Shown piece by piece: positions 1-64,000 of a stretch of DNA of 64,000 nucleotides. Both the position numbers and the translations under genes were made by a program. The DNA lies in assembly GCF_900114325.1 (NCBI RefSeq), contig NZ_FOSR01000008.1, positions 62,001-126,000 on the forward strand, written 5' to 3'. Every line of letters starts with the position of its first letter. The stretch's first letter is position 1. The DNA comes from Rhodanobacter glycinis (GTDB taxonomy: Bacteria; Pseudomonadota; Gammaproteobacteria; Xanthomonadales; Rhodanobacteraceae). The notes beneath the pieces are model-generated. The model ran no database searches. It worked only from the letters and a program-made list of their open reading frames with translations, and was not told the DNA's origin.

Positions 1-1
1 G

Positions 2-586
2 CTGGTTCGTTCGCAAGGCGACAACATCGCGCTGGGCGCCTTCGCCCCGCTGGCGAGTTATGCGATGTTCCACCTGGTGACCATCTTCGCGTTGTCGTGG
101 GCGTTGCTCTTCACGCAGCAATCGGTGCCCGACTTCCTCGTGGTGCAGATCGTCGGCGCCTTCGTGGCGCTGCCCTGCATGATCCTGTCCGGCAAGGTGG
201 CGAATCGGTTCGGCCGTCGCACCACGCTGGCCGCGGGTGGCGCAATGATCGCGGTCTACAGCGGCTGGACCGCGCTGCTGCTTGCCGACGGCACCATGCA
301 CGGCTATTTGTTCATCATCATCGGCTATGCCCTGCTCGGCTTCACGCACGCACAGGCAGCCGGTGCGGTGAGCTCGAATTTCCGACCGGAATTCCGCTAT
401 ACGGGCGCCATGATCACCTCGGATCTGGGTTGGCTGATCGGCGCCGGCTTCGCGCCACTGGTGGCCTTGGCGCTGGCCCGCTATGCCGGTGTGCCTTACG
501 TGGGGCTTTACCTCCTGTCCGGCGCCATCGGTACGCTGGCGGCTCTATGGTTCAGCCGGCGCTCGGGTGGCCTGCCCAACGACTGA
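2..586 (+). CDS. MFS transporter, MHS family, C-terminal part
   Basis: The reading frame is open from the window edge, so only the last 194 residues are present and the true start lies outside. It is an inner-membrane secondary transporter of the major facilitator superfamily. The visible part has about five hydrophobic segments and, between two of them, the loop GKVANRFGRRTT, which is the MFS motif A repeated in the second half of the protein. The wording of the C-terminal half, including FRPEFRYTGAMI, resembles the metabolite:H+ symporter group (ProP, ShiA, KgtP). The substrate cannot be read from this fragment. A strong hairpin follows the stop codon, so this looks like the last gene of its transcript. 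Confidence 0.8.
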   Translation: MVRSQGDNIALGAFAPLASYAMFHLVTIFALSWALLFTQQSVPDFLVVQIVGAFVALPCMILSGKVANRFGRRTTLAAGGAMIAVYSGWTALLLADGTMHGYLFIIIGYALLGFTHAQAAGAVSSNFRPEFRYTGAMITSDLGWLIGAGFAPLVALALARYAGVPYVGLYLLSGAIGTLAALWFSRRSGGLPND

Positions 587-620
587 TGCGCGAATCCATT
601 CATTGCCCGTGATGTCAAAC

Positions 621-649
621 GACCAGGCCCGCATCAAGCGGGCCTGGTC
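621..649 (+). terminator. Hairpin terminator after the MFS gene
   Basis: A perfect 12-bp stem (gaccaggcccgc with gcgggcctggtc) and a 5-nt loop, followed by gtttctg. It starts 35 bases after the MFS stop codon. The T tract is weak, but the stem is strong and sits between two co-directional unrelated genes, as expected for a factor-independent terminator. Confidence 0.65.
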
Positions 650-735
650 GTTTCTGCGCACTGCGACATCATGGACATCTTCACGAGGGTTTGGCCGGTT
701 CCGCCATGCCACGCATGGTGCGATCATGCACGGCT

Positions 736-1509
736 ATGTCAGACACAGATACTTCGCCGAACGAAAATGGCCGCAACGTACGAGGCCCGTTGGCGCTGAG
801 CCTGCTCGCGTTACTCGGCCTGGTGCTGTTTGTCGGCTTCGTGGCGTTGGGTACCTGGCAGGTGCATCGGCTGGCCTGGAAGACGGCGCTGATCGCCCAT
901 GTCAACGCGCGCGTGCATGCGCCGCCGGTGCCTGCGCCGGGTCCGGCGGACTGGGCTGGCATCACCGCGGCCAGCGCCGAATATCGCCACGTGCGCTTGT
1001 CCGGCACCTACCTCGACGACCGGCAAACGCGGGTATGGACGGCCACGGACAAGGGCAGCGGCTACTGGATCCTCACGCCGCTGCGTCGCGACGATGGCAG
1101 CATCGTGCTGGTGAACCGCGGGTTTGCGGCGGAGGGCTGGTGCGACCTCAAGGGGCATTGCCCGCCTCCACCGACGGGCGAGGTCACCGTTACCGGCCTG
1201 CTGCGGATCAGCGTGCCCTCCGGGCTGTTTCGCCACAACGATCCGACCACCGATACCTGGTACACCCGCGACGTGTCGGCGATCGCCAAGGCCCGCGGCC
1301 TGCACGACGTGGCACCGTACTTCGTGGATGCCGATGCCCATTCCAACGCGGATGGCAAGCCCTGGCCCGAGGGTGGCATGACCGTGATCCACTTTCCCAA
1401 CCACCACCTCAACTACCTGATTACCTGGTACATCCTGGCGTTGATGGTGTTGGGCGCGGCGGGTTACGTGGCGCGCGACGAGTACCGGTTGCGCAAGCGA
1501 AAGAAGTGA
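736..1509 (+). CDS. SURF1 family cytochrome oxidase assembly protein
   Basis: A 257-residue inner-membrane protein of the SURF1/Shy1 family, which helps heme a insertion and assembly of cytochrome c oxidase. A membrane segment lies at about residues 18-39 and runs into GTWQVHRLAWK, the usual family opening (GxWQxxRxxxK). The periplasmic middle carries GYWILTPL and VLVNRGFA, both typical. A second membrane segment at about 226-246 is followed by a basic cytoplasmic end (RLRKRKK). The open frame reaches back to 691, but ATG 736 gives a normal short N-terminal tail. The usual neighbours (cox genes) are not in the window, so the link to an oxidase rests on the family alone. Confidence 0.85.
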   Translation: MSDTDTSPNENGRNVRGPLALSLLALLGLVLFVGFVALGTWQVHRLAWKTALIAHVNARVHAPPVPAPGPADWAGITAASAEYRHVRLSGTYLDDRQTRVWTATDKGSGYWILTPLRRDDGSIVLVNRGFAAEGWCDLKGHCPPPPTGEVTVTGLLRISVPSGLFRHNDPTTDTWYTRDVSAIAKARGLHDVAPYFVDADAHSNADGKPWPEGGMTVIHFPNHHLNYLITWYILALMVLGAAGYVARDEYRLRKRKK

Positions 1510-1594
1510 GTGGAGAGGAGTGAGAAGTGAGAGAAAAGCACGGGCGTGCTGCGTGACGCCGCTCTCTCTCACTTCTCACTCCTCTCCACTCACT
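1505..1594. repeat. Perfect 29-bp inverted repeat between convergent genes
   Basis: Arms 1505-1533 and 1566-1594 are exact reverse complements over 29 bases, of purine-rich sequence (agtgagtggagaggagtgag and on) opposite its complement, with a 32-base spacer. The left arm overlaps the SURF1 stop codon and the right arm ends 9 bases before the end of manC on the other strand. It can form a long hairpin in both transcripts and so may end both. The sequence differs from the GTAGGAGC hairpins elsewhere in the window. Confidence 0.8.
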
Positions 1595-1602
1595 CCTCGC
1601 CT

Positions 1603-3015
1603 TCAGGCTCTCCCGTACACGTCGTCGAAGCGCACGATGTCGTCTTCGCCCAGGTAGCTGCCAGACTGCACTTCGATCAGTTCCAGTGCCACCTTGCCGG
1701 GGTTGCGCAGACGGTGCTTGCTGCCCAGCGGAATGTAGGTGCTCTGGTTTTCGCCGAGCAGGAACACCTTGTCGTCGCAGCTCACTTCGGCGGTGCCGGA
1801 GACCACGATCCAGTGCTCGGCGCGGTGATGGTGCTTCTGCAGGCTCAGGGCTGCACCGGGTTTCACCACGATGCGCTTGACCTGGAAACGCTCGCCGGCT
1901 TCCAGTGAGTCGTAGCTGCCCCAGGGGCGGTGTACCACGCGGTGGACCGAATGCTCGCTGCGGCCGGCGGCCTTCAGTTGCTCGACGATCTTCTTCACGT
2001 CCTGGGCGGCATCGCGATGTGCAACAAGGGTGGCGTCCGGCGTGGTCACCACCACCAGGTCGTCCACACCCACGGTGGCGACGAGGTGGCGCTCGTGCGA
2101 GCGCAGCAGCGAATTGTGCGTGTTCACCACCAAGGTATCGCCTTCGCGCAGGTTGCCGTCGCTATCGTGCTCGCCGGCCAACCAGAGCGCCGACCACGAA
2201 CCGATGTCGCTCCATGCGCAGCTCACCGGGATGACCGCCGCACGCGTGGTCTTTTCCATCACCGCGTAGTCGATGGAATCGTCCGGCACTTTGGCGAAGG
2301 CATCCTTGTCCACGCGCACGAAATCGAGATCGGCGTGCGCGGAGGCGTGCGCGGCGCGCACCGTGGCGAGCATGGCCGGGGCGTGCTGTTCCAGTTCCTC
2401 CAGGTAGCGCGCGGCCTTGAACAGGAACATGCCGGAGTTCCAGTCGTAGCTGCCGTCGGCCAGGTAATCCTGCGCGGTAGCCAGGTCCGGCTTCTCGACG
2501 AAGCGTTCGACCTGGAAGCCATGCGCGCCCAGTGCCGCGCCACGGCGGATATAGCCGAAACCGGTCTCGGCGCGATCGGGGCGGATACCGAAGGTGGCCA
2601 GCCAGCCCTCCATGGCCAGCGGCAGCGCCTGTGCCACGGCAGCGGCGAAGGTCTGCGTGTCGCCGATCATGTGGTCGGCAGGGAGGACCAGCAGCAAGGC
2701 ATCGGGATCGCGCTTGATCGCCTCCAGCGCACCGAGTGCGATCGCCGGGGCGGTGTTGCGCGCGACCGGTTCGAGCACCAGGGTGCCATCTTCGATGCCC
2801 GCTTCGAGCAATTGCTCGGCGGCGAGGAAGCGGTGGTCCTCGCTGGCCACCACGATCGGTGCAGCCACATCGGGCAATTGCCGGGTGCGCGCAATGGTCT
2901 GCTGGAACAGCGTGCCTTGTCCGGCCAGGGCCAGAAACTGCTTGGGCATGTTTCGGCGCGAGATGGGCCACAGGCGCGTGCCGCTGCCGCCGCTGAGGAT
3001 CAAGGGAATGAGCAT
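1603..3015 (-). CDS. manC: Mannose-1-phosphate guanylyltransferase / mannose-6-phosphate isomerase
   Basis: A 470-residue bifunctional enzyme of the ManC/XanB/AlgA type that makes GDP-mannose from mannose 1-phosphate and GTP and usually also interconverts fructose 6-phosphate and mannose 6-phosphate. The nucleotidyltransferase domain opens with GGSGTRLWPISR and PKQFL, and has VEKPD and WNSGMFLF in its middle. The last ~110 residues are the type II phosphomannose isomerase cupin, with RPWGSYDSL and the metal-binding HHHRAEHW. Length is normal. It is the last gene of the rml operon and is separated from rmlD by a hairpin, so it may also have its own control. GDP-mannose could feed the glycosyltransferases in this window; no gmd or rmd gene is seen. 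Confidence 0.95.
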   Translation of the reverse strand: MLIPLILSGGSGTRLWPISRRNMPKQFLALAGQGTLFQQTIARTRQLPDVAAPIVVASEDHRFLAAEQLLEAGIEDGTLVLEPVARNTAPAIALGALEAIKRDPDALLLVLPADHMIGDTQTFAAAVAQALPLAMEGWLATFGIRPDRAETGFGYIRRGAALGAHGFQVERFVEKPDLATAQDYLADGSYDWNSGMFLFKAARYLEELEQHAPAMLATVRAAHASAHADLDFVRVDKDAFAKVPDDSIDYAVMEKTTRAAVIPVSCAWSDIGSWSALWLAGEHDSDGNLREGDTLVVNTHNSLLRSHERHLVATVGVDDLVVVTTPDATLVAHRDAAQDVKKIVEQLKAAGRSEHSVHRVVHRPWGSYDSLEAGERFQVKRIVVKPGAALSLQKHHHRAEHWIVVSGTAEVSCDDKVFLLGENQSTYIPLGSKHRLRNPGKVALELIEVQSGSYLGEDDIVRFDDVYGRA

Positions 3016-3061
3016 GGTGGATCTACCTGCGAGAAAGCGTTTGCCCGGGGCATCGCGGCTC

Positions 3062-3096
3062 GGCCGACAGGCGCGCCGTTTGCGCGCCTGTCGGCC
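3062..3096 (-). terminator. Hairpin between rmlD and manC
   Basis: A perfect 15-bp stem (ggccgacaggcgcgc with gcgcgcctgtcggcc) with a 5-base loop, just after the rmlD stop codon on the minus strand. No clear T run follows on either strand, so it could attenuate or stabilise the mRNA rather than end it. Confidence 0.5.
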
Positions 3097-3099
3097 TGT

Positions 3100-4035
3100 T
3101 CAGGCATGCGGGTGCGCGAGCGCGTCCAGCACGTCATGCAAGCCGGTTTGCCAATCGGACAAAGCATAGCCGAAGCGGGCGCCGAAGCCGGTGTTGTCGA
3201 GCACCGACCATGCTGGGCGCGCGGCCGGGGTGGGGAACTCGGTGGTGGCGATGGGCGCCACGTGTGGCTGGCGTTCGAGCAGCCCCCGCGCATGGGCCGC
3301 GTCGAAGATGGTGCTGGCGAAGCCATGCCATGAGGTGTGCCCGCTGGCGACCAGGTGGTGGGTGCCGACGAGGGTGCGTCGTTGTGCGGCGTCGGCCTGT
3401 TGCCAGGCATCCAATGCGGCCAGCGTGCCGCGCACGATCAGCGCGGTGCTGGTAGGGGCGCCGATCTGGTCGGCAGCCACGCGCAGCTCGTCGCGCTCGG
3501 CGCCCAGTCGCAGCATGGTGCGCAGGAAGTTGTGGCCATGCGGCGCATACACCCACGCGGTGCGCAGGATCAGGTGGTCGGCGCCGCTGGTGCGCAGCGC
3601 GCGTTCACCAGCCAGCTTGCTGCGGCCGTAGGCACCCAGCGGCGCGACGGGCGCGTCGACCGGATACGGTGCGGTGGCATTGCCGTCGAACACGTAATCG
3701 GTGGAGTAGTGCACGACTAGCGTGCCATGCGCTGCAGCCCAGCGGCCGAGAGCGCCGACGGCGTCGCCATTGACACGGGTGGCCAGGGCTTCTTCCTGTT
3801 CGGCACGATCCACCGCGGTATAGGCGGCGGTGTTGACGATGAGGTCGGGGCGCAGGCGATCGAGCAGGGCGGGCAGGCTGTCCGGCGACGACAGGTCGGC
3901 GACTTCGGCCGGGCCGTCGTCGAAGCGATGGCCGTCGCGGCTGGTGACCGTCAGCTCGCCGCGTGCGGCCAGGCCACCGTCCTCGACAAAGCTGCGGCCG
4001 AGCTGGCCGTTGGCGCCAAGCAGCAGGATTCTCAT
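3100..4035 (-). CDS. rmlD: dTDP-4-dehydrorhamnose reductase
   Basis: A 311-residue extended short-chain dehydrogenase that carries out the last step of dTDP-L-rhamnose synthesis, the NAD(P)H-dependent reduction of dTDP-4-keto-L-rhamnose. The N-terminus has LLGANGQLGRSF, the nucleotide-binding glycine motif. YSTDYVFDG and the catalytic YGRSKLAGE are present, as are NTAAYTAVDRAE and LRTAWVYA, all typical of RfbD/RmlD. The start overlaps the end of rmlC at ATGA, which points to translational coupling. It is the fourth gene of the operon. Confidence 0.95.
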   Translation of the reverse strand: MRILLLGANGQLGRSFVEDGGLAARGELTVTSRDGHRFDDGPAEVADLSSPDSLPALLDRLRPDLIVNTAAYTAVDRAEQEEALATRVNGDAVGALGRWAAAHGTLVVHYSTDYVFDGNATAPYPVDAPVAPLGAYGRSKLAGERALRTSGADHLILRTAWVYAPHGHNFLRTMLRLGAERDELRVAADQIGAPTSTALIVRGTLAALDAWQQADAAQRRTLVGTHHLVASGHTSWHGFASTIFDAAHARGLLERQPHVAPIATTEFPTPAARPAWSVLDNTGFGARFGYALSDWQTGLHDVLDALAHPHA

Positions 4036-4589
4036 GCCTCGAACACCGGCAGCCGTTCGGGCGGCACGTCGGCGAGCAGCGGCGTCTTGCCATCCTTGTC
4101 CGACAGCAGCGGTGCGCTGACCGGCCAGTCGATGGCCAGTGCGGCGTCATTCCAGCGAATGCCGGCGTCGGCCTTCGGGTCGTACAGTGCAGTGCACTGG
4201 TAGCTGAAGGTGGCGAATTCGGAGACCACGCAGAAGCCGTGCGCGAAGCCTTCCGGGACCCAGAAGTGGCGATGATTGGCGGCGGTCAGCATGACGCCGG
4301 TGGCTCGCCCGAAGGTGGGCGAGCCGCGACGAATGTCCACCGCCACGTCGTACACCTCGCCTTCCAGCACGCTGACCAGCTTGCCTTGCGGGTTTGGCCA
4401 CTGGTAATGCAACCCGCGCAGCACGCCGCGGGCCGAACGCGAGACGTTGGATTGCACGAAGCGGCGGTCGATGCCGGCCTCGCGGTATTTCGCCTCGTTG
4501 TAGCTTTCGTAGAAGAAGCCACGGGCATCGCCGAACACCTGCGGTTCGATCACCACGGCGCCGGGCAAGGGGGTAGGCAGCACCTTCAT
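4032..4589 (-). CDS. rmlC: dTDP-4-dehydrorhamnose 3,5-epimerase
   Basis: A 185-residue cupin enzyme that epimerises C3 and C5 of dTDP-4-keto-6-deoxyglucose. The family signature [18 protein letters not shown] carries the catalytic histidine, and [11 protein letters not shown] and VPEGFAHGF follow. The frame is open further upstream to 4721, but that part lies inside rmlA and does not resemble the family. ATG 4589 gives the usual [10 protein letters not shown] opening and overlaps the rmlA stop at ATGA. The middle position in the cluster agrees with the pathway. Confidence 0.95.
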
Positions 4590-5476
4590 CGGGCCAGCCC
4601 CTGCGAGACCAGTCGCTGCAAGTACTGGCCATAGCCGGTCTTGGCCAGCGGTGCAGCCAGGCGCAGCACCTGTTCGGCATCGATCCAGCCGTTGAGGTAG
4701 GCGATCTCCTCCGGGCAGCACACCTTCAGGCCCTGGCGATTTTCGATGGTCTGGATGTAGTTGCCTGCTTCCATCAGCGACTCGTGGGTGCCGGTGTCCA
4801 GCCAGGCAAAACCGCGCCCGAGCTGTTCCAAATGCAGTGAATCGTCATCCAGATAGCAGCGGTTGAGGTCGGTGATTTCCAGCTCGCCACGCGGGGAAGG
4901 CTTCAACGCGGCGGCGTAGTCGCACACCCGGCCGTCGTAGAAGTACAGGCCGGTGACGGCGTAGTTCGACTTCGGCTGGGCGGGCTTTTCCTCTAGCCCG
5001 ATCACGCGGCCTTCGGCGTTGAATTCGGCCACGCCGTAGCGTTCCGGGTCACGCACCCAGTAGCCGAACACGGTGGCGCCGTGCTCGCGGGAGGCGGCAC
5101 GCTTCAGTCGCTCGGTGAGGCCGTGGCCGTAGAAGATGTTGTCGCCCAGGACCAGGCAGCTCGGCTTGCCGTCGATGAAGTCGCGGCCGATGGTGAATGC
5201 CTGCGCCAAGCCGTCGGGCGAGGGTTGCACCGCGTAGCGGATGTCCAGCCCCCATTGCGAGCCATCGCCCAGCAGGCGCTGGAACATGTCCTGTTCGTGG
5301 GGGGTGTTGATGACCAGCACTTCGCGGATGCCGGCCAGCATCAGCGTGGCCAGCGGGTAGTAGATCATCGGCTTGTCGTACACCGGTAGCAGCTGCTTGC
5401 TGATCGCCTTGGTGATCGGATAAAGCCGTGTGCCGGAACCGCCGGCGAGGATGATGCCCTTGGTGGTGTTGCTCAT
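4586..5476 (-). CDS. rmlA: Glucose-1-phosphate thymidylyltransferase
   Basis: A 296-residue nucleotidyltransferase that joins glucose 1-phosphate and dTTP to give dTDP-glucose, the entry step of dTDP-sugar synthesis. It opens with [17 protein letters not shown] and [16 protein letters not shown], the nucleotide-binding signature; LGDNIFYG and LDTGTHESL are further along. ATG 5476 was chosen because it gives [13 protein letters not shown] and overlaps the rmlB stop codon at ATGA. The product is shared by the rhamnose route (RmlBCD) and by the WecE route in the second cluster. Confidence 0.95.
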
Positions 5477-6543
5477 TGTCCCAGCCGCTCCATGCGATAG
5501 CTGCCGTCGAGTACGCGTTGTACCCACGGTTGGTGATCGAGATACCAGTCCAGCGTGGCCGCAATGCCGCTTTCGAAGGTCTGCGACGGCTTCCAGCCCA
5601 GCTCGCGCTGCAACTTGGACGAGTCGATGGCGTAGCGACGATCGTGGCCGGGGCGATCCTTCACGTAGGTGATCAGCGACTCGCGGGCACGGCCATCGGC
5701 CAGCGGGCGGCGCTGGTCGAGCAGGGCGCAGATGGTCTTCACCACGGTGATGTTGGTGCGCTCGGCATTGCCGCCCACGTTGTAGGTTTCACCCACGCGA
5801 CCGGCGTCCAGCACGCGGCGGATCGCCGAGCAGTGGTCGCCCACGAACAGCCAGTCGCGGATGTTCAGGCCGTCGCCATAAACCGGTAACGCTTCGCCGG
5901 CCAGCGCCTTGGCGGTCACCAGCGGAATGAGCTTTTCGGGGAACTGGTACGGCCCGTAATTGTTCGAGCAGTTGGTGGTCAGCACCGGCAGCCCGTAGGT
6001 ATGGTGGAACGCGCGGACCAGGTGGTCGGAGGCGGCCTTGGACGCCGAGTAGGGCGAATTGGGCGCGTAGGCGGTGGTTTCGGTGAACTGACCTTCGTCG
6101 CCCAGCGAGCCGTAGACCTCGTCGGTGGAGACGTGCAGGAAACGGAACGCCTCGCGGGCCGCGCCTTCGAGGCCGCGCCAGTAGTCGCGGGCGCATTCCA
6201 GCAGGCCCAGGGTACCGACCACGTTGGTCTGCACGAATTCGGCCGGGCCGTCGATGGAGCGGTCCACGTGCGACTCGGCGGCAAAATTCACGATCGCGTC
6301 GGGGCGGTACTCGGCCAGCAGCTTCGCCACCAGCGCCCGGTCGCCGATGTCGCCCTGCACGAACACGTGCCGGTCATTGCCCTGCAACGAAGCCAACGTG
6401 TCGAGGTTGCCGGCATAGGTGAGCTTGTCCAGATTCACCACGCGCAGGCCGTCGGCAACCGCCTGCAGCACGAAATTTGCGCCGATGAAGCCGGCGCCGC
6501 CGGTGACGAGAAGGGTGGTGGCGTGACTGGATGGGCTGTTCAT
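5473..6543 (-). CDS. rmlB: dTDP-glucose 4,6-dehydratase
   Basis: A 356-residue NAD-dependent enzyme that turns dTDP-glucose into dTDP-4-keto-6-deoxyglucose. [15 protein letters not shown] binds [13 protein letters not shown] and [11 protein letters not shown] hold the catalytic acid pair and the Tyr/Lys pair; [15 protein letters not shown] is characteristic of RfbB. It is the first gene of the minus-strand operon, and a 16-bp palindrome lies just upstream. Its product is the branch point here: RmlC and RmlD take it to L-rhamnose and the WecE homologue at 28002-29126 would take it to Fuc4N. Confidence 0.95.
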
Positions 6544-6571
6544 TCGGCCTTCTTTGATGTCATATGCCGTA

Positions 6572-6587
6572 CATTCGCCGGCGAATG
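6572..6587. promoter_or_regulatory. 16-bp palindrome upstream of rmlB
   Basis: The sequence cattcgccggcgaatg is a perfect palindrome 28 bases upstream of the rmlB start, in the 210-base divergent gap between the rml operon and the first wzm. It could be an operator for one or both operons. No known factor was matched, so the role is open. Confidence 0.35.
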
Positions 6588-6753
6588 GTTGCTATGGTTG
6601 CACCTGTGCCGCGCGAACAGGACCGGCGCGGCGATATTCGTATAGTTTGCCATTGATTGGCTGAAGACGAGGAGCACGGAGACTCCGCAAGTAACGGGTG
6701 TCTGCTGCATGGCACCGCGGTGTGACCGTAAATTCTAGGTTCGGGTTGCGAGT

Positions 6754-7560
6754 ATGGAATTGATGAAACTGTCCTTGTTCGGGCGCCTTTGGCTCAGACG
6801 GGACGTGTTTGTGGAACTGACTCGCCGCGACATCGAATCGCGTTACAGCGGCTCGTTCCTGGGCCTGTTCTGGTCGTTCTTCAATCCGCTGCTGATGCTG
6901 GCGGTGTATACCCTGGCCTTTCGCGTGTTCCTGGGTATGCGCTGGCCGGGCATGGCATCGGGGAGTGCGTTTTCGCTGATGATTTTCTGCGGCATGGTGG
7001 TTCACTCGGCATTGTCCGAGTGCATTACCCGTGCGCCGGGCGTGATCGTTTCGCAGACCAACCTGGTCAAGCGGGTAGTGTTCCCACTGGCGGTGCTGCC
7101 ATGCGTGATGGTGGCTTCGACCCTGTTCAACATGCTGCTCAGCCTGCTGGTGCTGTTGCTCTTCGTGCTGCTTACCGGCCATGCGCTGCATCCCGTGCTG
7201 TTGTGCCTGCCGCTGGTGTACGCGCCATTCGTGCTGCTGTTGTGCGGGGTGAGCTGGTTCATGGCGTCGCTGGGGGTGTTCGTGCGCGACGTGACACAGA
7301 TTGCCGGTGTGCTCTCGTCGATCCTGATGTTCCTGAGCCCGGTGTTCTATCCGGCATCCAGCCTGCATGAGCCTTTTCGCAGCTGGATTCTGTTCAATCC
7401 CCTGACGTTGATGATCGAGCAGACACGCAAACTGGTGCTGTTCGGGCAGGCACCCGACTGGCATGCACTGGGAATTTACACGCTGGCGGCCGTGGTCGTA
7501 TTCCTGTTCGGCTATGCCTGGTTCCAGCGCACCCGGGATGGGTTTGCCGATGTCCTCTGA
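6754..7560 (+). CDS. wzm: O-antigen/polysaccharide ABC exporter permease (first copy)
   Basis: A 268-residue inner-membrane permease of the ABC-2 type (Wzm, TagG, KpsM group) that exports lipid-linked polysaccharide from the cytoplasm. After a short N-terminal part with RDIESRYSGSFLG come about six membrane segments; FNPLLMLAVY and SPVFYPASSL are common in the family. The last codons overlap the start of wzt by 11 bases, and the junction tttgccgatgtcctctga is identical to that of the second pair at 21159-21176. As first gene of a plus-strand operon divergent from rml, it suggests that the polymer contains rhamnose, though this is inference. Confidence 0.92.
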   Translation: MELMKLSLFGRLWLRRDVFVELTRRDIESRYSGSFLGLFWSFFNPLLMLAVYTLAFRVFLGMRWPGMASGSAFSLMIFCGMVVHSALSECITRAPGVIVSQTNLVKRVVFPLAVLPCVMVASTLFNMLLSLLVLLLFVLLTGHALHPVLLCLPLVYAPFVLLLCGVSWFMASLGVFVRDVTQIAGVLSSILMFLSPVFYPASSLHEPFRSWILFNPLTLMIEQTRKLVLFGQAPDWHALGIYTLAAVVVFLFGYAWFQRTRDGFADVL

Positions 7561-8920
7561 GACCATGACGGAACCGGTGGCAACATCCACCGAAGCGGTG
7601 ATCGAGGCACGCGCGCTGGGCAAATGCTACCAGCTTTACGACAAGCCGATACATCGCATGCTGCAGAGCCTGGTGGGCAGACGTCGCACGTTCTATCGCG
7701 AATTCTGGGCATTGCGCGGGGTCGATTTCGAGGTGCGTCGGGGCGAGACCCTCGGCATCGTGGGCCGCAATGGCGCGGGCAAGTCCACCTTGCTGCAGAT
7801 GCTGGCCGGTACGCTTAAGGCCAGTGAAGGGCAAGTTGCCACCCATGGCCGCGTGGCAGCCCTGCTGGAGCTGGGCAGTGGCTTCAATCCGGAGTTCACC
7901 GGGCGCCAGAACGTCTATCTGAATGCCTCGATCCTCGGGTTGAGCCGAAGTGAGGTGGAAGCACGGATCGGCAGCATCCTGGCTTATGCGGATATTGGTG
8001 AATTCGTCGATCAGCCGGTGCGCAATTATTCCACCGGCATGGTGATGCGATTGGCGTTCGCTGTGGTGGTCCACGTGGATGCCGATGTGCTGATCATCGA
8101 CGAGGCGCTGGCGGTCGGCGACGCATTTTTCATGCAAAAGTGCATGCGCTACCTGCGCGAGTTCCGCAAGCGTGGCAGCATGTTGTTCGTCAGCCATGAC
8201 AGCAGCGCGGTGGCGAGCCTTTGCGATCGCGCAGTGTGGCTGGAGCAGGGGCGGGTACAGCGCATCGGCGAGGCACGCGATGTCATGCAGGACTACATGC
8301 AAGCCTCGCTCAGCGAGTCGCGAGCTACGGAGAAACCTCTTGCTGGCGTTGATCGCCGGCGCCAGAGTCCTGCCCGGCGACTGGTGGATCCACGTCAGGA
8401 ATTGTTCGACCGTTCCACTTTGCGCAATGACGTCCGCGTTCTGCCATTCCAGCCGGATGCCAAGGCATTCGGCGAGTGCCGGGTGCGGATCGAGCACGCG
8501 GAGCTTTGCGACGAGCACGGGCAGGCGGTTTCGTTGGTGCTTGCCGGCGAATGCGCAGTATTGAGAGTGGAGCTGGTTGCCGATGCGGGCGTGGGCAATG
8601 CGATTACCGGCTTCTACGTGAAGGATCGCCTGGGTCAGTTGCTGTTTGGCGACAATACCGACCTGGGGCAGGTGGGTGAGTTTTCGCTGGTGGCCGGAGA
8701 ACGTGCTGTTGTCAGTTTCAGCTTCGTGATGCCACGGTTGCTGCCCGGGGATTATTTCGTGGCCATCGGTGTGTCCGAGGGCACCCAGGAGCAGCACGTG
8801 GTGCAACACTGGATGCATGAGGCATTGCGCTTCCGAGCCGAAGGCGGATCGATGGTTACCGGGCTCATCGGTCTTCCCATGTTGGACATCCGTCAGGAGC
8901 GATTGCATGACGAGCACTGA
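7550..8920 (+). CDS. wzt: O-antigen/polysaccharide ABC exporter ATPase with C-terminal glycan-binding domain (first copy)
   Basis: A 456-residue ATPase subunit. The Walker A motif GRNGAGKST is at residues 72-80, the signature YSTGMVMRL near 160 and Walker B VLIIDEAL near 183. Beyond the ~240-residue nucleotide-binding domain is a linker, then a C-terminal domain of about 170 residues with [19 protein letters not shown], as in Wzt proteins that recognise the modified end of the O-antigen chain before export. ATG 7550 was taken because it starts within wzm with the MSS opening shared with the second copy. It overlaps the downstream methyltransferase by 14 bases, which fits a partnership between chain end modification and Wzt recognition. 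Confidence 0.93.
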
Positions 8921-10376
8921 ATTCCGGATGGAGGATCACCCGCTGGTAATGATGCGCCCTCGGATAGTGCAGCCCTACAGCTGGGTGGGTCACATTCCGT
9001 TCGCCTACCTGGCGGTCGACCTGTTGAGGCCGTCCAGCCTGGTCGAACTGGGCACGCACACGGGCAATTCCTATCTGGCGTTCTGCCAGGCAGTGCAGGC
9101 GATCGGCTTGTCGTGCCAGTGCACGGCGGTGGACACCTGGCAGGGTGACGCCCACGCACAGCATTACGGCGAGGACATCTACCAGTCGCTGCGGGCGCGG
9201 CATGAGCCGCTGTATGGTGCGTTCTCACGGCTGTTGCGAAGCACGTTCGACGAAGCCGTGGGTGCGTTTGCCGACAACAGTATCGACTTGTTGCACATCG
9301 ATGGCCTGCACACCTACGAGGCAGTGCGACATGACTTCGAGTCCTGGTTGCCCAAGCTGAGTGGAAACGCAGTGGTGTTGCTGCATGATACGGCGGTGCG
9401 CGAGCGTGGCTTCGGCGTGGCCCGCTTCTTCGAGGAGTTGGCTGCGCGTTACCCGTGCTTCGACTTCATGCACAGCCATGGCTTGGGCGTGGTAGCCGTG
9501 GGAGCGCAGGTGCCGGAGTCGTTCATGGCGTTCCTCCGCCAGGCGCAGGCGAAGCCGGAAGCAACTCGTGCCTATTTCGAGGCCATGGCTGGCACCTTGG
9601 TTGGAGACGCCGGGCCTGCTGGCAGGGATGCGCCGGCGAATGTGGCGTGCCGACTCTATTACCGGCGACAGGACGAGTCATACGACGATGCACGCGTGTT
9701 GCAGCAGTCGCTGGACGCCGCTGACGGTGTACTCGAATTGCAGTTCCGTCTGCCGCATGGTGAGCGGCCCGACTATCTTCGGCTGGACCCGGCCGAAGTG
9801 CCGGGCGTCTACGGCATCGGTCCGGTCCGTTTGCGGCTGGTCGAGACTGAGGCCAGTCATGAACTGCCGGCACTGGAAGATCGCCTGGGGCACGTCAACG
9901 GCGAGCTCGTGCCCGCAGCGGGCGGATCATCGGTCCGCTTGCTGAGTTTCGACGACGACCCCTGGCTGGAATTCGAAGTGGGCAGCGCGCTGGCATCAGG
10001 TGCAGACGAAATGGTGGAGGTCACCGTACGCATCGCGTACGAAGTGGTCGTACGCGATGCCGCGCTGCATCGTTTGCTGGATCGGCATGCTTCGGCACTG
10101 GCCGACATGCGCCAGCTTGCCCGCGAGCGGGTGGGCATGCAGAACCTGGATCGGGTGCTGACCCGTCAGCAAGCTGTCCTGCAGCAACTGCAGCAGGAAC
10201 AGCGGCGGCTGCAACAGGGGCAGCAACATCTGCAACAGGGGCAGCAACATCTGCAACAGGGGCAGCAACATCTGCAACAGGGGCAGCAACATCTGCAAAA
10301 TGGGATCGATCTTCTCGTACGCCGTAACGCCTGGTCGGTGCTGCGGCGATGGTTCGGGCGGAGGGCCAGCGGATGA
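8907..10376 (+). CDS. SAM-dependent methyltransferase with heptad-repeat coiled-coil tail
   Basis: A 489-residue protein. Residues ~40-200 form a class I methyltransferase of the Methyltransf_24 type, with [15 protein letters not shown] as the SAM-binding loop and [17 protein letters not shown] as the acidic/metal region. A less familiar, probably beta-rich middle part covers ~245-385. The last ~75 residues are glutamine-rich coiled coil with four perfect QQGQQHL heptads, then a basic end (RRWFGRR). The layout recalls WbdD of E. coli O8/O9a, which caps the O-antigen chain and whose coiled coil sets chain length. No kinase domain is seen here. It overlaps wzt upstream by 14 bases and the glycosyltransferase downstream at ATGA. 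The methyltransferase call is firm; the ruler role is inference. Confidence 0.8.
10211..10294 (+). repeat. Four perfect 21-bp tandem repeats inside a coding region
   Basis: The unit gcaacaggggcagcaacatc plus one t occurs four times without change and breaks off in a fifth partial copy. Each unit codes for one seven-residue turn pair of the coiled coil (QQGQQHL). Because the unit is a multiple of three, gain or loss of copies would lengthen or shorten the coiled coil without breaking the frame. Confidence 0.95.
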
Positions 10377-13300
10377 AACGCCTGCTTCGTTCCGTGGCTC
10401 GTCGTCTGCGTGCGTATTGGCCTGGCGTGGCCTTGTCATTGCGCCCGTTGGGAGAGATTGAGCCCGTGACTGGGCACCAAGACACTTGGCGCAGCCTGGG
10501 CACCGATCCGCGTTTTGTCTGCGAAGGCCCTGGCTTTCCACTGAAGGCCGGCTGGTACGAGTTGTCGATCGAATTGCAGGCCAGCGGTGATCATCGACTC
10601 GAGCCGGTGCTGTATTTCGACTACGGGCAGGGCATGCACGAATCGTGGTCGCTCTATTTGAACTTCGTGCGGGCCGGAAAATCACGCCATCGTGGCGTGG
10701 TGCTGCTGCCGGATGACGTGCGCCAGTTGCGGCTGGATCCGGCGCAGGCGCCGTGCATGTTCCGGGCGCGTGGTTTGCGGCTGCGCCGGCTGGGGCGCGC
10801 CGCCGCGGCATGGCGCATGTGGCGTTCGGTACGCGGCGGGGTGAAGGCTTCGGGGGGCGATGTGCGTGCGTTGCGCGCTGACGCCAGGCGCCGGTTGCAG
10901 GGAACTTCCGGGCAGCGGCGATTTGGCGAATGGCTCCATGATCGCTATGTGCGCCGCGGATCACGGGAGACCACCTACGAGCGCTGGCTGCAATTGTATG
11001 ACCCGCGTCGATCCGAGCCGCGTCATGCCGATGGCCCGCTGGTGTCGATCCTGTTGCCGACCTACAACACGCCCGAAGCATGGCTGCGGCGTTGCCTGGA
11101 TAGTGTGCTGGCGCAGACGTGGTCGCACTGGGAATTGTGCGTGGCAGACGATGCCTCGACCGAGCCGCAAGTGCGGCAGGTGTTGCAGGAATACGCTTCT
11201 CGCGACGAGCGTATCCGCATCGTCTGGCGCGAACGCAACGGTCACATTTCCGCGGCATCCAACAGCGCGTTGTCGCTGGCACGGGGCGAGCGGGTGGCGT
11301 TGCTCGACCACGATGATGAGCTGCATCCGGCGGCACTCGCCACGGTGATGGATGCGTGGCGGGAAAACCCGCAGTGGCAAATGGTCTACACCGACGAGGA
11401 CAAGATCGACGACGAGGGACATCGCTACGAGCCCTACTTCAAGCCCGACTGGAACCATGATCTGCTGTTGGGGCAGAACTGTGTCAGCCACCTGGGCGTG
11501 TATGCACGCGACCTGTTGCAGGCGGTAGGTGGATTCCGTGAGGGCCTGGAAGGCAGCCAGGACTGGGACTTGGCGCTGCGTTGCAGCGAGTGTCTTGCAC
11601 CCGGACAGATCGGCCACATCCCGGTGGTGCTCTATCACTGGCGTGCAGTGGAAGGCTCGACGGCGCGTGGCGTGTTGCAGAAAAGCTATGCCCATGAGGC
11701 CGGTCGGCGCGCATTGCGCGAGCATCTTGCCCGGTGCGAAGAGCATGCCGAGGTCCTGGATATCGATGACATGCCGGGCATGTTCCGCATTCGACGGCCG
11801 CTGCCGGATCCCATGCCGCGCATCAGCATCGTCATTCCCACGCGTGACCATGTCGAGTTGTTGCGCCAGTGCGTGGAGTCGATCCTGCAGCACACAACTT
11901 ACACGAATTACGAGATCGTGCTGGTAGACAACCAGACAAGCGAGCCCGGTGCGCTGGCTTGCCTGCTGGAATATTCCCGGCATCCGCGCATACGAGTATT
12001 GAAGCATGACCGTCCGTTCAACTACTCGGCGATCAACAACGAGGCGGTGGCGACGTGCGAAAGCGGGCTGATCTGTCTGCTCAATAACGACATCGAGGTC
12101 ATTACGCCAGGTTGGCTCGAAGAGCTGGCCAGTCATGCACTACGCCCACAGGTGGGTGCGGTAGGTGCGATGCTGTATTACCCGAACGACACCATCCAGC
12201 ATGCCGGAGTGGTAACCGGCGTGCATGGGGTGGCCGCCCATCCGTATTGCGGCATGCCGCGTGGTTATCCGGGCCTGATGGCGCGGGCCAGGCTGGTCCA
12301 GTCGATGAGTGCGGTGACTGCCGCGTGCCTGATGGTTCGGCGCGAAGTCTATGCCGATGTGGGTGGCTTGGACGATGAGCTGCAGGTGGCATTCAACGAT
12401 GTGGATTTCTGCCTGCGGCTGCGTGAGCGTGGCTATACAAATGTGTGGACTCCATTTGCCGAGTTGTATCACCACGAATCCGCCTCGCGAGGCCACGAAG
12501 ACACGCCGGAAAAGAAGCGGCGCTTCGCCAGCGAAGTTGCCAGCGTGCGCAGGCGCTGGGGTGGTTTGCTGGAATCCGACCCGGCCTACAGCCCGAACTT
12601 CACCCTGATCGGCGCCCCGTTCTCGCTGGCTTTCCCGCCGAGGAAGTGGCCCGTGGCACCGATGGCACCGATGACGGGTGACACGGGATGCCGCGCATCG
12701 AATCACTCCCCCGTCGATGCACCCGGCGAGGTGTTGTGCATCGGGCACAGTCACCTGGCCTGCGTGGCACAGGCGGCACGCGATACCGGGTTCCATTTGC
12801 GCGCGCTGAACTTCTGGGAGATGCCCGAGGCAGTGGAGAAGCTCGAAGGCGAGCCCCGCTTGTGCAAATCGGTGCAGGAGCAATTACGCAGGTACAAAGG
12901 GCCGGTTTTTTCGCTGATCGGCGGCGGTGCGTATGGTGTGCTTGGAACATTGGTGCATCCTCGCCGTTTCGACTTCGTACTGCCGGAGGAATCGCAGTTG
13001 CCGCTGGATCCGGCCGCCGAATTGTTGCCAGCGCTCGCGGTACGACGTGTGATGGAGTCGCTGCTGGCCGAATACCTGTCGCTGATGGCGCAGGTCCGCG
13101 AGCTTTGCAGTGGACCGATGTTTCACATCGAGCCGCCGCCGCCGTCAGCGGACAGTGAGCGCATGCGCGAGGGCGTGATCTGGGCCATGTTTCCCGGCAT
13201 GTTGCATGAGATCTCGCCGGCGGCCTTGCGCTACAAGCTGTGGCGGATGCACTCGCACATCGTCGCCGAATGGTGCGAGAAAGCGGATGTGCATTTCGTG

Positions 13301-13423
13301 CCGCGCCCATCCGAAGTGGTCGATGCACATGGTTTTCTGCAGGATGACTATTACGGGGATGGCGCGCACGCGAATCCGGCTTATGGCGAGCGGGTACTTG
13401 CGCAGATGAGGTCGTTGGCATGA
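10373..13423 (+). CDS. Bifunctional GT2 glycosyltransferase with C-terminal SGNH-like domain
   Basis: A 1016-residue cytoplasmic protein in four parts. The first ~220 residues include a possible beta-sandwich. A first GT2 domain starts at residue 223 ([14 protein letters not shown]) with the metal-binding DHDDELHP. A second begins at 484 ([14 protein letters not shown]) with [17 protein letters not shown] and the later [14 protein letters not shown]. From ~785 to the end a separate domain opens with [14 protein letters not shown], which resembles block I of SGNH hydrolases, and ends near [12 protein letters not shown], which could supply the catalytic Asp-x-x-His. Twin GT2 proteins of this kind often build rhamnan-type backbones. 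Start ATG 10373 overlaps the previous stop at ATGA. The sugar specificity is not known. Confidence 0.85.
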
Positions 13424-14511
13424 AACACCCCTATCAGGACATTGATGCCAGGCAGCGGTGGAGCCGGGCCGTAGCCGCTTTCGACCCCGCGCAGATCGAT
13501 CCGGTGATGCCGCCGTCATTCCACATCGGTCCGCGCACGCGAGTCGTTACCGCCGGCAGTTGCTTTGCGCAACATGTCGCTCGTCATTTGCGGGAGCATG
13601 GCCTGCCTTGTTTCGAGACAGAGCCGGCGCACCCGTTGCTGGGCGACGAGTTGGCCAGGAACTTCGGCTACGGGGTCTATGCAGCACGCTACGGCAACAT
13701 CTATACCGCCCGCCAGCTTCTGCAACTGTGGCGGCGTGCAACCGGGGTATTCGTCCCCGCTGATGATGCATGGGAGCAGGATGGCAGCTGGTTCGACCCG
13801 TTCCGGCCCACGATCCAGCCAGGTGGTTTCGCGTCAGGGCGCGAATACCGCGAGGATCGGCATCGTCATCTCGCGGCAGTGCGCAAGGCTTTCACTGAGA
13901 TGGACGTGTTCGTGTTCACCTTGGGGCTTACCGAGTGCTGGAGCTCGCGGGTCGATGGTGCGGTGTATCCGTTGTGTCCTGGAGTGGCTGCGGGTCATTA
14001 CGATTCCCGGCAGCATGCGTTGCTGAATTTTGGCGTGGCGGAGGTGGTGGCCGATCTCCACGCCTTCCTTGATGAGGTGCGCCGGGTCAATCCAAGCATG
14101 AAAATGATTCTGACCGTGTCTCCCGTTGCGCTCGCGGCCACCGCCGAACCCCGCCACGTATTGCTGTCCAATACCTGGTCCAAGGCGGTGTTGCGCATTG
14201 CGGCCGAAACGCTTTCTGCTTTTCCGGATGTTTACTATTTTCCGGCTTACGAGATCGTCAACGCGGCTGGGCATGCCTATTTGGCCGCTGATCGCCGCAC
14301 GGTGCTCGAACAGGGCGTGCGTCGCGTCATGGAACTGTTTTTCCGACACGTGGTGTACAGCGACGAATCGGCTCCCGACGTGCCAGCGCCGCCCGATTTC
14401 CTCCACCAGGGTCAGGTGCTGATGGATGTCCTGTGCGACGAGCAGCGATTGGACACCCCGGCGCGCGAAAGCGAGCCAGTGAATGGAGGGGCCCATGAAT
14501 CAAGCCGATGA
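13420..14511 (+). CDS. GSCFA domain protein
   Basis: A 363-residue protein of the GSCFA family, a group related to SGNH/GDSL hydrolases. The name motif appears near residue 47 as TAGSCFAQHVARHL, followed by family blocks FTLGLTECW and SPVALAATAEPRHV and then FPAYEIV. The biochemical role of the family is not settled; members often sit next to polysaccharide genes. Here it overlaps the SGNH-tailed glycosyltransferase at ATGA and the dioxygenase gene by 17 bases, so it is surely made together with them. Addition or removal of an acyl group on the glycan is a reasonable guess, no more. Confidence 0.85.
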   Translation: MKHPYQDIDARQRWSRAVAAFDPAQIDPVMPPSFHIGPRTRVVTAGSCFAQHVARHLREHGLPCFETEPAHPLLGDELARNFGYGVYAARYGNIYTARQLLQLWRRATGVFVPADDAWEQDGSWFDPFRPTIQPGGFASGREYREDRHRHLAAVRKAFTEMDVFVFTLGLTECWSSRVDGAVYPLCPGVAAGHYDSRQHALLNFGVAEVVADLHAFLDEVRRVNPSMKMILTVSPVALAATAEPRHVLLSNTWSKAVLRIAAETLSAFPDVYYFPAYEIVNAAGHAYLAADRRTVLEQGVRRVMELFFRHVVYSDESAPDVPAPPDFLHQGQVLMDVLCDEQRLDTPARESEPVNGGAHESSR

Positions 14512-15520
14512 CAGGTTGGCACCCGCGCGCGAGATGATGCGGCAAGGCCGGCATGAGGAGGCTATCGCCTGGATGACGGTCTTGCGCCGACGTGCTGTGG
14601 ACGAGGACGTTGAACGCCTGTTGGCGCGATGCCGTTACATGGCGTATGTGGAGCACCCACCTCGTGGCGCAGAGATTGAACCGTGGCCAGGGTGCATTTC
14701 CGATCCGTTCGCCGCTGTGGCAGGTATTCCCGAGGTCCCGGCGTCACGGCTGGACGCGCATTCGATGGCGGCGGGGATACAGCATCATGGCGCTCTGCTC
14801 GTACGCGGCCTGCTGTCGCCCGATCTGGCAACGAAGCTGGCTGGCGATGTGAAGAGCGTGATCGATGCCTGTGCCTCGTGGCATGAGCACGGTGGGGTCG
14901 GGGCAGGCAATCCTTGGTACGCACGCCTGCCATTGCGCGAAGATTGTCAGCTGGCGCAGGCCCGCACCTGGGTGGAGGGCGGTGGCGGTGTGTGGTTGGC
15001 CGATTCGCCGCGCATGCTGTTCAAGCTCACTGAGCTGTTCGGGGCCAGCGGAATCGTCGACATGGTATCGGCGTACTTCGGCGAGCGGCCCATGTTGTCG
15101 GTGGGCAAATCCACCTTGCGTTGCGTGCCGGGCAGTATCCGACATGCCGATTGGCACCAGGATGGCGCCTTTATGGGGGCAGGAATTCGCAGTGTGAACG
15201 TCTGGCTTGCCCTGTCCCACTGCGGCGTGGATGCGTCCGGGCTGGAGTGCCTTCCGCGACGGCTGCCGGAAGTGTTGCCCACGGGCAGTCATGGAGCTTA
15301 TTTCGACTGGTCGGTTGGCCCCGGCATGGTCGCGGAGGCTGCACAAGGCTTGGCGACCGTCAGCCCGGTCTTTGCTCCGGGTGACGCCTTGTTGTTCGAT
15401 CACTTCTTTCTGCACCGCACAGGAGTGCCGGCGGCGATAGCCAAGGACCGCTACGCAATCGAATCGTGGTTCTTTGCGCCTTCGTCCTATCCTGCCGACC
15501 AGGTGCCGCTGAAGATCTAG
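14495..15520 (+). CDS. PhyH-type Fe(II)/2-oxoglutarate dioxygenase
   Basis: A 341-residue protein resembling phytanoyl-CoA dioxygenases. The middle part has HADWHQDGAFMG, the His-x-Asp iron pair, and the end has DHFFLHRTGV and KDRYAIESWFF, which would supply the distal histidine and the 2-oxoglutarate-binding arginine. The first ~60 residues are unrelated to the catalytic fold. ATG 14495 is preferred over 14483 because ggaggggccc lies directly in front of it. In this operon it may oxidise or hydroxylate a sugar or a lipid carrier, but the substrate is not known. It is the last plus-strand gene and meets the convergent methyltransferase after 22 bases. Confidence 0.75.
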   Translation: MNQADDRLAPAREMMRQGRHEEAIAWMTVLRRRAVDEDVERLLARCRYMAYVEHPPRGAEIEPWPGCISDPFAAVAGIPEVPASRLDAHSMAAGIQHHGALLVRGLLSPDLATKLAGDVKSVIDACASWHEHGGVGAGNPWYARLPLREDCQLAQARTWVEGGGGVWLADSPRMLFKLTELFGASGIVDMVSAYFGERPMLSVGKSTLRCVPGSIRHADWHQDGAFMGAGIRSVNVWLALSHCGVDASGLECLPRRLPEVLPTGSHGAYFDWSVGPGMVAEAAQGLATVSPVFAPGDALLFDHFFLHRTGVPAAIAKDRYAIESWFFAPSSYPADQVPLKI

Positions 15521-15542
15521 CTGCGCGGCGGGCTGGGCCGCA

Positions 15543-16427
15543 TCAGCGGCCAGCAGTTGCTGCGCCTTCAGTGAGCGCGGCGAGCTGCTGGCGCTGGGCC
15601 TCGATCACGTCACGGGCGCGCTGCAGAGCTTCGGTGCGACGACCCAGCAGCGCTTCGGTGCGGCCCAGCTTGGCGCGCAATTCCATGCCGTCGGCCTCCA
15701 GCGACACGCAAGCCTGCAGCAGGCTTTCCGAGCCGAAGAAGCTGTCAATCAGGGCCCGCAGTTCGGGCGTCATGCGCGAAGCGGGTACCAGGATGGCCAG
15801 GCCATTGAAGAACGGCAAGGTGTGCAAGGTGTAATCGATATTGATGCTGGCGACATAGTCTTCGATGGCGGTCAGCACACCGTTGCGTGGGCCGCCTTCA
15901 TGGGTGGCGTTGGCCAGCCAGCCGTTTACGCCGCGCTCGTCCAGTTCGGACTGGTTCGGCACCATGCCCTTGTAGCTGTAAGGGTGGCGCTGCCAGCCAT
16001 CGAGGTCGTCCGGGCTGTAATACATGTCGCGCCGGGCGTAAGGCCACGCGGCATCGTGTGCCACCACGATGGGCGGCGCCTTGCCAGCCTGTTCGGCACA
16101 CGACTGCAAGAGGTTGAGTTCGTGGAAAACGGTAGCCCAGTTGTGGTCACCGTCGATCAGCGCGATGTCGGGCGTTTGCAGTTGTGGAATTGCGGCCAGG
16201 CTCTTCAACGGCAGGAAGCGGTATTCGGCAGGACCGAACTGGGCCAGCTCTTCAAGCAGGCTGGGCAGCGGTACTGGGTCGACGATGTCGGCACGCGCGC
16301 CATGCGCGCGACAGTAGGCCAGGATGTGACGTGTGTTCCAGCCGAACTCGGCACCGATTTCCAGGATCTGGTGCGGCTGCACGATGTCGAAGATGGGCTG
16401 GATGTAGCGTGGCCAGAAGCGGTTCAT
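15543..16427 (-). CDS. SAM-dependent methyltransferase (Methyltransf_24 type)
   Basis: A 294-residue protein. ILEIGAEFGWNTRHIL forms the SAM-binding loop, DIVDPVPLPSL follows at the end of the second strand, and IALIDGDHNWATVFHEL is the region found in Methyltransf_24 and cephalosporin-hydroxylase-like enzymes. From about residue 230 to the end the protein turns into a charged helix (RAKLGRTEALLGRRTEALQ), probably coiled coil. The ATG overlaps the stop of the upstream glycosyltransferase fusion at ATGA, so the two form a pair. It may methylate a sugar of the exported glycan. Confidence 0.75.
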   Translation of the reverse strand: MNRFWPRYIQPIFDIVQPHQILEIGAEFGWNTRHILAYCRAHGARADIVDPVPLPSLLEELAQFGPAEYRFLPLKSLAAIPQLQTPDIALIDGDHNWATVFHELNLLQSCAEQAGKAPPIVVAHDAAWPYARRDMYYSPDDLDGWQRHPYSYKGMVPNQSELDERGVNGWLANATHEGGPRNGVLTAIEDYVASINIDYTLHTLPFFNGLAILVPASRMTPELRALIDSFFGSESLLQACVSLEADGMELRAKLGRTEALLGRRTEALQRARDVIEAQRQQLAALTEGAATAGR

Positions 16428-18838
16428 TGCAGGTTCTCCGTGAGTGCAGGCAGATACGGCGCCAGGTCATCGAGTGATACGTCGTAATGCGCGTCGTCGA
16501 CGCTGCCGCCGACCTTGCGCAGGTAGCCGTATGGGCTGGTGCTGATCAATTGACGGGTACGGCTGCGGTCGATGACGAAGGCGGGCGTGTCCGCGATGAA
16601 GTCGCGGATCATGCGCAGCGGTTGCCGCGTCGAATAACCGAGCCAGGGTTGGCCGAAGACCGTGCCCAGGCAAACCAGATACGAGCGGTGCGACACCAGG
16701 CTGCCCCAGGCCTTGAGCAGCTCCGTCGAAACCGTGGGCATGGCATCGATGGCCAGCAATACCAGCACCGTTTCGGCACCGCCGACTTGGTCGCGCGCTG
16801 CCGCCACGGTCGCCACGTCATCGGGCGGCAACGACAGCCGGGTCACGCGGCCCGATGGCGCCGGTGCGGCAGCCGTACCCACCGACAGCACGCGGGTCCC
16901 GGTCAGGCCAGCGGCTTGCACGGTGTTGTCAACGAAGAAGCCCAGGCCTGGCTGGGCGGCCACCACCACGATGGCGTCGGGACGGATGTCGTGGATGACA
17001 TCCGCGATGCCGAGCAGGTCTGCCGGCGCGACGCCGGTGGGCATGCCGAGCCACTGCACCTGGTTGCGCAGGTTGCATTCGGCGTACACCCCCATCAGGT
17101 ACGACTGTGCGCCGTCGTCGAACTGGGCCGACAAGCGGCCCGGTCGCACTTCGCCGGTAACGGGAAGGTGCATTGGCATCAACATGCGCTGACGCTGGCC
17201 GGTGGCGAATTCCGAAGAAATGCGGCCACGAAAGGAGAGGCGGTCGCGTTCGATCCGCACGAAATCCTCGCCGCGGACGCGGCGGTAATCGCTGGCATAG
17301 GCGCGCACCAGCTTGTCCTTGCCGAGATCGTCGACATTGGTGGTGGTGCCGCCGTGGAACTGGTGGAAACTGGCTTCCCCGATCAGCGCCACCAGCGGTG
17401 TGGATGCATCCTGGCTGGCGCGTCGCCACAAATCCAGGTTGGCAAAGCCGCCGCCGGGTTGGTCGAATGCTTCGTCGAAGCCGCCGATGCGGTCGTACAG
17501 TGCGGTCGGCAGCATCAGGCAGTTGGTTTCGGTGATGCCGTCGAACCAATGTTCGGGGTTGTCGCTCATCGGCTGGCCGATACGGAACAGGTCGTAACCA
17601 TTCAGGGGCCAACGGATGCGATCGAACAGCTTGTCTTCCATCTCGCGCGTGTAGCCCACCAGGGTCAGCCAGCGTTGGTCACCTCCGATGAACCACTGGC
17701 GCAGGGCGATCACTGCTTCGGGCCGTTCACGCCAGGCTGCAAGTGCCTCGCGGAATGCGCCTGGACTGAGCACGTGGGCACCATCGATCATGACCGCGAG
17801 GTAGCGCCCGCAGGCCATCAATGCAGCCTCGTTGAGCGCGCCGCACGGCGACGGATGATGACGACTGGGACGAACCAGCCGGAACTCCGGCCCGAACCCC
17901 ATTACCCAATCGGCATCCAGCGGCGGACTGGAGCCGTTGTCGATGCATAGCACCTCGTAGTCGAGATCGGTGCAATCGAGTTGATAGTCGCGGCTGAGCG
18001 AGGCGAGGGTACGCTTTGCCTCGCGCGACATGTTGTAAAAATTGACGATGATCGAAAGCGTCAGTGGCGCGGGGACTGCAGCGCGCGTCAGCGTTGCGGG
18101 CAGGCGCGTCGACTGCGCGGGCCTATCCGCGCGCGAAGCAATGTGGGCACGGAAAGGTGCCGGAAGGACCGGTCCGCCGGTTTCGACGAGACGCAAGTCC
18201 AATCGATGCGTCTGACCATCGCGAAGTGACTCCGGCAGCGGCAGTTCGAAACCGCTGCAGCCGTCACCCTGGTGCAGTTCGGCAATATCGGCGCGCCACT
18301 GATTGGCCGCGAAGCGCAGAATCTCCGTGTCGCCTTCGTACAGCGCCAGGATGGGCGATTGCTGGTTGCCGTCCAGCCATCGTGCCCAGCCACGCAGCAG
18401 GTGGGGGCCGCATTGATCGAGCGAGCCATGCAGCTGGGGGCTGCTGATGGGGATGGGCAGGATGTCGGCGGAGGCTGGCACGGCTTCGCGCGGTGGCATC
18501 GTCCGGGCCACGTTGAACGGGCTGCCCGACAGGGGGTAGCGCGTATCGCTGCCGGCGATGGCCATGGTCACTGCAAGTGCAGACCCGCTGGGAGGCGGAG
18601 GATCGAGCGCAATGAAAAAGGCGCAATGGCCGCCCCGTTTGCCTGCGGCAGCCAGATCGGCGCGGAAATGGGTGGCATCGCCTTGGCCGAGCAGAGTGTC
18701 GCCATCGCGCACCTCCACGCGAACAGGAGGGGATGCTTCATCGCCGGCCCAGGCCCACCCTCGCAGGATGTGCCCGTTCAGTCCATCCACGACGCCTTCC
18801 GGCAGGTTGGACGGCGGTGTTTTGGCCGGCTTGTTCAT
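16424..18838 (-). CDS. GT2 glycosyltransferase fused to a CmcI-like domain
   Basis: An 804-residue protein. The N-terminal part has two related repeats of about 110 residues, each starting with an LRGWA box (HILRGWAWAG and HLLRGWARWL) and each followed by a RADIAE/RADLAA stretch. A GT2 domain follows, starting at LTLSIIVNFYNMSREA, with LDYEVLCIDNGSSPP and, in place of a classic DxD, VMIDGAHVLS. The last ~230 residues resemble the Rossmann-like cephalosporin hydroxylase/methyltransferase fold (IRPDAIVVVAAQPG, then TGTRVLSVG). The frame is open to 19204, but upstream translation looks random. ATG 18838 (MNKPAKTPP) was chosen; ATG 18853 is possible. The acceptor and sugar are not known. Confidence 0.7.
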   Translation of the reverse strand: MNKPAKTPPSNLPEGVVDGLNGHILRGWAWAGDEASPPVRVEVRDGDTLLGQGDATHFRADLAAAGKRGGHCAFFIALDPPPPSGSALAVTMAIAGSDTRYPLSGSPFNVARTMPPREAVPASADILPIPISSPQLHGSLDQCGPHLLRGWARWLDGNQQSPILALYEGDTEILRFAANQWRADIAELHQGDGCSGFELPLPESLRDGQTHRLDLRLVETGGPVLPAPFRAHIASRADRPAQSTRLPATLTRAAVPAPLTLSIIVNFYNMSREAKRTLASLSRDYQLDCTDLDYEVLCIDNGSSPPLDADWVMGFGPEFRLVRPSRHHPSPCGALNEAALMACGRYLAVMIDGAHVLSPGAFREALAAWRERPEAVIALRQWFIGGDQRWLTLVGYTREMEDKLFDRIRWPLNGYDLFRIGQPMSDNPEHWFDGITETNCLMLPTALYDRIGGFDEAFDQPGGGFANLDLWRRASQDASTPLVALIGEASFHQFHGGTTTNVDDLGKDKLVRAYASDYRRVRGEDFVRIERDRLSFRGRISSEFATGQRQRMLMPMHLPVTGEVRPGRLSAQFDDGAQSYLMGVYAECNLRNQVQWLGMPTGVAPADLLGIADVIHDIRPDAIVVVAAQPGLGFFVDNTVQAAGLTGTRVLSVGTAAAPAPSGRVTRLSLPPDDVATVAAARDQVGGAETVLVLLAIDAMPTVSTELLKAWGSLVSHRSYLVCLGTVFGQPWLGYSTRQPLRMIRDFIADTPAFVIDRSRTRQLISTSPYGYLRKVGGSVDDAHYDVSLDDLAPYLPALTENLQ

Positions 18839-19060
18839 GGTAGGCAATGGCATCCCGTTGGCATGGCTTCCGCGGATGGCATCTATCCCGCGGAACAAAA
18901 TGGAACCGTAAAGATCGCGGTTCCCGACAGGATGTGCAATACGCATGCGCATGGAGCGTGCGTTAGGACATGAACGGAATAGCGTTCGCGGATTCAGCAA
19001 ACACACCATCGCGGGTAAGATAAGCGCTTTGCCCATCCCCGCGGGCAGGATGTCAGCCTC

Positions 19061-20227
19061 ATGAAAAATCGCAGCACACCGGTAGCCTTGGGTCTTGGAA
19101 CCCGCGCCATCCATGCCGGCCAGCACCCTGACCCGAGCACCGGCGCGATCATGACGCCGATCTACGCCACCTCCACCTACGTGCAGGAAAGCCCGGGCAA
19201 GCACAAGGGTTACGAGTATTCGCGCTCACAAAACCCCACCCGCATGGCCTACGAGCGTTGCGTGGCGGATCTGGAAGGCGGTGTGGCCGGCTTCGCCTTT
19301 GGTTCCGGGCTGGCGGCCGCCTCCACGGTGCTGGAACTGCTCGACTCGGGCAGCCACGTGATCGCCATGGACGACCTGTACGGCGGCAGCTACCGCCTGT
19401 TCGAGAAGGTGCGCCGGCGTTCGGCCGGGCTGGATTTCAGTTTCGTCGACCTGAACGACGCCAAGGCGCTGAAGGCGGCCTTGAAGCCAAACACGCGGAT
19501 GATCTGGGCCGAGACACCGACCAACCCGATGCTGAAGCTGGTCGACCTGGCCAAGATCGCCGCGTTCGCGAAGAAGCACGGCCTGATCCTGGTGGTGGAC
19601 AACACGTTCTGTTCGCCTATGGTGCAGCGCCCGCTGGAATTCGGCGCCGACCTGGTGCTGCATTCGGCAACCAAGTACATCAACGGCCACTCAGACATGG
19701 TCGGTGGCATCGTGGTGGCCGGCAACAAGGAGTTGGCCGAGCCGATGGCCTTCCTGCAGAACTCCGTGGGCGCCATCGCCGGCCCGTTCGACGCCTTCCT
19801 CGCCATGCGCGGCCTGAAGACCCTGCATCTGCGCATGCGCCAGCACTGCGCCAGCGCGCTGGAGTTGGCTGGCTGGTTGGAGAAGCATCCGGCGGTGGAG
19901 CGCGTCATCTATCCCGGTTTGAAGAGTCACCCCCAGCACGCTTTGGCCAAGCGTCAGATGAACGGCTTCGGCGGCATCGTCACGATCGAGGTGAAAGGCG
20001 GCCTGAAGAAGGCCCGGCGCATGCTGGAGCGCTGCGAGCTGTTCGCGCTGGCCGAGTCGCTCGGTGGCGTGGAAAGTCTGATCGAGCATCCCGCGATCAT
20101 GACGCACGCCTCGGTGCCGGCCGCCAATCGCAAGCGCTTGGGTATCAGCGACGGGTTGGTGCGGTTGTCAGTGGGTGTCGAGGATATCGCTGACTTGCGC
20201 GCCGAGCTGACGGCGGCGTTGGGATGA
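19061..20227 (+). CDS. metB: Cystathionine gamma-synthase/lyase family PLP enzyme
   Basis: A 388-residue trans-sulfuration enzyme. The PLP lysine is K205 in SATKYINGHSD; YEYSRSQNPTR and GFAFGSGLAA are typical of the Cys/Met metabolism family, and SLGGVESLIEHPAIMTH closes the active site. Family members either join O-succinylhomoserine with cysteine or split cystathionine, and sequence alone does not settle which. In Xanthomonas this gene (called metB) marks one edge of the LPS locus, with etfA at the other. Here etfA is at 36759-37703, so the locus is conserved in position. The gene stands alone on the plus strand between two glycan operons. Confidence 0.92.
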   Translation: MKNRSTPVALGLGTRAIHAGQHPDPSTGAIMTPIYATSTYVQESPGKHKGYEYSRSQNPTRMAYERCVADLEGGVAGFAFGSGLAAASTVLELLDSGSHVIAMDDLYGGSYRLFEKVRRRSAGLDFSFVDLNDAKALKAALKPNTRMIWAETPTNPMLKLVDLAKIAAFAKKHGLILVVDNTFCSPMVQRPLEFGADLVLHSATKYINGHSDMVGGIVVAGNKELAEPMAFLQNSVGAIAGPFDAFLAMRGLKTLHLRMRQHCASALELAGWLEKHPAVERVIYPGLKSHPQHALAKRQMNGFGGIVTIEVKGGLKKARRMLERCELFALAESLGGVESLIEHPAIMTHASVPAANRKRLGISDGLVRLSVGVEDIADLRAELTAALG

Positions 20228-20351
20228 GTCGTGCCGCGAGACGCATGCGCAGGCATGGTTTTCGGGCGAGGTGGTGCTTGTCGATCACGATGGTCCGGAT
20301 CAAGACAGCGAGTGCCGGTCGAGTCATTTTTGCGGGAATCGTTGGTTAAAC

Positions 20352-21176
20352 ATGCTCTCCAATTATCGTCTGCGGGACCCGCTTTCTCCCTACCGAGCCT
20401 TGACTCGCCATCTTGCACTGACCGTGCAGATGGCCAAACGCGATGTGGTAGGGCGTTATCGCGGATCGTTCATCGGCCTGATGTGGGCCTTCTTCAACCC
20501 CTTGCTGATGCTTGGGGTCTACACCTTCGTTTTTGGCGTGCTTTTCAAGTCACGCTGGAGTGCACAGAGTTCAGGCCATCTTGAGTACGCGGTCATCCTG
20601 TTCGCCGGACTCAACATCAATTCCCTGTTTGCGGAATGCGCCAATCGCGCGCCATCCCTGATTATCGAAAATGCCAATTTCGTGAAAAAGGTGGTGTTCC
20701 CACTCGAGACCCTGTCCTGGAGTTTGCTGGGCTCGGCACTTTTTCACCTGCTTGTTTCGACGGTCGTGCTGTTGGTGTTCCTGTTGGTGGTGAAGGGCGC
20801 AATCCCGTGGACGGCTGTACTTTTCCCGATTGTGGTCTTGCCATTCATTCCATTCATGATCGGGTTGATCTGGCTGTTGGGTTCGCTAGGCGTATTTTTG
20901 CGTGACCTCAAGCAGGCCATCACGGTCATCACTCCGATGATGATGTTCCTGGCCCCCATTTTTTATTCCAAGGAACTGATCTCGCCGCGGTTCAGGGACC
21001 TGCTCTACCTGAACCCGCTGACGCTCATCGTGGAGGCTTCGCGCGACGTGTTGGTGTGGGGACGTCTTCCGGCGTGGGGGATGCTAGGCCTGTACACCCT
21101 CATATCCTGCCTGTTCGCGTGGGCAGCATTCAGTTGGTTCGAGCGTACGCGTCGAGGATTTGCCGATGTCCTCTGA
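20352..21176 (+). CDS. wzm: O-antigen/polysaccharide ABC exporter permease (second copy)
   Basis: A 274-residue ABC-2 type permease, clearly related to the one at 6754-7560. MAKRDVVGRYRGSFIGLMWA matches the re-entrant start of the family and FFNPLLMLGVYTFVFGVLF begins the first membrane segment; about six segments in all. ATG 20352 (MLSNYRLRDP) was chosen rather than the earlier in-frame codon at 20271 since the extra 27 residues look non-coding. It ends in FADVL and overlaps wzt by 11 bases, exactly as in the first pair. It begins the second plus-strand operon, inside the metB-etfA interval. Confidence 0.92.
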   Translation: MLSNYRLRDPLSPYRALTRHLALTVQMAKRDVVGRYRGSFIGLMWAFFNPLLMLGVYTFVFGVLFKSRWSAQSSGHLEYAVILFAGLNINSLFAECANRAPSLIIENANFVKKVVFPLETLSWSLLGSALFHLLVSTVVLLVFLLVVKGAIPWTAVLFPIVVLPFIPFMIGLIWLLGSLGVFLRDLKQAITVITPMMMFLAPIFYSKELISPRFRDLLYLNPLTLIVEASRDVLVWGRLPAWGMLGLYTLISCLFAWAAFSWFERTRRGFADVL

Positions 21177-22563
21177 CGAAATTTCCGTATCCGTTGAGTC
21201 GCTCGGGAAGCGCTATGACATCTATGCCAAGCCGGTCGACCGGCTCAAGCAGATGGTGCTGCCACGACTGGGGCGGATCACAGGGAAGCATGGGCAGTCG
21301 TATTACGACGAATTCTGGGCTTTGCGCGATGTGAGCTTCAGCGTCAGGCGTGGCGAAACGGTGGGCATCATTGGACGCAATGGTTCGGGCAAGTCGACCT
21401 TGCTGCAGATGATCTGCGGCACCTTGCATCCTACCGAGGGCTCGGTGACCTCGCACGGTCGCGTCGCGGCCTTGCTCGAACTGGGGGCAGGGTTCAATCC
21501 CGAGTTCACCGGTGAGGAAAACATCTACCTGAGCGGTTTGTTGTACGGCATCGCCGAAAAGGAATTGCGCAAGCGGTTCGACTCCATTTTGGCCTTTGCC
21601 GAGATTGGCGATTTCATTCAGCAGCCGGTGAAAACCTATTCGAGTGGCATGTATGTGCGCCTTGCCTTTGCGGTGGCGGCGCATGTGGACGCCGATACGC
21701 TGATCATCGACGAAGCACTCAGTGTCGGCGACGTGCGGTTCACCCAGAAATGCATGCGCTTCCTGCGCGAATTCCAGAAGCGCGGGACGCTGTTGTTCGT
21801 CAGTCACGATACGAGTGCCGTAACCAATTTGTGCAGCCGCGCGGTATGGCTGGATAGCGGGCACCTTTTGATGGACGGCTCGGCCGGGGAGGTCGTGGAA
21901 AGCTACCTGGCGGCCCAGCATGCCGCCGACCGGGCTGCGTCGGGCGAGAAAGTGCAGGTGCGCAGCATCAAACGAAGCGCAGGTTCCGTCGCACCGCCGC
22001 GTGCCGCGCCCGTACCCATCGACGTGAAAGACCCGAGACAGGACCTGCTCAATGCACAAGGCGCGCGCAATCATGTGATGCCGTTCGAATTCGACCCGCA
22101 AAGCATCGATCGCGAGTTTGGCGCGGGGGCGGCACGCATCGTCGATGTGAGGCTGTTCGGCGAGGGGGGCGAACAGTCGCTGATGCAAGGTGGCGAAGTC
22201 GTCGAGCTGGTTATCGATGCTGTGGTGCATGAATCCATCGTGGCGCCGATTTTCGGTTTCCACGTCAAGGATCGCCTGGGGCAGCATTTGTTTGGTGACA
22301 ACACCTATATCAGCTATCACGAGCATCCGCTGTCGTTCGCTGCCGGCGATGGCATGCAGGCCCGGTTCCGCTTCCGGATGCCGGTGTTGCCGAATGGGGA
22401 TTACTCCATCGACGTCGCGCTGGCGACAGGCACGCAGGACGACCATACCCAACAACACTGGATGCACGATGCGCTTGCTTTCAAGGCGAGCGAAAGCACC
22501 ATGCGACATGGCCTGGTTGGCATCCCCATGCATTCGATCAAAATCGTACAGGTTGGAGTTTGA
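21166..22563 (+). CDS. wzt: O-antigen/polysaccharide ABC exporter ATPase with C-terminal glycan-binding domain (second copy)
   Basis: A 465-residue ATPase. GRNGSGKST is Walker A, YSSGMYVRLAFAV the signature and TLIIDEALSVGD Walker B with the D loop. After a linker rich in Arg, Ala and Pro comes the C-terminal domain with IFGFHVKDRLGQHLFGDNT and GDYSIDVALATGTQDDH, parallel to the first copy but different in many positions. Such a difference would fit recognition of a different chain end. It starts inside wzm2 and is followed after 3 bases by a methyltransferase-bearing fusion, repeating the gene order wzm-wzt-methyltransferase of the first cluster. Confidence 0.93.
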   Translation: MSSDEISVSVESLGKRYDIYAKPVDRLKQMVLPRLGRITGKHGQSYYDEFWALRDVSFSVRRGETVGIIGRNGSGKSTLLQMICGTLHPTEGSVTSHGRVAALLELGAGFNPEFTGEENIYLSGLLYGIAEKELRKRFDSILAFAEIGDFIQQPVKTYSSGMYVRLAFAVAAHVDADTLIIDEALSVGDVRFTQKCMRFLREFQKRGTLLFVSHDTSAVTNLCSRAVWLDSGHLLMDGSAGEVVESYLAAQHAADRAASGEKVQVRSIKRSAGSVAPPRAAPVPIDVKDPRQDLLNAQGARNHVMPFEFDPQSIDREFGAGAARIVDVRLFGEGGEQSLMQGGEVVELVIDAVVHESIVAPIFGFHVKDRLGQHLFGDNTYISYHEHPLSFAAGDGMQARFRFRMPVLPNGDYSIDVALATGTQDDHTQQHWMHDALAFKASESTMRHGLVGIPMHSIKIVQVGV

Positions 22564-22566
22564 CCC

Positions 22567-25500
22567 ATGGAATTCACTGGCGAGCGCTTCATGCCGAGCG
22601 AGGCGGGGCAGATCAGGCATGAGCACATGCATCGTTATGCCTGGTGCTGCTCACTGGTCAGGGGCAAGACTGTGTTGGATATCGCCTGCGGTGAAGGTTA
22701 CGGCAGCGCCATGCTGGCGCGTCATGCTGCAGGAGTGACGGGAGTCGACATTGCCGAAGAGGCAGTCGAACACGCCAAGCATGCCTATCGGGACCAGGAT
22801 AATCTGACTTTTCTGCAAGGGAATGCGGCTGCCATCCCGTTGCCGGATGCCAGCGTGGACGTCGTGGTTTCCTTCGAGACCATTGAACATCACGACCGTC
22901 ATCAGGAAATGATCAGCGAGATCCGCCGCGTACTGCGTGCCAATGGGGTGTTGATCATTTCGTCGCCGAATCGACTGGTTTATTCCGAGCAGGCGGGCTA
23001 CCACAACGAATTCCATGTCAAAGAGCTCGACTTCGGCGAGTTTGATGGCTTGCTGCGTCAGCAATTCGGAAACATACGGTATTACGGCCAGCGATTGGCG
23101 GTCGGTTCGGCCTTGTTCGCACTGCAGCCAGAGGACGCTACCAAGTCCGTTGCCGCTTTGACCGATACCGGAACGGATATCGTCGAACGCAGCACGTGTT
23201 TGATCGACCCTATCTATTTCGTGGCCGTGGCTACCACAGGCGACATACCTCTGCCGGCCATGCCGTCGTCCGTGCTGTTTTCAGAAGCGGAAGACCTTTA
23301 TACCCATCATCGGGAAGTCGCAGCCTGGGCCCAGCGGTTGAGTGTTGAGCATGCTGACGCACTGGACCAGATCCTGCACCTTACCAAGGGAAGGGAGGCC
23401 GCCCAGTTGGAAGCACAAATCGCGACCAAGGGAAGGGCAGCGGCTCAACTGGAAGCCGAGGCCGCAATAAAGGCAAGGGAAGCGGCCAGGATGGAAGCCG
23501 AGGCTGCAGTAAAAGGCAGGGAAACAGCTCAGTTGGAAGCCCAGCTCGCTCGCCAGGAAATTCATGTGGTCGAGCAAAAAGCCCAAGCGGCCTTTCAGGA
23601 AGCTGAAGGCATGTGCGCGCGGCAGCGTGCCGAGTTGATCGAGGCGCGCGGCGAAGTCGCCAAGCGCAACGCTCGTATCCAGCAGTTGGAAGAGGCGCGC
23701 GAGGAGTTGGAGCTGATCAAGTCCAGCCGCTCATGGCGCCTGACACGGCCGCTGCGAGTGGCGCTGCGTCTGCTGCGGCATCGCGGCCTGGGTGCGGAAG
23801 ACCGCGAAAAAATGAGGCAGTTGTGGCGTCGTGGGGCTGGCACTCAGGCGGAATCATTGCCCCCCCCGACGGTCGTGGCCGCCCCTGACTTGTCAGCCGT
23901 CGGAGATGTAAACGAGCAGGTGATGCACGTCATGCCACAGGCGGCGGGGCGGCGCGACTATTTCATCTGGTCGGTGATCGATTGGCATTTCCGTACCCAG
24001 CGTCCCCAGCATCTTGCGCGTGAGTTGGCGAAGGCCGGCCATCGCGTGTTCTACATCTCCAACAATTTCATTGATCATCCGGCGGCTGGCTTCGCCGTGG
24101 AGTCGCTGGATGACAGCGGCTGCCTGTTCCAGGTCAATCTGCATGCGAAAGGCCGGCCGGCGATCTATCACGCAGCCCCCAGCGAGAACATTCGCGAGCA
24201 ACTGCGCGCCGGTATCGGCCAATTGTTGGCGTGGACATCCAGCCGGGCCTGCGTGTCTCTCGTGCAACATCCCTACTGGCTGGAAACGGCGCGTGTGTTG
24301 CCGAATGCATGGCTGGCTTACGACTGCATGGATCATCACGGCGGCTTTGCCGACAATGGCACGGACATGCTGGTGCGCGAAAACGAGCTGATGCGCACGG
24401 CCGACCTGCTGGTCGTGACCTCGGACTGGCTCTACGAGGAAGCCGGCAAGTACAACCCGCATCGACTGATGATTCGGAACGCCTGTCAGTACGAGCATTT
24501 CGCCGCACAGCCCGAACACGTTTTCAAGGACGCGCAGGGACGCAAGGTGATCGGTTACTACGGAGCGATCGCCGAGTGGTTTGATCTTGATCTCCTGGAA
24601 AAGGTGGCGAAGCGTTTCACCGATTGCCTGGTGCTGATGGTTGGCGCGGATACCGCCGGTGCGCAGAAACGCTTGCAGCATTTGGACAATGTCGTTTTCA
24701 CCGGCGAAGTGGCTTACGCCAAATTGCCTTTTTATCTCGCCGGTTTTGACGTCTGCCTGCTTCCGTTCCAGGTGATTCCGTTGACCCTGGCCACCAATCC
24801 GGTCAAGGTCTATGAGTACTTGAGCGCGGGCAAGGAAGTCGTGTCGATTGCATTACCGGAGATTCGCCAGTTTGGCGACTTGGTACGTACTGCAGGCGAC
24901 CACGCAGGGTTCCTCGCGGCCGTGGCTGCTGCCCTGAATGCGTGGCCCGATGCTGCTCGGATCGCGCAGCGGCAGCATTTTGCGGAGGAGCAGACCTGGA
25001 GCCATCGTGTACAGGATCTGCTGCAAGGCATCGCGGCATTGCCCGAGCCGCGAGTCAGCGTGGTAGTGGTGACCTACAACAATCTCGATCTTACCCAGCT
25101 CTGCTTGCGTAGCCTCGAGTTGTACAGTAGTTACGAAAATCTCGAAGTGATCGTTGTAGACAATGCGTCAGCCGATGGTTCGCCAGCCTGGCTGCGGGAA
25201 TGGGCGGCTGCCGGTGCAGATCGCCACCTCATTCTCAATCCCGACAATCGCGGCTTTGCCGCCGCCAACAACCAGGGGTTGGCGCTGGCCAGTGGTGATT
25301 ACCTGGTCATGCTCAACAACGATACGCATGTGACGCCTGGCTGGATTGCGACCCTGGTTGCCCACCTGCGCCACGACCCTTCACTCGGGATGCTTGGTCC
25401 GGTGACCAACAACATCGGTAATGAGGCCCGCATTGCCATTCAGTACGACGACATGGACGGCATGCTGTCCGCGGCGGCCGACTACACCGCGCATCACGCC

Positions 25501-25821
25501 GGGCAATTGACGTCGTTGCGGACGGCAGCATTCTTCTGCGTGATGATGCCGCGCGCCGTCTACGAGAAGGTGGGGCCGCTGGACGAAGCCTTTGGTATCG
25601 GCTTCTTCGAGGATGATGACTACTGCCGTCGGGTGGAGCAGGCTGGTTGGACCATTGCCTGCGCCGATGACGTGTTCATCCACCATAATCTATCGGCCTC
25701 GTTCAACAAGCTCAAACAGGAAAAGCGCCAAGCGCTGTTCGAGCAGAACAAGGCAATATATGAGGCGAAATGGGGGGCGTGGTCGGCTCACAAGTACCGG
25801 GAACAAAAAAATGAGCAGTAG
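22567..25821 (+). CDS. Methyltransferase / coiled-coil / glycosyltransferase / GT2 fusion
   Basis: A 1084-residue multidomain protein. Residues ~1-215 are a class I methyltransferase (VLDIACGEGYGS at 36-47, VVVSFETIEHH, then LRANGVLIISSPN). Residues ~255-385 form a long charged coiled coil with four 14-residue repeats. A stretch SSRSWRLTRPLRVALRLLRH, common in multidomain O-antigen glycosyltransferases, leads to a GT-B transferase of the GT1/GT4 type (~455-815; FRTQRPQHLARELAKAGH at the start, later KVIGYYGAIAEWF and TNPVKVYEYLSAGKEV). The last ~255 residues are a GT2 domain (VSVVVVTYNNLDLT, then MLNNDTHVTPGW). Such a protein could cap and extend one chain in a single complex. It overlaps the next gene by 11 bases. 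Confidence 0.85.
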   Translation: MEFTGERFMPSEAGQIRHEHMHRYAWCCSLVRGKTVLDIACGEGYGSAMLARHAAGVTGVDIAEEAVEHAKHAYRDQDNLTFLQGNAAAIPLPDASVDVVVSFETIEHHDRHQEMISEIRRVLRANGVLIISSPNRLVYSEQAGYHNEFHVKELDFGEFDGLLRQQFGNIRYYGQRLAVGSALFALQPEDATKSVAALTDTGTDIVERSTCLIDPIYFVAVATTGDIPLPAMPSSVLFSEAEDLYTHHREVAAWAQRLSVEHADALDQILHLTKGREAAQLEAQIATKGRAAAQLEAEAAIKAREAARMEAEAAVKGRETAQLEAQLARQEIHVVEQKAQAAFQEAEGMCARQRAELIEARGEVAKRNARIQQLEEAREELELIKSSRSWRLTRPLRVALRLLRHRGLGAEDREKMRQLWRRGAGTQAESLPPPTVVAAPDLSAVGDVNEQVMHVMPQAAGRRDYFIWSVIDWHFRTQRPQHLARELAKAGHRVFYISNNFIDHPAAGFAVESLDDSGCLFQVNLHAKGRPAIYHAAPSENIREQLRAGIGQLLAWTSSRACVSLVQHPYWLETARVLPNAWLAYDCMDHHGGFADNGTDMLVRENELMRTADLLVVTSDWLYEEAGKYNPHRLMIRNACQYEHFAAQPEHVFKDAQGRKVIGYYGAIAEWFDLDLLEKVAKRFTDCLVLMVGADTAGAQKRLQHLDNVVFTGEVAYAKLPFYLAGFDVCLLPFQVIPLTLATNPVKVYEYLSAGKEVVSIALPEIRQFGDLVRTAGDHAGFLAAVAAALNAWPDAARIAQRQHFAEEQTWSHRVQDLLQGIAALPEPRVSVVVVTYNNLDLTQLCLRSLELYSSYENLEVIVVDNASADGSPAWLREWAAAGADRHLILNPDNRGFAAANNQGLALASGDYLVMLNNDTHVTPGWIATLVAHLRHDPSLGMLGPVTNNIGNEARIAIQYDDMDGMLSAAADYTAHHAGQLTSLRTAAFFCVMMPRAVYEKVGPLDEAFGIGFFEDDDYCRRVEQAGWTIACADDVFIHHNLSASFNKLKQEKRQALFEQNKAIYEAKWGAWSAHKYREQKNEQ
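23383..23550 (+). repeat. Four diverged 42-bp repeats coding for coiled coil
   Basis: Four consecutive 42-base units code for 14-residue repeats of the form (T/I/V)K(G/A)R-AA-(L/M)EA--A at residues 273-328. They differ at several bases, unlike the perfect 21-bp repeats at 10211-10294, so they are older or have been edited by selection. Two heptads per unit fit a continuous coiled coil. Confidence 0.85.
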
Positions 25822-26809
25822 CCCCGCTACCGGCACCCTTGCGAGGGGCGTGGTGGATTTGGAATCCGTTGGCGCTGCTGTTCGCGTGGATGTTTCGGTC
25901 GTCTCCCCCGTCTATGGTTGTGCAGTCTGCTTGGAAGAACTGGTTGATCGCATCGAGGCCGCCTTGCGGCCGAGTTGTGGGAGCTACGAAATTATTCTTG
26001 TTGATGACTCCAGTCCGGATGGTGCGTGGGCGAGAATCTGTGAATTGGCACGACTCAGGCCGTCCGTCCGAGGCGTGCGTCTTTCACGTAATTTTGGGCA
26101 ACATGCGGCGATCACTGCTGGTCTGCGCGAGGTCAACGGCGACAGGGTCGTCGTAATGGATTGCGATTTGCAGGATCGCCCGGAGGAAATACCGAAGCTT
26201 CTGTCTGCCTTGTCAGGTAGTGCGAAAATCGCGCTTGCCCAGCGTGTGGAGCGACAGGATGGCGCGCTCAAGCGTCTTTGTTCGTGGGGTTTTTATCGCT
26301 TCCTTGGCTGGTTGACGGGTGCTGTGTATGACCATACGACTGCAAACTTTGGAGCCTATAGCCGCAATGTGATTGATACGATCAATGCGATGCCTGAACA
26401 TGACAGGTTTTTTCCAATGCTGGTGCAATGGACCGGATTCGAGACGGTGCGGGTTCCAGTAACCCATGAGAGTCGAGGGCACGGAAAAAGCGGCTACAAC
26501 TTCCGACGGCTGCTCCGGCTTGGGCTCAACATCGCGCTGTCTTATTCGGACAAGCCATTGATGCTCGTGGTGAGCTTGGCATTGTGCTCGGCTGTGCTGG
26601 CTATTGGTGTGGCGGCCTACAGCATAATGTCGTATGTGGAAGGCAAGACACAGGTAGCCGGTTTTACCAGTATCGTTGCATCCGTCTGGCTGATTGGTAG
26701 CGCTATGTTGGGAAGCATTGGTGTGGTTGGGTTGTATGTGGGCCGACTGTTCAACAGCGCCAAGGGCCGGCCGCATTTTGTGATCGCCGAGAAGGTTGGA
26801 AAGCAATGA
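25811..26809 (+). CDS. GtrB-like polyprenyl-phosphate glycosyltransferase
   Basis: A 332-residue GT2 enzyme of the DPM1/GtrB/ArnC type. The catalytic domain has VSVVSPVYGCAVCLEEL, YEIILVDDSSPDG, LSRNFGQHAAITAG and the metal motif MDCDLQDRPEEI. Two membrane segments near the end (about residues 245-270 and 282-310) hold it at the inner membrane. Family members move a sugar from a nucleotide to undecaprenyl phosphate. ATG 25811 comes after a run of seven A and overlaps the upstream gene by 11 bases. With the acetyltransferase, SMR protein and WecE beside it, the sugar may be Fuc4NAc; that is inference from context. Confidence 0.85.
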   Translation: MSSSPATGTLARGVVDLESVGAAVRVDVSVVSPVYGCAVCLEELVDRIEAALRPSCGSYEIILVDDSSPDGAWARICELARLRPSVRGVRLSRNFGQHAAITAGLREVNGDRVVVMDCDLQDRPEEIPKLLSALSGSAKIALAQRVERQDGALKRLCSWGFYRFLGWLTGAVYDHTTANFGAYSRNVIDTINAMPEHDRFFPMLVQWTGFETVRVPVTHESRGHGKSGYNFRRLLRLGLNIALSYSDKPLMLVVSLALCSAVLAIGVAAYSIMSYVEGKTQVAGFTSIVASVWLIGSAMLGSIGVVGLYVGRLFNSAKGRPHFVIAEKVGKQ

Positions 26810-27612
26810 GTACCCGCGTACTCGAGCTTTCAGAAGTTGATACGGCGCGTTTTGGCTTTCGCATGGCGCGGGGGCGACTGGAATTGGATGATGACGTCTC
26901 GGATCGGCTGATCAGTGAGATTCACGAGCATCGATATGATATCGAGATCCTTCGTGTTCCGGCCGGCGCATTGCAGACGCTGCGGGGGGCCAGGCAGCGT
27001 GGAATGATGCCTATCCACGCCGATACCCTCGTTTACTATGAAGCATCTCTGCCTGGTTCGATCTCCCCGTCGCACGTCAATGCAGGGATACGCTACGAGC
27101 TTGCTACAGCAAAAGATATTCAGGATGTGGCACGTGTGGCTACCGAGGGCTTTGCGCAGTATCGGAACCACTATCATGCCAATACGCTGCTGGAGCCGAG
27201 TGCGATTCTGGAGGGTTACGTGCAGTGGGCGACTTCCAGCCTGGTGCGCCAGTGCGAGGGTCAGGTCACGTACATCGCCAAGAGCGGCGAACAGACGCTG
27301 GGATTCATCGCCTGCCGGCTGAATCGGGAAACGAATGTGTGCGAGGTCATCCTCAACGCCGTGGCGCCTGATTGCCAAGGGCGTGGAATCTACACGCAAG
27401 GACTTGTCCATGTCATGTCGACGGTTTCTGCGGTGGGTTATCGCCGATTGGTGATATCCACGCAAGTCTGGAACTATCGGGTGCAGCAGGTCTGGGCGAG
27501 GCTGGGGATGTCGTTGTACCAAGCCTACGATACCTACCACTTCAATAATGTGGGCGGGCTGTCAGCTCCAGCCAGCAATGGAGTGATTCATCGCGCGGAG
27601 TGGGGCCAGTGA
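26806..27612 (+). CDS. GNAT acetyltransferase, probably WecD-like
   Basis: A 268-residue protein whose C-terminal ~150 residues are a GNAT fold (acetyl-CoA loop VAPDCQGRGIYTQGL, then NYRVQQVWARLGM). The N-terminal half is a separate domain with HEHRYDIEILRVPAG, as in WecD/RffC, which acetylates dTDP-Fuc4N to dTDP-Fuc4NAc. It lies two genes before the WecE homologue that would make its substrate and overlaps the GtrB-like gene at ATGA. The family is sure; the substrate is inferred from the neighbour. From here to about 30750 the sequence is visibly less GC-rich than the flanks, which hints at transfer. Confidence 0.75.
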   Translation: MSTRVLELSEVDTARFGFRMARGRLELDDDVSDRLISEIHEHRYDIEILRVPAGALQTLRGARQRGMMPIHADTLVYYEASLPGSISPSHVNAGIRYELATAKDIQDVARVATEGFAQYRNHYHANTLLEPSAILEGYVQWATSSLVRQCEGQVTYIAKSGEQTLGFIACRLNRETNVCEVILNAVAPDCQGRGIYTQGLVHVMSTVSAVGYRRLVISTQVWNYRVQQVWARLGMSLYQAYDTYHFNNVGGLSAPASNGVIHRAEWGQ

Positions 27613-27974
27613 GTTACTTCTTTGTTGCCATGACAATCGCCCTGACCGTATACGGGCAGCTTGTCTTGAAATGGCAGGTGGGACTGCGCCCTTACCTTGT
27701 CCAGGCTCCGTACACGGTCGCGAATATCATCAGATTGCTGGCCAATTTATGGGTCATCTCGGCGTTTGCTGCTGCATTCGGGGCGTCGCTGTGCTGGATG
27801 GCCGCCATCAGCCGACTGCCTATCAGCAAGGCGTACCCGTTCATGGCCCTCAATTTCGTGCTTGTTCTGCTATTCGCAACCACGATCTTTCACGAAAGCC
27901 TCGATATCTACAAGGTGGCAGGCACACTCGTCATCGTGATCGGCGTAGTCCTGCTGTCCTGCTCTCCTGCCTAG
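27609..27974 (+). CDS. SMR/EamA-type small membrane protein, possible lipid-linked sugar flippase
   Basis: A 121-residue protein with four membrane segments in the small multidrug resistance/EamA layout. The first has a YGQLVLKWQ stretch, as in ArnE/ArnF and related flippase subunits, and the middle holds ISRLPISKAYPFMALNFV. GTG 27609 was chosen as start because it overlaps the acetyltransferase stop codon as GTGA and has cggagtgggg just upstream; GTG 27600 and ATG 27630 are alternatives. Set between a GtrB-like transferase and sugar genes, it could flip undecaprenyl-phosphate-linked sugar to the periplasm, the job of GtrA or ArnEF. The transport role is inferred. Confidence 0.7.
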   Translation: MSYFFVAMTIALTVYGQLVLKWQVGLRPYLVQAPYTVANIIRLLANLWVISAFAAAFGASLCWMAAISRLPISKAYPFMALNFVLVLLFATTIFHESLDIYKVAGTLVIVIGVVLLSCSPA

Positions 27975-28001
27975 TTTCGACTGCCAACCCGGAATTTCCC
28001 C

Positions 28002-29126
28002 TTGATACCCTTCAACAAGCCCTACATGACCGGCCGCGAGCTTCCATGCATAGTGGAAGCGCATGCCAACGGTCATCTCAGCGGCGATGGCCCTTTTACC
28101 AAGCGTTGCCACGAATGGTTGCAAAACCGTACCTCAGCAGCCAAGGCGTTGTTAACGCATTCCTGCACGGCTGCATTGGAAATGGCGGCGATTCTTCTTG
28201 ATTTCCAGGCGGGTGATGAGGTCATCATGCCCTCCTTCACTTTTGTCTCGACGGCGAATGCCTTTGTGCTGCGGGGTGCCGTACCTGTATTCATCGATAT
28301 ACGCCAAGATACCCTGAACATCGATGAGACCTTGATCGAGCAGGCAATCACCCCGCGGACCAAAGCCATTTGCGTGGTGCATTACGCGGGCGTGGCGTGC
28401 GAGATGGACGTGATCCTGGATGTCGCGCGACGGCATGGTCTCGTGGTAGTCGAAGATGCTGCTCAGGGCATCATGTCCAGCTACCATGGTCGCGCCCTGG
28501 GTACCTTGGGCGAGCTGGGGGCCTTTAGCTTTCACGAAACCAAGAATATCATTTCCGGAGAGGGCGGCGCACTCCTCTGCCGGGATAATACGTATTGCGA
28601 ACGGGCGGAGATAATCCGCGAGAAGGGAACCAATCGCAGCAGGTTTTTCCGAGGGCAGGTCGACAAGTACACATGGGTGGATGTTGGCTCTTCGTATTTG
28701 CCCGGGGAAATAACGGCTGCATTCCTGGCGGGCCAGATTGAGGAGGCGGATTCAATCACGGCCGCGCGTTTGCAGCTTTGGAATACCTACCATAGCTTCT
28801 TCGCGACTTTTGAGGGGAATGGAAAGCTGCGTCGTCCGATCATTCCGCCGGGGTGTGTGCATAATGCACACATGTATTATCTGTTGCTCAATAGTGTGGA
28901 TGAGCGTGGCAGATTCATCGAGCAGATGAAGGCGCTCGGTGTGCAGACGGTATTTCACTACATTCCGCTACACAGCGCGCCCGCAGGTCGTGCGCATGGT
29001 CGCGTCAGCGGCAGCATGGAAGTGAGCGACTCTCTGAGTGAGAGGCTCGTGCGGTTGCCTCTGTGGGTTGGGCTGGAAGAGCACATGCCTCACATCCTGG
29101 ATGCGGCAAGCAAGTGCCTGGTCTGA
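28002..29126 (+). CDS. wecE: dTDP-4-amino-4,6-dideoxygalactose transaminase
   Basis: A 374-residue PLP aminotransferase of the DegT/DnrJ/EryC1 family. It matches what I recall of E. coli WecE (RffA) in many stretches: GDEVIMPSFTFVSTANAF, VVHYAGVACEMD, EDAAQGIMSSYHGRALGT, FRGQVDKYTWVDVGSSYL and the late VFHYIPLHSAPAG. K181 in FHETKN is the PLP lysine. The start is TTG 28002, chosen because it gives MIPFNKP, like the MIPFN opening of WecE. The enzyme would convert dTDP-4-keto-6-deoxyglucose, made by RmlA and RmlB here, into dTDP-Fuc4N. It lies 27 bases after the SMR gene. Confidence 0.93.
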   Translation: MIPFNKPYMTGRELPCIVEAHANGHLSGDGPFTKRCHEWLQNRTSAAKALLTHSCTAALEMAAILLDFQAGDEVIMPSFTFVSTANAFVLRGAVPVFIDIRQDTLNIDETLIEQAITPRTKAICVVHYAGVACEMDVILDVARRHGLVVVEDAAQGIMSSYHGRALGTLGELGAFSFHETKNIISGEGGALLCRDNTYCERAEIIREKGTNRSRFFRGQVDKYTWVDVGSSYLPGEITAAFLAGQIEEADSITAARLQLWNTYHSFFATFEGNGKLRRPIIPPGCVHNAHMYYLLLNSVDERGRFIEQMKALGVQTVFHYIPLHSAPAGRAHGRVSGSMEVSDSLSERLVRLPLWVGLEEHMPHILDAASKCLV

Positions 29127-29192
29127 GCGGCATGGCGCGACAGGGCGGTGCTTTCAGGCGCCGTTTTCCCACGATTTGACAGACATGGATAG

Positions 29193-30752
29193 ATGAGCAT
29201 CGAGTCGAACAGCCAGAGTCATCGCGTGACGCATTTCGGGGGGTGGGGTGACCGTCTTGTCAGGTATCTGGCATGGATTTTCGGCATCCTGACATTTCTC
29301 AATGCGCTGTACTACATCCTGCGTACGGCGAACCCCGTCATCCGTTCCGACGGTTGGTACTTTCTCGACGTCTTTGTGCGCCGGGTGCTCGACGGAACCG
29401 CGGGGCTTGGCGATTTTTTCGTTAAGCGGCATGGTGCTGATCATGCGCAACCTATGGGCAAGCTGCTTCTGCTGGCGCAGTTGCACTACTTCGATCTGGA
29501 TTTCTCTATCGAGTCGATTGTCGGTGTCCTGTCGGCTGCGGTGTGTGCCTTGCTGTTGTATTGCGTCATTGCCAAATCACGGTGGAATGATCGTACGGAT
29601 GTGGGGCGGCATATCGCCTGGGCGGCGATGTGTGCCGTTCTGTTTTCCCTGAACGCACCTGGGATCTGGACGTGGCCGTTGGTGGCCATGCAATACCTCA
29701 CATTCATTCCTGCGTTGCTATTCACATGGACCGTGTGGCGGTCGTGGCAGACGGGCAGATATGTCTTGTTGGCCGTGGCAACAGTGACTCTGGGTGTTGT
29801 GGACGACGATAGTGCAATCATCATTGTTGTTGCCGTCATCGTTGCCATGTTGTTTGCCATGATTTGCAACACGGCGCCGCGCGACAGGAAGGCTTGGCTC
29901 ACGATTGCCGTGGTGCTCCTGTGCATGTCTGTCGTGCGCATGTGTTACGGCCTGGCTCCCGTCGAAGGAGGCGCGCCGATGTCGCCTCTCTCCAGTTACC
30001 TGACTTCCTTGCATGGGCGATTGAACGAGGGGGGCGGTCTTTCGTGGATCTTCATTCCACTGGGGCTTTCCGTCATGCCGCGGGCTCCTTTATGGGGCTT
30101 TACCGCCTCGTCGTGGAGTCATGTCGTGGCTGGTATCGTGGCAATATTGCTGATTGCGCACGGCCTGTTCTGGTGGCGCGCAATTCGCACTCGTTGCAAT
30201 CTGGCGACCTTCATTGCAGTTTGCCTGATGTTGCTCTCTTATGCATGGCTGGCCGGGGTTCTGGTGTACAGGGTTTCTGATTACGGTAATGACTACCTCT
30301 ACCAGGAGCGTTACGTATTTCTCTATCAGTTCAACCTTATTGCCTTGTTGCTGTTCTGGGCGGGGTTGCCCAAAATCGGGCCTGAGGTGTCAACGACAAA
30401 ATATGGTTGGATCGGGCGCTGGCTGCCTGTGTTCGGATCGCTGGCGTTGATCCTGTTGCAAGTGCCATTGTCTTCGAGCGCATGGCATTCGAGAAAATAT
30501 CTCGTGGCGTACTACCACCAGATGGCAGTACAACTCGAACAGTTAGCCGATAATCCCGGGAATACGAAGGGTTGCTTGCCCGAGTTGGTGGTTTGCACAC
30601 AACCCCTGCCTGTGCGAAAAGAACTGGTTCAGCTCTTGGTCGAGCATCGGCTCAACGTCTTTTCGCCGCGGATGCATGATTGGCACCCGTATATACCCAA
30701 GTTTCAGGCCATCCCTCGAGAGGGTGCTCGCAAGGATTCGTCGTCACGTTGA
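29193..30752 (+). CDS. Large multi-pass membrane protein, possible GT-C glycosyltransferase
   Basis: A 519-residue protein with roughly ten to eleven membrane segments. A periplasmic loop after the first segment has SDGWYFLDVFVRR and FFVKRHGADHAQPMGKLL, the kind of Asp/Arg-rich first loop seen in GT-C transferases that use polyprenyl-phosphate sugars. The final ~80 residues form a soluble tail. I do not recognise a named family. Its position after GtrB-like, flippase-like and sugar genes fits the third Gtr part (GtrC), which transfers the flipped sugar to the growing or finished O-antigen. The base composition is lower in GC than the housekeeping genes. Confidence 0.6.
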   Translation: MSIESNSQSHRVTHFGGWGDRLVRYLAWIFGILTFLNALYYILRTANPVIRSDGWYFLDVFVRRVLDGTAGLGDFFVKRHGADHAQPMGKLLLLAQLHYFDLDFSIESIVGVLSAAVCALLLYCVIAKSRWNDRTDVGRHIAWAAMCAVLFSLNAPGIWTWPLVAMQYLTFIPALLFTWTVWRSWQTGRYVLLAVATVTLGVVDDDSAIIIVVAVIVAMLFAMICNTAPRDRKAWLTIAVVLLCMSVVRMCYGLAPVEGGAPMSPLSSYLTSLHGRLNEGGGLSWIFIPLGLSVMPRAPLWGFTASSWSHVVAGIVAILLIAHGLFWWRAIRTRCNLATFIAVCLMLLSYAWLAGVLVYRVSDYGNDYLYQERYVFLYQFNLIALLLFWAGLPKIGPEVSTTKYGWIGRWLPVFGSLALILLQVPLSSSAWHSRKYLVAYYHQMAVQLEQLADNPGNTKGCLPELVVCTQPLPVRKELVQLLVEHRLNVFSPRMHDWHPYIPKFQAIPREGARKDSSSR

Positions 30753-30863
30753 ATCCGTTATTGCCTTGGGTATAAAAGCCCGATTGTCTGGCTGCAGGCG
30801 GCTCGCTACGAGCTTGATCGCAGCCCTAGTATTACTGTTGCCTTCTTGGAATTGAGTGCGCAC

Positions 30864-31967
30864 ATGAGTCAAGCCAAACACATCCTGTGCATCGTCGGCA
30901 CTCGGCCGGAAGGCATCAAGATGGCGCCGTTGATCAAGGCGCTGAAGCGCGAGCCGTGGGCACGGGTCACGGTGTTGGCCACGGCGCAGCATCGTGACCT
31001 GTTGGACCAGGTGCTTTCCCTGTTCGATATACGGCCTGATGTCGATCTGGACATCATGCGGCCGAATCAGACGTTGCCGGAACTCACGGCGCGTTTGATC
31101 ACGGCGCTGGACAATAAGTTTGCCGAGCTCGCGCCCGATGTAGTGCTGGCCCAAGGCGATACCACTACGGTGATGACGGCGGCCCTGGTGGCGTTCTACC
31201 GACGCATAGCGTTCGGACATGTTGAAGCCGGCTTGCGCACCCATGATCTGGACAATCCTTTCCCCGAGGAGATGAATCGGGTGGTGGCGGGGCATTTGGC
31301 ACGCTGGCATTTTGTGCCAACCGAACGGTCGCGCCAGAACCTGCTGCGCGAGGGCATTGCCGACACGGCAGTACATGTCACCGGTAATACGGTGATTGAT
31401 GCCCTGCTGGAAGTCGCCGCCAGCGACTGGCCGCTGGATATCCCGCTCGATCCGTCGAAGCGACTGGTACTGGTCACCGCTCATCGGCGCGAGAATTTTG
31501 GCGAACCTTTCCGGGCAGTATGTCGGGCGATCCGGATTCTGGTCGATCGTCATGAAGATATCGAGGTGCTCTACCCGGTACATCCGAATCCCAACGTGAG
31601 CGCTACTGCACGGGAGCTGCTCGGCGACCACCCCCGTATCCGCTTGTGTGCTCCACTCGATTATGCCCCGTTTGTCGAAGCACAAAAGCGTGCGTATTTG
31701 ATTCTTACGGATTCCGGTGGGGTGCAGGAAGAAGCGCCAGCATTGGGCAAACCCGTGCTTGTCCTGCGTACCGAGACCGAGCGCCCCGAGGCCGTGGACG
31801 AGGGTGTGGTGCGGCTTGTCGGGACCGATCAGGCGCGCATCGTCGAGGAGGCATCGCGGCTTCTGGATGACGAGGAAGCCTATCGTGCCATGGCGCGTGG
31901 TGTTTCTCCCTACGGCGATGGCGAGGCGTCACGCCGCATCGTCGAGGTACTTCGCGGGGAGCTTTAG
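30864..31967 (+). CDS. wecB: UDP-N-acetylglucosamine 2-epimerase
   Basis: A 367-residue non-hydrolysing epimerase that interconverts UDP-GlcNAc and UDP-ManNAc. IVGTRPEGIKMAPLI opens the protein; QGDTTTVMTAALVAFY, GHVEAGLRTHDLDNPFPEE, THRREN-like TAHRRENFG and TDSGGVQEEAPALGKP are all characteristic. ATG 30864 is chosen over the in-frame TTG 30846. No UDP-ManNAc dehydrogenase (wecC) gene is in the window, so the product may be used as ManNAc or the dehydrogenase lies elsewhere. A short GC hairpin (31967-31982) overlaps its stop codon. Confidence 0.95.
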   Translation: MSQAKHILCIVGTRPEGIKMAPLIKALKREPWARVTVLATAQHRDLLDQVLSLFDIRPDVDLDIMRPNQTLPELTARLITALDNKFAELAPDVVLAQGDTTTVMTAALVAFYRRIAFGHVEAGLRTHDLDNPFPEEMNRVVAGHLARWHFVPTERSRQNLLREGIADTAVHVTGNTVIDALLEVAASDWPLDIPLDPSKRLVLVTAHRRENFGEPFRAVCRAIRILVDRHEDIEVLYPVHPNPNVSATARELLGDHPRIRLCAPLDYAPFVEAQKRAYLILTDSGGVQEEAPALGKPVLVLRTETERPEAVDEGVVRLVGTDQARIVEEASRLLDDEEAYRAMARGVSPYGDGEASRRIVEVLRGEL

Positions 31968-32092
31968 GCCGGTACGCCGGCCCGAAAACGCTGCGGCACG
32001 TCAGAAAATGAGGAGTGGGGGCTTTCGGCGGTAGCTGTCACGGCCGCGTTCTCTTGTAAGCTTGGCGAAGGTTACAAGGAGATGGCAATACG

Positions 32093-33931
32093 ATGACAGA
32101 GCGAGCGCGGCCAAACGGGGTCGCTGATCACCTATTGCTTGCGAATACGCCTTGGGCAGTCGGTGCCCGTTTGCTGCTGCTGGCTCTGGCAAGCCTGGTC
32201 CTGGTGTATGGGCGAGATCCGGCCTTGCATTCGGGGTTCCATGCCGGCCTGCTGTGGCGCAATGCGCTACCGGTTTTCTTGCTGCTTCTGCTGCTCTACG
32301 GCTTCAGCGGGCGCACCCTGCTTTCGATTCTGCTGGGTACTGGCGTCACGTGGCTGGTATTCAGCGTGAATGCCATCAAGGAGCTCAATATGGGCGAACC
32401 TCTGATGCCAGGCGATCTCGTGCTGGTGCATCAGGTGCTGCACAACATCGGCTTCTTCGCGCATTACACGGGACATCGGCGTGTGCTTCTGCTGCTTGCC
32501 ATGCTGGTGTTTGCAGGTTTGTTGTGGCTGGTATGGAAATTGGAGAAACGCTGGTTTCGGCTTCGATGGATGCCTCGACTCGGCCTGGTGGCGTTGTCGC
32601 TGGTCATGCTGATAACGCTGCATCGCGGCAACGGCTTCTGGCAAGAAGCCTATGCGAATGAAGGCCTGGTCGGCTATCAACCGTGGGCCCCGCTTGAAGC
32701 GGTGGAAAAAGTCGGGTTCATGGCCGGCCTGGTGCGGATGACCCAGGATTACCAGATCACTCTGCCAAAGGCCGACAAGGCGTTGGTGGCCCATTTCGCG
32801 GAGAGCCATGCCGACGACGTGCAAGCACGGATGGAACGGAAACTTCCAGCCGAACTGCCCGATATCGTAGTGGTGCAGAGCGAGGCTTTTTTTGATCCAG
32901 GCGTGCTGAAGGGCGTCAATTTCGGCGAGTTCACGCCGAACTTCGAGCGATTGGCGGCAACCGGCATTACCGGCAGCTTGACGACGCCGACCTATGGCGG
33001 GGGCACGATCCGTACCGAGTTCGAGACGCTGACCGGTTATCCGATGCAGGCGTTTCAATCCGTGGTTTACCCTTATTACGGTTTGGTCAGACCCTGGATG
33101 CCCAGCGTGCCACGCCGGCTGCAGGCGTTCGGATATTCCACCACGCTGTTTCACCCCTTTCTGGGCAGTTTCTGGAATCGCGATCAGGTGATGCCGCAAC
33201 TGGGGTTCGAGCATCTGCATTTCGTGCAGGATTTCGGCGATGCGCAACATGCCGGCGCCTATGTGTCAGATCACGCATTGTTCGATTACGTGCTGGCGCA
33301 CCTGGATGCGAACAGCCACCAGCCGCAGTACGCCATGGTGATCACCATGGAGAATCACGGCCCCTGGAACAATGACCCGGGCGCCCTGGCCAGGGTACTG
33401 GATGGCCATCCGCTGCCATCGGGCCTGTCGCCTGCGGGTACTGGCGAGTTGACCTATTACCTGTCTCATTTGGTCAATGGCGATCAGGCGCTGGGTGATT
33501 TTGCCAAGCAGCTTCTCGCACGTCCGCATTGGACCGTATTGGTGTTCTATGGAGATCACTTGCCTGCACTTCCGCATGCTTTTTCCGATCTCGGATTCGA
33601 TGACGGCAAGGGCGATACGGAAGAACACACCCGCTACCTGCTGGTATCCAATCGGCCTTTGGTACCACGGCATGCCGATTTGAGTTCTTATGATCTTCCG
33701 GGGTTACTGTTTGACGTAACGGGATTGCCCGAGGACGGATATCTCGCGTTGGCGTCGACGATCCGGCAGGCTTGGGCGCAGGATCATTATGAACATGGTC
33801 CGCACTTCGGCCAGATCCAGTTCAATGCGGCGATTCTGGAAGTGAACTGTGGGCACAAGCTCAGCAAGACCGGCAAGTGCAAGCGACACCTGTTACCCGT
33901 TGCTGATTCAATATCCAGCCATGCACATTGA
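32093..33931 (+). CDS. LtaS/MdoB-type phosphoglycerol transferase (sulfatase family)
   Basis: A 612-residue protein with about five N-terminal membrane segments (to about residue 185), then a large extracytoplasmic domain of the alkaline phosphatase/sulfatase superfamily. The likely nucleophile is T305 in YGGGTIRTEFE; other metal-site motifs are VQSEAFFDP, MENHGPWN and VFYGDHLPAL. Relatives transfer phosphoglycerol or phosphoethanolamine from phospholipids to glycans (LtaS in Firmicutes, MdoB/OpgB in Gram-negatives). Here it may decorate LPS or a periplasmic glucan. A weak aaggag lies 11 bases before ATG 32093. The gene comes 125 bases after wecB. Confidence 0.85.
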   Translation: MTERARPNGVADHLLLANTPWAVGARLLLLALASLVLVYGRDPALHSGFHAGLLWRNALPVFLLLLLLYGFSGRTLLSILLGTGVTWLVFSVNAIKELNMGEPLMPGDLVLVHQVLHNIGFFAHYTGHRRVLLLLAMLVFAGLLWLVWKLEKRWFRLRWMPRLGLVALSLVMLITLHRGNGFWQEAYANEGLVGYQPWAPLEAVEKVGFMAGLVRMTQDYQITLPKADKALVAHFAESHADDVQARMERKLPAELPDIVVVQSEAFFDPGVLKGVNFGEFTPNFERLAATGITGSLTTPTYGGGTIRTEFETLTGYPMQAFQSVVYPYYGLVRPWMPSVPRRLQAFGYSTTLFHPFLGSFWNRDQVMPQLGFEHLHFVQDFGDAQHAGAYVSDHALFDYVLAHLDANSHQPQYAMVITMENHGPWNNDPGALARVLDGHPLPSGLSPAGTGELTYYLSHLVNGDQALGDFAKQLLARPHWTVLVFYGDHLPALPHAFSDLGFDDGKGDTEEHTRYLLVSNRPLVPRHADLSSYDLPGLLFDVTGLPEDGYLALASTIRQAWAQDHYEHGPHFGQIQFNAAILEVNCGHKLSKTGKCKRHLLPVADSISSHAH

Positions 33932-34062
33932 CGGTTCGGTACAACCTTACAAGTTTGCGGAACAACCCTGGCAGGATGCTGTTGCACAGGGTGATGCCGA
34001 GTTTCAACGTGGAATCATGAAGAAGCCAAGGCATGCCAGACAGTAGACTGGCATGCATCGTT

Positions 34063-34425
34063 CTATTCCTTGCAAGGGATACCGCCAATGGTGATTTCAG
34101 CCAGTGAATCGCCAGTGTTGGCGTTTGTCATGCTTATCTCCGTGCCCGCCACAACCCAGAAGCCCGTTTCGGCCGTACCTTTCGGCCCCCGTTGGGCCCA
34201 TAGCGTGGGCTTTGCATTGGAAAAGGCGCCGTGATTTTGTACCCACAGCTTTACGCCACCGCCGTTGGTTGCCTTGGTGGCATCCCATGAGACGCTGACC
34301 GTTTGCGGATGGTTGGCGCCACCGCATTCGCTTACCGACGAGGGTATTGCCTCGAGATGACCTGAACCATGGCAACCTGCGAGAACCGCGGCGCAGAGGA
34401 TAATGAGAGCAATTCGGTTGTACAT
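34063..34425 (-). CDS. Small lipoprotein of unknown function
   Basis: A 120-residue protein with a signal peptide (MYNRIALIILCAAVLAGC) ending in the lipobox LAGC, so the mature protein would start at Cys18 with a lipid anchor. The rest has two more cysteines (SECGG and GIPCKE), which may form a disulfide, and a VSVSWDATKATNGG stretch that suggests a fibronectin-like or other beta-sandwich fold. GLY/Asn-rich loops fit a periplasmic or surface protein. It lies 21 bases after the phosphoglycerol transferase gene on the same strand, so the two are likely made together. No family was recognised. Confidence 0.7.
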   Translation of the reverse strand: MYNRIALIILCAAVLAGCHGSGHLEAIPSSVSECGGANHPQTVSVSWDATKATNGGGVKLWVQNHGAFSNAKPTLWAQRGPKGTAETGFWVVAGTEISMTNANTGDSLAEITIGGIPCKE

Positions 34426-34446
34426 GATCTGGCGCCCCCGGGGGGC

Positions 34447-36168
34447 TCAGTTCAGTTCGTGCAAGTAATGGAAGATCCATGTGTAGTACGAGCGCAGGAG
34501 TGGTTTGTCCGGACAGCTTTCGTAGAGGCCATGGCAGCGGTTGCGGAAGCTTGTCAGTGCAGAGAAGTAGGGATCGCTGGGCAGACCTGCTGCTTGCAGC
34601 ACCATGCTGGGCAGGTAGGCGATGTCGAGCATGGGATAGCCGGGTAGTGCGGGGCCGGCGAAATTGCTCTTGATCATGTAGTAGGTGAGATTGTTCTGGT
34701 ACGGCTGCAGGGCAGCCGGCAAGGTGCGCTGCATCTTGCGAATCAGCCCGCCGAAGGATGGCAGGTGGTCACCGAAATGCACGATGACCGTGGGGTCGGG
34801 ACGGTCGAGAAAATCGTGCTCCAGCCGAGCCATGCCCGTGTCGGAGTCGTGCACGCGCGACAGGTACGTCTCCATGTTCAGCGCCTGGTCGGGCGACAGG
34901 TCGTGCAGCGGGTCATGGTTGTACGGTGTCGGTAGCGAGGCCAGTGGTTTGGTGTCGTGCGGGCCGTGCTCTTCCAGCGTCAGCACCATGATGAAGACGG
35001 GCTGGCCCGGTTTCCTGACCTTGTCGTAGATGCGCTTGGCCGCAGCGAACATTTGTGCGTCGCTGGTATGCCACATGGTCAAGCCGAGATCGCGGACGTC
35101 GTAGAACTGGTCAAAGCCATACGCGTGGTATGCATTGCGCCCGTTGAGGAAGCCACCATCCGTCGGATAGATCCCCACGGTGAGATAACCCAGTCGGCGC
35201 AACAGCTTCGGCAGCGTGTCACTGGTGCGTGGTGCCAGCACGAAAGGGGCATACATGCCGGCAGGTCCGAAGATGTCCTGAGGCATGCCGGAGAATACGG
35301 AAAACTCGCTGACCCAAGTGCCACCACCGAATGTATGTGTGCGCAGCAGGCCATGTCCGCGAGTACGTGCATCTGCCTGGAACATCGGCAGCTTGCAAAG
35401 CGGAATGTTGCAGGCCGTATAAGTCGCTGGATTGAAGGTGCTTTCCTCGAGAACCTGCACGATGTCGGGGTAAGGCTTGTGGGCGGGGAGCGCGACTGTT
35501 GCCGGAGTTGCAGTGGCCGACCAGTTTTTCTCCGCCAAGGCATCGTCAGCCATCGCGGGCATGCGGATGGCTGAATCGTGAATCGTGATGAAGAAATTTG
35601 TCAGGTGCGCCTGGTCGGAGAGCTTGTTCCACAGGCCTTTGTTGTAGATCGGGGAAAATGGTCCTTGCGGAAGCAGGAAATACCAGAGTGCCAGCATGCA
35701 GCCAGTTACGCCGACGGTGCGAATGCCGTAATGAAGCCAGCTGTGCATGTGCGAAAGCGGGCGGTAATCGACTCGCCACACCAGCACCAGCACCAGCGGC
35801 GCGATGATGCATACGGCAATACCCAGCCACAGAAGGTGAGGGTAATGTTCCAGTGTCTCCACCAGGCTGCTTCGTGCGAAATAGACGAAATCGGCCGGCA
35901 TCAGCGGCGACTCGAGGTAACGCAGCTTGGTGACAGAAATGAACTTCAGCAGAAGGAACAAGCCGCCGCTGACCAGCAGGCTGCTGGCGGGCCGTGCGAA
36001 TGCGAACCATAAAGTGCCACCGATGCCAACCATCAAAGCCAGTACGAAGAGGCGTTCCTGCAGGTCGGGTTCGTGCCATGCAACTGCCCAGATGGCAAGG
36101 GCGAATACGAGAACACCGAACGACAGCGCGACGTTGCCGCGGGCTATCGATGGCAAATGAAACTTCAT
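34447..36168 (-). CDS. LtaS/MdoB-type phosphoglycerol transferase (second, opposite strand)
   Basis: A 573-residue protein with five N-terminal membrane segments and a sulfatase-fold domain from about residue 230. VQVLEESTFNP, T284 in FGGGTWVSEFS, LEEHGPHD and HFGDHLPSFGG are the metal-site and nucleophile motifs. It differs widely from the plus-strand copy at 32093-33931, so the pair does not look like a recent duplication. GNIPLCKL-like cysteine-bearing loop TACNIPLCKL may form a disulfide. Its likely role is transfer of a phosphoglycerol-type group outside the cytoplasm. It faces the first copy tail to tail with the lipoprotein gene in between. Confidence 0.85.
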   Translation of the reverse strand: MKFHLPSIARGNVALSFGVLVFALAIWAVAWHEPDLQERLFVLALMVGIGGTLWFAFARPASSLLVSGGLFLLLKFISVTKLRYLESPLMPADFVYFARSSLVETLEHYPHLLWLGIAVCIIAPLVLVLVWRVDYRPLSHMHSWLHYGIRTVGVTGCMLALWYFLLPQGPFSPIYNKGLWNKLSDQAHLTNFFITIHDSAIRMPAMADDALAEKNWSATATPATVALPAHKPYPDIVQVLEESTFNPATYTACNIPLCKLPMFQADARTRGHGLLRTHTFGGGTWVSEFSVFSGMPQDIFGPAGMYAPFVLAPRTSDTLPKLLRRLGYLTVGIYPTDGGFLNGRNAYHAYGFDQFYDVRDLGLTMWHTSDAQMFAAAKRIYDKVRKPGQPVFIMVLTLEEHGPHDTKPLASLPTPYNHDPLHDLSPDQALNMETYLSRVHDSDTGMARLEHDFLDRPDPTVIVHFGDHLPSFGGLIRKMQRTLPAALQPYQNNLTYYMIKSNFAGPALPGYPMLDIAYLPSMVLQAAGLPSDPYFSALTSFRNRCHGLYESCPDKPLLRSYYTWIFHYLHELN

Positions 36169-36534
36169 AGAGTCCGTCCTATGGCTCTGGAATCGATGAG
36201 AACAAACGAATAACGCCGTGCAGACTGCACGGCGAGTGCGTTTGGCGGTATCTGATTCGCCCCTGTAGGCGCCGGATCGTTATGCGTCGATCCGTTTCAG
36301 CTGTGATGCAGAATATTGACTGACTACAAACACATGACACAATTTTTTGCTGACGTTTGGCTTTCAGTGCCTTCTTGCGCCGGAAGGTTGTGTATACAGC
36401 TGGCCTGGCATGCCGCGGGCGAGGTGCATTTGTATGGGAAGACGATCAGTAGTGGGCTATGTACCGTCTTGGGGTGCGAGGCTGCCCCAAAGGAGTGGTT
36501 CATCGATCGCAGCTACCGTGTGGCACATCGTCAA

Positions 36535-36668
36535 GGAAGGTCTGATCAATCGGCTTCTTGCTCGTCATTCCGGCGCAGGCCGGAATCCAGCAGTTGCATA
36601 GCCTGAGCAGGCGTGATCGCTACTGGATCCCGGCCTACGCCGGGATGACGAGCCGAATCAGACCTTCC
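36535..36668. repeat. MITE-like imperfect inverted repeat
   Basis: The outer ends ggaaggtctgat (36535-) and atcagaccttcc (-36668) are inverted, and inside them lie two smaller hairpins, cattccggcgcaggccggaat on the left and atcccggcctacgccgggat on the right, followed or preceded by ccag/ctgg. The GTCATTCCGGC...GCCGGGATGAC form is a widespread intergenic repeat of Proteobacteria. The left arm has an 8-base insertion compared with the right arm. No transposase is nearby. Confidence 0.7.
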
Positions 36669-36694
36669 CTAGTCGATATGTCTCCGCTCAAATG

Positions 36695-36736
36695 CAAACA
36701 AGCCGAGCTCGCAGTGATCTGAGCCCGGCTTGTTTG
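36695..36736 (-). terminator. Terminator after etfA
   Basis: Arms caaacaagccgagctc and gagcccggcttgtttg pair over 16 bases with one G-U wobble around a 10-base loop, 22 bases after the etfA stop codon on the minus strand. The stem ends in TTTG on the etfA strand. It most likely ends the etfBA transcript. Confidence 0.7.
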
Positions 36737-36758
36737 CCGTCATCGGTAAGGCATGAAG

Positions 36759-37703
36759 TCAGCCCAGGGCAGCTTCCAGCTCCGGCAGGATCTTGAACAG
36801 ATCCCCCACCAGCCCGAAATCCGCCACCTCGAAGATCGGTGCCTCGCCGTCCTTGTTGATCGCCACGATGGTGCCGGCGTCCTTGATGCCGGTGAGGTGC
36901 TGGATGGCGCCGGAGATGCCGATGGCCATGTACAGCTCCGGGGCGATGATCTTGCCGGTCTGGCCGACCTGCAGGTCGCTGGGGACGTAGCCGGCATCCA
37001 CGGCGGCGCGTGAGGCGCCGACGGCGGCGCCGATCTTGTCCGCGAACTTGAAGATGATGTCGAAGTTTTCCTTCGAGCCGACGCCACGACCGCCGGAAAC
37101 CACCTTGCTGGCGCTCTGCAGGTCGGGACGATCGCTGGCACCCTGCTTCAGTTCGACGAAGCGGGTGTGCGAAGGCAGGGTCACGTCCAGCGTCAGCGCT
37201 TCGATCGGCGCGTTGTTGGCGCCGCTGGCCGCGGCCGGCCACGAGGCGGTACGGATGGTGGCGACCACCACGTGCGAAGGCTCGGCCTCGACGGTGACGA
37301 TGGCGTTGCCGGCGTAGATGGGGCGCTTGAACGTGTGCGTGCCTTCCACGCTCATCACGTCGCTGAGCTGGGCTACGCCGAGCAGGGCGGCGGCGCGCGG
37401 GGCGACGTCCTTGCCGAAGGTGGTGGAGGGCACGAATACGTGGCTGTAGCCATCGGCGGCCTTGGCGATCTGCGGCGCCAGCACGGCCGCCAACGGATGA
37501 GCGTTCTCCGCGCGGGCGACGGTGAGAACCCTGCTCACGCCGTCGATCTTTGCCGCATCGGCCGCGATCGCATCTACGTTGTCGGCCAGCACCAGCACAT
37601 CGATGGCTTCGGGCTTGACGGCGGCGGCGGCGCTGACGGCGCGCGCGGTGGAGGAGTTCAGCTTGCCGTCCAGATGTTCGGCGATGACGAGAATCTTGCT
37701 CAT
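36759..37703 (-). CDS. etfA: Electron transfer flavoprotein alpha subunit
   Basis: A 314-residue subunit of the soluble FAD-bearing carrier that takes electrons from acyl-CoA and other dehydrogenases to ETF:ubiquinone oxidoreductase. The C-terminal FAD domain has [37 protein letters not shown] and [17 protein letters not shown], all family signatures. It is 124 bases downstream of etfB, with a REP-type hairpin in the gap. In Xanthomonas etfA is the right edge of the LPS locus, as here. Confidence 0.96.
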
Positions 37704-37724
37704 ATGTGTCTCCGAAGCTTTCGT

Positions 37725-37812
37725 GTCCTGTAGGAGCCGCGCTTGCGGGCGATGCCTTTGCTCTGAATCCCCGCGGGGAAGAGCATCGCCCGCGAGCGGG
37801 CTCCTACAGGAC
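37725..37812. repeat. GTAGGAGC-type REP hairpin between etfB and etfA
   Basis: Outer arms gtcctgtaggagc and gctcctacaggac, then cgcgcttgcgggcgatgc against gcatcgcccgcgagcggg, make a long stem. This is one of four such elements in the window (others at 47059-47138, 58202-58277 and 61692-61765). The GTAGGAGC head matches the type described as REP/SMAG elements in Stenotrophomonas and Pseudomonas. It lies inside the etfBA transcript and could protect the upstream mRNA. Confidence 0.85.
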
Positions 37813-37826
37813 GACAGGAGTGGGGA

Positions 37827-38573
37827 TTACAGCAGGCCTTTTTGCTTCAGCGCCGCGACCAGCTCGGCCGCGTCCTTCACCATCACGCCCTTGCTGCGCT
37901 TGGGTGGCGCGGCATAGTGGGTGGTTTTCAGGTGGTCGCCGGAGTCGATGCCGAGCGAGGCGAACTCGATGACGTCGATCGGCTTGGACTTGGCTTTCAT
38001 GATGTCCGGCAGCTTGATGAAGCGCGGCTCGTTGAGACGCAGGTCGGACGTGATGACGGCGGGAAGCTCGACCTCAATGGTCTCCAGACCAGCGTCCACT
38101 TCGCGCGTCACGGTGGCCTTGCCGTCAGCGATCTCGACCTTGCTGGCGAAGGTAGCCTGCGGACGATCCCACAGTGCGGCGAGCATCTGACCGGTCTGGT
38201 TGGCGTCGTCGTCGATGGCTTGCTTGCCCAGGATTACCAGGCCGGGTTGTTCCTTTTCGATCAGCTTCTGGAACGTGCGCGCAGCGGTCAACGGCTGCAT
38301 GGCTTCGGCGGTAACCACGTGGATGGCGCGATTCGCCCCCATCGCCAGTCCGTTGCGCAGGTGCGCGGTGAGATCGGCCGGACCGATGCCAACCACGATC
38401 ACTTCCTCGGCCACGCCTTTCTCGCGCAGGCGCAGCGCTTCTTCCAGCGCGATGTCATCGAACGGATTGGCGGAAAGCTTCACGCCATCGGTCACCACGC
38501 CGGTGCCGTCGGGTTTGACCTGGATGCGCACGTTGTAATCCACCACGCGCTTGTAGCCGACCAGAATCTTCAT
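37827..38573 (-). CDS. etfB: Electron transfer flavoprotein beta subunit
   Basis: A 248-residue subunit that binds AMP and pairs with EtfA. MKILVGYKRVVDYNVRIQVK opens the protein; ANPFDDIALEEALRLRE and VILGKQAIDDDANQTGQMLA are family signatures, and GADLTAHLRNG-like GPADLTAHLRNGLAMGANR lies between. The frame is open to 38630, but ATG 38573 gives the normal family start. A glycosyltransferase gene lies upstream on the same strand, between etfB and the gene for its redox partner. Confidence 0.96.
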   Translation of the reverse strand: MKILVGYKRVVDYNVRIQVKPDGTGVVTDGVKLSANPFDDIALEEALRLREKGVAEEVIVVGIGPADLTAHLRNGLAMGANRAIHVVTAEAMQPLTAARTFQKLIEKEQPGLVILGKQAIDDDANQTGQMLAALWDRPQATFASKVEIADGKATVTREVDAGLETIEVELPAVITSDLRLNEPRFIKLPDIMKAKSKPIDVIEFASLGIDSGDHLKTTHYAAPPKRSKGVMVKDAAELVAALKQKGLL

Positions 38574-38696
38574 CTGCGGTTCCTTCAAGTTGCCGAGCGC
38601 CTTCCAGCGCAGAAAGTGGGATTCAAACACTCATTCTAACTCGATATCTGAAACTCATGCGGCGCAAATGGACTATGCGGCCCGCGGGTTACAAGT

Positions 38697-40754
38697 TCAG
38701 AATGCCGGGCGGTGCAAGCCGGGCTTGCCCGGCAGAACGCGCTGAAGCGTTTCCCGCGCGGCATCGAATGAGAAATGCCGATGCACGTTTTCTAGTCCAG
38801 CTTCCGACAGGCGCAGCCAAAGCAGCTCGTCGTCATACAGTCTCAGCACGGCTTTGGCGAAGGCTTCGGCGGTATCACCCAGGAGGATGTTCTCTCCGTC
38901 ATGCAATTGCATGCCTTCAGCGGCCAAGGGTGTGCCCACCACTGGCAGGCCATGGCTCATGGCCATATTCACCTTGCCTTTGACGCCGGCCCCATAACGC
39001 AATGGGGCGAGAGACACGCGGCAGCCATTCATCCACGGATCGAGTTGTTCGACACGGCCGTGGATATGAATGCCCTCGTGACTTAGCGCCGGGCGCGCAG
39101 TTTCCGGGATATCGCCAATCAGGTGCAACGCGATATCCGGTCGCTGTGCGTGGATCAGCGGATAGATCTCCTCCGCCAGCCAGTGCACGGCGTCCACATT
39201 GGGTGGATGTCCGAAACCGCCAACGAAGACCAGGTCGCGCCGCGCGGCGAATCCGTTGCTGCAGCCGTACACGTCGTGCACGTTGGACAGAAGTTCGATC
39301 TGGGTGTCGGGCAGCTCTGCGGTCAACAAGGCGTGCTCGATCGGACTGACCACGAAGCTGACATCACTGGCGCGGATCAACGCCAGCTCACGTTGCCTTG
39401 TCTGCGTGGCCTGTCTGGCCAGCGCCGTGTTGTTCGTGTGTTCGGCGGCGCGCTGCTCGCGCAGAAAATGCAGGTCAACCGTATCGAACAGCAGCTTGGC
39501 GGTAGGCGCAAGCCGGCGCACCAGGTCGAAGTGCGGTTGCGCAACATAATGACGGCACAACATGACTGCATCGAGCGAGGCACCTTCGCGCCGCAACCAC
39601 CCCGCCAGCGGGGGCGTCCACGGTTTGCACAGGGTGTGTGCACCGGCGCGCCCGAGCAGGGCGATTTCATTGGCGCTGGCTCGCCGGTTGTCGGCCATGA
39701 AACTGATGCGCCATCCCAGCTCCTGCAACAACTGCAGGATATTGAACATGCGCAGCGAGCCCGAGTCACGCGCCGGCTCGGGCATCAATGCATCCACGAT
39801 GAGAATGTGTGGACGGTCGCCATGATGGATGGCCAGCTCGGCCGGTGTGCCTGGCGCCGGTTGATCGGCCAGCGCTTGGCTCCACTTTTGCGCGAACTTG
39901 CCGCGATTGATGGTCTGATATCGCTTGACGCCGGCCAGTGGGTCGGTGCCCGAACTGATACCTTCAAAGTGAATGACCAGGCTTTCCGGCTGGTAGATCA
40001 CGCGGCGACCGGCGGCGCGGACGGCAAATGCCAGATCCGTATCTTCGTAATAGGCCGGTGCGTAGCGACTGTCGAAGCCACCGAGTTGCCGGAACAGGGC
40101 GGCGTCAACCATCAGCGAGGCGCCGGAGATGTAATCGGCATCGCGCCGGTAAAGAAAACGCGGATCGGCGGGATGTTCGAAGCGGCCGTAGTTCCAGCCG
40201 GACGCATCGGAGAACACGATGCCCCCGGCTTCCTGCAGGCGGCCGTCCGGATAGACGAGGCGGCTGCCTGTCAGGCCGCATTGCGGGTTCTCGGCAAAGA
40301 CATCGAGCAGGCGATCAAGCCAGCCTGGTGTGACCTGTGTGTCGTTGTTGAGGAACAGCAGGTAATCGCCATGTGCGCTCGCAGCACCTGCGTTGCAACT
40401 GCCAATGAAGCCGAGGTTTTGTTCGTTGCGCAGCAGTCGCAGGCCGGAAATTTGAGCAAGCGTGGTGGCGCTATCGTCAGGCGAAGCATCGTCTACCACG
40501 ATTACTTCAAACGGCGCCCGTGCGCCATGCCGGGCTATCGAACGCAGGCAAGCCAGCGTGTACGGCAACTTGCCATGCACCGGGATGATCACCGAGACCT
40601 GTGGTGTGCTGCTGGAGGGCAATTCAAACGGACTGAACGGCACGTCAATGACATCCAGTTGCCATGCCGGATCACGGGCTGGACGCGGGCGAAATTCCTG
40701 CGTGATACGCGAGATCGTACCCTTCAGGCCGCGCTGGGCCATGCTGCCGCTCAA
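38697..40754 (-). CDS. Bifunctional glycosyltransferase, GT2 plus GT4-like
   Basis: A ~685-residue protein. The N-terminal half is a GT2 transferase (VSVIIPVHGKLPYTLACLRS, VIVVDDASPDDSA, LFLNNDTQVTPGWLDRLL, then YYEDTDLAFAVRAAGRRV). The C-terminal half is a GT-B transferase (HILIVDALMPEPARDSGSLR at the start, FVGGFGHPPNVDAVHWL, LAPLRYGAGVKGKVNMAM, LPVVGTPLAAEGM). The start is unclear: the frame is open to 40838 and the extra codons (RWQLKRLHYLFRRLSGSM) look like real protein, yet only TTG 40754 and ATG 40742 offer usual start codons. It sits alone between ETF-QO and etfB. It probably adds sugars to the same LPS. Confidence 0.8.
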   Translation of the reverse strand: MSGSMAQRGLKGTISRITQEFRPRPARDPAWQLDVIDVPFSPFELPSSSTPQVSVIIPVHGKLPYTLACLRSIARHGARAPFEVIVVDDASPDDSATTLAQISGLRLLRNEQNLGFIGSCNAGAASAHGDYLLFLNNDTQVTPGWLDRLLDVFAENPQCGLTGSRLVYPDGRLQEAGGIVFSDASGWNYGRFEHPADPRFLYRRDADYISGASLMVDAALFRQLGGFDSRYAPAYYEDTDLAFAVRAAGRRVIYQPESLVIHFEGISSGTDPLAGVKRYQTINRGKFAQKWSQALADQPAPGTPAELAIHHGDRPHILIVDALMPEPARDSGSLRMFNILQLLQELGWRISFMADNRRASANEIALLGRAGAHTLCKPWTPPLAGWLRREGASLDAVMLCRHYVAQPHFDLVRRLAPTAKLLFDTVDLHFLREQRAAEHTNNTALARQATQTRQRELALIRASDVSFVVSPIEHALLTAELPDTQIELLSNVHDVYGCSNGFAARRDLVFVGGFGHPPNVDAVHWLAEEIYPLIHAQRPDIALHLIGDIPETARPALSHEGIHIHGRVEQLDPWMNGCRVSLAPLRYGAGVKGKVNMAMSHGLPVVGTPLAAEGMQLHDGENILLGDTAEAFAKAVLRLYDDELLWLRLSEAGLENVHRHFSFDAARETLQRVLPGKPGLHRPAF

Positions 40755-40877
40755 GCGCCTGAACAGATAGTGCAGACGCTTGAGCTGCCATCGTGTCGTG
40801 CTGATCAGAACTGCATCCTCGTTGCGGTCAGGCGCGCATTATCTCGCCATCGCGAGGCGGTGGGGTCGTCCATTGCT

Positions 40878-42488
40878 CTACAGGTTCTGGTAATTCGGCC
40901 CCGAACCGCCTTCCGGGGTGACCCAGGTGATGATTTCGTACGGGTCCTTGATATCGCAGGTCTTGCAGTGCACGCAGTTGGCGGCGTTGACCTGCAGGCG
41001 CTTGCCGTGTGTAGCGCTGGTGTCTGCCACCATCTCGTAGACGTTGGCCGGGCAGAAGCGGGTGCAGGGGTTGTCGTATTCCTCGACGCACCGGGTCGCG
41101 CAGATGTCGGTGTCGGCCACGTGCAGGTGGATCGGCTGGTCTTCGTCGTGTTCGGTGGCGGCGAAGTAGACGCCGGCGAGGCGGTCGCGCGGCGGCAGTT
41201 CGCGTTGCACGTAATCGCGCTTGGGCGCTTCGTATTCGCCCAGCTTGTGCAGCGACGACCAGTCGGGCTTGTTCTTCAGCGTCCACGGCGAGCGGCCGCC
41301 GGTGACGGTTTCCCAGGCGGCGTTGAGCATGCCGAACCACAGGCCTTTCTTGAAGGCGGGCTTGATGTTGCGCACCTTTTTCAGCTCGGCCATGGCGTCC
41401 GAGTTGCGCAGCCTGGCGTCGAAACCTGCTGCATTGAGGCTGTTCGCGGCCAGGTGTTCGGCGGCGAGCATGCCCGAGCGGATGGCCTGGTGCGTGCCCT
41501 TCACCTTGGGCACGTTGAGCAGGCCGGCGGTGTCGCCGATCAGCAGTGCGCCGGGCATTTCGCATTTCGGCAGCGATTGCCAGCCGCCGGTGACAATGGC
41601 GCGGGCGCCAGCCGAGAGGATGCTGCCGCCTTCGAGCAGCGGTTTCATCATCGGGTGGTTCTTCCACTGCTGGAAGGCTTCCCAGGGCTGGTATTCCGGG
41701 TCGGTATAGTCGAGTCCGCTGACGTAGCCCAGCGCGACGCGGTCCTTGTCCAGGTGATACAGGAAACTGCCGCCGTAGGTGTGGCTGTCGGCGGGCCAGC
41801 CGAAGCTGTGCACGATCTTGCCGGGGGTGACGCGCCCGGCCGGCAGCTGCCACAGCTCCTTGATGCCGATCGAATAGCCCTGCGGATCGCAGTCGGCATC
41901 GAGCTTGAAACGCTTGATCAACTGCTTGGTGAGGCTGCCACGGGCGCCTTCGGCCAACACGGTGACCTTGGCCTTGATGTCGATGCCTTCGGTGTAGCCG
42001 GGCTTGTGCGTGCCGTCCTTCGCCACGCCCATGTCGCCGATGCGCACGCCGGCGACCGAGCCGTCCTCGTTGTAGACGGTGTCGGCGGCGGCAAAGCCGG
42101 GGAATACGTCCACCCCCAGCGCTTCGGCTTGCGGTGCCAGCCAGGCGCACATCGCGCCCAGCGAGACGATGAAGTTGCCGTGGTTGCGCATGCCCGGCGG
42201 CACCATCATCTTGCGACCGCCGGTCTTGTTGAGCAGCCAGAATTCATCCTCGCCGGCCGGCACGCAAATCGGCGGCGGGTTGTCGCGCCAGCCGGGCAGC
42301 AGGGCGTCCAGTGGCTGCGGCTCGATCACCGCGCCGGAGAGGATCTGTGCGCCGATGGTCGAGGCTTTCTCGATCACGCAAACACTGGTTTCGGGCTGCA
42401 ACTGCTTGAGGCGGATCGCGAACGACAGGCCGGCGGGACCGGCGCCGACGACAACGACGTCGTATTCCATGGTTTCGCGTTCGCTCAT
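40878..42488 (-). CDS. etfD: Electron transfer flavoprotein:ubiquinone oxidoreductase
   Basis: A 536-residue membrane-associated FAD/iron-sulfur enzyme that passes electrons from reduced ETF to ubiquinone. YDVVVVGAGPAGLSFAI binds FAD; GAQILSGAVIEP and FGWPADSHTYGGSFLYH are family motifs. The last ~60 residues carry the 4Fe-4S ligands (TRFCPANVYE and NCVHCKTCDIKDP). ATG 42488 is used; the frame reaches further up to 42626 without family resemblance, and ATG 42470 is a possible alternative. It lies 123 bases upstream of the glycosyltransferase gene and is divergent from the amidase. Confidence 0.95.
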   Translation of the reverse strand: MSERETMEYDVVVVGAGPAGLSFAIRLKQLQPETSVCVIEKASTIGAQILSGAVIEPQPLDALLPGWRDNPPPICVPAGEDEFWLLNKTGGRKMMVPPGMRNHGNFIVSLGAMCAWLAPQAEALGVDVFPGFAAADTVYNEDGSVAGVRIGDMGVAKDGTHKPGYTEGIDIKAKVTVLAEGARGSLTKQLIKRFKLDADCDPQGYSIGIKELWQLPAGRVTPGKIVHSFGWPADSHTYGGSFLYHLDKDRVALGYVSGLDYTDPEYQPWEAFQQWKNHPMMKPLLEGGSILSAGARAIVTGGWQSLPKCEMPGALLIGDTAGLLNVPKVKGTHQAIRSGMLAAEHLAANSLNAAGFDARLRNSDAMAELKKVRNIKPAFKKGLWFGMLNAAWETVTGGRSPWTLKNKPDWSSLHKLGEYEAPKRDYVQRELPPRDRLAGVYFAATEHDEDQPIHLHVADTDICATRCVEEYDNPCTRFCPANVYEMVADTSATHGKRLQVNAANCVHCKTCDIKDPYEIITWVTPEGGSGPNYQNL

Positions 42489-42658
42489 GGCGGACTCCAG
42501 TTCGATAATGGCTGGCACGGGCGTTCCGTGCGTGGCAGTACGGATTTCAGACGGCCCATTGTCCGGATTCCGGACCCGGGCGGCAACGCGTGCTGCGGCA
42601 CCGCTTGCAATCGCTTCACGTCGCAAGGTGATAATCGACCTACCTCAAGGGAGCCTTC

Positions 42659-44056
42659 ATGAACTCATTGCCGCCGATCGCCGACCTCGACCTGCGCCGT
42701 GCCACCGTCTGCCAGTTGCTGCACTGGCTGGCCACCGACCGGGTGAGCCCGCGGGTACTGGCCGACACTTGCCAGTCGGCGATCGATCGCCTCAATCCCC
42801 AGCTGAACGCCTTCGTGGGGCTCAGCTCGGGGCTGTTGCAGGAGCAGGCGCGCAACGCCGAACACCGCCGTCGCGATGGCGTCATCGGCCGGCTCGACGG
42901 CATTCCGGTCGCGCTGAAGGACAATTTCGACATCGCCGGCTGGACCACCCGCGCCGGTTTGCCCGGGCGCGAGCAGCCGGCAGAGAACGATGCCCACGTG
43001 GTGGCGCGGCTGCGTGCTTCCGGCGCCCTGCTGGTCGGCAAGACCAACATGGATGAGGGCGCGCTGGGCGCGACGACCGACAACCCCCACTACGGCGCCA
43101 CCCACAATCCGTGGAAGCATGGCTACAGCGCCGGTGGTTCGTCGGGCGGTGCGGCGGCGGCCGTGGCCGCTGGCCTGGTGGCGGCGGCGGTGGGTTCGGA
43201 CAGCCTTGGCTCGATCCGCATTCCCGCCAGTTATTGCGGCCTGTATGCACTCAAGCCCACCCATGGCGAGATTTCCGCGCGCGGCATGGTGCCGGCGGCG
43301 CGTCGGCTCGACGCGGTGGGTTTGTTGGCGCGCAGCGTGGCCGATCTCACCGTGTTACTGCAGGTGCTGGCCGGCTATGACGCGGACGATGCACGCTCGC
43401 GTCGCCGCCGCGTGGCGTTCGCGTTGCCGGACTGGGAGCCGGGCAAGTTGCGCTGCGGCCTGTTGCCTGATCTGGCCGCCGTGGGCGTGCAACCCGAGGT
43501 GATCGCGGTGTTCGAGGCGGCGCTGGCAAAACTGCCGCGCGAGCTGGGCGAACGCCGTACCGTGGATTTCGACGACTGGCCGTTCGCGCGCACCCGTCGC
43601 GCCGGCCTGTTGTTGATGGAAGCGGAAATGCTCGGCACCTTCGCCGAGGACCTGGCCGACACCGAACATCCGGTTTCCGGGCGCTTCCGCAGCATGCTCG
43701 ATTACGCCGCGCGCAAGAGCGCCGCGGAATACGCGGCGGCCGATCGCGTGCTGGATGCCGCCACGCTGAAGATGCGCCGGTTGTTTGCCCAGGTCGACGT
43801 GCTGGTGATGCCGACCACGCCGCAGGGGGCATTCCCGCTGGATGGTCCCGCGCCCGACACGCAGGCGGACCTCACCAGTTTCGCCAGCCTGTCCGGCTGC
43901 CCGGCGGTGAGCATTCCGATGGGCACCTTGCCCAACGGCTTGCCGATCGGCCTGCAACTGGTGGGTGCGCGCGGTTCGGATTTGCGCCTGCTGGAGCTGG
44001 CCGCGGTGTGCGAGGCGACGCTGGATGCGGACCCGGCGTACCCGGCGATCCGCTGA
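42659..44056 (+). CDS. Amidase signature family hydrolase
   Basis: A 465-residue enzyme of the amidase signature family (GatA, fatty-acid amide hydrolase and relatives). The Ser-cisSer-Lys triad is complete: K87 in VALKDNF, S161 in GYSAGGSSGG and S185 in DSLGSIRIPAS, the last two 24 apart as usual. The closing LASLSGCPAVSIPMG-like stretch (FASLSGCPAVSIP) is typical. DSLGS replaces the commoner DTGGS in the nucleophile region. The substrate cannot be told from sequence; no gatB or gatC is adjacent, so it is not likely to be the tRNA amidotransferase. ATG 42659 follows aagggagcc. Confidence 0.88.
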   Translation: MNSLPPIADLDLRRATVCQLLHWLATDRVSPRVLADTCQSAIDRLNPQLNAFVGLSSGLLQEQARNAEHRRRDGVIGRLDGIPVALKDNFDIAGWTTRAGLPGREQPAENDAHVVARLRASGALLVGKTNMDEGALGATTDNPHYGATHNPWKHGYSAGGSSGGAAAAVAAGLVAAAVGSDSLGSIRIPASYCGLYALKPTHGEISARGMVPAARRLDAVGLLARSVADLTVLLQVLAGYDADDARSRRRRVAFALPDWEPGKLRCGLLPDLAAVGVQPEVIAVFEAALAKLPRELGERRTVDFDDWPFARTRRAGLLLMEAEMLGTFAEDLADTEHPVSGRFRSMLDYAARKSAAEYAAADRVLDAATLKMRRLFAQVDVLVMPTTPQGAFPLDGPAPDTQADLTSFASLSGCPAVSIPMGTLPNGLPIGLQLVGARGSDLRLLELAAVCEATLDADPAYPAIR

Positions 44057-44220
44057 ACCAAGGCCTCTGAGCAGGGCCTGTGAGGGCGTCGACGGCATAT
44101 GCCCGACGGTCATTGTTCCATGGGCCTTGGTTGTTTCTGGAGACCTCGGCCCTCGCGTAGCATGGCCAAACGGTCCAGCATGAGCGTGGCCGCGCACCAC
44201 GTCCGGATCCCTCTATATCC

Positions 44221-45138
44221 ATGAGCACACGCAACTCTTTCCACGGCGCCCACTTCGACCAGCTTGAAGCCGAGAGCATCCACATCTTTCGCGAGGTGGC
44301 CGCCAGCTTCCAGCGGCCGGTGATGCTGTATTCCATCGGCAAGGATTCGTCGGTGCTGCTGCATTTGCTGCGCAAGGCGTTCCACCCGGCCAGGCCGCCG
44401 ATGCCGTTGTTGCACGTGGATACCACCTGGAAGTTTCGCGAGATGATTGCGTTCCGCGACCAGGTGGCGGCTGCCGGCGACGTGCAGGTACTGGTGCATA
44501 TCAACCAGGACGGCGTGCGCCAGGGCATCTCGCCGCTGACCCATGGCGCCACCGTGCATACCGACGTGATGAAGACCCAGTCGTTGAAGCAGGCGCTGGA
44601 CCAGTACAGGTTCGACGCGGCCATCGGCGGCGCGCGGCGCGACGAGGAGAAGTCGCGCGCGAAGGAACGCGTGTTCTCGTTTCGCAATGCGCAGCACCGC
44701 TGGGACCCGAAGCAGCAGCGGCCGGAGTTGTGGAACCTCTACAATACGCATATCCATCAGGGCGAAAGCGTGCGCGCGTTCCCGCTGTCCAACTGGACGG
44801 AGATGGACGTGTGGCTGTACATCCGCCGCGAAAACATTCCCGTGGTGCCGTTGTACTTCGCCAAGCCGCGCCCGGTGGTGCAGCGCGACGGGGCGCTGAT
44901 CATGGTCGATGACAACCGCTTCACCCTGCGTGAAGGCGAACGGATAGAGACGCGCATGGTGCGTTTCCGCACGCTGGGCTGCTATCCGCTCACCGGCGCG
45001 GTGGAATCCGGGGCCGACACGCTGGACAAGGTCATCACCGAGATGGCCGAGTCGCATACCTCCGAGCGGCAGGGCCGGGTGATCGACCAGGACCCCACAG
45101 CGTCGATGGAACGCAAGAAGCAGGAGGGCTACTTCTGA
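44221..45138 (+). CDS. cysD: Sulfate adenylyltransferase subunit 2
   Basis: A 305-residue ATP sulfurylase small subunit of the PP-loop family. [20 protein letters not shown] holds the ATP pyrophosphate loop; [32 protein letters not shown] and [13 protein letters not shown] are strongly conserved in CysD. With CysN it makes adenosine 5'-phosphosulfate from sulfate and ATP. Its stop overlaps the start of cysNC by one base (TGATG). The 164-base upstream gap would hold the promoter; no CysB site was recognised. Confidence 0.96.
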
Positions 45139-47009
45139 TGGCCGCGCAGATCGAAACCTTCGTCGCTACCGAGCGCAGCCTGTTGCGCTTCATTACCTGC
45201 GGCAGCGTGGACGACGGCAAAAGCACCTTGCTGGGGCGACTGTTGTACGACGCCGGCATGCTGCCGGACGACCAGCGCGAAGCGCTGGAGCGCGACAGCC
45301 GGCGCCGCCATGGCGACAGCGGCGTGCTCGATTTCTCCCTGCTTACCGACGGTCTCGATGCCGAGCGCGAACAGGGCATCACCATCGACGTGGCCTATCG
45401 CTACTTCCACACCGCGCGACGCAATTTCATCGTGGCCGATTGCCCCGGCCACGAGCAGTACACGCGCAACATGGCCACGGGCGCCTCCACCGCCGGACTG
45501 GCCGTGGTGCTGGTCGATGCGCGCAAGGGCGTGCTCACGCAGACCCGCCGGCATACTTATATCTGCGCACTGCTGGGCATTCGCCAGGTGGTGCTGGCGG
45601 TGAACAAGATGGACCTGGTCGGTTACGACCGGGAAACCTACGAGGCCATCCTCGACGAATACCGTGCGCTGGCGTCCGACCTGGGCATCACCACCGTCAC
45701 CGGTTTGCCCGTATCGGCGCTGCTCGGCGACAACGTCGGGCATCGTTCCGCGCAGATGCCGTGGCATGCGGGTCCGACCCTGCTGGACGCGCTGGAGTCG
45801 GCCGAAACCGCCGTCACGGTGGCGACGAACTTCCGCATGCCGGTGCAGTGGGTCAATCGTCCCGATCAGTCGTTCCGCGGTTATGCCGGCACGATCTGCG
45901 GCGGGCACGTGGCCGCGGGCGACGAGATCGTGGTGCAGCCCGGCGGCCAGCGCGCGCGCATCGAGCGCATCGTGACGGCTGATGGCGATTTGTCCGAAGC
46001 CGGCCATGGCCAGGCCGTGACGCTGACCCTGGACCGCGAGCTGGACGCCAGCCGTGGCGATGTCATTGCCGACGCTGCGCATCCTGCGCCGCAGTCCGAC
46101 CAGTTCGCCGCGCACGTGTTGTGGATGGGCGACGAGGCATTGCTGCCCAACCGCAGCTACTGGCTGAAGATCGGCACGCGCACGGTCAATGCGCGCGTCA
46201 CCGCGATCAAGCACAAGGTGGACGTGAACACCCAGGCGCAGCTCGCGGCACATCGGCTGGAACTGAACGAAGTCGGCTACTGCAATATCGACCTCGATCA
46301 CGACGTGGCCTTCGAGGCGTATGTCGACGATCCGGCGCTGGGTGGCTTCATCCTGGTCGACCGCCAGAGCCACGCCACCGTCGCCTGCGGCATGCTGGAC
46401 TTCGCATTGCATCGCGCCGCCAACGTGCACTGGCAGCACACCGACATCGACAAGCATGCGCGCGGTCTCAGCAAGGGCCAGCAACCACGTTGCCTGTGGT
46501 TTACCGGCTTGTCCGGCGCGGGCAAGTCCACCGTCGCCAACCTGCTGGAGCGGCGCCTGCACGCGCAGGGTTACCACACCTATCTGCTCGACGGCGACAA
46601 CCTGCGCCACGGCCTCAATCGCGATCTCGGCTTCACCGCCGAGGCACGCGTGGAAAACGTGCGCCGCGTGGCCGAAGTGGCGCATCTGATGGCCGACGCG
46701 GGCCTGATCGTGCTGGTATGCGTGATCTCGCCGTTCCGCAGCGAGCGCCGCTTCGCCCGCGAATTGTTCGACGATGGCGAGTTCGTCGAGGTGTTTGTCG
46801 ACACGCCGCTGGAAGAGTGCGAGCGACGTGACCCGAAGGGGCTGTATCGCAAGGCGCGTGCCGGCGAGATCAGCAACTTCACCGGCATCGACTCGCCGTA
46901 CGAGGTGCCCGAGTCGCCGGAAATCCACCTGCGCACATCGGGCTTGCGCGTGGAGCAGATGGTCGAGCAGTTGGCGACGCATCTGCTGGACGAGGCGGCG
47001 AAAGGCTAA
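45138..47009 (+). CDS. cysN: Bifunctional sulfate adenylyltransferase subunit 1 / adenylylsulfate kinase
   Basis: A 623-residue fusion of CysN and CysC. The CysN GTPase starts with the P-loop GSVDDGKST at residues 22-30, then [17 protein letters not shown] and [10 protein letters not shown]. From about residue 445 comes APS kinase, with the second P-loop GLSGAGKST at 457 and [15 protein letters not shown]. Together with CysD it produces PAPS from sulfate, for assimilation or for sulfotransferases. The fused form (also called CysNC or NodQ) is common in Xanthomonadales. A REP hairpin follows. Confidence 0.96.
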
Positions 47010-47058
47010 GCCGCCTGTTCCAGGTTCCGCGCATCCCTCCGCCCCATGCCGGCGGTTC

Positions 47059-47138
47059 GTAGGAGCCCGCTCGCGGGCGATGCTCTTGTTTTCCAGAGCG
47101 CCCCACAACAAGAGCATCGCCCGCGAGCGTGCTCCTAC
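47059..47138. repeat. GTAGGAGC-type REP hairpin after cysNC
   Basis: Arms gtaggagcccgctcgcgggc... (47059-47090) and ...gcccgcgagcgtgctcctac (47107-47138) pair over 32 bases with one mismatch and a 16-base loop. Same family as 37725-37812. It may serve as the end signal of the cysD-cysNC transcript. Confidence 0.85.
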
Positions 47139-47197
47139 ATGGACGCCGTTGCGCTTTCGTACTAGAACGTACGCTCTTTACCCACAGAGCCTGGTGC

Positions 47198-48376
47198 ATG
47201 CCCGCCGAATCCAGTTCCTCACCCTTCCTGGTCTTCGGCGCACCGCAGATCGACGAGGCCGAGATCGACGAGGTGATCGCCTGCATGCGTTCGGGCTGGC
47301 TGGGCACCGGGCCGCGGGTGGCGCAGTTCGAGCGCGACTTCGCCGCATGGCGCCGCGTGCAGCCGTCCCAGGTGGCCGCGGTGAACTCCTGCACCGCTGC
47401 GCTGCACGTAAGCATGGTGGCGGCCGGCATCGAGCCGGGCGGCGAAGTCATCACCACGCCACTGACCTTCTGCGCCACCGTCAACGCGATCCTGCATGCG
47501 GGGCTGACGCCGGTGCTGGCGGATGTCGATCCGCACACGCAGAACATCGACCCCGCTGCCATCGAGGCCGCGATCACGCCACGTACGCGAGCGATTCTCC
47601 CGGTGCATTTCGCCGGGCGGCCGTGCGCGATGGATCGCATCATGGCGATCGCGAAGAAGCACCGGCTGGTGGTGATCGAAGACTGCGCACACGCGGTGGA
47701 AACCGAATTCCGTGGCCAGCCAGCCGGCACCTTCGGTGATTTCGGCTGCTACAGCTTCTATGTCACCAAGAACGTGGTGACCGGCGAGGGCGGCATGGTC
47801 GTGGGGCGCCGCGAGGCGGATATCGCGCGGGCGCGCATGCTGGCGCTGCATGGCATGAGCAAGGACGCCTGGCATCGTTTCGGCGATGCCGGCTACAAGC
47901 ATTATCAGGTGCTCGAATGCGGCTTCAAATACAACATGATGGACTTACAGGCGGCGATCGGTCTGCACCAGTTGGCGCGGGTCGAGCCGAACTGGCAACG
48001 CCGGCGCGAGCTGTGGCTGCGTTATGACACGGCGTTTGCCGGACTGCCCATCGACCTGCCCGCAGCGCCGGAGGCGGATACGCGGCATGGTCACCATCTT
48101 TATACGGTGATGATTGATCCGGATCGCTGCGGCATCAGCCGCGATGCCTTCCTCGATGCGATGAACGCCGCGCGCATCGGCACCGGCGTGCATTACCTGT
48201 CGATTCCCGAGCACCCGTATTACCAGCAGCGCTTCGGCTGGCGGCCGGAACAATGGCCGCATGCGATGCGGCTGGGTCGGCAGACGGTGAGCCTGCCGCT
48301 GTCACCGGCGATGTCGGACGCCGATGCCGGGCGGGTGATCGAGGCGGTGCGCCGCATCGTGGGTCATTCGTCATGA
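47198..48376 (+). CDS. DegT/DnrJ/EryC1-type aminotransferase
   Basis: A 392-residue PLP enzyme of the sugar aminotransferase family. SGWLGTGPRVAQFERDF, VNSCTAALHVSMVAAGI, EVITTPLTFCATVNAI and VIEDCAHAVETEFRGQ are family stretches, and K191 in FYVTKNVVTGEGG is the PLP lysine. The family works on keto sugars bound to nucleotides. The substrate is not clear, and it is more distant from WecE than the copy at 28002-29126. There is no other sugar gene next to it. ATG 47198 is chosen because earlier codons run through the REP hairpin. Confidence 0.85.
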   Translation: MPAESSSSPFLVFGAPQIDEAEIDEVIACMRSGWLGTGPRVAQFERDFAAWRRVQPSQVAAVNSCTAALHVSMVAAGIEPGGEVITTPLTFCATVNAILHAGLTPVLADVDPHTQNIDPAAIEAAITPRTRAILPVHFAGRPCAMDRIMAIAKKHRLVVIEDCAHAVETEFRGQPAGTFGDFGCYSFYVTKNVVTGEGGMVVGRREADIARARMLALHGMSKDAWHRFGDAGYKHYQVLECGFKYNMMDLQAAIGLHQLARVEPNWQRRRELWLRYDTAFAGLPIDLPAAPEADTRHGHHLYTVMIDPDRCGISRDAFLDAMNAARIGTGVHYLSIPEHPYYQQRFGWRPEQWPHAMRLGRQTVSLPLSPAMSDADAGRVIEAVRRIVGHSS

Positions 48377-48422
48377 TCCATGACGGCGAAGGGTCCGATG
48401 TTACGGTGGCGTGCCGGACGCC

Positions 48423-49100
48423 ATGACCGACCATGGGTCCGCCGACTTGTTCGCTGGCATGGGCAATGTGGCTGGCGGTCGTGACGGCTGGCAGCCGCTC
48501 GATCTGCCCGGCGCGGAGGTGGCGCTGTTGCCGCATTGGCTGGCAGCTGATGAAGCCGATGCGCTGATGGATCGGCTGCTGGCGGATATTCCGTGGGAAT
48601 CGCATCGCCTGCGCCTGTTCGGGCGTGAGGTGGCTTCGCCGCGCCTGAGTTGCTGGATCGGTGATCCGGGCGCGACATACACGTATTCAAGGTCACGTTT
48701 CGAACCGCGAGCGTGGCCGGCGGCGCTGGCGGCGTTGCGGGAACGCATCGAGCAGGCCTGCGGTGGCCATTTCGACAGCGTGCTGGCCAACCTGTATCGC
48801 GACGGCAACGATTCGATGGGCTGGCATAGCGATGACGAGCCGGAGCTCGGTCCGCAGCCGTTGATCGCTTCGTTGAGCCTGGGTGCCGAGCGCCGTTTCC
48901 GGTTCCGCCGTCGCCGCGTCCGTGGCGAATCGGTGCAGGCGGGTGACACCCTGGAACTGCGATTGCCGCACGGCAGTCTGCTGCGCATGGCCGGTGATAC
49001 GCAGCGCCTGTACCGGCATGACTTGCCGAAGATGCGCGCCGTCGTGGCGCCGCGCATCAACCTCACCTTTCGCCGCATTCTGGTGCCGCGAGAGTCCTGA
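48423..49100 (+). CDS. alkB: AlkB-like Fe(II)/2-oxoglutarate dioxygenase
   Basis: A 225-residue protein of the AlkB family, which removes alkyl lesions from DNA or RNA bases by oxidation. Iron ligands are H135 and D137 in GWHSDDE and H199 in LYRHDLPK; RINLTFR near the end binds 2-oxoglutarate. LANLYRDGNDSMGWHSD matches the usual substrate-side block. ATG 48423 is preferred over GTG 48411. The gene stands alone, without ada or alkA, so the role in adaptive repair is a family inference. The length is close to the ALKBH2/3-like bacterial group. Confidence 0.88.
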   Translation: MTDHGSADLFAGMGNVAGGRDGWQPLDLPGAEVALLPHWLAADEADALMDRLLADIPWESHRLRLFGREVASPRLSCWIGDPGATYTYSRSRFEPRAWPAALAALRERIEQACGGHFDSVLANLYRDGNDSMGWHSDDEPELGPQPLIASLSLGAERRFRFRRRRVRGESVQAGDTLELRLPHGSLLRMAGDTQRLYRHDLPKMRAVVAPRINLTFRRILVPRES

Positions 49101-49181
49101 GCATCCGCGCTGGTATGGCGGGTCGCTTGGCTTGTGGTGGCGCGACAGCGATAATTGGTCTTTCCCCAAGGTGCCTGCGCG

Positions 49182-50282
49182 ATGACCGACAAGACCGTAC
49201 TCAACGCCACCCATCGTGCGCTCGGCGCGCGCATGGTCGACTTCGGCGGTTGGGACATGCCGATCAATTACGGCTCGCAGATCGAGGAACATCACGCCGT
49301 GCGCCGCGACGCCGGCATGTTCGATGTCTCGCACATGACCGTGGTCGACCTGCACGGTGCGCGCACCCGCGACTTCCTGCGCCACCTGCTGGCCAACAGC
49401 GTCGACAAGCTCAAGGTGCACGGCAAGGCGCTCTACTCGTGCATGCTCGACGAGCAGGGTGGGGTGATCGACGACCTGATCGTGTACTTCTTCGACGACA
49501 GCCATTACCGCGTGGTGGTGAATGCCGCCACCCGCGCCAAGGACCTGGCGTGGATCGAAAAGCAGGCCGCGCCGTTCGGGGTCGAAGTGAAGGAGCGCCC
49601 TGACTACGCCATGATCGCCGTGCAGGGCCCGAACGCCCGCGGCAAGGTGCTGGACCTGCTGCATGCGGAAGACCGTCCGCGCATCGAGAAGCTGGGCAAG
49701 TTCGCCGCTGCCGCCGCGCAGGGGCCGGGTGGCATGCCGCTGTTCGTGGCACGCACCGGCTACACCGGTGAGGACGGCTTCGAAATCCTGGTGCCCGAAG
49801 AGAAGGCCGTGGCCCTGTGGGAAGCCCTGGCGGCAGCCGGCGTGCGACCGGCCGGCCTGGGCGCGCGCGACACCCTGCGCCTGGAGGCGGGCATGAACCT
49901 CTACGGGCAGGACATGGACGAAACCGTCTCGCCGTGGGAAGCCAACCTTGGTTGGACCATCGTGCTGGACGAGGGTCGCGACTTCATCGGTCGGGCCGCG
50001 CTGGAAAAGCAGAAGGCCGAAGGCGTGAAGCGCGTGATGGTCGGGCTGGTGCTCGACGAGAAGGGCGTGCTGCGCCATGGCCAGAAAGTGCTGACCGCGA
50101 ACGGCGAGGGCGAGATCCTGTCTGGCAGTTTCGCCCCGACGCTGGAGAAAGCGGTGGCCTTCGCGCGCATCCCGGCCGGCGAGCCCGGCGATATCCGCGT
50201 GGACATCCGTGGCCGCGAGGTACCGGTACGCCGGGTGAAGTATCCGTTCGTGCGCGACGGCAAGCCCTGCGAAGGCATCTGA
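49182..50282 (+). CDS. gcvT: Glycine cleavage system T protein (aminomethyltransferase)
   Basis: A 366-residue tetrahydrofolate-dependent enzyme that releases ammonia from the aminomethyl-lipoyl H protein and makes 5,10-methylene-THF. [46 protein letters not shown] and [19 protein letters not shown] are all family signatures. ATG 49182 gives the usual [11 protein letters not shown] opening. gcvH follows after 85 bases; gcvP is not in the window. The one-carbon units link with the methionine-type repressor downstream. Confidence 0.96.
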
Positions 50283-50367
50283 TGCAAGAACCGGGCATGT
50301 TGCCCAAGGGCGGAAATGGCTAGAATCGCCACCTGCCTCACCCGACACCTAACGACTGGACCCGATC

Positions 50368-50763
50368 ATGAGCGAGATTCCCGGCGATCTGAAATTCCTC
50401 AAGTCCCACGAGTGGGCCCGCGTCGAAGACGACGGCCTGGTGCGCGTGGGTATCTCCGACCATGCCCAGGGCCAGCTTGGTGACCTGGTCTATGTCGAGC
50501 TGCCGGAAGTCGGCGCCAGCGTCCAGGCCGGCAACGGCGCGGTGGTGCTGGAGTCGGTGAAGGCGGCCTCGGACATCTATTCGCCGGTTTCCGGCGAGGT
50601 GGTGGAAGTGAACGAGGCGCTCAGCGACAAGCCCGAGATCATCAACGAAGACGCCTATGGCGATGGCTGGATCTTCACCGTGCGCATGAGCGATCGCGCC
50701 GAGCTGGACGAGTTGCTCGACGCCGATGCCTATGCCGAGTTGATCGAGAACGAAGACCACTGA
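50368..50763 (+). CDS. gcvH: Glycine cleavage system H protein
   Basis: A 131-residue lipoyl carrier. K65 in [12 protein letters not shown] is the lysine that carries lipoate, and [14 protein letters not shown] follows as in all H proteins. [16 protein letters not shown] opens the domain. It moves the aminomethyl group from the P protein to the T protein. A terminator lies 20 bases after its stop codon. Confidence 0.97.
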
Positions 50764-50782
50764 TCGCATCACGTGCACCAGG

Positions 50783-50813
50783 ACGCCGTCGGCCGCGCAA
50801 GCAGCCGGCGGCG
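50783..50813 (+). terminator. Terminator after gcvH
   Basis: Arms acgccgtcggc and gccggcggcgt pair over 11 bases with one G-U wobble, 9-base loop, followed by tttcgt. It lies just after gcvH and fits the end of the gcvTH transcript. Confidence 0.75.
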
Positions 50814-50940
50814 TTTTCGTGATGCGGCTGGTCGCGGTGGATGCTGCGCGAGCAGGCAGGGAACGAACGGGGTTTTCGTTGTCGCTCGATCGCGTGACGT
50901 GCGTGCATCCTGCACACCGATCCCGTCGCGCGGGCTGTGC

Positions 50941-50958
50941 GCGATGGACGTCCATCGC
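50941..50958. promoter_or_regulatory. 18-bp palindrome with a ggacgtcc core
   Basis: gcgatggacgtccatcgc is a perfect palindrome. Its core shares GACGTC with the E. coli met box AGACGTCT. Only one box is seen here, whereas MetJ needs at least two side by side, so this may be a weak or auxiliary site, or bind another factor. Confidence 0.35.
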
Positions 50959-51267
50959 AGATGCAGGCGCGAGTGGGTGGATCGATTTTCCGCATTCGCG
51001 TGATGCCGCCAGGTGCTCATCGGACTCTCGTCGGCACGCTCGTGGCGATGTGCCTGATGCTTTTTTCGCTGGTCGATGGATGGATTTCAGTGGCGTTCCG
51101 TTCATGCGGCAGGAGGTATTCACGACCCTGCGGAACGCGCTTTCCGGCGCCATCATTCGACACGTCGGCATATGACGCAAGTTGCGTGATGGCGTGGATC
51201 AACACGGGGAAAGCCTTGTGCCATGCGGCCTCCCGTGGATGGGGTTGTTTTGCGCTGTTTCAGTGAT

Positions 51268-51283
51268 GGACGTATGGACGTCC
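51268..51283. promoter_or_regulatory. Possible tandem met boxes
   Basis: Two adjoining 8-mers, ggacgtat and ggacgtcc, each match the met-box consensus AGACGTCT at 6 of 8 positions and lie in the 8-base register in which MetJ dimers bind. The same tract can be read as two perfect copies of atggacgt (51266-51281). It is about 160 bases upstream of the MetJ-like gene, which makes self-control plausible. Only the sequence supports this. Confidence 0.45.
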
Positions 51284-51382
51284 ATTTGCATATTTCCAAA
51301 TGGCTCTCGGAATGCCGCAGTGACGGGCTTCCGGGCCCCTTGCGGGGTGGATGAAACAGATTGATTTCATGGCTAAAATCAA

Positions 51383-51411
51383 TTGACAGAAGAAATCTTC
51401 AGGAATAGCTT
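51383..51411 (+). promoter_or_regulatory. Possible promoter of the MetJ-like fusion gene
   Basis: A perfect -35 box ttgaca at 51383-51388 is followed, 17 bases on, by tagctt (51406-51411), a weak -10 with 3 of 6 matches. A start of transcription near 51418 would leave a leader of about 20 bases with gggga before ATG 51440. Confidence 0.35.
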
Positions 51412-51439
51412 TCGCTTCAGATTACGGGGAACAGGCGTC

Positions 51440-52054
51440 ATGGCACTATCGAAATTCGTAAAGCCCTATGTAGAGCACGGTGAGAAGGCCGGGTCGGTAC
51501 GCAAGATCACGGTCTCCATTCCGATGCATGTGCTTCGGCTTCTTTCCGATCTGCGTACCTATCGCCAAGTGAACAATCTTCGGCACGCCACCAATAGCGA
51601 CTTGTTGGTTGAGGCGTTCCTGCACGCTTTTACTGGGCAAACACTGCCAACTGATGAGGAGCTGAGACGAACCATGGCCACTGCCAAGAAAACCACTGCC
51701 AAGAAACCGGCCGCCAAAAAGGCCGCCAAGAAAGCCGTCAAGAAAACCGCAGTCAAGAAGACTGCCGTGAAGAAGGCTGCCGTGAAGAAAGTCGCGGCGA
51801 AGAAGTCTTCCGCCAAGAAGCCGGTGGCTCGCAAGCCGGCTGCCAAGAAAGCCGCTGCGAAGAAGGTCGCCAAGAAGGCGACTGCCAAGCGCCCTGCTGC
51901 CGCCAAGAAGGCTGCGGTCAAGAAGGTCGCCGTGAAGAAGGTCGGCGCAAAGAAGGCTGCACCGCGCAAGGCCGCTGCCAAGAAGGCTGCACCGGCACGC
52001 GTGGTCAAGGCCACCCGTACCGCGAAGCCCAAGGCGAAAGCCAAGAAGAAGTAA
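51440..52054 (+). CDS. metJ: MetJ-like repressor fused to a histone-H1-like lysine/alanine tail
   Basis: A 204-residue protein. Residues 1-77 match the methionine repressor MetJ as I recall it from E. coli: [20 protein letters not shown], then [20 protein letters not shown] and [20 protein letters not shown], which form the ribbon-helix-helix DNA-binding part. E. coli MetJ ends about 30 residues later; here that end is replaced by residues 79-204, an AAKK/AVKK repeat with about 46 lysines in 126 residues, like AlgP or chlamydial Hc1. ATG 51440 gives the MetJ-type [10 protein letters not shown] start. The DNA-contacting strand appears intact. Context next to gcvTH fits methionine/one-carbon control. 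The tail may bind DNA without sequence choice. MetJ relation is firm by eye; function of the fusion is inferred. Confidence 0.88.
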
Positions 52055-52130
52055 GTACACAAAGACAAGATCGTAGATCGACTTGCCTCCCTGCGGTGCC
52101 CAGCGCGGGGAGACCTTTCGAGAGTACTTC

Positions 52131-52151
52131 GTCCCGGCCCCGTGCCGGGAC
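52131..52151 (+). terminator. Terminator after the MetJ/H1 gene
   Basis: Stem gtcccggc/gccgggac of 8 bp with a 5-base loop, then gcttcgttt, 76 bases after the stop codon. Likely end of the transcript. The rest of 52055-52351 shows no gene. Confidence 0.6.
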
Positions 52152-52351
52152 GCTTCGTTTCCGGGGTGACATTTTGCGGCCATGCGGCTAGAGGAAATCC
52201 GGCCGGCGTGCCGTGATCCCGGCCCCGATTTGCCGAGCTGGCCCAATAGCGCTACCTTTCCGCCATCCGCGCTGCGGCGAGCCAGGGGGCTCGGCGCTCC
52301 TGGATTCACAGGGGGGAAGCGCGGGTATCTGATGCCACTCAGCGAGAGATC

Positions 52352-53377
52352 ATGGATACCCGATACATGTACAGTGCGCGCCGCCGTGCGCGTGGGGCCG
52401 TCCGGCCCGTCATTCTAGCCGTCGTCGTCGTCGTCGTTTTGCTGGCCGCCGCCGCCTGGTTCCTGATTTTCATGCCGCACCAGGAATTGGTGGCTGCGGA
52501 CAATGGCGGCCATCCGTCCACGCCCGTGACCGTCGACCATGTCGCCGCGGCTCCGGTGAACGTGGAAGCGATGAGCGTGAACCAGCTGCTGTCCGAAGCT
52601 GGCAAGGCGATGAAGGAACAGCGTTACCTGGCGCCGGCCGGCAACAACGCCTTCGAGTTCTATCTGAAGGTGCTGGAGAAGCAGCCGGGCAACCAGGTTG
52701 CCACCGATGCCTTGCGTGAAACGTTCCCGTTCGCCGCCTCCGCGGCGGAGCAGACGATCAACCAGCGCAACTTCGACGAGGCGCAGCGCGAGATCGACCT
52801 GCTGACCAAGGCCGATCCGACCAACTTCACTCTGACCATCCTGCGTTCCAAGCTCGATGCCCAGCGCAAGACGCTGGACCAGGAGCAGCAGAAGCAGCTC
52901 GATCAGCAGCATCAGCAGCAGCTGGCCGCACAGAAGGCCGCCGCGGACAAGGTGGCGGCGGCGAAGCTGGCGCAGGAGCAGGCTGCCGCGCAGGCCGAGC
53001 AGCAGAAGCAGCAGGCGCTGGCTGCACAGCAGAAGGCGCAGCAACCGGCATCCGCCTCCCCGGAAACGGCTGCTGCCAGCGGGCCCGCCAGCAGCACGGG
53101 TGTGACGCGCGATGCCGTGCTGACCCGGCAGGTCAATCCGCGCTATCCGACCCAGGCCCAGCGATCGGGTACCGAGGGCTGGGTGGAAGTGGACTTCAAG
53201 GTGGATACCGAGGGCAAGGTGCGTGATGCCAAGGTGGCGCAGGCACAGCCACGGCACGTGTTCGACCGCTCCGCACTGGAGGCCGTGAATCGCTGGAGGT
53301 TCCAACCGGCCATGCGCAACGGCCAGCCGGTGGCCACCGAACTGCGTCGTCGCATCCAGTTCAAGCTGCGCCAGTAA
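52352..53377 (+). CDS. TonB-like energy transducer
   Basis: A 341-residue inner-membrane-anchored protein. A basic start (RRRARG) precedes one membrane segment at about 18-41. Residues ~70-170 have a helical, repeat-like pattern (EFYLKVLEKQPGNQVATDAL) that may be TPR-like. Residues ~170-245 are glutamine/alanine/lysine-rich helix instead of the usual proline-rich spacer. The last ~85 residues are the TonB C-terminal domain (NPRYPTQAQRSGTEGWVEVD and VNRWRFQPAMRNG). It would reach across the periplasm to an outer-membrane receptor or, as some relatives do, act in envelope upkeep. No exbB or exbD is adjacent. Confidence 0.85.
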   Translation: MDTRYMYSARRRARGAVRPVILAVVVVVVLLAAAAWFLIFMPHQELVAADNGGHPSTPVTVDHVAAAPVNVEAMSVNQLLSEAGKAMKEQRYLAPAGNNAFEFYLKVLEKQPGNQVATDALRETFPFAASAAEQTINQRNFDEAQREIDLLTKADPTNFTLTILRSKLDAQRKTLDQEQQKQLDQQHQQQLAAQKAAADKVAAAKLAQEQAAAQAEQQKQQALAAQQKAQQPASASPETAAASGPASSTGVTRDAVLTRQVNPRYPTQAQRSGTEGWVEVDFKVDTEGKVRDAKVAQAQPRHVFDRSALEAVNRWRFQPAMRNGQPVATELRRRIQFKLRQ

Positions 53378-53400
53378 CGCCGCGGGTTGTACCACTACGA

Positions 53401-53432
53401 AAAGGGCGGAGCATTTCGATGCTTCGCCCTTT
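53401..53432 (+). terminator. Terminator after the TonB-like gene
   Basis: aaagggcggagcat pairs with atgcttcgcccttt over 14 bp with one G-U wobble around a ttcg tetraloop, and the T run (ttttt) continues from the stem. A classic factor-independent terminator, 23 bases after the stop codon. Confidence 0.9.
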
Positions 53433-53481
53433 TTCGTTGGCTGCCGCTGTCAGTCGCGACCGTGCATTCGCCCGGCGCCCG

Positions 53482-53511
53482 TGGAAAATTCGGCATCATG
53501 CGGAATTTTCC
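53482..53511. repeat. Short inverted repeat in the convergent gap
   Basis: ggaaaattc and gaattttcc, 12 bases apart, lie in the 230-base gap between the TonB-like gene and the convergent hydrolase gene. The gap shows no gene. The repeat may help end the minus-strand transcript; no T run is clear. Confidence 0.4.
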
Positions 53512-53662
53512 ATCGGCACGTCCGGCGCATGCCCCGGGCCTTCGCGGAACATTCATCGGCTTTGCGTCCGGCCATCGGGTAGTCGCCGCTCCTGCGTAGC
53601 CTCATGCCGGTCATCCATGACTTTGCCACGGCCGGGCCGTGAGCTTGAAAATTCACGAACGC

Positions 53663-54958
53663 TCAGCGTCGGTGATGGCGAGCCCGGCTGCGATGGTGTC
53701 GGGTGGGGCGGGCTTTCTTCACGGGCAGCGGGTGTTCGACCCCGGCCCAGTCCTCATGCGGCAGGCCGAGCACGCTGTCGAACAACATCGGCACCACGGC
53801 GGCGGGCGTCAGTCCGGGCGAGTCGCGCAACATCACCACGCCGAAGCGGTATTTCGGGAAGAACGCGATCAGCGTGCGATAGCTTTCCACGGCGCCGGCA
53901 TGGAAGATCATGGTCTGCCCGGCGTAGGTGAACACGCGCCAGCCCAGTGCGTAGTTGGCACTGGTGAGGCGGGCACGCCGCCACGGCGTGGAGTGCAGTT
54001 CCGAAGGTGTGGCGACGCCGGGCGCGTGCAGCACCTTGAGCAGGGCCGGCGACAGCACGTCCGGGCGTCCACCCATTTGCGCGACCAGCCATTTCTCCAT
54101 GTCACGCAAGCTGGCGTTGACGCCGGCGGCAGGTGCCACGCGGTAGTAGGCCTCGCGGGGTTCGTAGGGCACCCAGCCATCGCGTCTCTTGCGATGCGGA
54201 TGGGCCCAGTTCTTGTTGGCTTCCAGTGCGGCGCGCCCGTAGCTGGCCGAATGCATGCCAAGCGGGAAGAACAGGCGCTTGTCGACCTGGTGGTAGTAGA
54301 AGTCCCCGGTCTCGGCGTAGATCACGTCGCCGATCAGGCTGAAGGCCACGTTCTGGTAGCCATAGCACTGGCCGACGTCGCAGGTGAGGTCCACTTCGTC
54401 CAGCTTGCGCACCAGCTCCTCGTAGGGGACGTTGTCCTCGAGCAGGTTGTCGTAGGTATTGCGTGGCAGGCCGATGCGCTGGCCGAGGATGTCACCCACG
54501 GTGGCGGCGCTGGACGCCTGCGCATCCTTGAGCTTGAAGAACGGCAGCACGTCGATCAGCTTGGTGTTCCAGCTGAAGCGGCCATCATCGATCAGCAAGC
54601 CGGCCGTCGCGGTGGCGAAGGCCTTGGACAGCGAAGCCAGGCGGAACACGGTGGTCGGTGTCACCTTCGAGCCGGTGGCAGCGTCGGCGTAGCCGCTGGT
54701 GTGTTCGTAAATCACCTTGTCGCCGTAGACCACCGCGGTGGCCAGTCCGGCCACTTCGTGACGCTGCTGCAGCGTGTCCAGCCAGCGGGTGTAGTCGGCA
54801 AGGGCCGCTTTCACGCGTGCGGGGGACAGTGTGTCGTGCGTGGATTGCGACGTGGGACGCGTGGCGGGTTGCGTGGGTGCAGCAGCGTAGGCGCTGCAGG
54901 GCAGGCTGGCCAGGCCGAGCAGGCCGGCGATCAACAGGGACATGGAGCGAAACGGCAT
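53663..54958 (-). CDS. Class C beta-lactamase-fold serine hydrolase
   Basis: A ~431-residue protein with a signal peptide ([21 protein letters not shown]), so it is exported. The serine hydrolase motifs are S109-x-x-K112 in [12 protein letters not shown] and a Tyr-x-Asn in [23 protein letters not shown] may supply the third, HxG motif. Family members include AmpC, esterases (EstB) and D-amino-acid peptidases. The absence of a nearby ampR-type regulator and the divergent wording make a penicillinase role doubtful. The end is basic ([15 protein letters not shown]). ATG 54958 and ATG 54943 are both possible. Confidence 0.82.
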
Positions 54959-55189
54959 GGGGCGGCGGTCTGACTTGGCGTTGGAGCGTGGCCCGGAGGC
55001 GGCGAAGATGCGGATGCGTGGAATCATTGCGTGCGTTCGTGGTCCTTCCGATTGTCATGCAGCGTGTCGCCGTTCACAACGGCGCGGCGACGGGCGCGTG
55101 CACGTGGGGTTCAGGGCAGGCGGAGATGCTGGAGACGCTACAGTCTGCGACAAGTCTCAGGCCAGTTCGTTCGGATCCGGATGCAGGCA

Positions 55190-56791
55190 TCATCCGGCAA
55201 CGCCGCAAAACGGCTCGTCGAGGATCCATGCGCTGGCGCGCTCGGCGATCATGATCGTCGGTGCGTTGGTGTTGCCGCTGGGCAGCGTCGGCATCACCGA
55301 GGCATCCACTACGCGCAAGCCTTGCACGCCATGCACGCGCAATTCGCTGTCGACCACGGCGGCGTCGTCGCTGCCCATGCGGCAGGTACCCACCGGGTGA
55401 TAGATGGTCTCGGCCTTGCGTCGGATGAACTCGGCGTATTCGGCGTCGCTCTGCAGCCGGCGTTCGGGGAATACCGGGCCTCCGCGATAGGCGTCGAACG
55501 CCGCTTGGTCGAGGATCTCGCGCGACACTCGTGCCGCCACGATCATCCGCTGCAAGTCGAATCCTTCCGCATCGCTCAGGTAATTCGCGTGGATCGCGGC
55601 CGGTTGCGCCGGATCGGCCGAATGCAGCCGCAACTGGCCGCGGCTGCGCGGATGCAGCACGCAGGCATGCAAGGTGTAGCCGTCGCCGGGCAAGCGGTGG
55701 CGGCCGTGGTCGTCGAGCAGGGCCGGCACGAAATGGAACTGCAGGTCGCAGCGTTCGTCCTCGGCCAGTGCGCTGCGCACGAAACCGCCGGCCTCGGCCA
55801 CGTTGGAACTGCCGGGCCCATCGCGATGGCGCCACCAGCGCCAGCCGGTGGCGAGTTCGTTGAGGTGGTCGTAACTGACGTGCGGTCGGCAGCCGTCGAG
55901 CGTGCAGATATCCAGGTGATCCTGCAGGTTGCCGCCCACGCCCGGCAGGTTCGCGATCGGCGCAATGCCGTGCTCGCGCAAGTGGTCGACCGGGCCGAGG
56001 CCGGACAACATCAGCAGTTGCGGCGAGTTGACCGCACCGCCGGCAAGGATCACTTCGCCGGCCTCGATGCGTTCACTGCCATGGCGGCCACGCACTTGCA
56101 CGCCGACGGCGCGACCCTGCTCGATCAGCACGCGCTCGACCAGCGCATGCGTGCGTACATGCAGGTTGCTGCGCTCGCGCACCGGCTTCAGGAAGGCCGT
56201 GGCCGTCGAACAACGTGCGCCGTCGCGCTGGGTGACCTGGTACAGCCCGAAGCCGGCGTGGCTGGCGCCATTGAAGTCGTCGTTGCGGGCGTGGCCGTCG
56301 CTGGCCGCCGCATCGACCAGGGCGGTGGAGAGTTCGTTGTGATAACGCAGGTCGGAGACGCCCAGCGGTCCGCCGGTGCCATGCCAGTCGCTGGCACCCC
56401 GGCTGTTGTCCTCGCTGCGCAGGAACCACGGCAGCACCTGTGCCCACGACCAGCGCGGATCGCCGGTAGTGGCTGCCCAGCCGTCGTAGTCGCCCGGCAC
56501 ACCGCGTATGTAGCACATGGCATTGATCGAGCTGGAGCCGCCCAGGGTGCGTCCGCGCGGCCACCACAGGCGTCGTCCGAGCAGAGCCGGCTCCGGCTCG
56601 GTGACGTAACCCCAGTTCAGCTGGCGATTGTTGGCCAGTCGGGCGATGCCTGCGGGCATGTGGAGCAATGGGTTCCAGTCGGACGGGCCGGCTTCCAGCA
56701 GCAAGACGCGGCGCCCCGGCAAAGCGCTGAGCCGGTTGGCCAGCACGCAACCGGCCGAGCCGGCACCCACGATCACATAGTCGTAGTTCAT
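55190..56791 (-). CDS. GMC family FAD-dependent oxidoreductase (choline dehydrogenase-like)
   Basis: A 533-residue flavoprotein of the glucose-methanol-choline family. [19 protein letters not shown] binds [23 protein letters not shown] is the second family signature, and [17 protein letters not shown] the third. HPVGTCRMG holds the active-site histidine and [13 protein letters not shown] closes the fold. It would oxidise an alcohol; choline is only one choice, as betA-type operon partners are missing. ATG 56791 has a strong gggggaa in front of it. Confidence 0.9.
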
Positions 56792-56862
56792 CGGTTCCCC
56801 CCGTAGTCTGAACGGAGTCGCGCGCATGCTAGGCTTGCCGCGACCCATGCTGGATACCATCG

Positions 56863-58176
56863 GTGAGCTCGTCCCCACAAGTCGCTGCGAGCGAACGCTC
56901 CACCGCCGTGCTGTCCGCACTCGCGTTTTTCTTCGTGCTGACGTCGTATTACATCATCAGACCGGTGATGAACCAGCTCGGTGGTGCGGTGGGCTCGCAG
57001 TCGTTGCCGCTTTTCTACGGCGCAGTATTTGTGGTGATGCTGCTGCTGACGCCAGTCTTCGGCATGCTGGTGGCGCGTTTCCCGCGTCGCCGGCTGCTGG
57101 GCTGGAGCTACAGCTTTTTCATCCTGTGCCTGCTGGCCTTCGTGCCGGCTTTTCTCGCGCAGGACCGCATCGGTGCGCGCACCCTGGGGGTGGTGTTTTT
57201 CGTGTGGGTCAGCGTGTTCAACCTGTTCGTGGTGTCGCTGTTCTGGAGCTTCATGGCCGACATCTTTTCCAGTGGCGAGGCGCGCAAGGCATTTTCGCTG
57301 ATCGCGCTGGGCGGCATGGCCGGAGCCATCTTCGGCCCATTGGTGACCAAGTTCCTGGTGCAGCTGATCGGGGTGGCTCCGCTGCTTGTGGTGTCGGCGC
57401 TGGCCTTGAGCTTGTCGCTTGCGCTACTGCTGCGCCTTTCGGCGCAGGCGGACCTCCAGCCGCACAGCCGTGGCAACGATGTGATCGGTGGCTCGTTGTG
57501 GGCCGGCGTCCGCGCACTGTGGTCGCAGCCGTTCCTGAGGTACATGGCCCTGCTGATGCTGTTTGGCGACGGCATCGGTACGCTGGCTTACGCGCTGGTA
57601 GCCGACTATGCCAAAGCGCACTTCACCGGCGAGGTAGCCCGCACCCAGTTCTACAACAACCTCGATTTGGCCACGAATCTGCTTGGCGCGGTGTTGCAGC
57701 TAAGCGTGACGCGCTGGTTATTGGTCCGGCATGGTGCCGGCTGGGGGCTTGTGGTGCCATCGTTGGTGAATGTGGGGCTGCTGGCGGCGGTAGCAGTAGT
57801 CGGTGCAGGTAGCAGTCTGATCCTGTTCGGTGCGAGCGTGCCGCTGCTGGCCGTACTGATGGTGGTCACGCGCGGCTTTGCCTACGGCATGACCAAGCCG
57901 GCGGTGGATGCGCTGTATACCCGCGTGCCGCGCGAGACGCGATACAAGGGCAAGAATTTCGTCGAGACCGCGGTATGGCGCTTCGGCGACCTGGTCGTGA
58001 CCAGCGGCGTCAGCGCACTGGGCAAGCTGGGCATGGGCGTGGCCGGCATGGCGCTGATCGGCGCAGGGATATCCGGGGTGGCGACCTGGGTGGCGCGGCG
58101 TGCCGGACAGTCGCCGGACCTGTTGCCGGAGGACCGCCCGGCGCCGCCGGCCCACGCCGCATCGCGTGCGGGTTGA
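56863..58176 (+). CDS. MFS-type transporter, possibly of the nucleotide-exchange type
   Basis: A 437-residue protein with about twelve membrane segments. Its opening (FFFVLTSYYIIRPVMNQLGG) and the WVSVFNLFVVSLFWSFMADIF stretch recall the TlcA/NTP-NDP exchange transporter group and related free-living carriers rather than sugar MFS proteins. DALYTRVPRETRYKGKNFVE is another stretch of that group. The start is GTG 56863, divergent from the GMC gene with a 71-base gap. The substrate is not known. Confidence 0.75.
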   Translation: MSSSPQVAASERSTAVLSALAFFFVLTSYYIIRPVMNQLGGAVGSQSLPLFYGAVFVVMLLLTPVFGMLVARFPRRRLLGWSYSFFILCLLAFVPAFLAQDRIGARTLGVVFFVWVSVFNLFVVSLFWSFMADIFSSGEARKAFSLIALGGMAGAIFGPLVTKFLVQLIGVAPLLVVSALALSLSLALLLRLSAQADLQPHSRGNDVIGGSLWAGVRALWSQPFLRYMALLMLFGDGIGTLAYALVADYAKAHFTGEVARTQFYNNLDLATNLLGAVLQLSVTRWLLVRHGAGWGLVVPSLVNVGLLAAVAVVGAGSSLILFGASVPLLAVLMVVTRGFAYGMTKPAVDALYTRVPRETRYKGKNFVETAVWRFGDLVVTSGVSALGKLGMGVAGMALIGAGISGVATWVARRAGQSPDLLPEDRPAPPAHAASRAG

Positions 58177-58201
58177 GCGGCACGTCGCCTCGTTCCTTCT
58201 G

Positions 58202-58277
58202 GTGGGAGCGCACCCTGTGCGCGAAAGGTTTTCGCGATACCTCCCAGGAGCCTTTCGCGCACAGGGTGCGCTCCTAC
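58202..58277. repeat. REP-type hairpin with a different stem
   Basis: gtgggagcgcaccctgtgcg... (58202-58228) pairs with ...cgcacagggtgcgctcctac (58251-58277) over 27 bases with one wobble; the loop is 22 bases. It shares the gtRggagc head with the other REP elements but has another inner stem, so it is a sub-family. It lies between convergent genes. Confidence 0.8.
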
Positions 58278-58298
58278 GCGTCCAGCCGGGAAACGCTT

Positions 58299-58727
58299 CT
58301 AGCTGCTGATATAGCGCTGCAACTGCTCGATCTGCTCGGCCTGCGCTTCGATCACTTCCTTGACCAGGTCGCCGATGGAGATCACGCCAACCACGTTCTC
58401 GCCCTCCACCACCGGCAGGTGGCGGATGCGGCGGTCGGTGCACAGGCGCATGCAGTCGAACACGTCGGTGGCGGGGCCGACGGTGAGCGGCGGGCTGCTC
58501 ATGATTTCCGACACGGCGGTGTGGGCTGACGAGTGGCCTTGCAGGATCACCTTGCGGGCGTAGTCGCGCTCGGACACGATGCCGAGCAGCCGTTCGCCGC
58601 GCATGACCAGCAACGCGCCGACGCGCTGTTCGGCCATGTGCTTGATCGCGTCGAGCACGGGCGCCTCGGGCGCAATGGCGAAGATGTCGTTGCCTTTCCG
58701 TTCCAGCAGATGCCTGACCTGACGCAT
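58299..58727 (-). CDS. CBS-pair protein
   Basis: A 142-residue protein of two CBS domains, a fold that binds adenosyl ligands such as AMP, ATP or SAM and senses energy or metabolite state. The first runs through APEAPVLDAIKHMAEQRVGALLV split by GIVSERDYARKVI; the second has VGPATDVFDCMRLCTDRRIR and VVGVISIGDLVKEV. There is no catalytic domain. ATG 58727 (MRQVRHLLERKG) was chosen since translation further upstream overlaps the next gene in another frame. Confidence 0.9.
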   Translation of the reverse strand: MRQVRHLLERKGNDIFAIAPEAPVLDAIKHMAEQRVGALLVMRGERLLGIVSERDYARKVILQGHSSAHTAVSEIMSSPPLTVGPATDVFDCMRLCTDRRIRHLPVVEGENVVGVISIGDLVKEVIEAQAEQIEQLQRYISS

Positions 58728-58765
58728 GTCGAACCTCCCGGCGGCCGCGGGCTGGCCGCGTGGGG

Positions 58766-59740
58766 TCAGTCTAGCGCGGGCGCGTGCGGCGGGCGTGAAG
58801 CCGGCGTGGGGGCGCCGGGCCGGCGTTGTTCCTCGATGAAATACAGCGGGCGTTGCTTGCTCTCGGCGTAGTTGCGGCCCAGGTATTCGCCGATCACGCC
58901 GAGTGCCAGCAACTGGATGCCGCCGAGGAACAGGATCACCACCATCAGCGACGGATAGCCGCGAACAGAGTTGCCGTAGAGCAGGGCGCTGGCGAGCACC
59001 CACAAACCGTAGACGAAGGCGAACAGCGCCGCTGCCAGGCCGGTCCAGGTGGCTAGTCGCAGCGGTGCGGTGGAGAACGAGGTGATGCCCTCGATGGCCA
59101 GCTGGGTCAGGCGCCAGTAATTCCATTTCGTCTGGCCGGCCTGGCGCGGGTCGCGCTGGTAGTAGACGGCGGTCTGGCGGTAGCCGATCCACGCGAACAG
59201 GCCTTTCATGAAACGCTGGCGCTCGCGCAACTGGCGCAGCGCGTCGAGCGCACGACGCGAAAGCAGGCGGAAGTCGCCGGTATCGCGCGGCACCGTGGTG
59301 TCGGACAGCTTCTCCATCGAGCGATAGAACGCTGCCGCGGTGAAGCGCTTGAAACCGCTCTCGCCGGCACGCGCGCTACGCGTGGCGTAGACCACGTCGT
59401 GTCCGGCCTGCCATTGCGCGACCAGTTCGGGAATCAGCTCGGGGGGATCCTGCAGGTCGGCATCGATGACCACGGCGGCATCGGCAACGACATGATCCAG
59501 CCCGGCAGTGAGCGCGGCCTCCTTGCCGAAGTTGCGCGACAGCTTCAGCCCGCCGCAGCGTGGATCGCGCGCCGCCAACGCCGTGATGATGGCCCAGGTA
59601 TCGTCGTCGCTGCCGTCGTCGACATAGAGCACGTCGCAATGCAGCGGCAACGCGTCGAGCACCGCGCCAAGGCGCTGGTGGAACTGTTCCAGCACGGCGG
59701 ATTCGTTGTAGGCGGGAACGACGACGGTGAGCTGCGACAT
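58766..59740 (-). CDS. GtrB-like polyprenyl-phosphate glycosyltransferase (second copy)
   Basis: A 324-residue GT2 enzyme of the GtrB/YfdH/DPM1 type. LTVVVPAYNESAVLEQFHQR, VLYVDDGSDDDTW, LSRNFGKEAALTAGLDH and DADLQDPPELIPEL form the catalytic domain; RDTGDFRLLSRRALDAL and the two membrane segments near the end complete the family pattern. It would move a sugar, often glucose, to undecaprenyl phosphate. No GtrA or GtrC-like gene is adjacent here, unlike for the copy at 25811-26809. ATG 59740 (MSQLTVVVP) is chosen. Confidence 0.9.
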   Translation of the reverse strand: MSQLTVVVPAYNESAVLEQFHQRLGAVLDALPLHCDVLYVDDGSDDDTWAIITALAARDPRCGGLKLSRNFGKEAALTAGLDHVVADAAVVIDADLQDPPELIPELVAQWQAGHDVVYATRSARAGESGFKRFTAAAFYRSMEKLSDTTVPRDTGDFRLLSRRALDALRQLRERQRFMKGLFAWIGYRQTAVYYQRDPRQAGQTKWNYWRLTQLAIEGITSFSTAPLRLATWTGLAAALFAFVYGLWVLASALLYGNSVRGYPSLMVVILFLGGIQLLALGVIGEYLGRNYAESKQRPLYFIEEQRRPGAPTPASRPPHAPALD

Positions 59741-59871
59741 GCACGGCACCTTGCGAGGAAACATTCGCATGCTAGCGAAGTGCTGCGGCTTTTACTCCAT
59801 CTCTCCGGCGGAGAGATGAAGCGAACGGCACGGGCGGTTTCGAATCCGGGGAAAAGCTGACGCAGCCGGCA

Positions 59872-60588
59872 TCAACGGGAGAGTTGCTTCAAATAGTCCG
59901 TGCCGCCCAACTGGCGCATCTGCTGGCCGATCCAGTCGGTACGGCGCTGCACGTAGGCGCTGGGGCGGTCGACGTGGAAACGTCGCGGGCTGGGCAGTAC
60001 CGACGCCAGTCGCGCCGCCTGTGCCGGGCTGATGCGCGCGGGCGGTTCGTGGTAGTAGATGTCGCTGGCCGCACCCACACCGTAGATGCCGTTGCCCAGC
60101 TCGGCGATGTTCATGTACACCTCGAGGATGCGCTGCTTCGGCCAGGTGATTTCCAGCAGCACGGTGAAATACGCCTCCAGCCCCTTGCGCACGAAGCTGC
60201 GGCCATTCCACAGGAACAGGTTCTTCGCGGTCTGCTGGCTGATCGTGCTGGCGCCGCGCAGGCGCTTGCCCTCGTCGGCGGCATCGATCGCCTCGTGGAT
60301 CGAGTCGAAATCGAAGCCGTGGTGGAACGGGAATTTCTGGTCCTCGCCGGCCATCATCGCCAGCGGCACGTAGGGCGACACTTGCGACCACGGCACCCAG
60401 TGGTGGTGCAGGTGGAAATCCTTCTCGCCGTGGACCCACGCGCCGAGCTGGCGCTCGATCATCACCGCCGAGGTCAGCGGCGGCACGAAGCGCATCACCA
60501 GCACCGCCAGCCAGGTGAGCGACACCCAGGCCAGCACGAGGATCGCGAGCCAGCGCAGCAGGCGACGCAACAAGGGACGACGGGACAT
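59872..60588 (-). CDS. mtgA: Monofunctional peptidoglycan glycosyltransferase
   Basis: A 238-residue inner-membrane enzyme of the GT51 family that polymerises lipid II into glycan strands. One membrane segment lies at about residues 11-32. The catalytic glutamate is E82 in AGEDQKFPFHHGFDFDSI; RGASTISQQTAKNLFLW and KQRILEVYMNIAELGNGIYG are the other conserved blocks. ATG 60588 gives the basic MSRRPLLRRLLRW start. Confidence 0.96.
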   Translation of the reverse strand: MSRRPLLRRLLRWLAILVLAWVSLTWLAVLVMRFVPPLTSAVMIERQLGAWVHGEKDFHLHHHWVPWSQVSPYVPLAMMAGEDQKFPFHHGFDFDSIHEAIDAADEGKRLRGASTISQQTAKNLFLWNGRSFVRKGLEAYFTVLLEITWPKQRILEVYMNIAELGNGIYGVGAASDIYYHEPPARISPAQAARLASVLPSPRRFHVDRPSAYVQRRTDWIGQQMRQLGGTDYLKQLSR

Positions 60589-60775
60589 GGCAACCAGGCA
60601 GAGTGAGCTCGGGTCAGTATAGGGAATCCGGGGAAATGGCCGTGTGAGCGGCTTCCAGACCTGGCGCCAACCCTGTCTGCGGGTGGGTTCCCGTCGCCCG
60701 GGTCGGGGACGTCGTGTATTGTCCCGTGCCATGCCGGCCCCATATCAGGCGGCTTGTATCGATGCGAGGTGAACC

Positions 60776-61672
60776 GTGGAAACCGTGCTTGTCGATGATG
60801 TGCTGCATCGCTTCCTGCTCGAAGGCGCCGGCGTGCGCGGCGTGCTGGTGCGGCTGGGCCCGGCGTGGCGCGAGGTTGCCGGCCGTTCCGACTATCCGGC
60901 CCCGCTGCGCGCGCTGCTCGGCGAGGCGCTGGCGGCCAGCGCACTGCTCACCGGCAACATCAAGTTCGAGGGAGCGCTGTCGATCGAGCTGAAAAGCGCC
61001 GGTGCACCGCATCTGCTGTTTGCCGAAAGCACCGACCAGGGCCGCTTGCGCGGCCTGGCGCGCTGGCATGGCGAGGTGGCCGATCCGCTGCGGCTGGATG
61101 CGCTGGCACAGGCGGTGATGGCGATCACCATCGGCCATGCCGAGCGTGGCCAGCGTTACCAGGGCCTGGTCGAACTGCAGCATGCCGATCTCGCCGGTGC
61201 GCTGGAAAACTATTTCCGCCAGTCCGAGCAGTTGCCGGCGAAAATCGTGCTGGCTGCCGACGGTGAGCATGCCGCAGGCCTGATCCTGCAGAAGCTGCCG
61301 GGCGAAGGCGGTCACGATGCGGTCGAGGATGACGCTGATGCATGGACGCGCATCGAGCATCTCACGGCCACGCTCGGAGCCGCCGAGCTGCTCGCCACGC
61401 CACCGGAACAGCTGTTGTACCGGCTGTATCACGAAGAGTCGGTGCGCCTGTTCGAGCCACGCCCGCTGGCGTTCGGTTGCAGCTGTTCGCGCGAGCGGGT
61501 GGAGACGATGCTGCGCTCGCTCGGTCGCGACGAGGTCGAAGCCGCGCTGGCTGCACGCGATGGCGAAATCGAGGTGATCTGCGAATTCTGCGCGCAGCGC
61601 TACACCTTCGATCGCATCGATGCCGAGCATTTGCTGGGTGGTGGCGGCACAGCGGCACCGACCGTGCAATAA
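60776..61672 (+). CDS. hslO: Hsp33 redox-regulated chaperone
   Basis: A 298-residue cytoplasmic holdase that becomes active on oxidation. The zinc-binding cysteines are C235 and C237 in GCSCSR and C269 and C272 in CEFC, the CxC...CxxC pattern of Hsp33. LLTGNIKFEGALSIELKSAG and GLVELQHADL belong to the N-terminal domain. The start is GTG 60776, with gaggtgaacc in front. A REP hairpin follows the stop codon. Confidence 0.96.
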   Translation: METVLVDDVLHRFLLEGAGVRGVLVRLGPAWREVAGRSDYPAPLRALLGEALAASALLTGNIKFEGALSIELKSAGAPHLLFAESTDQGRLRGLARWHGEVADPLRLDALAQAVMAITIGHAERGQRYQGLVELQHADLAGALENYFRQSEQLPAKIVLAADGEHAAGLILQKLPGEGGHDAVEDDADAWTRIEHLTATLGAAELLATPPEQLLYRLYHEESVRLFEPRPLAFGCSCSRERVETMLRSLGRDEVEAALAARDGEIEVICEFCAQRYTFDRIDAEHLLGGGGTAAPTVQ

Positions 61673-61691
61673 CGCGGGACACAAGCTCGTG

Positions 61692-61765
61692 CAGGAGCCC
61701 GCTCGCGGGCGATGCTTTCCTTCCACGACAGTCCGGCAAAAGCATTGCCCGCGAGCGGGCTCCTG
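61692..61765. repeat. GGAGCCCGC-type REP hairpin after hslO
   Basis: caggagcccgctcgcgggcg... (61692-61716) pairs with the stretch ending in gcgagcgggctcctg (61741-61765) over 25 bases with one wobble. Same family as 37725-37812 and 47059-47138, with the first bases of the head changed. It separates the convergent hslO and signalling genes. Confidence 0.8.
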
Positions 61766-61788
61766 GAAGCGGGCTGGCCGGCGAGTGC

Positions 61789-64000
61789 TCAGCCGGTCGT
61801 GGCCAGCGCGGCGTCGAGCCATTCCTCGGCGGCGCGCGCATGGGAGAACAGGAAACCCTGGCCGAAGCGGCTGCCGATCTGCAGCAGGGCCTGGCGCTGC
61901 TGTTCTTCCTCGATGCCTTCGGCGATCACCTGCATGCCCAGCGAGTCGGCCAACACCTGGATGGCGCGGACCACGGCCACGCCGCCGGCGTGTTCCATTT
62001 CCACGATGAAGGAACGATCGATCTTCAGGGTCTGGATCGGGTACTGGTGCAGGTAGCTCAGCGAGGAATAGCCGGTGCCGAAATCGTCCAGCGCGATGCC
62101 GGCGCCATGGGCGCGCAGGTTGGCGAGGATGCGTTTCACCTGCGCCGGGTTTTCCAGCAGGGTGTGCTCGGTGACTTCCACGCGCAAGCGGCTTGCCGGC
62201 ACCTGGTAGGCCTGGAACAGGTCGAGCAGGCGCTGGTCGAGGTCGGGGGAACGGAAGTGCCGGGCGGAGACGTTGAAGCTGATGAAGCCGTGGTCGCCGA
62301 TCAGTGAACGGGCTTGCGCGCAGACCTGTTCGAAAATCTGCCAGTCGATGTTTTCCGCGCTGCCGTTTTCCTCGGCCACGGCAAGGAAGTCGCCGGGCGA
62401 GAGCAGGCCGCGTTCCGGATGGCGCCAGCGCAGCAGCGCTTCGTAACCCACGGTGCGACCGTCCTCCAGCGACACGATGGGCTGGTAGAACGGCACAAAC
62501 TCGCGCCGGTTCAGCGCCCGGCGCAGGTCGCCTTCCATCTCCAATAGCGACAGTGCTTCATAGCGCAGGCGATCATCGAACACCGCCGTGCAGTGACGGC
62601 CGGCGTCCTTGGCGCGATACATTGCCGAGTCGGCATCGCGCAGCAGTTCCTCGGGGCGCTGGTAGTGCGGGCCGGCGATGGTGACGCCGATGGAAGCGGA
62701 GGTGAACACCTCCTTGGCACCCAAGCGGAATGGCACCTGCAGCTCGCCGATGATGCGTTCGGCAATCTGCACCGCGGTGGCCTGGCTTTCCACGTTGCCC
62801 AGCAAGACCGCGAACTCGTCGCCGCCCAGTCGCGCCACGATGTCGCGCGTCTTCAGGCAGGCGCGGATGCGGCCACCCACCTGGAACAGCAGGTCATCGC
62901 CGATCAGGTGGCCGACCGAGTCGTTGATCACCTTGAAGCGATCCAGGTCGATGAACAGCACGGCGAACAGCGTGGCGGGATCGTGCTGGTATTTCTGCAG
63001 CGAGTGTTCCAGCCGTTGCAACAGGAAGGTGCGGTTGGGCAGGCCGGTGAGCGAGTCGTGCAGGGTCTCGTATTTCAGCCGTCGTTCCACGCGTTCGCGC
63101 TCGGCGATCTGTTCACGCAGGTCGCGGTTGGCCAGCGCCAGCGCGCGGGTGCGTTCGGTGACCCGGCGTTCCAGGTTGGCGTAGGCGTGCTTCAGCGATT
63201 CGTTGCCGTGCTTGCGTTGCAGCGCATTGGACACGTGGTAGCTGACGAAGGTCAGCAGTTCCTGGTCGCGCGCGTCGTACATGTGCTCGGGCGAATAGCT
63301 CTGCACCACCAGCGCGCCCTTCACCTGGTTGTCCCAGCGCAGCGGCACGCCAAGCCAGCACACCGAGCGCGCGCCGGTTTGGGTGCATTCGCCCTGTTCG
63401 GCGAGACGGTCGAAGGCGGCACGATCCGCCAGCAGCGGCTGGCCATGGCGCAGCACGTATTCGGTGGCGCCGCAGCCGGGCTCGCGAGCAAGGCGCACGC
63501 CGTCGATTTCGTCCACCGAATAGGGGAAGCTGATGCGCTGACCCTGCTCCTCGAGCAGGGCAATGTAGAAGTTGCGCGCATACAACAGGCCACCGATCAC
63601 GCGATGCATGGCCGCGTAGAAATCATCGCTGCCTTCGGGGGCGCTGGCCAGTTCGGCGATGCGAAACAACGCCGTTTGCAGGCGTTCGCCACGCTGGCGT
63701 TCCAGCACCTGCTGGCGCAGTACGCGATTGGCGGCACGCAGCGCCGCGGTGCGGTCGGCCACGCGGTGTTCCAGTTCCGACTGCGCCTCGCGCCGTTCCA
63801 GTGCGGTCTGCACGTGCTGCGCCACGTAGCCGAGCAGTTCGCGGTCCTGCGTCGTGTAGTGCGTATCGGTGCGATAGCTCTGGATCACGATGCCGCCGAC
63901 CACGCGGCCATCGCGCAGCAGCGGCACGGCCAGGAAGTGTTCGCAGGCTGGTCCGACCAGTTCGAAATGACCTTCGAACTGCCGCATCAGCTCCGGCATC
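61789..64000 (-). CDS. GAF/GGDEF/EAL cyclic-di-GMP protein, N-terminus outside the window
   Basis: At least 736 residues; the start lies beyond the right edge. Two GAF-like sensor domains (around HFLAVPLLRDGRVVGGIVIQ and SVCWLGVPLRWDNQVKGALV) each lead into a coiled coil with the pattern RVADRTAALRAANR or RVTERTRALALANR. The diguanylate cyclase domain keeps RLGGDEF. The product-inhibition site one turn before it reads KTRD where R-x-x-D is usual. The phosphodiesterase domain keeps YEALLRW, FNVSARHF, EVTEHTLLE, DDFGTGYSSL and KIDRSF, so it should be able to split cyclic-di-GMP. Both activities may be present. It is likely to tune motility or surface polysaccharide. Confidence 0.92.
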   Translation of the reverse strand, partial: MPELMRQFEGHFELVGPACEHFLAVPLLRDGRVVGGIVIQSYRTDTHYTTQDRELLGYVAQHVQTALERREAQSELEHRVADRTAALRAANRVLRQQVLERQRGERLQTALFRIAELASAPEGSDDFYAAMHRVIGGLLYARNFYIALLEEQGQRISFPYSVDEIDGVRLAREPGCGATEYVLRHGQPLLADRAAFDRLAEQGECTQTGARSVCWLGVPLRWDNQVKGALVVQSYSPEHMYDARDQELLTFVSYHVSNALQRKHGNESLKHAYANLERRVTERTRALALANRDLREQIAERERVERRLKYETLHDSLTGLPNRTFLLQRLEHSLQKYQHDPATLFAVLFIDLDRFKVINDSVGHLIGDDLLFQVGGRIRACLKTRDIVARLGGDEFAVLLGNVESQATAVQIAERIIGELQVPFRLGAKEVFTSASIGVTIAGPHYQRPEELLRDADSAMYRAKDAGRHCTAVFDDRLRYEALSLLEMEGDLRRALNRREFVPFYQPIVSLEDGRTVGYEALLRWRHPERGLLSPGDFLAVAEENGSAENIDWQIFEQVCAQARSLIGDHGFISFNVSARHFRSPDLDQRLLDLFQAYQVPASRLRVEVTEHTLLENPAQVKRILANLRAHGAGIALDDFGTGYSSLSYLHQYPIQTLKIDRSFIVEMEHAGGVAVVRAIQVLADSLGMQVIAEGIEEEQQRQALLQIGSRFGQGFLFSHARAAEEWLDAALATTG

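Follow-up and report, generated by a model that had tools for sequence, protein, structure and literature searches.

A methionine repressor with an H1-like tail in the Rhodanobacteraceae and a conserved element at its junction that may mark a second translation start

The stretch of Rhodanobacter glycinis DNA analysed here (64,000 nucleotides of contig NZ_FOSR01000008.1, referred to as the window) carries an open reading frame at positions 51440 to 52054 of the forward strand in which a methionine repressor, MetJ, is followed by a long tail rich in lysine and alanine. This locus raises the question of whether such a fusion is genuine, how far it is conserved, and whether its gene specifies one product or two. 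The features on which the answer depends are collected in Table 1. Our reading, to which we give somewhat better than an even chance, is that in the Rhodanobacteraceae the methionine repressor has become a two-product gene, which would yield the fusion and, from an internal start, the histone H1-like tail alone.

Table 1. Features of the fusion gene and its surroundings, in positions of the window
Feature	Position	Strand	Basis
Tandem MET box GGACGTATGGACGTCC, candidate operator of the fusion gene itself	51268..51283	+	0 mismatches to RGACGTMYRGACGTMY
Conserved block AAAATCAATTGACAG...GGAATAGCTTTCG, putative leader/promoter	51375..51416	+	Conservation in 83 aligned loci
MetJ ribbon-helix-helix domain, residues 1-77	51440..51670	+	Profile matches, solved-structure alignment, sequence alignment
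Junction element GCTTTTACTGGGCAAACACTGCCAACTGATGAGGAG, synonymous-site conservation, residues 63-74	51626..51661	+	Codon and alignment comparisons
GAGGAG, candidate Shine-Dalgarno sequence of the internal start	51656..51661	+	Spacer of 12 nt in this gene
Internal ATG (Met79), candidate start of a separate 126-residue H1-like protein	51674..51676	+	In-frame ATG in 82 of 83 loci
Lys/Ala-rich H1-like tail, residues 79-204	51674..52051	+	Sub-threshold HC2 and NF038053 matches; composition
Terminator-like hairpin 3' of the gene	52130..52152	+	Consensus match only

The fusion protein and its distribution

Translation of the frame gives a 204-residue protein (calculated mass of 21.8 kDa) with no internal stop, and the start ATG at 51440 is nearly invariant (at least 90%) in an alignment of 35 sequences. 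The preliminary description of this locus held residues 1 to 77 to be MetJ-like, and the profile searches bear this out: the Pfam MetJ family covers residues 5 to 85 with 114.3 bits against a cut-off of 25 (E value of 2.7e-33), and the NCBIfam MetJ equivalog NF003622 covers residues 5 to 89 with 119.4 bits against a cut-off of 110. Residues 5 to 77 align without a gap to solved Met repressors (1cma_A; E value of 1.2e-29, 49 of 73 residues identical), and residues 58 to 67, a region that we take to line the S-adenosylmethionine (SAM) pocket, are all invariant in alignment A1 with the exception of F64. The structure prediction suggested in the preliminary description, made as an AlphaFold monomer model of the first 100 residues, was too poor to bear on the ribbon-helix-helix dimer, with a mean pLDDT of 54, a pTM of 0.24, and no strand. 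The fusion gene is the only MetJ of its genome. Since the protein lies above the cut-off of the NCBI model from which MetJ proteins are named, what is new lies in the tail, in its conservation throughout a family, and in the element at the junction.

The tail, from M79 to K204, comprises 126 residues (12.9 kDa calculated for the tail alone), of which 37% are Lys and 34% are Ala, with not a single Asp or Glu. Chlamydial Hc2 and Burkholderia-type H1-like proteins are separate proteins. The tail resembles them in composition, but it scores 34.9 bits against the HC2 family (PF07382; cut-off of 40) and 32.6 bits against the Burkholderia H1-like profile NF038053 (cut-off of 80); as both matches fall below the cut-off, we describe the tail as H1-like in composition and not as a formal member of either group. 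Position 1 of the NF038053 profile aligns with residue 79, that is, with the internal methionine. In the 83 loci of the family set described below, the tails range from 40 to 309 residues, have mean contents of 37% Lys and 35% Ala, and are free of Asp and Glu in all instances except one. Such a tail would be expected to bind DNA without specificity. Two further Lys/Ala-rich regions were noticed in the same genome: a separate 273-residue H1-like open reading frame on contig C17 (L143:1420-2241), whose C-terminus differs and has acidic residues and which thus represents another H1-like gene, and a third stretch on contig C24 (C24:21403-21609; L142) that lies within an 847-codon open frame.

In a sample of the order Xanthomonadales, MetJ was present in 96 of 299 genomes and in 4 of 12 families, with 76 of the genomes (22 genera) in the family labelled f1 and 20 in f8, f9, and f12. 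The gene also occurs at named loci from Rhodanobacter, Luteibacter, and Dyella, and because the Rhodanobacter and Luteibacter loci were placed in the Rhodanobacteraceae, we take f1 to be this family. All MetJ frames in the 76 f1 genomes are long, with 137 to 399 codons between stops, whereas all 20 MetJs of f8, f9, and f12 were read and are tailless proteins of 79 to 97 residues (14 of 90 to 97 and six of 79 to 83). The fusion is therefore not spread over the Xanthomonadales, the order for which a search had been suggested in the preliminary description. The f12 proteins (L048-L053; 79 to 83 residues) end shortly past the conserved sequence TGQPLPTDEEL and lack the usual C-terminus as well as any tail. 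In a sample of the class, five of 369 genomes contained MetJ; two of these belong to f1, and the remaining three have frames of 112 to 118 codons. A family-wide search of the Rhodanobacteraceae recovered MetJ in 227 of 233 genomes (226 above the cut-off) and in all 26 genera; the matches listed include some short frames of 85 to 104 codons, several of which lie where a contig ends, and the tail counts given here are not drawn from that list.

The tail counts come from 83 family loci, namely, 84 minus L035, which is truncated at the junction by the end of its contig; five of the 76 f1 genomes (G145, G169, G179, G255, and G257) lie outside this set. The filter applied to the loci required an in-frame Lys-rich stretch and removed no family locus other than L035. 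All 83 gene sequences are distinct, although many come from close relatives, and hence they do not amount to 83 independent cases. The frame is free of stops across the junction in every one of them, which rules out an assembly error as well as a frameshift between 51660 and 51680, the finding that had been named beforehand as one that would split the gene into two. The fusion of MetJ with an H1-like tail proposed in the preliminary description is thus real and conserved through the Rhodanobacteraceae, the tail being H1-like by composition. A state that might have preceded the fusion, in which an H1-like gene of its own would lie next to a tailless metJ, was sought in 14 of the 20 tailless loci as Met-started frames of at least 30 amino acids with more than 22% Lys and more than 15% Ala, and none was found within flanks of 0.4 to 4 kb.

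MET boxes and the methionine regulon

The tandem MET box upstream of the fusion gene is the only site in the window with at most one mismatch, where 0.01 would be expected. At this threshold, MET boxes are found 5' of the gene in 44 of the 83 relatives, compared with 0 of 83 for the reversed pattern, while the other 39 lack them. Two promoter candidates were identified, TTGACA-17-TAGCTT within the conserved leader block (by eye) and ATGAAA-17-TAAAAT at 51351 to 51379 (by scan), and TTGACAG is present in 69 of 83 loci. It is of note that the MET boxes lie approximately 70 to 100 nt 5' of the likely promoter, which is farther than a simple repressor site.

Across the genome, tandem MET boxes with at most one mismatch gave 41 strand hits, compared with 5 for the reversed pattern; since the pattern is nearly palindromic, these hits reduce to 25 places by our own count, and a perfect AGACGTCTAGACGTCT is among them. 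Some of the tandems adjoin open reading frames resembling metE, cysK, aspartate kinase, homoserine dehydrogenase, MetQ, and a TonB receptor. Neighbouring frames were listed for 19 places, two of which overlap, and from these 12 frames were chosen by eye and 10 were scanned, with eight matching a family at an E value of 1e-20 or less and two matching none. The curated cut-off was reached by cysteine synthase, an aromatic amino acid transaminase, and aspartate kinase. MetE, the TonB receptor (a weak match to a B12 receptor), and a DEAD helicase fell below it and are cut by the end of the locus, and homoserine dehydrogenase and MetQ (226.0 against 228.85 bits) fell below it although uncut. Because other sites have no evident target, the regulon is only a sketch. 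One perfect tandem, at approximately position 1501 of L123, precedes by 45 nt a DEAD-box RNA helicase frame, which is not an obvious methionine gene.

As the sole MetJ of a genome in which MET-box tandems stand beside methionine-type genes, the fusion is very probably the functioning methionine repressor, and by its likeness to MetJ it would be expected to respond to SAM. In this regard, a comparative survey lists no MetJ regulon for the four Xanthomonadales genomes that it covers and assigns SamR to them instead (PMC4239095), whereas our data point to a MetJ regulon in the Rhodanobacteraceae. A proteome study of Rhodanobacter thiooxydans FW510-R12 recorded an increase of a putative MetJ repressor with nitrate, together with a decrease of four methionine enzymes, and is silent, in its accessible text, on any MetJ tail (PMC12146267).

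A conserved element at the junction and the candidate internal start

The region in which the repressor domain passes into the tail is conserved beyond the level of the protein, a feature absent from the preliminary description. Residues 63 to 77 are encoded as GCT TTT ACT GGG CAA CCA CTG CCA ACT GAY GAG GAG CTR AGA CGN, and counts made codon by codon across the 83 loci reveal hardly any synonymous variation here although several are minor codons; the constraint thus extends past the 36-nt element to residue 77. Where a pair of loci shares a residue, codon identity stands at 0.895 for the element and 0.521 for the flank; restricted to the 5% of pairs with the greatest divergence, the values are 0.786 and 0.337, respectively. 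By parsimony, on a tree built from the flank and with flank codons chosen for a nearly constant residue, the element shows 2.33 third-position changes per codon (15 codons) compared with 12.03 in the flank (38 codons; P = 3e-7). In contrast, 14 tailless MetJs from other families of the same order have no such excess at the corresponding columns (0.382 against 0.471).

With up to three mismatches, the 36-nt element occurs in 75 of 76 family genomes, in a single copy each, and in none of the 223 other genomes of the order; an exact core followed by ATGG is present in 182 of 233 family genomes, twice in four of them, and is missed by one base in the window's own genome. The single copy in that genome (at most three mismatches) led us to reject the element as a repeated DNA site. 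A hammerhead-like core, a sigma-54 or ECF promoter, and a frameshift site at the element were likewise dropped, by eye only apart from the Rfam search.

Downstream of the element, an in-frame ATG is kept in 82 of 83 loci despite 3-nt indels and despite varied residues before it (T in 64, D in 10, R in 4, I in 3, and A in 1), and it is followed by Ala in 81 of these loci and by Val in one. The spacer between GAGGAG and the ATG measures 12 nt in 78 of the 83 loci and 9 nt in 4. Between -60 and +36, predicted folding is weaker than the average for random synonymous recodings in 82 of 82 loci (mean z of +1.43), while this is true of a control block in the flank in 17 of 83 only (mean z of -0.73). 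The only family gene without the element, L082 (genome G236), has GTG in place of the internal ATG and a junction region that folds strongly (-37.1 kcal/mol), but retains a tail with 29% Lys; it is also a counter-case, for here a tail is present with neither element nor ATG. The jointly conserved ATG, GAGGAG, and spacing, the weak folding, and the pattern in L082 are what a second translation start would be predicted to leave. The open frame in 83 of 83 genes speaks for a need for the full-length fusion, and the retention of element, GAGGAG, and ATG speaks for a further event at the junction, of which the simplest would be the synthesis of another protein, consisting of the tail alone.

Several observations fit this reading less well. 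In 14 of 20 loci, GAGGAG is predicted to be less accessible than it is in recoded controls, which does not favour free initiation; the usual spacer of 12 nt is long; the tail stays below the cut-off of both H1-like profiles; the conserved block begins 48 nt 5' of the ATG, beyond what an ordinary Shine-Dalgarno region needs; and the conservation of Met79 can reflect needs of the protein instead of a start.

Some of these points suit an alternative, rather improbable in our estimation, according to which only the full-length fusion is made, the ATG is incidental, and the element serves as another nucleic-acid signal, such as the target of a small RNA or an RNA-binding protein, an RNA processing site, or an intragenic DNA site. 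An invariant block longer than an initiation site, a GAGGAG of reduced predicted openness, and a frame whose full-length product evidently matters in every gene would all be in keeping with this view. However, it leaves the joint conservation of ATG, GAGGAG, and spacing through indels, and the weak folding there, unaccounted for; moreover, no Rfam family reached its threshold between 50700 and 52500, where the sole match over the element lies on the opposite strand (18.1 against 34 bits), and a scan found no sigma-70 promoter in the element, so that an intragenic promoter of this type was rejected.

An RNA switch over the internal start is less probable still and in our view unlikely. Here, GCUUUU (51626-51631) would pair with AGGAGC (51657-51662), with a small GGCA/UGCC hairpin between them, so that temperature, SAM, or a protein would close or open the ribosome site. 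Exactly these two stems make up the consensus fold of 12 loci (-6.9 kcal/mol), all six outer pairs can form in 80 of 83 loci and all four inner pairs in 79, and the lower predicted openness of GAGGAG agrees with a closed site. Yet the outer stem is broken in three loci and the inner stem in four, and no pair shows a compensatory change, the near-invariant sequence of the element leaving no covariation by which the fold could be judged. The segment from the window also folds no better than shuffled sequences (z of +0.63), the surrounding region is more weakly folded than its recodings in all 82 loci, and the Rfam search of 50700 to 52500 returned no known thermometer or riboswitch at threshold. 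Finally, a neutral low-complexity tail, with codon conservation that merely reflects recent shared ancestry or codon bias, is very improbable: the wide range of tail lengths is in its favour, but it is disfavoured by the codon identity, parsimony, and folding comparisons, as flanking codons of the same genes have undergone about five times more changes on the same tree and 82 of 83 tails are acid-free.

Relation to known systems and implications

Enterobacterial MetJ (1cma) has the same domain, which in the fusion occupies residues 5 to 77 and scores above the family cut-offs, and the MET-box tandems near methionine-type genes are a further likeness; what differs is the portion after residue 78 of the solved repressor, which is replaced here by the Lys/Ala tail. 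A parallel for the overall architecture is provided by AlgP/PhaF of Pseudomonas, in which an N-terminal domain is likewise followed by a long tail, disordered and rich in Lys and Ala, for which a comparison with histone H1 has been drawn (PMC9239181). The N-terminal domain is a different one, however, the MetJ fusion having a sequence-specific repressor in this place, and the AlgP/PhaF C-terminal domain consists of KPAA repeats whereas the tail described here is AAKK-like. AlgP needs its tail to space polyphosphate granules evenly, and contact of that tail with DNA is presumed (PMC9239181). A role other than compaction is therefore possible for the MetJ tail as well, besides those envisaged in the preliminary description, in which the tail could bring compaction to met genes or link one-carbon status to chromosome packing. 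With regard to the proposed second product, an in-frame internal start that gives two proteins from one gene has a precedent in Cas11, which is made from cas8/cas10; the short product has been demonstrated experimentally there (PMC11899642), while in the present case we infer it from the sequence. In the literature searched, whose scope left most subscription journals outside, no description of an H1-tailed MetJ or of an internal start in metJ was found.

On the two-product reading, the full-length protein would form a MetJ dimer that, by homology, binds SAM and tandem MET boxes. The long, strongly basic tail on each subunit would add unspecific contacts with DNA, and tighter or bridged complexes of repressor and DNA may form through it. 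Ribosomes on the same mRNA would also initiate at the internal ATG, by means of GAGGAG and the weakly folding element 5' of it, and the product would be the tail alone, a small H1-like protein. Its existence and its presumed role in the nucleoid are deduced from sequence. A broader proposal, tentative and on the whole doubtful, is that methionine and SAM sensing are coupled to chromosome packing by one gene, which would provide a SAM-responsive, H1-armed repressor together with a free H1-like nucleoid protein, the internal start lying under a nearly invariant RNA element and both products being set by the MetJ circuit.

In summary, a textbook repressor has acquired a chromatin-like arm across a whole bacterial family, and a strongly conserved signal is hidden inside its coding sequence. 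Should the internal product be confirmed, a single gene would tie a regulator of amino acid metabolism to a nucleoid protein, and the Rhodanobacteraceae would offer a simple system in which to ask what the H1-like tails of bacteria do.
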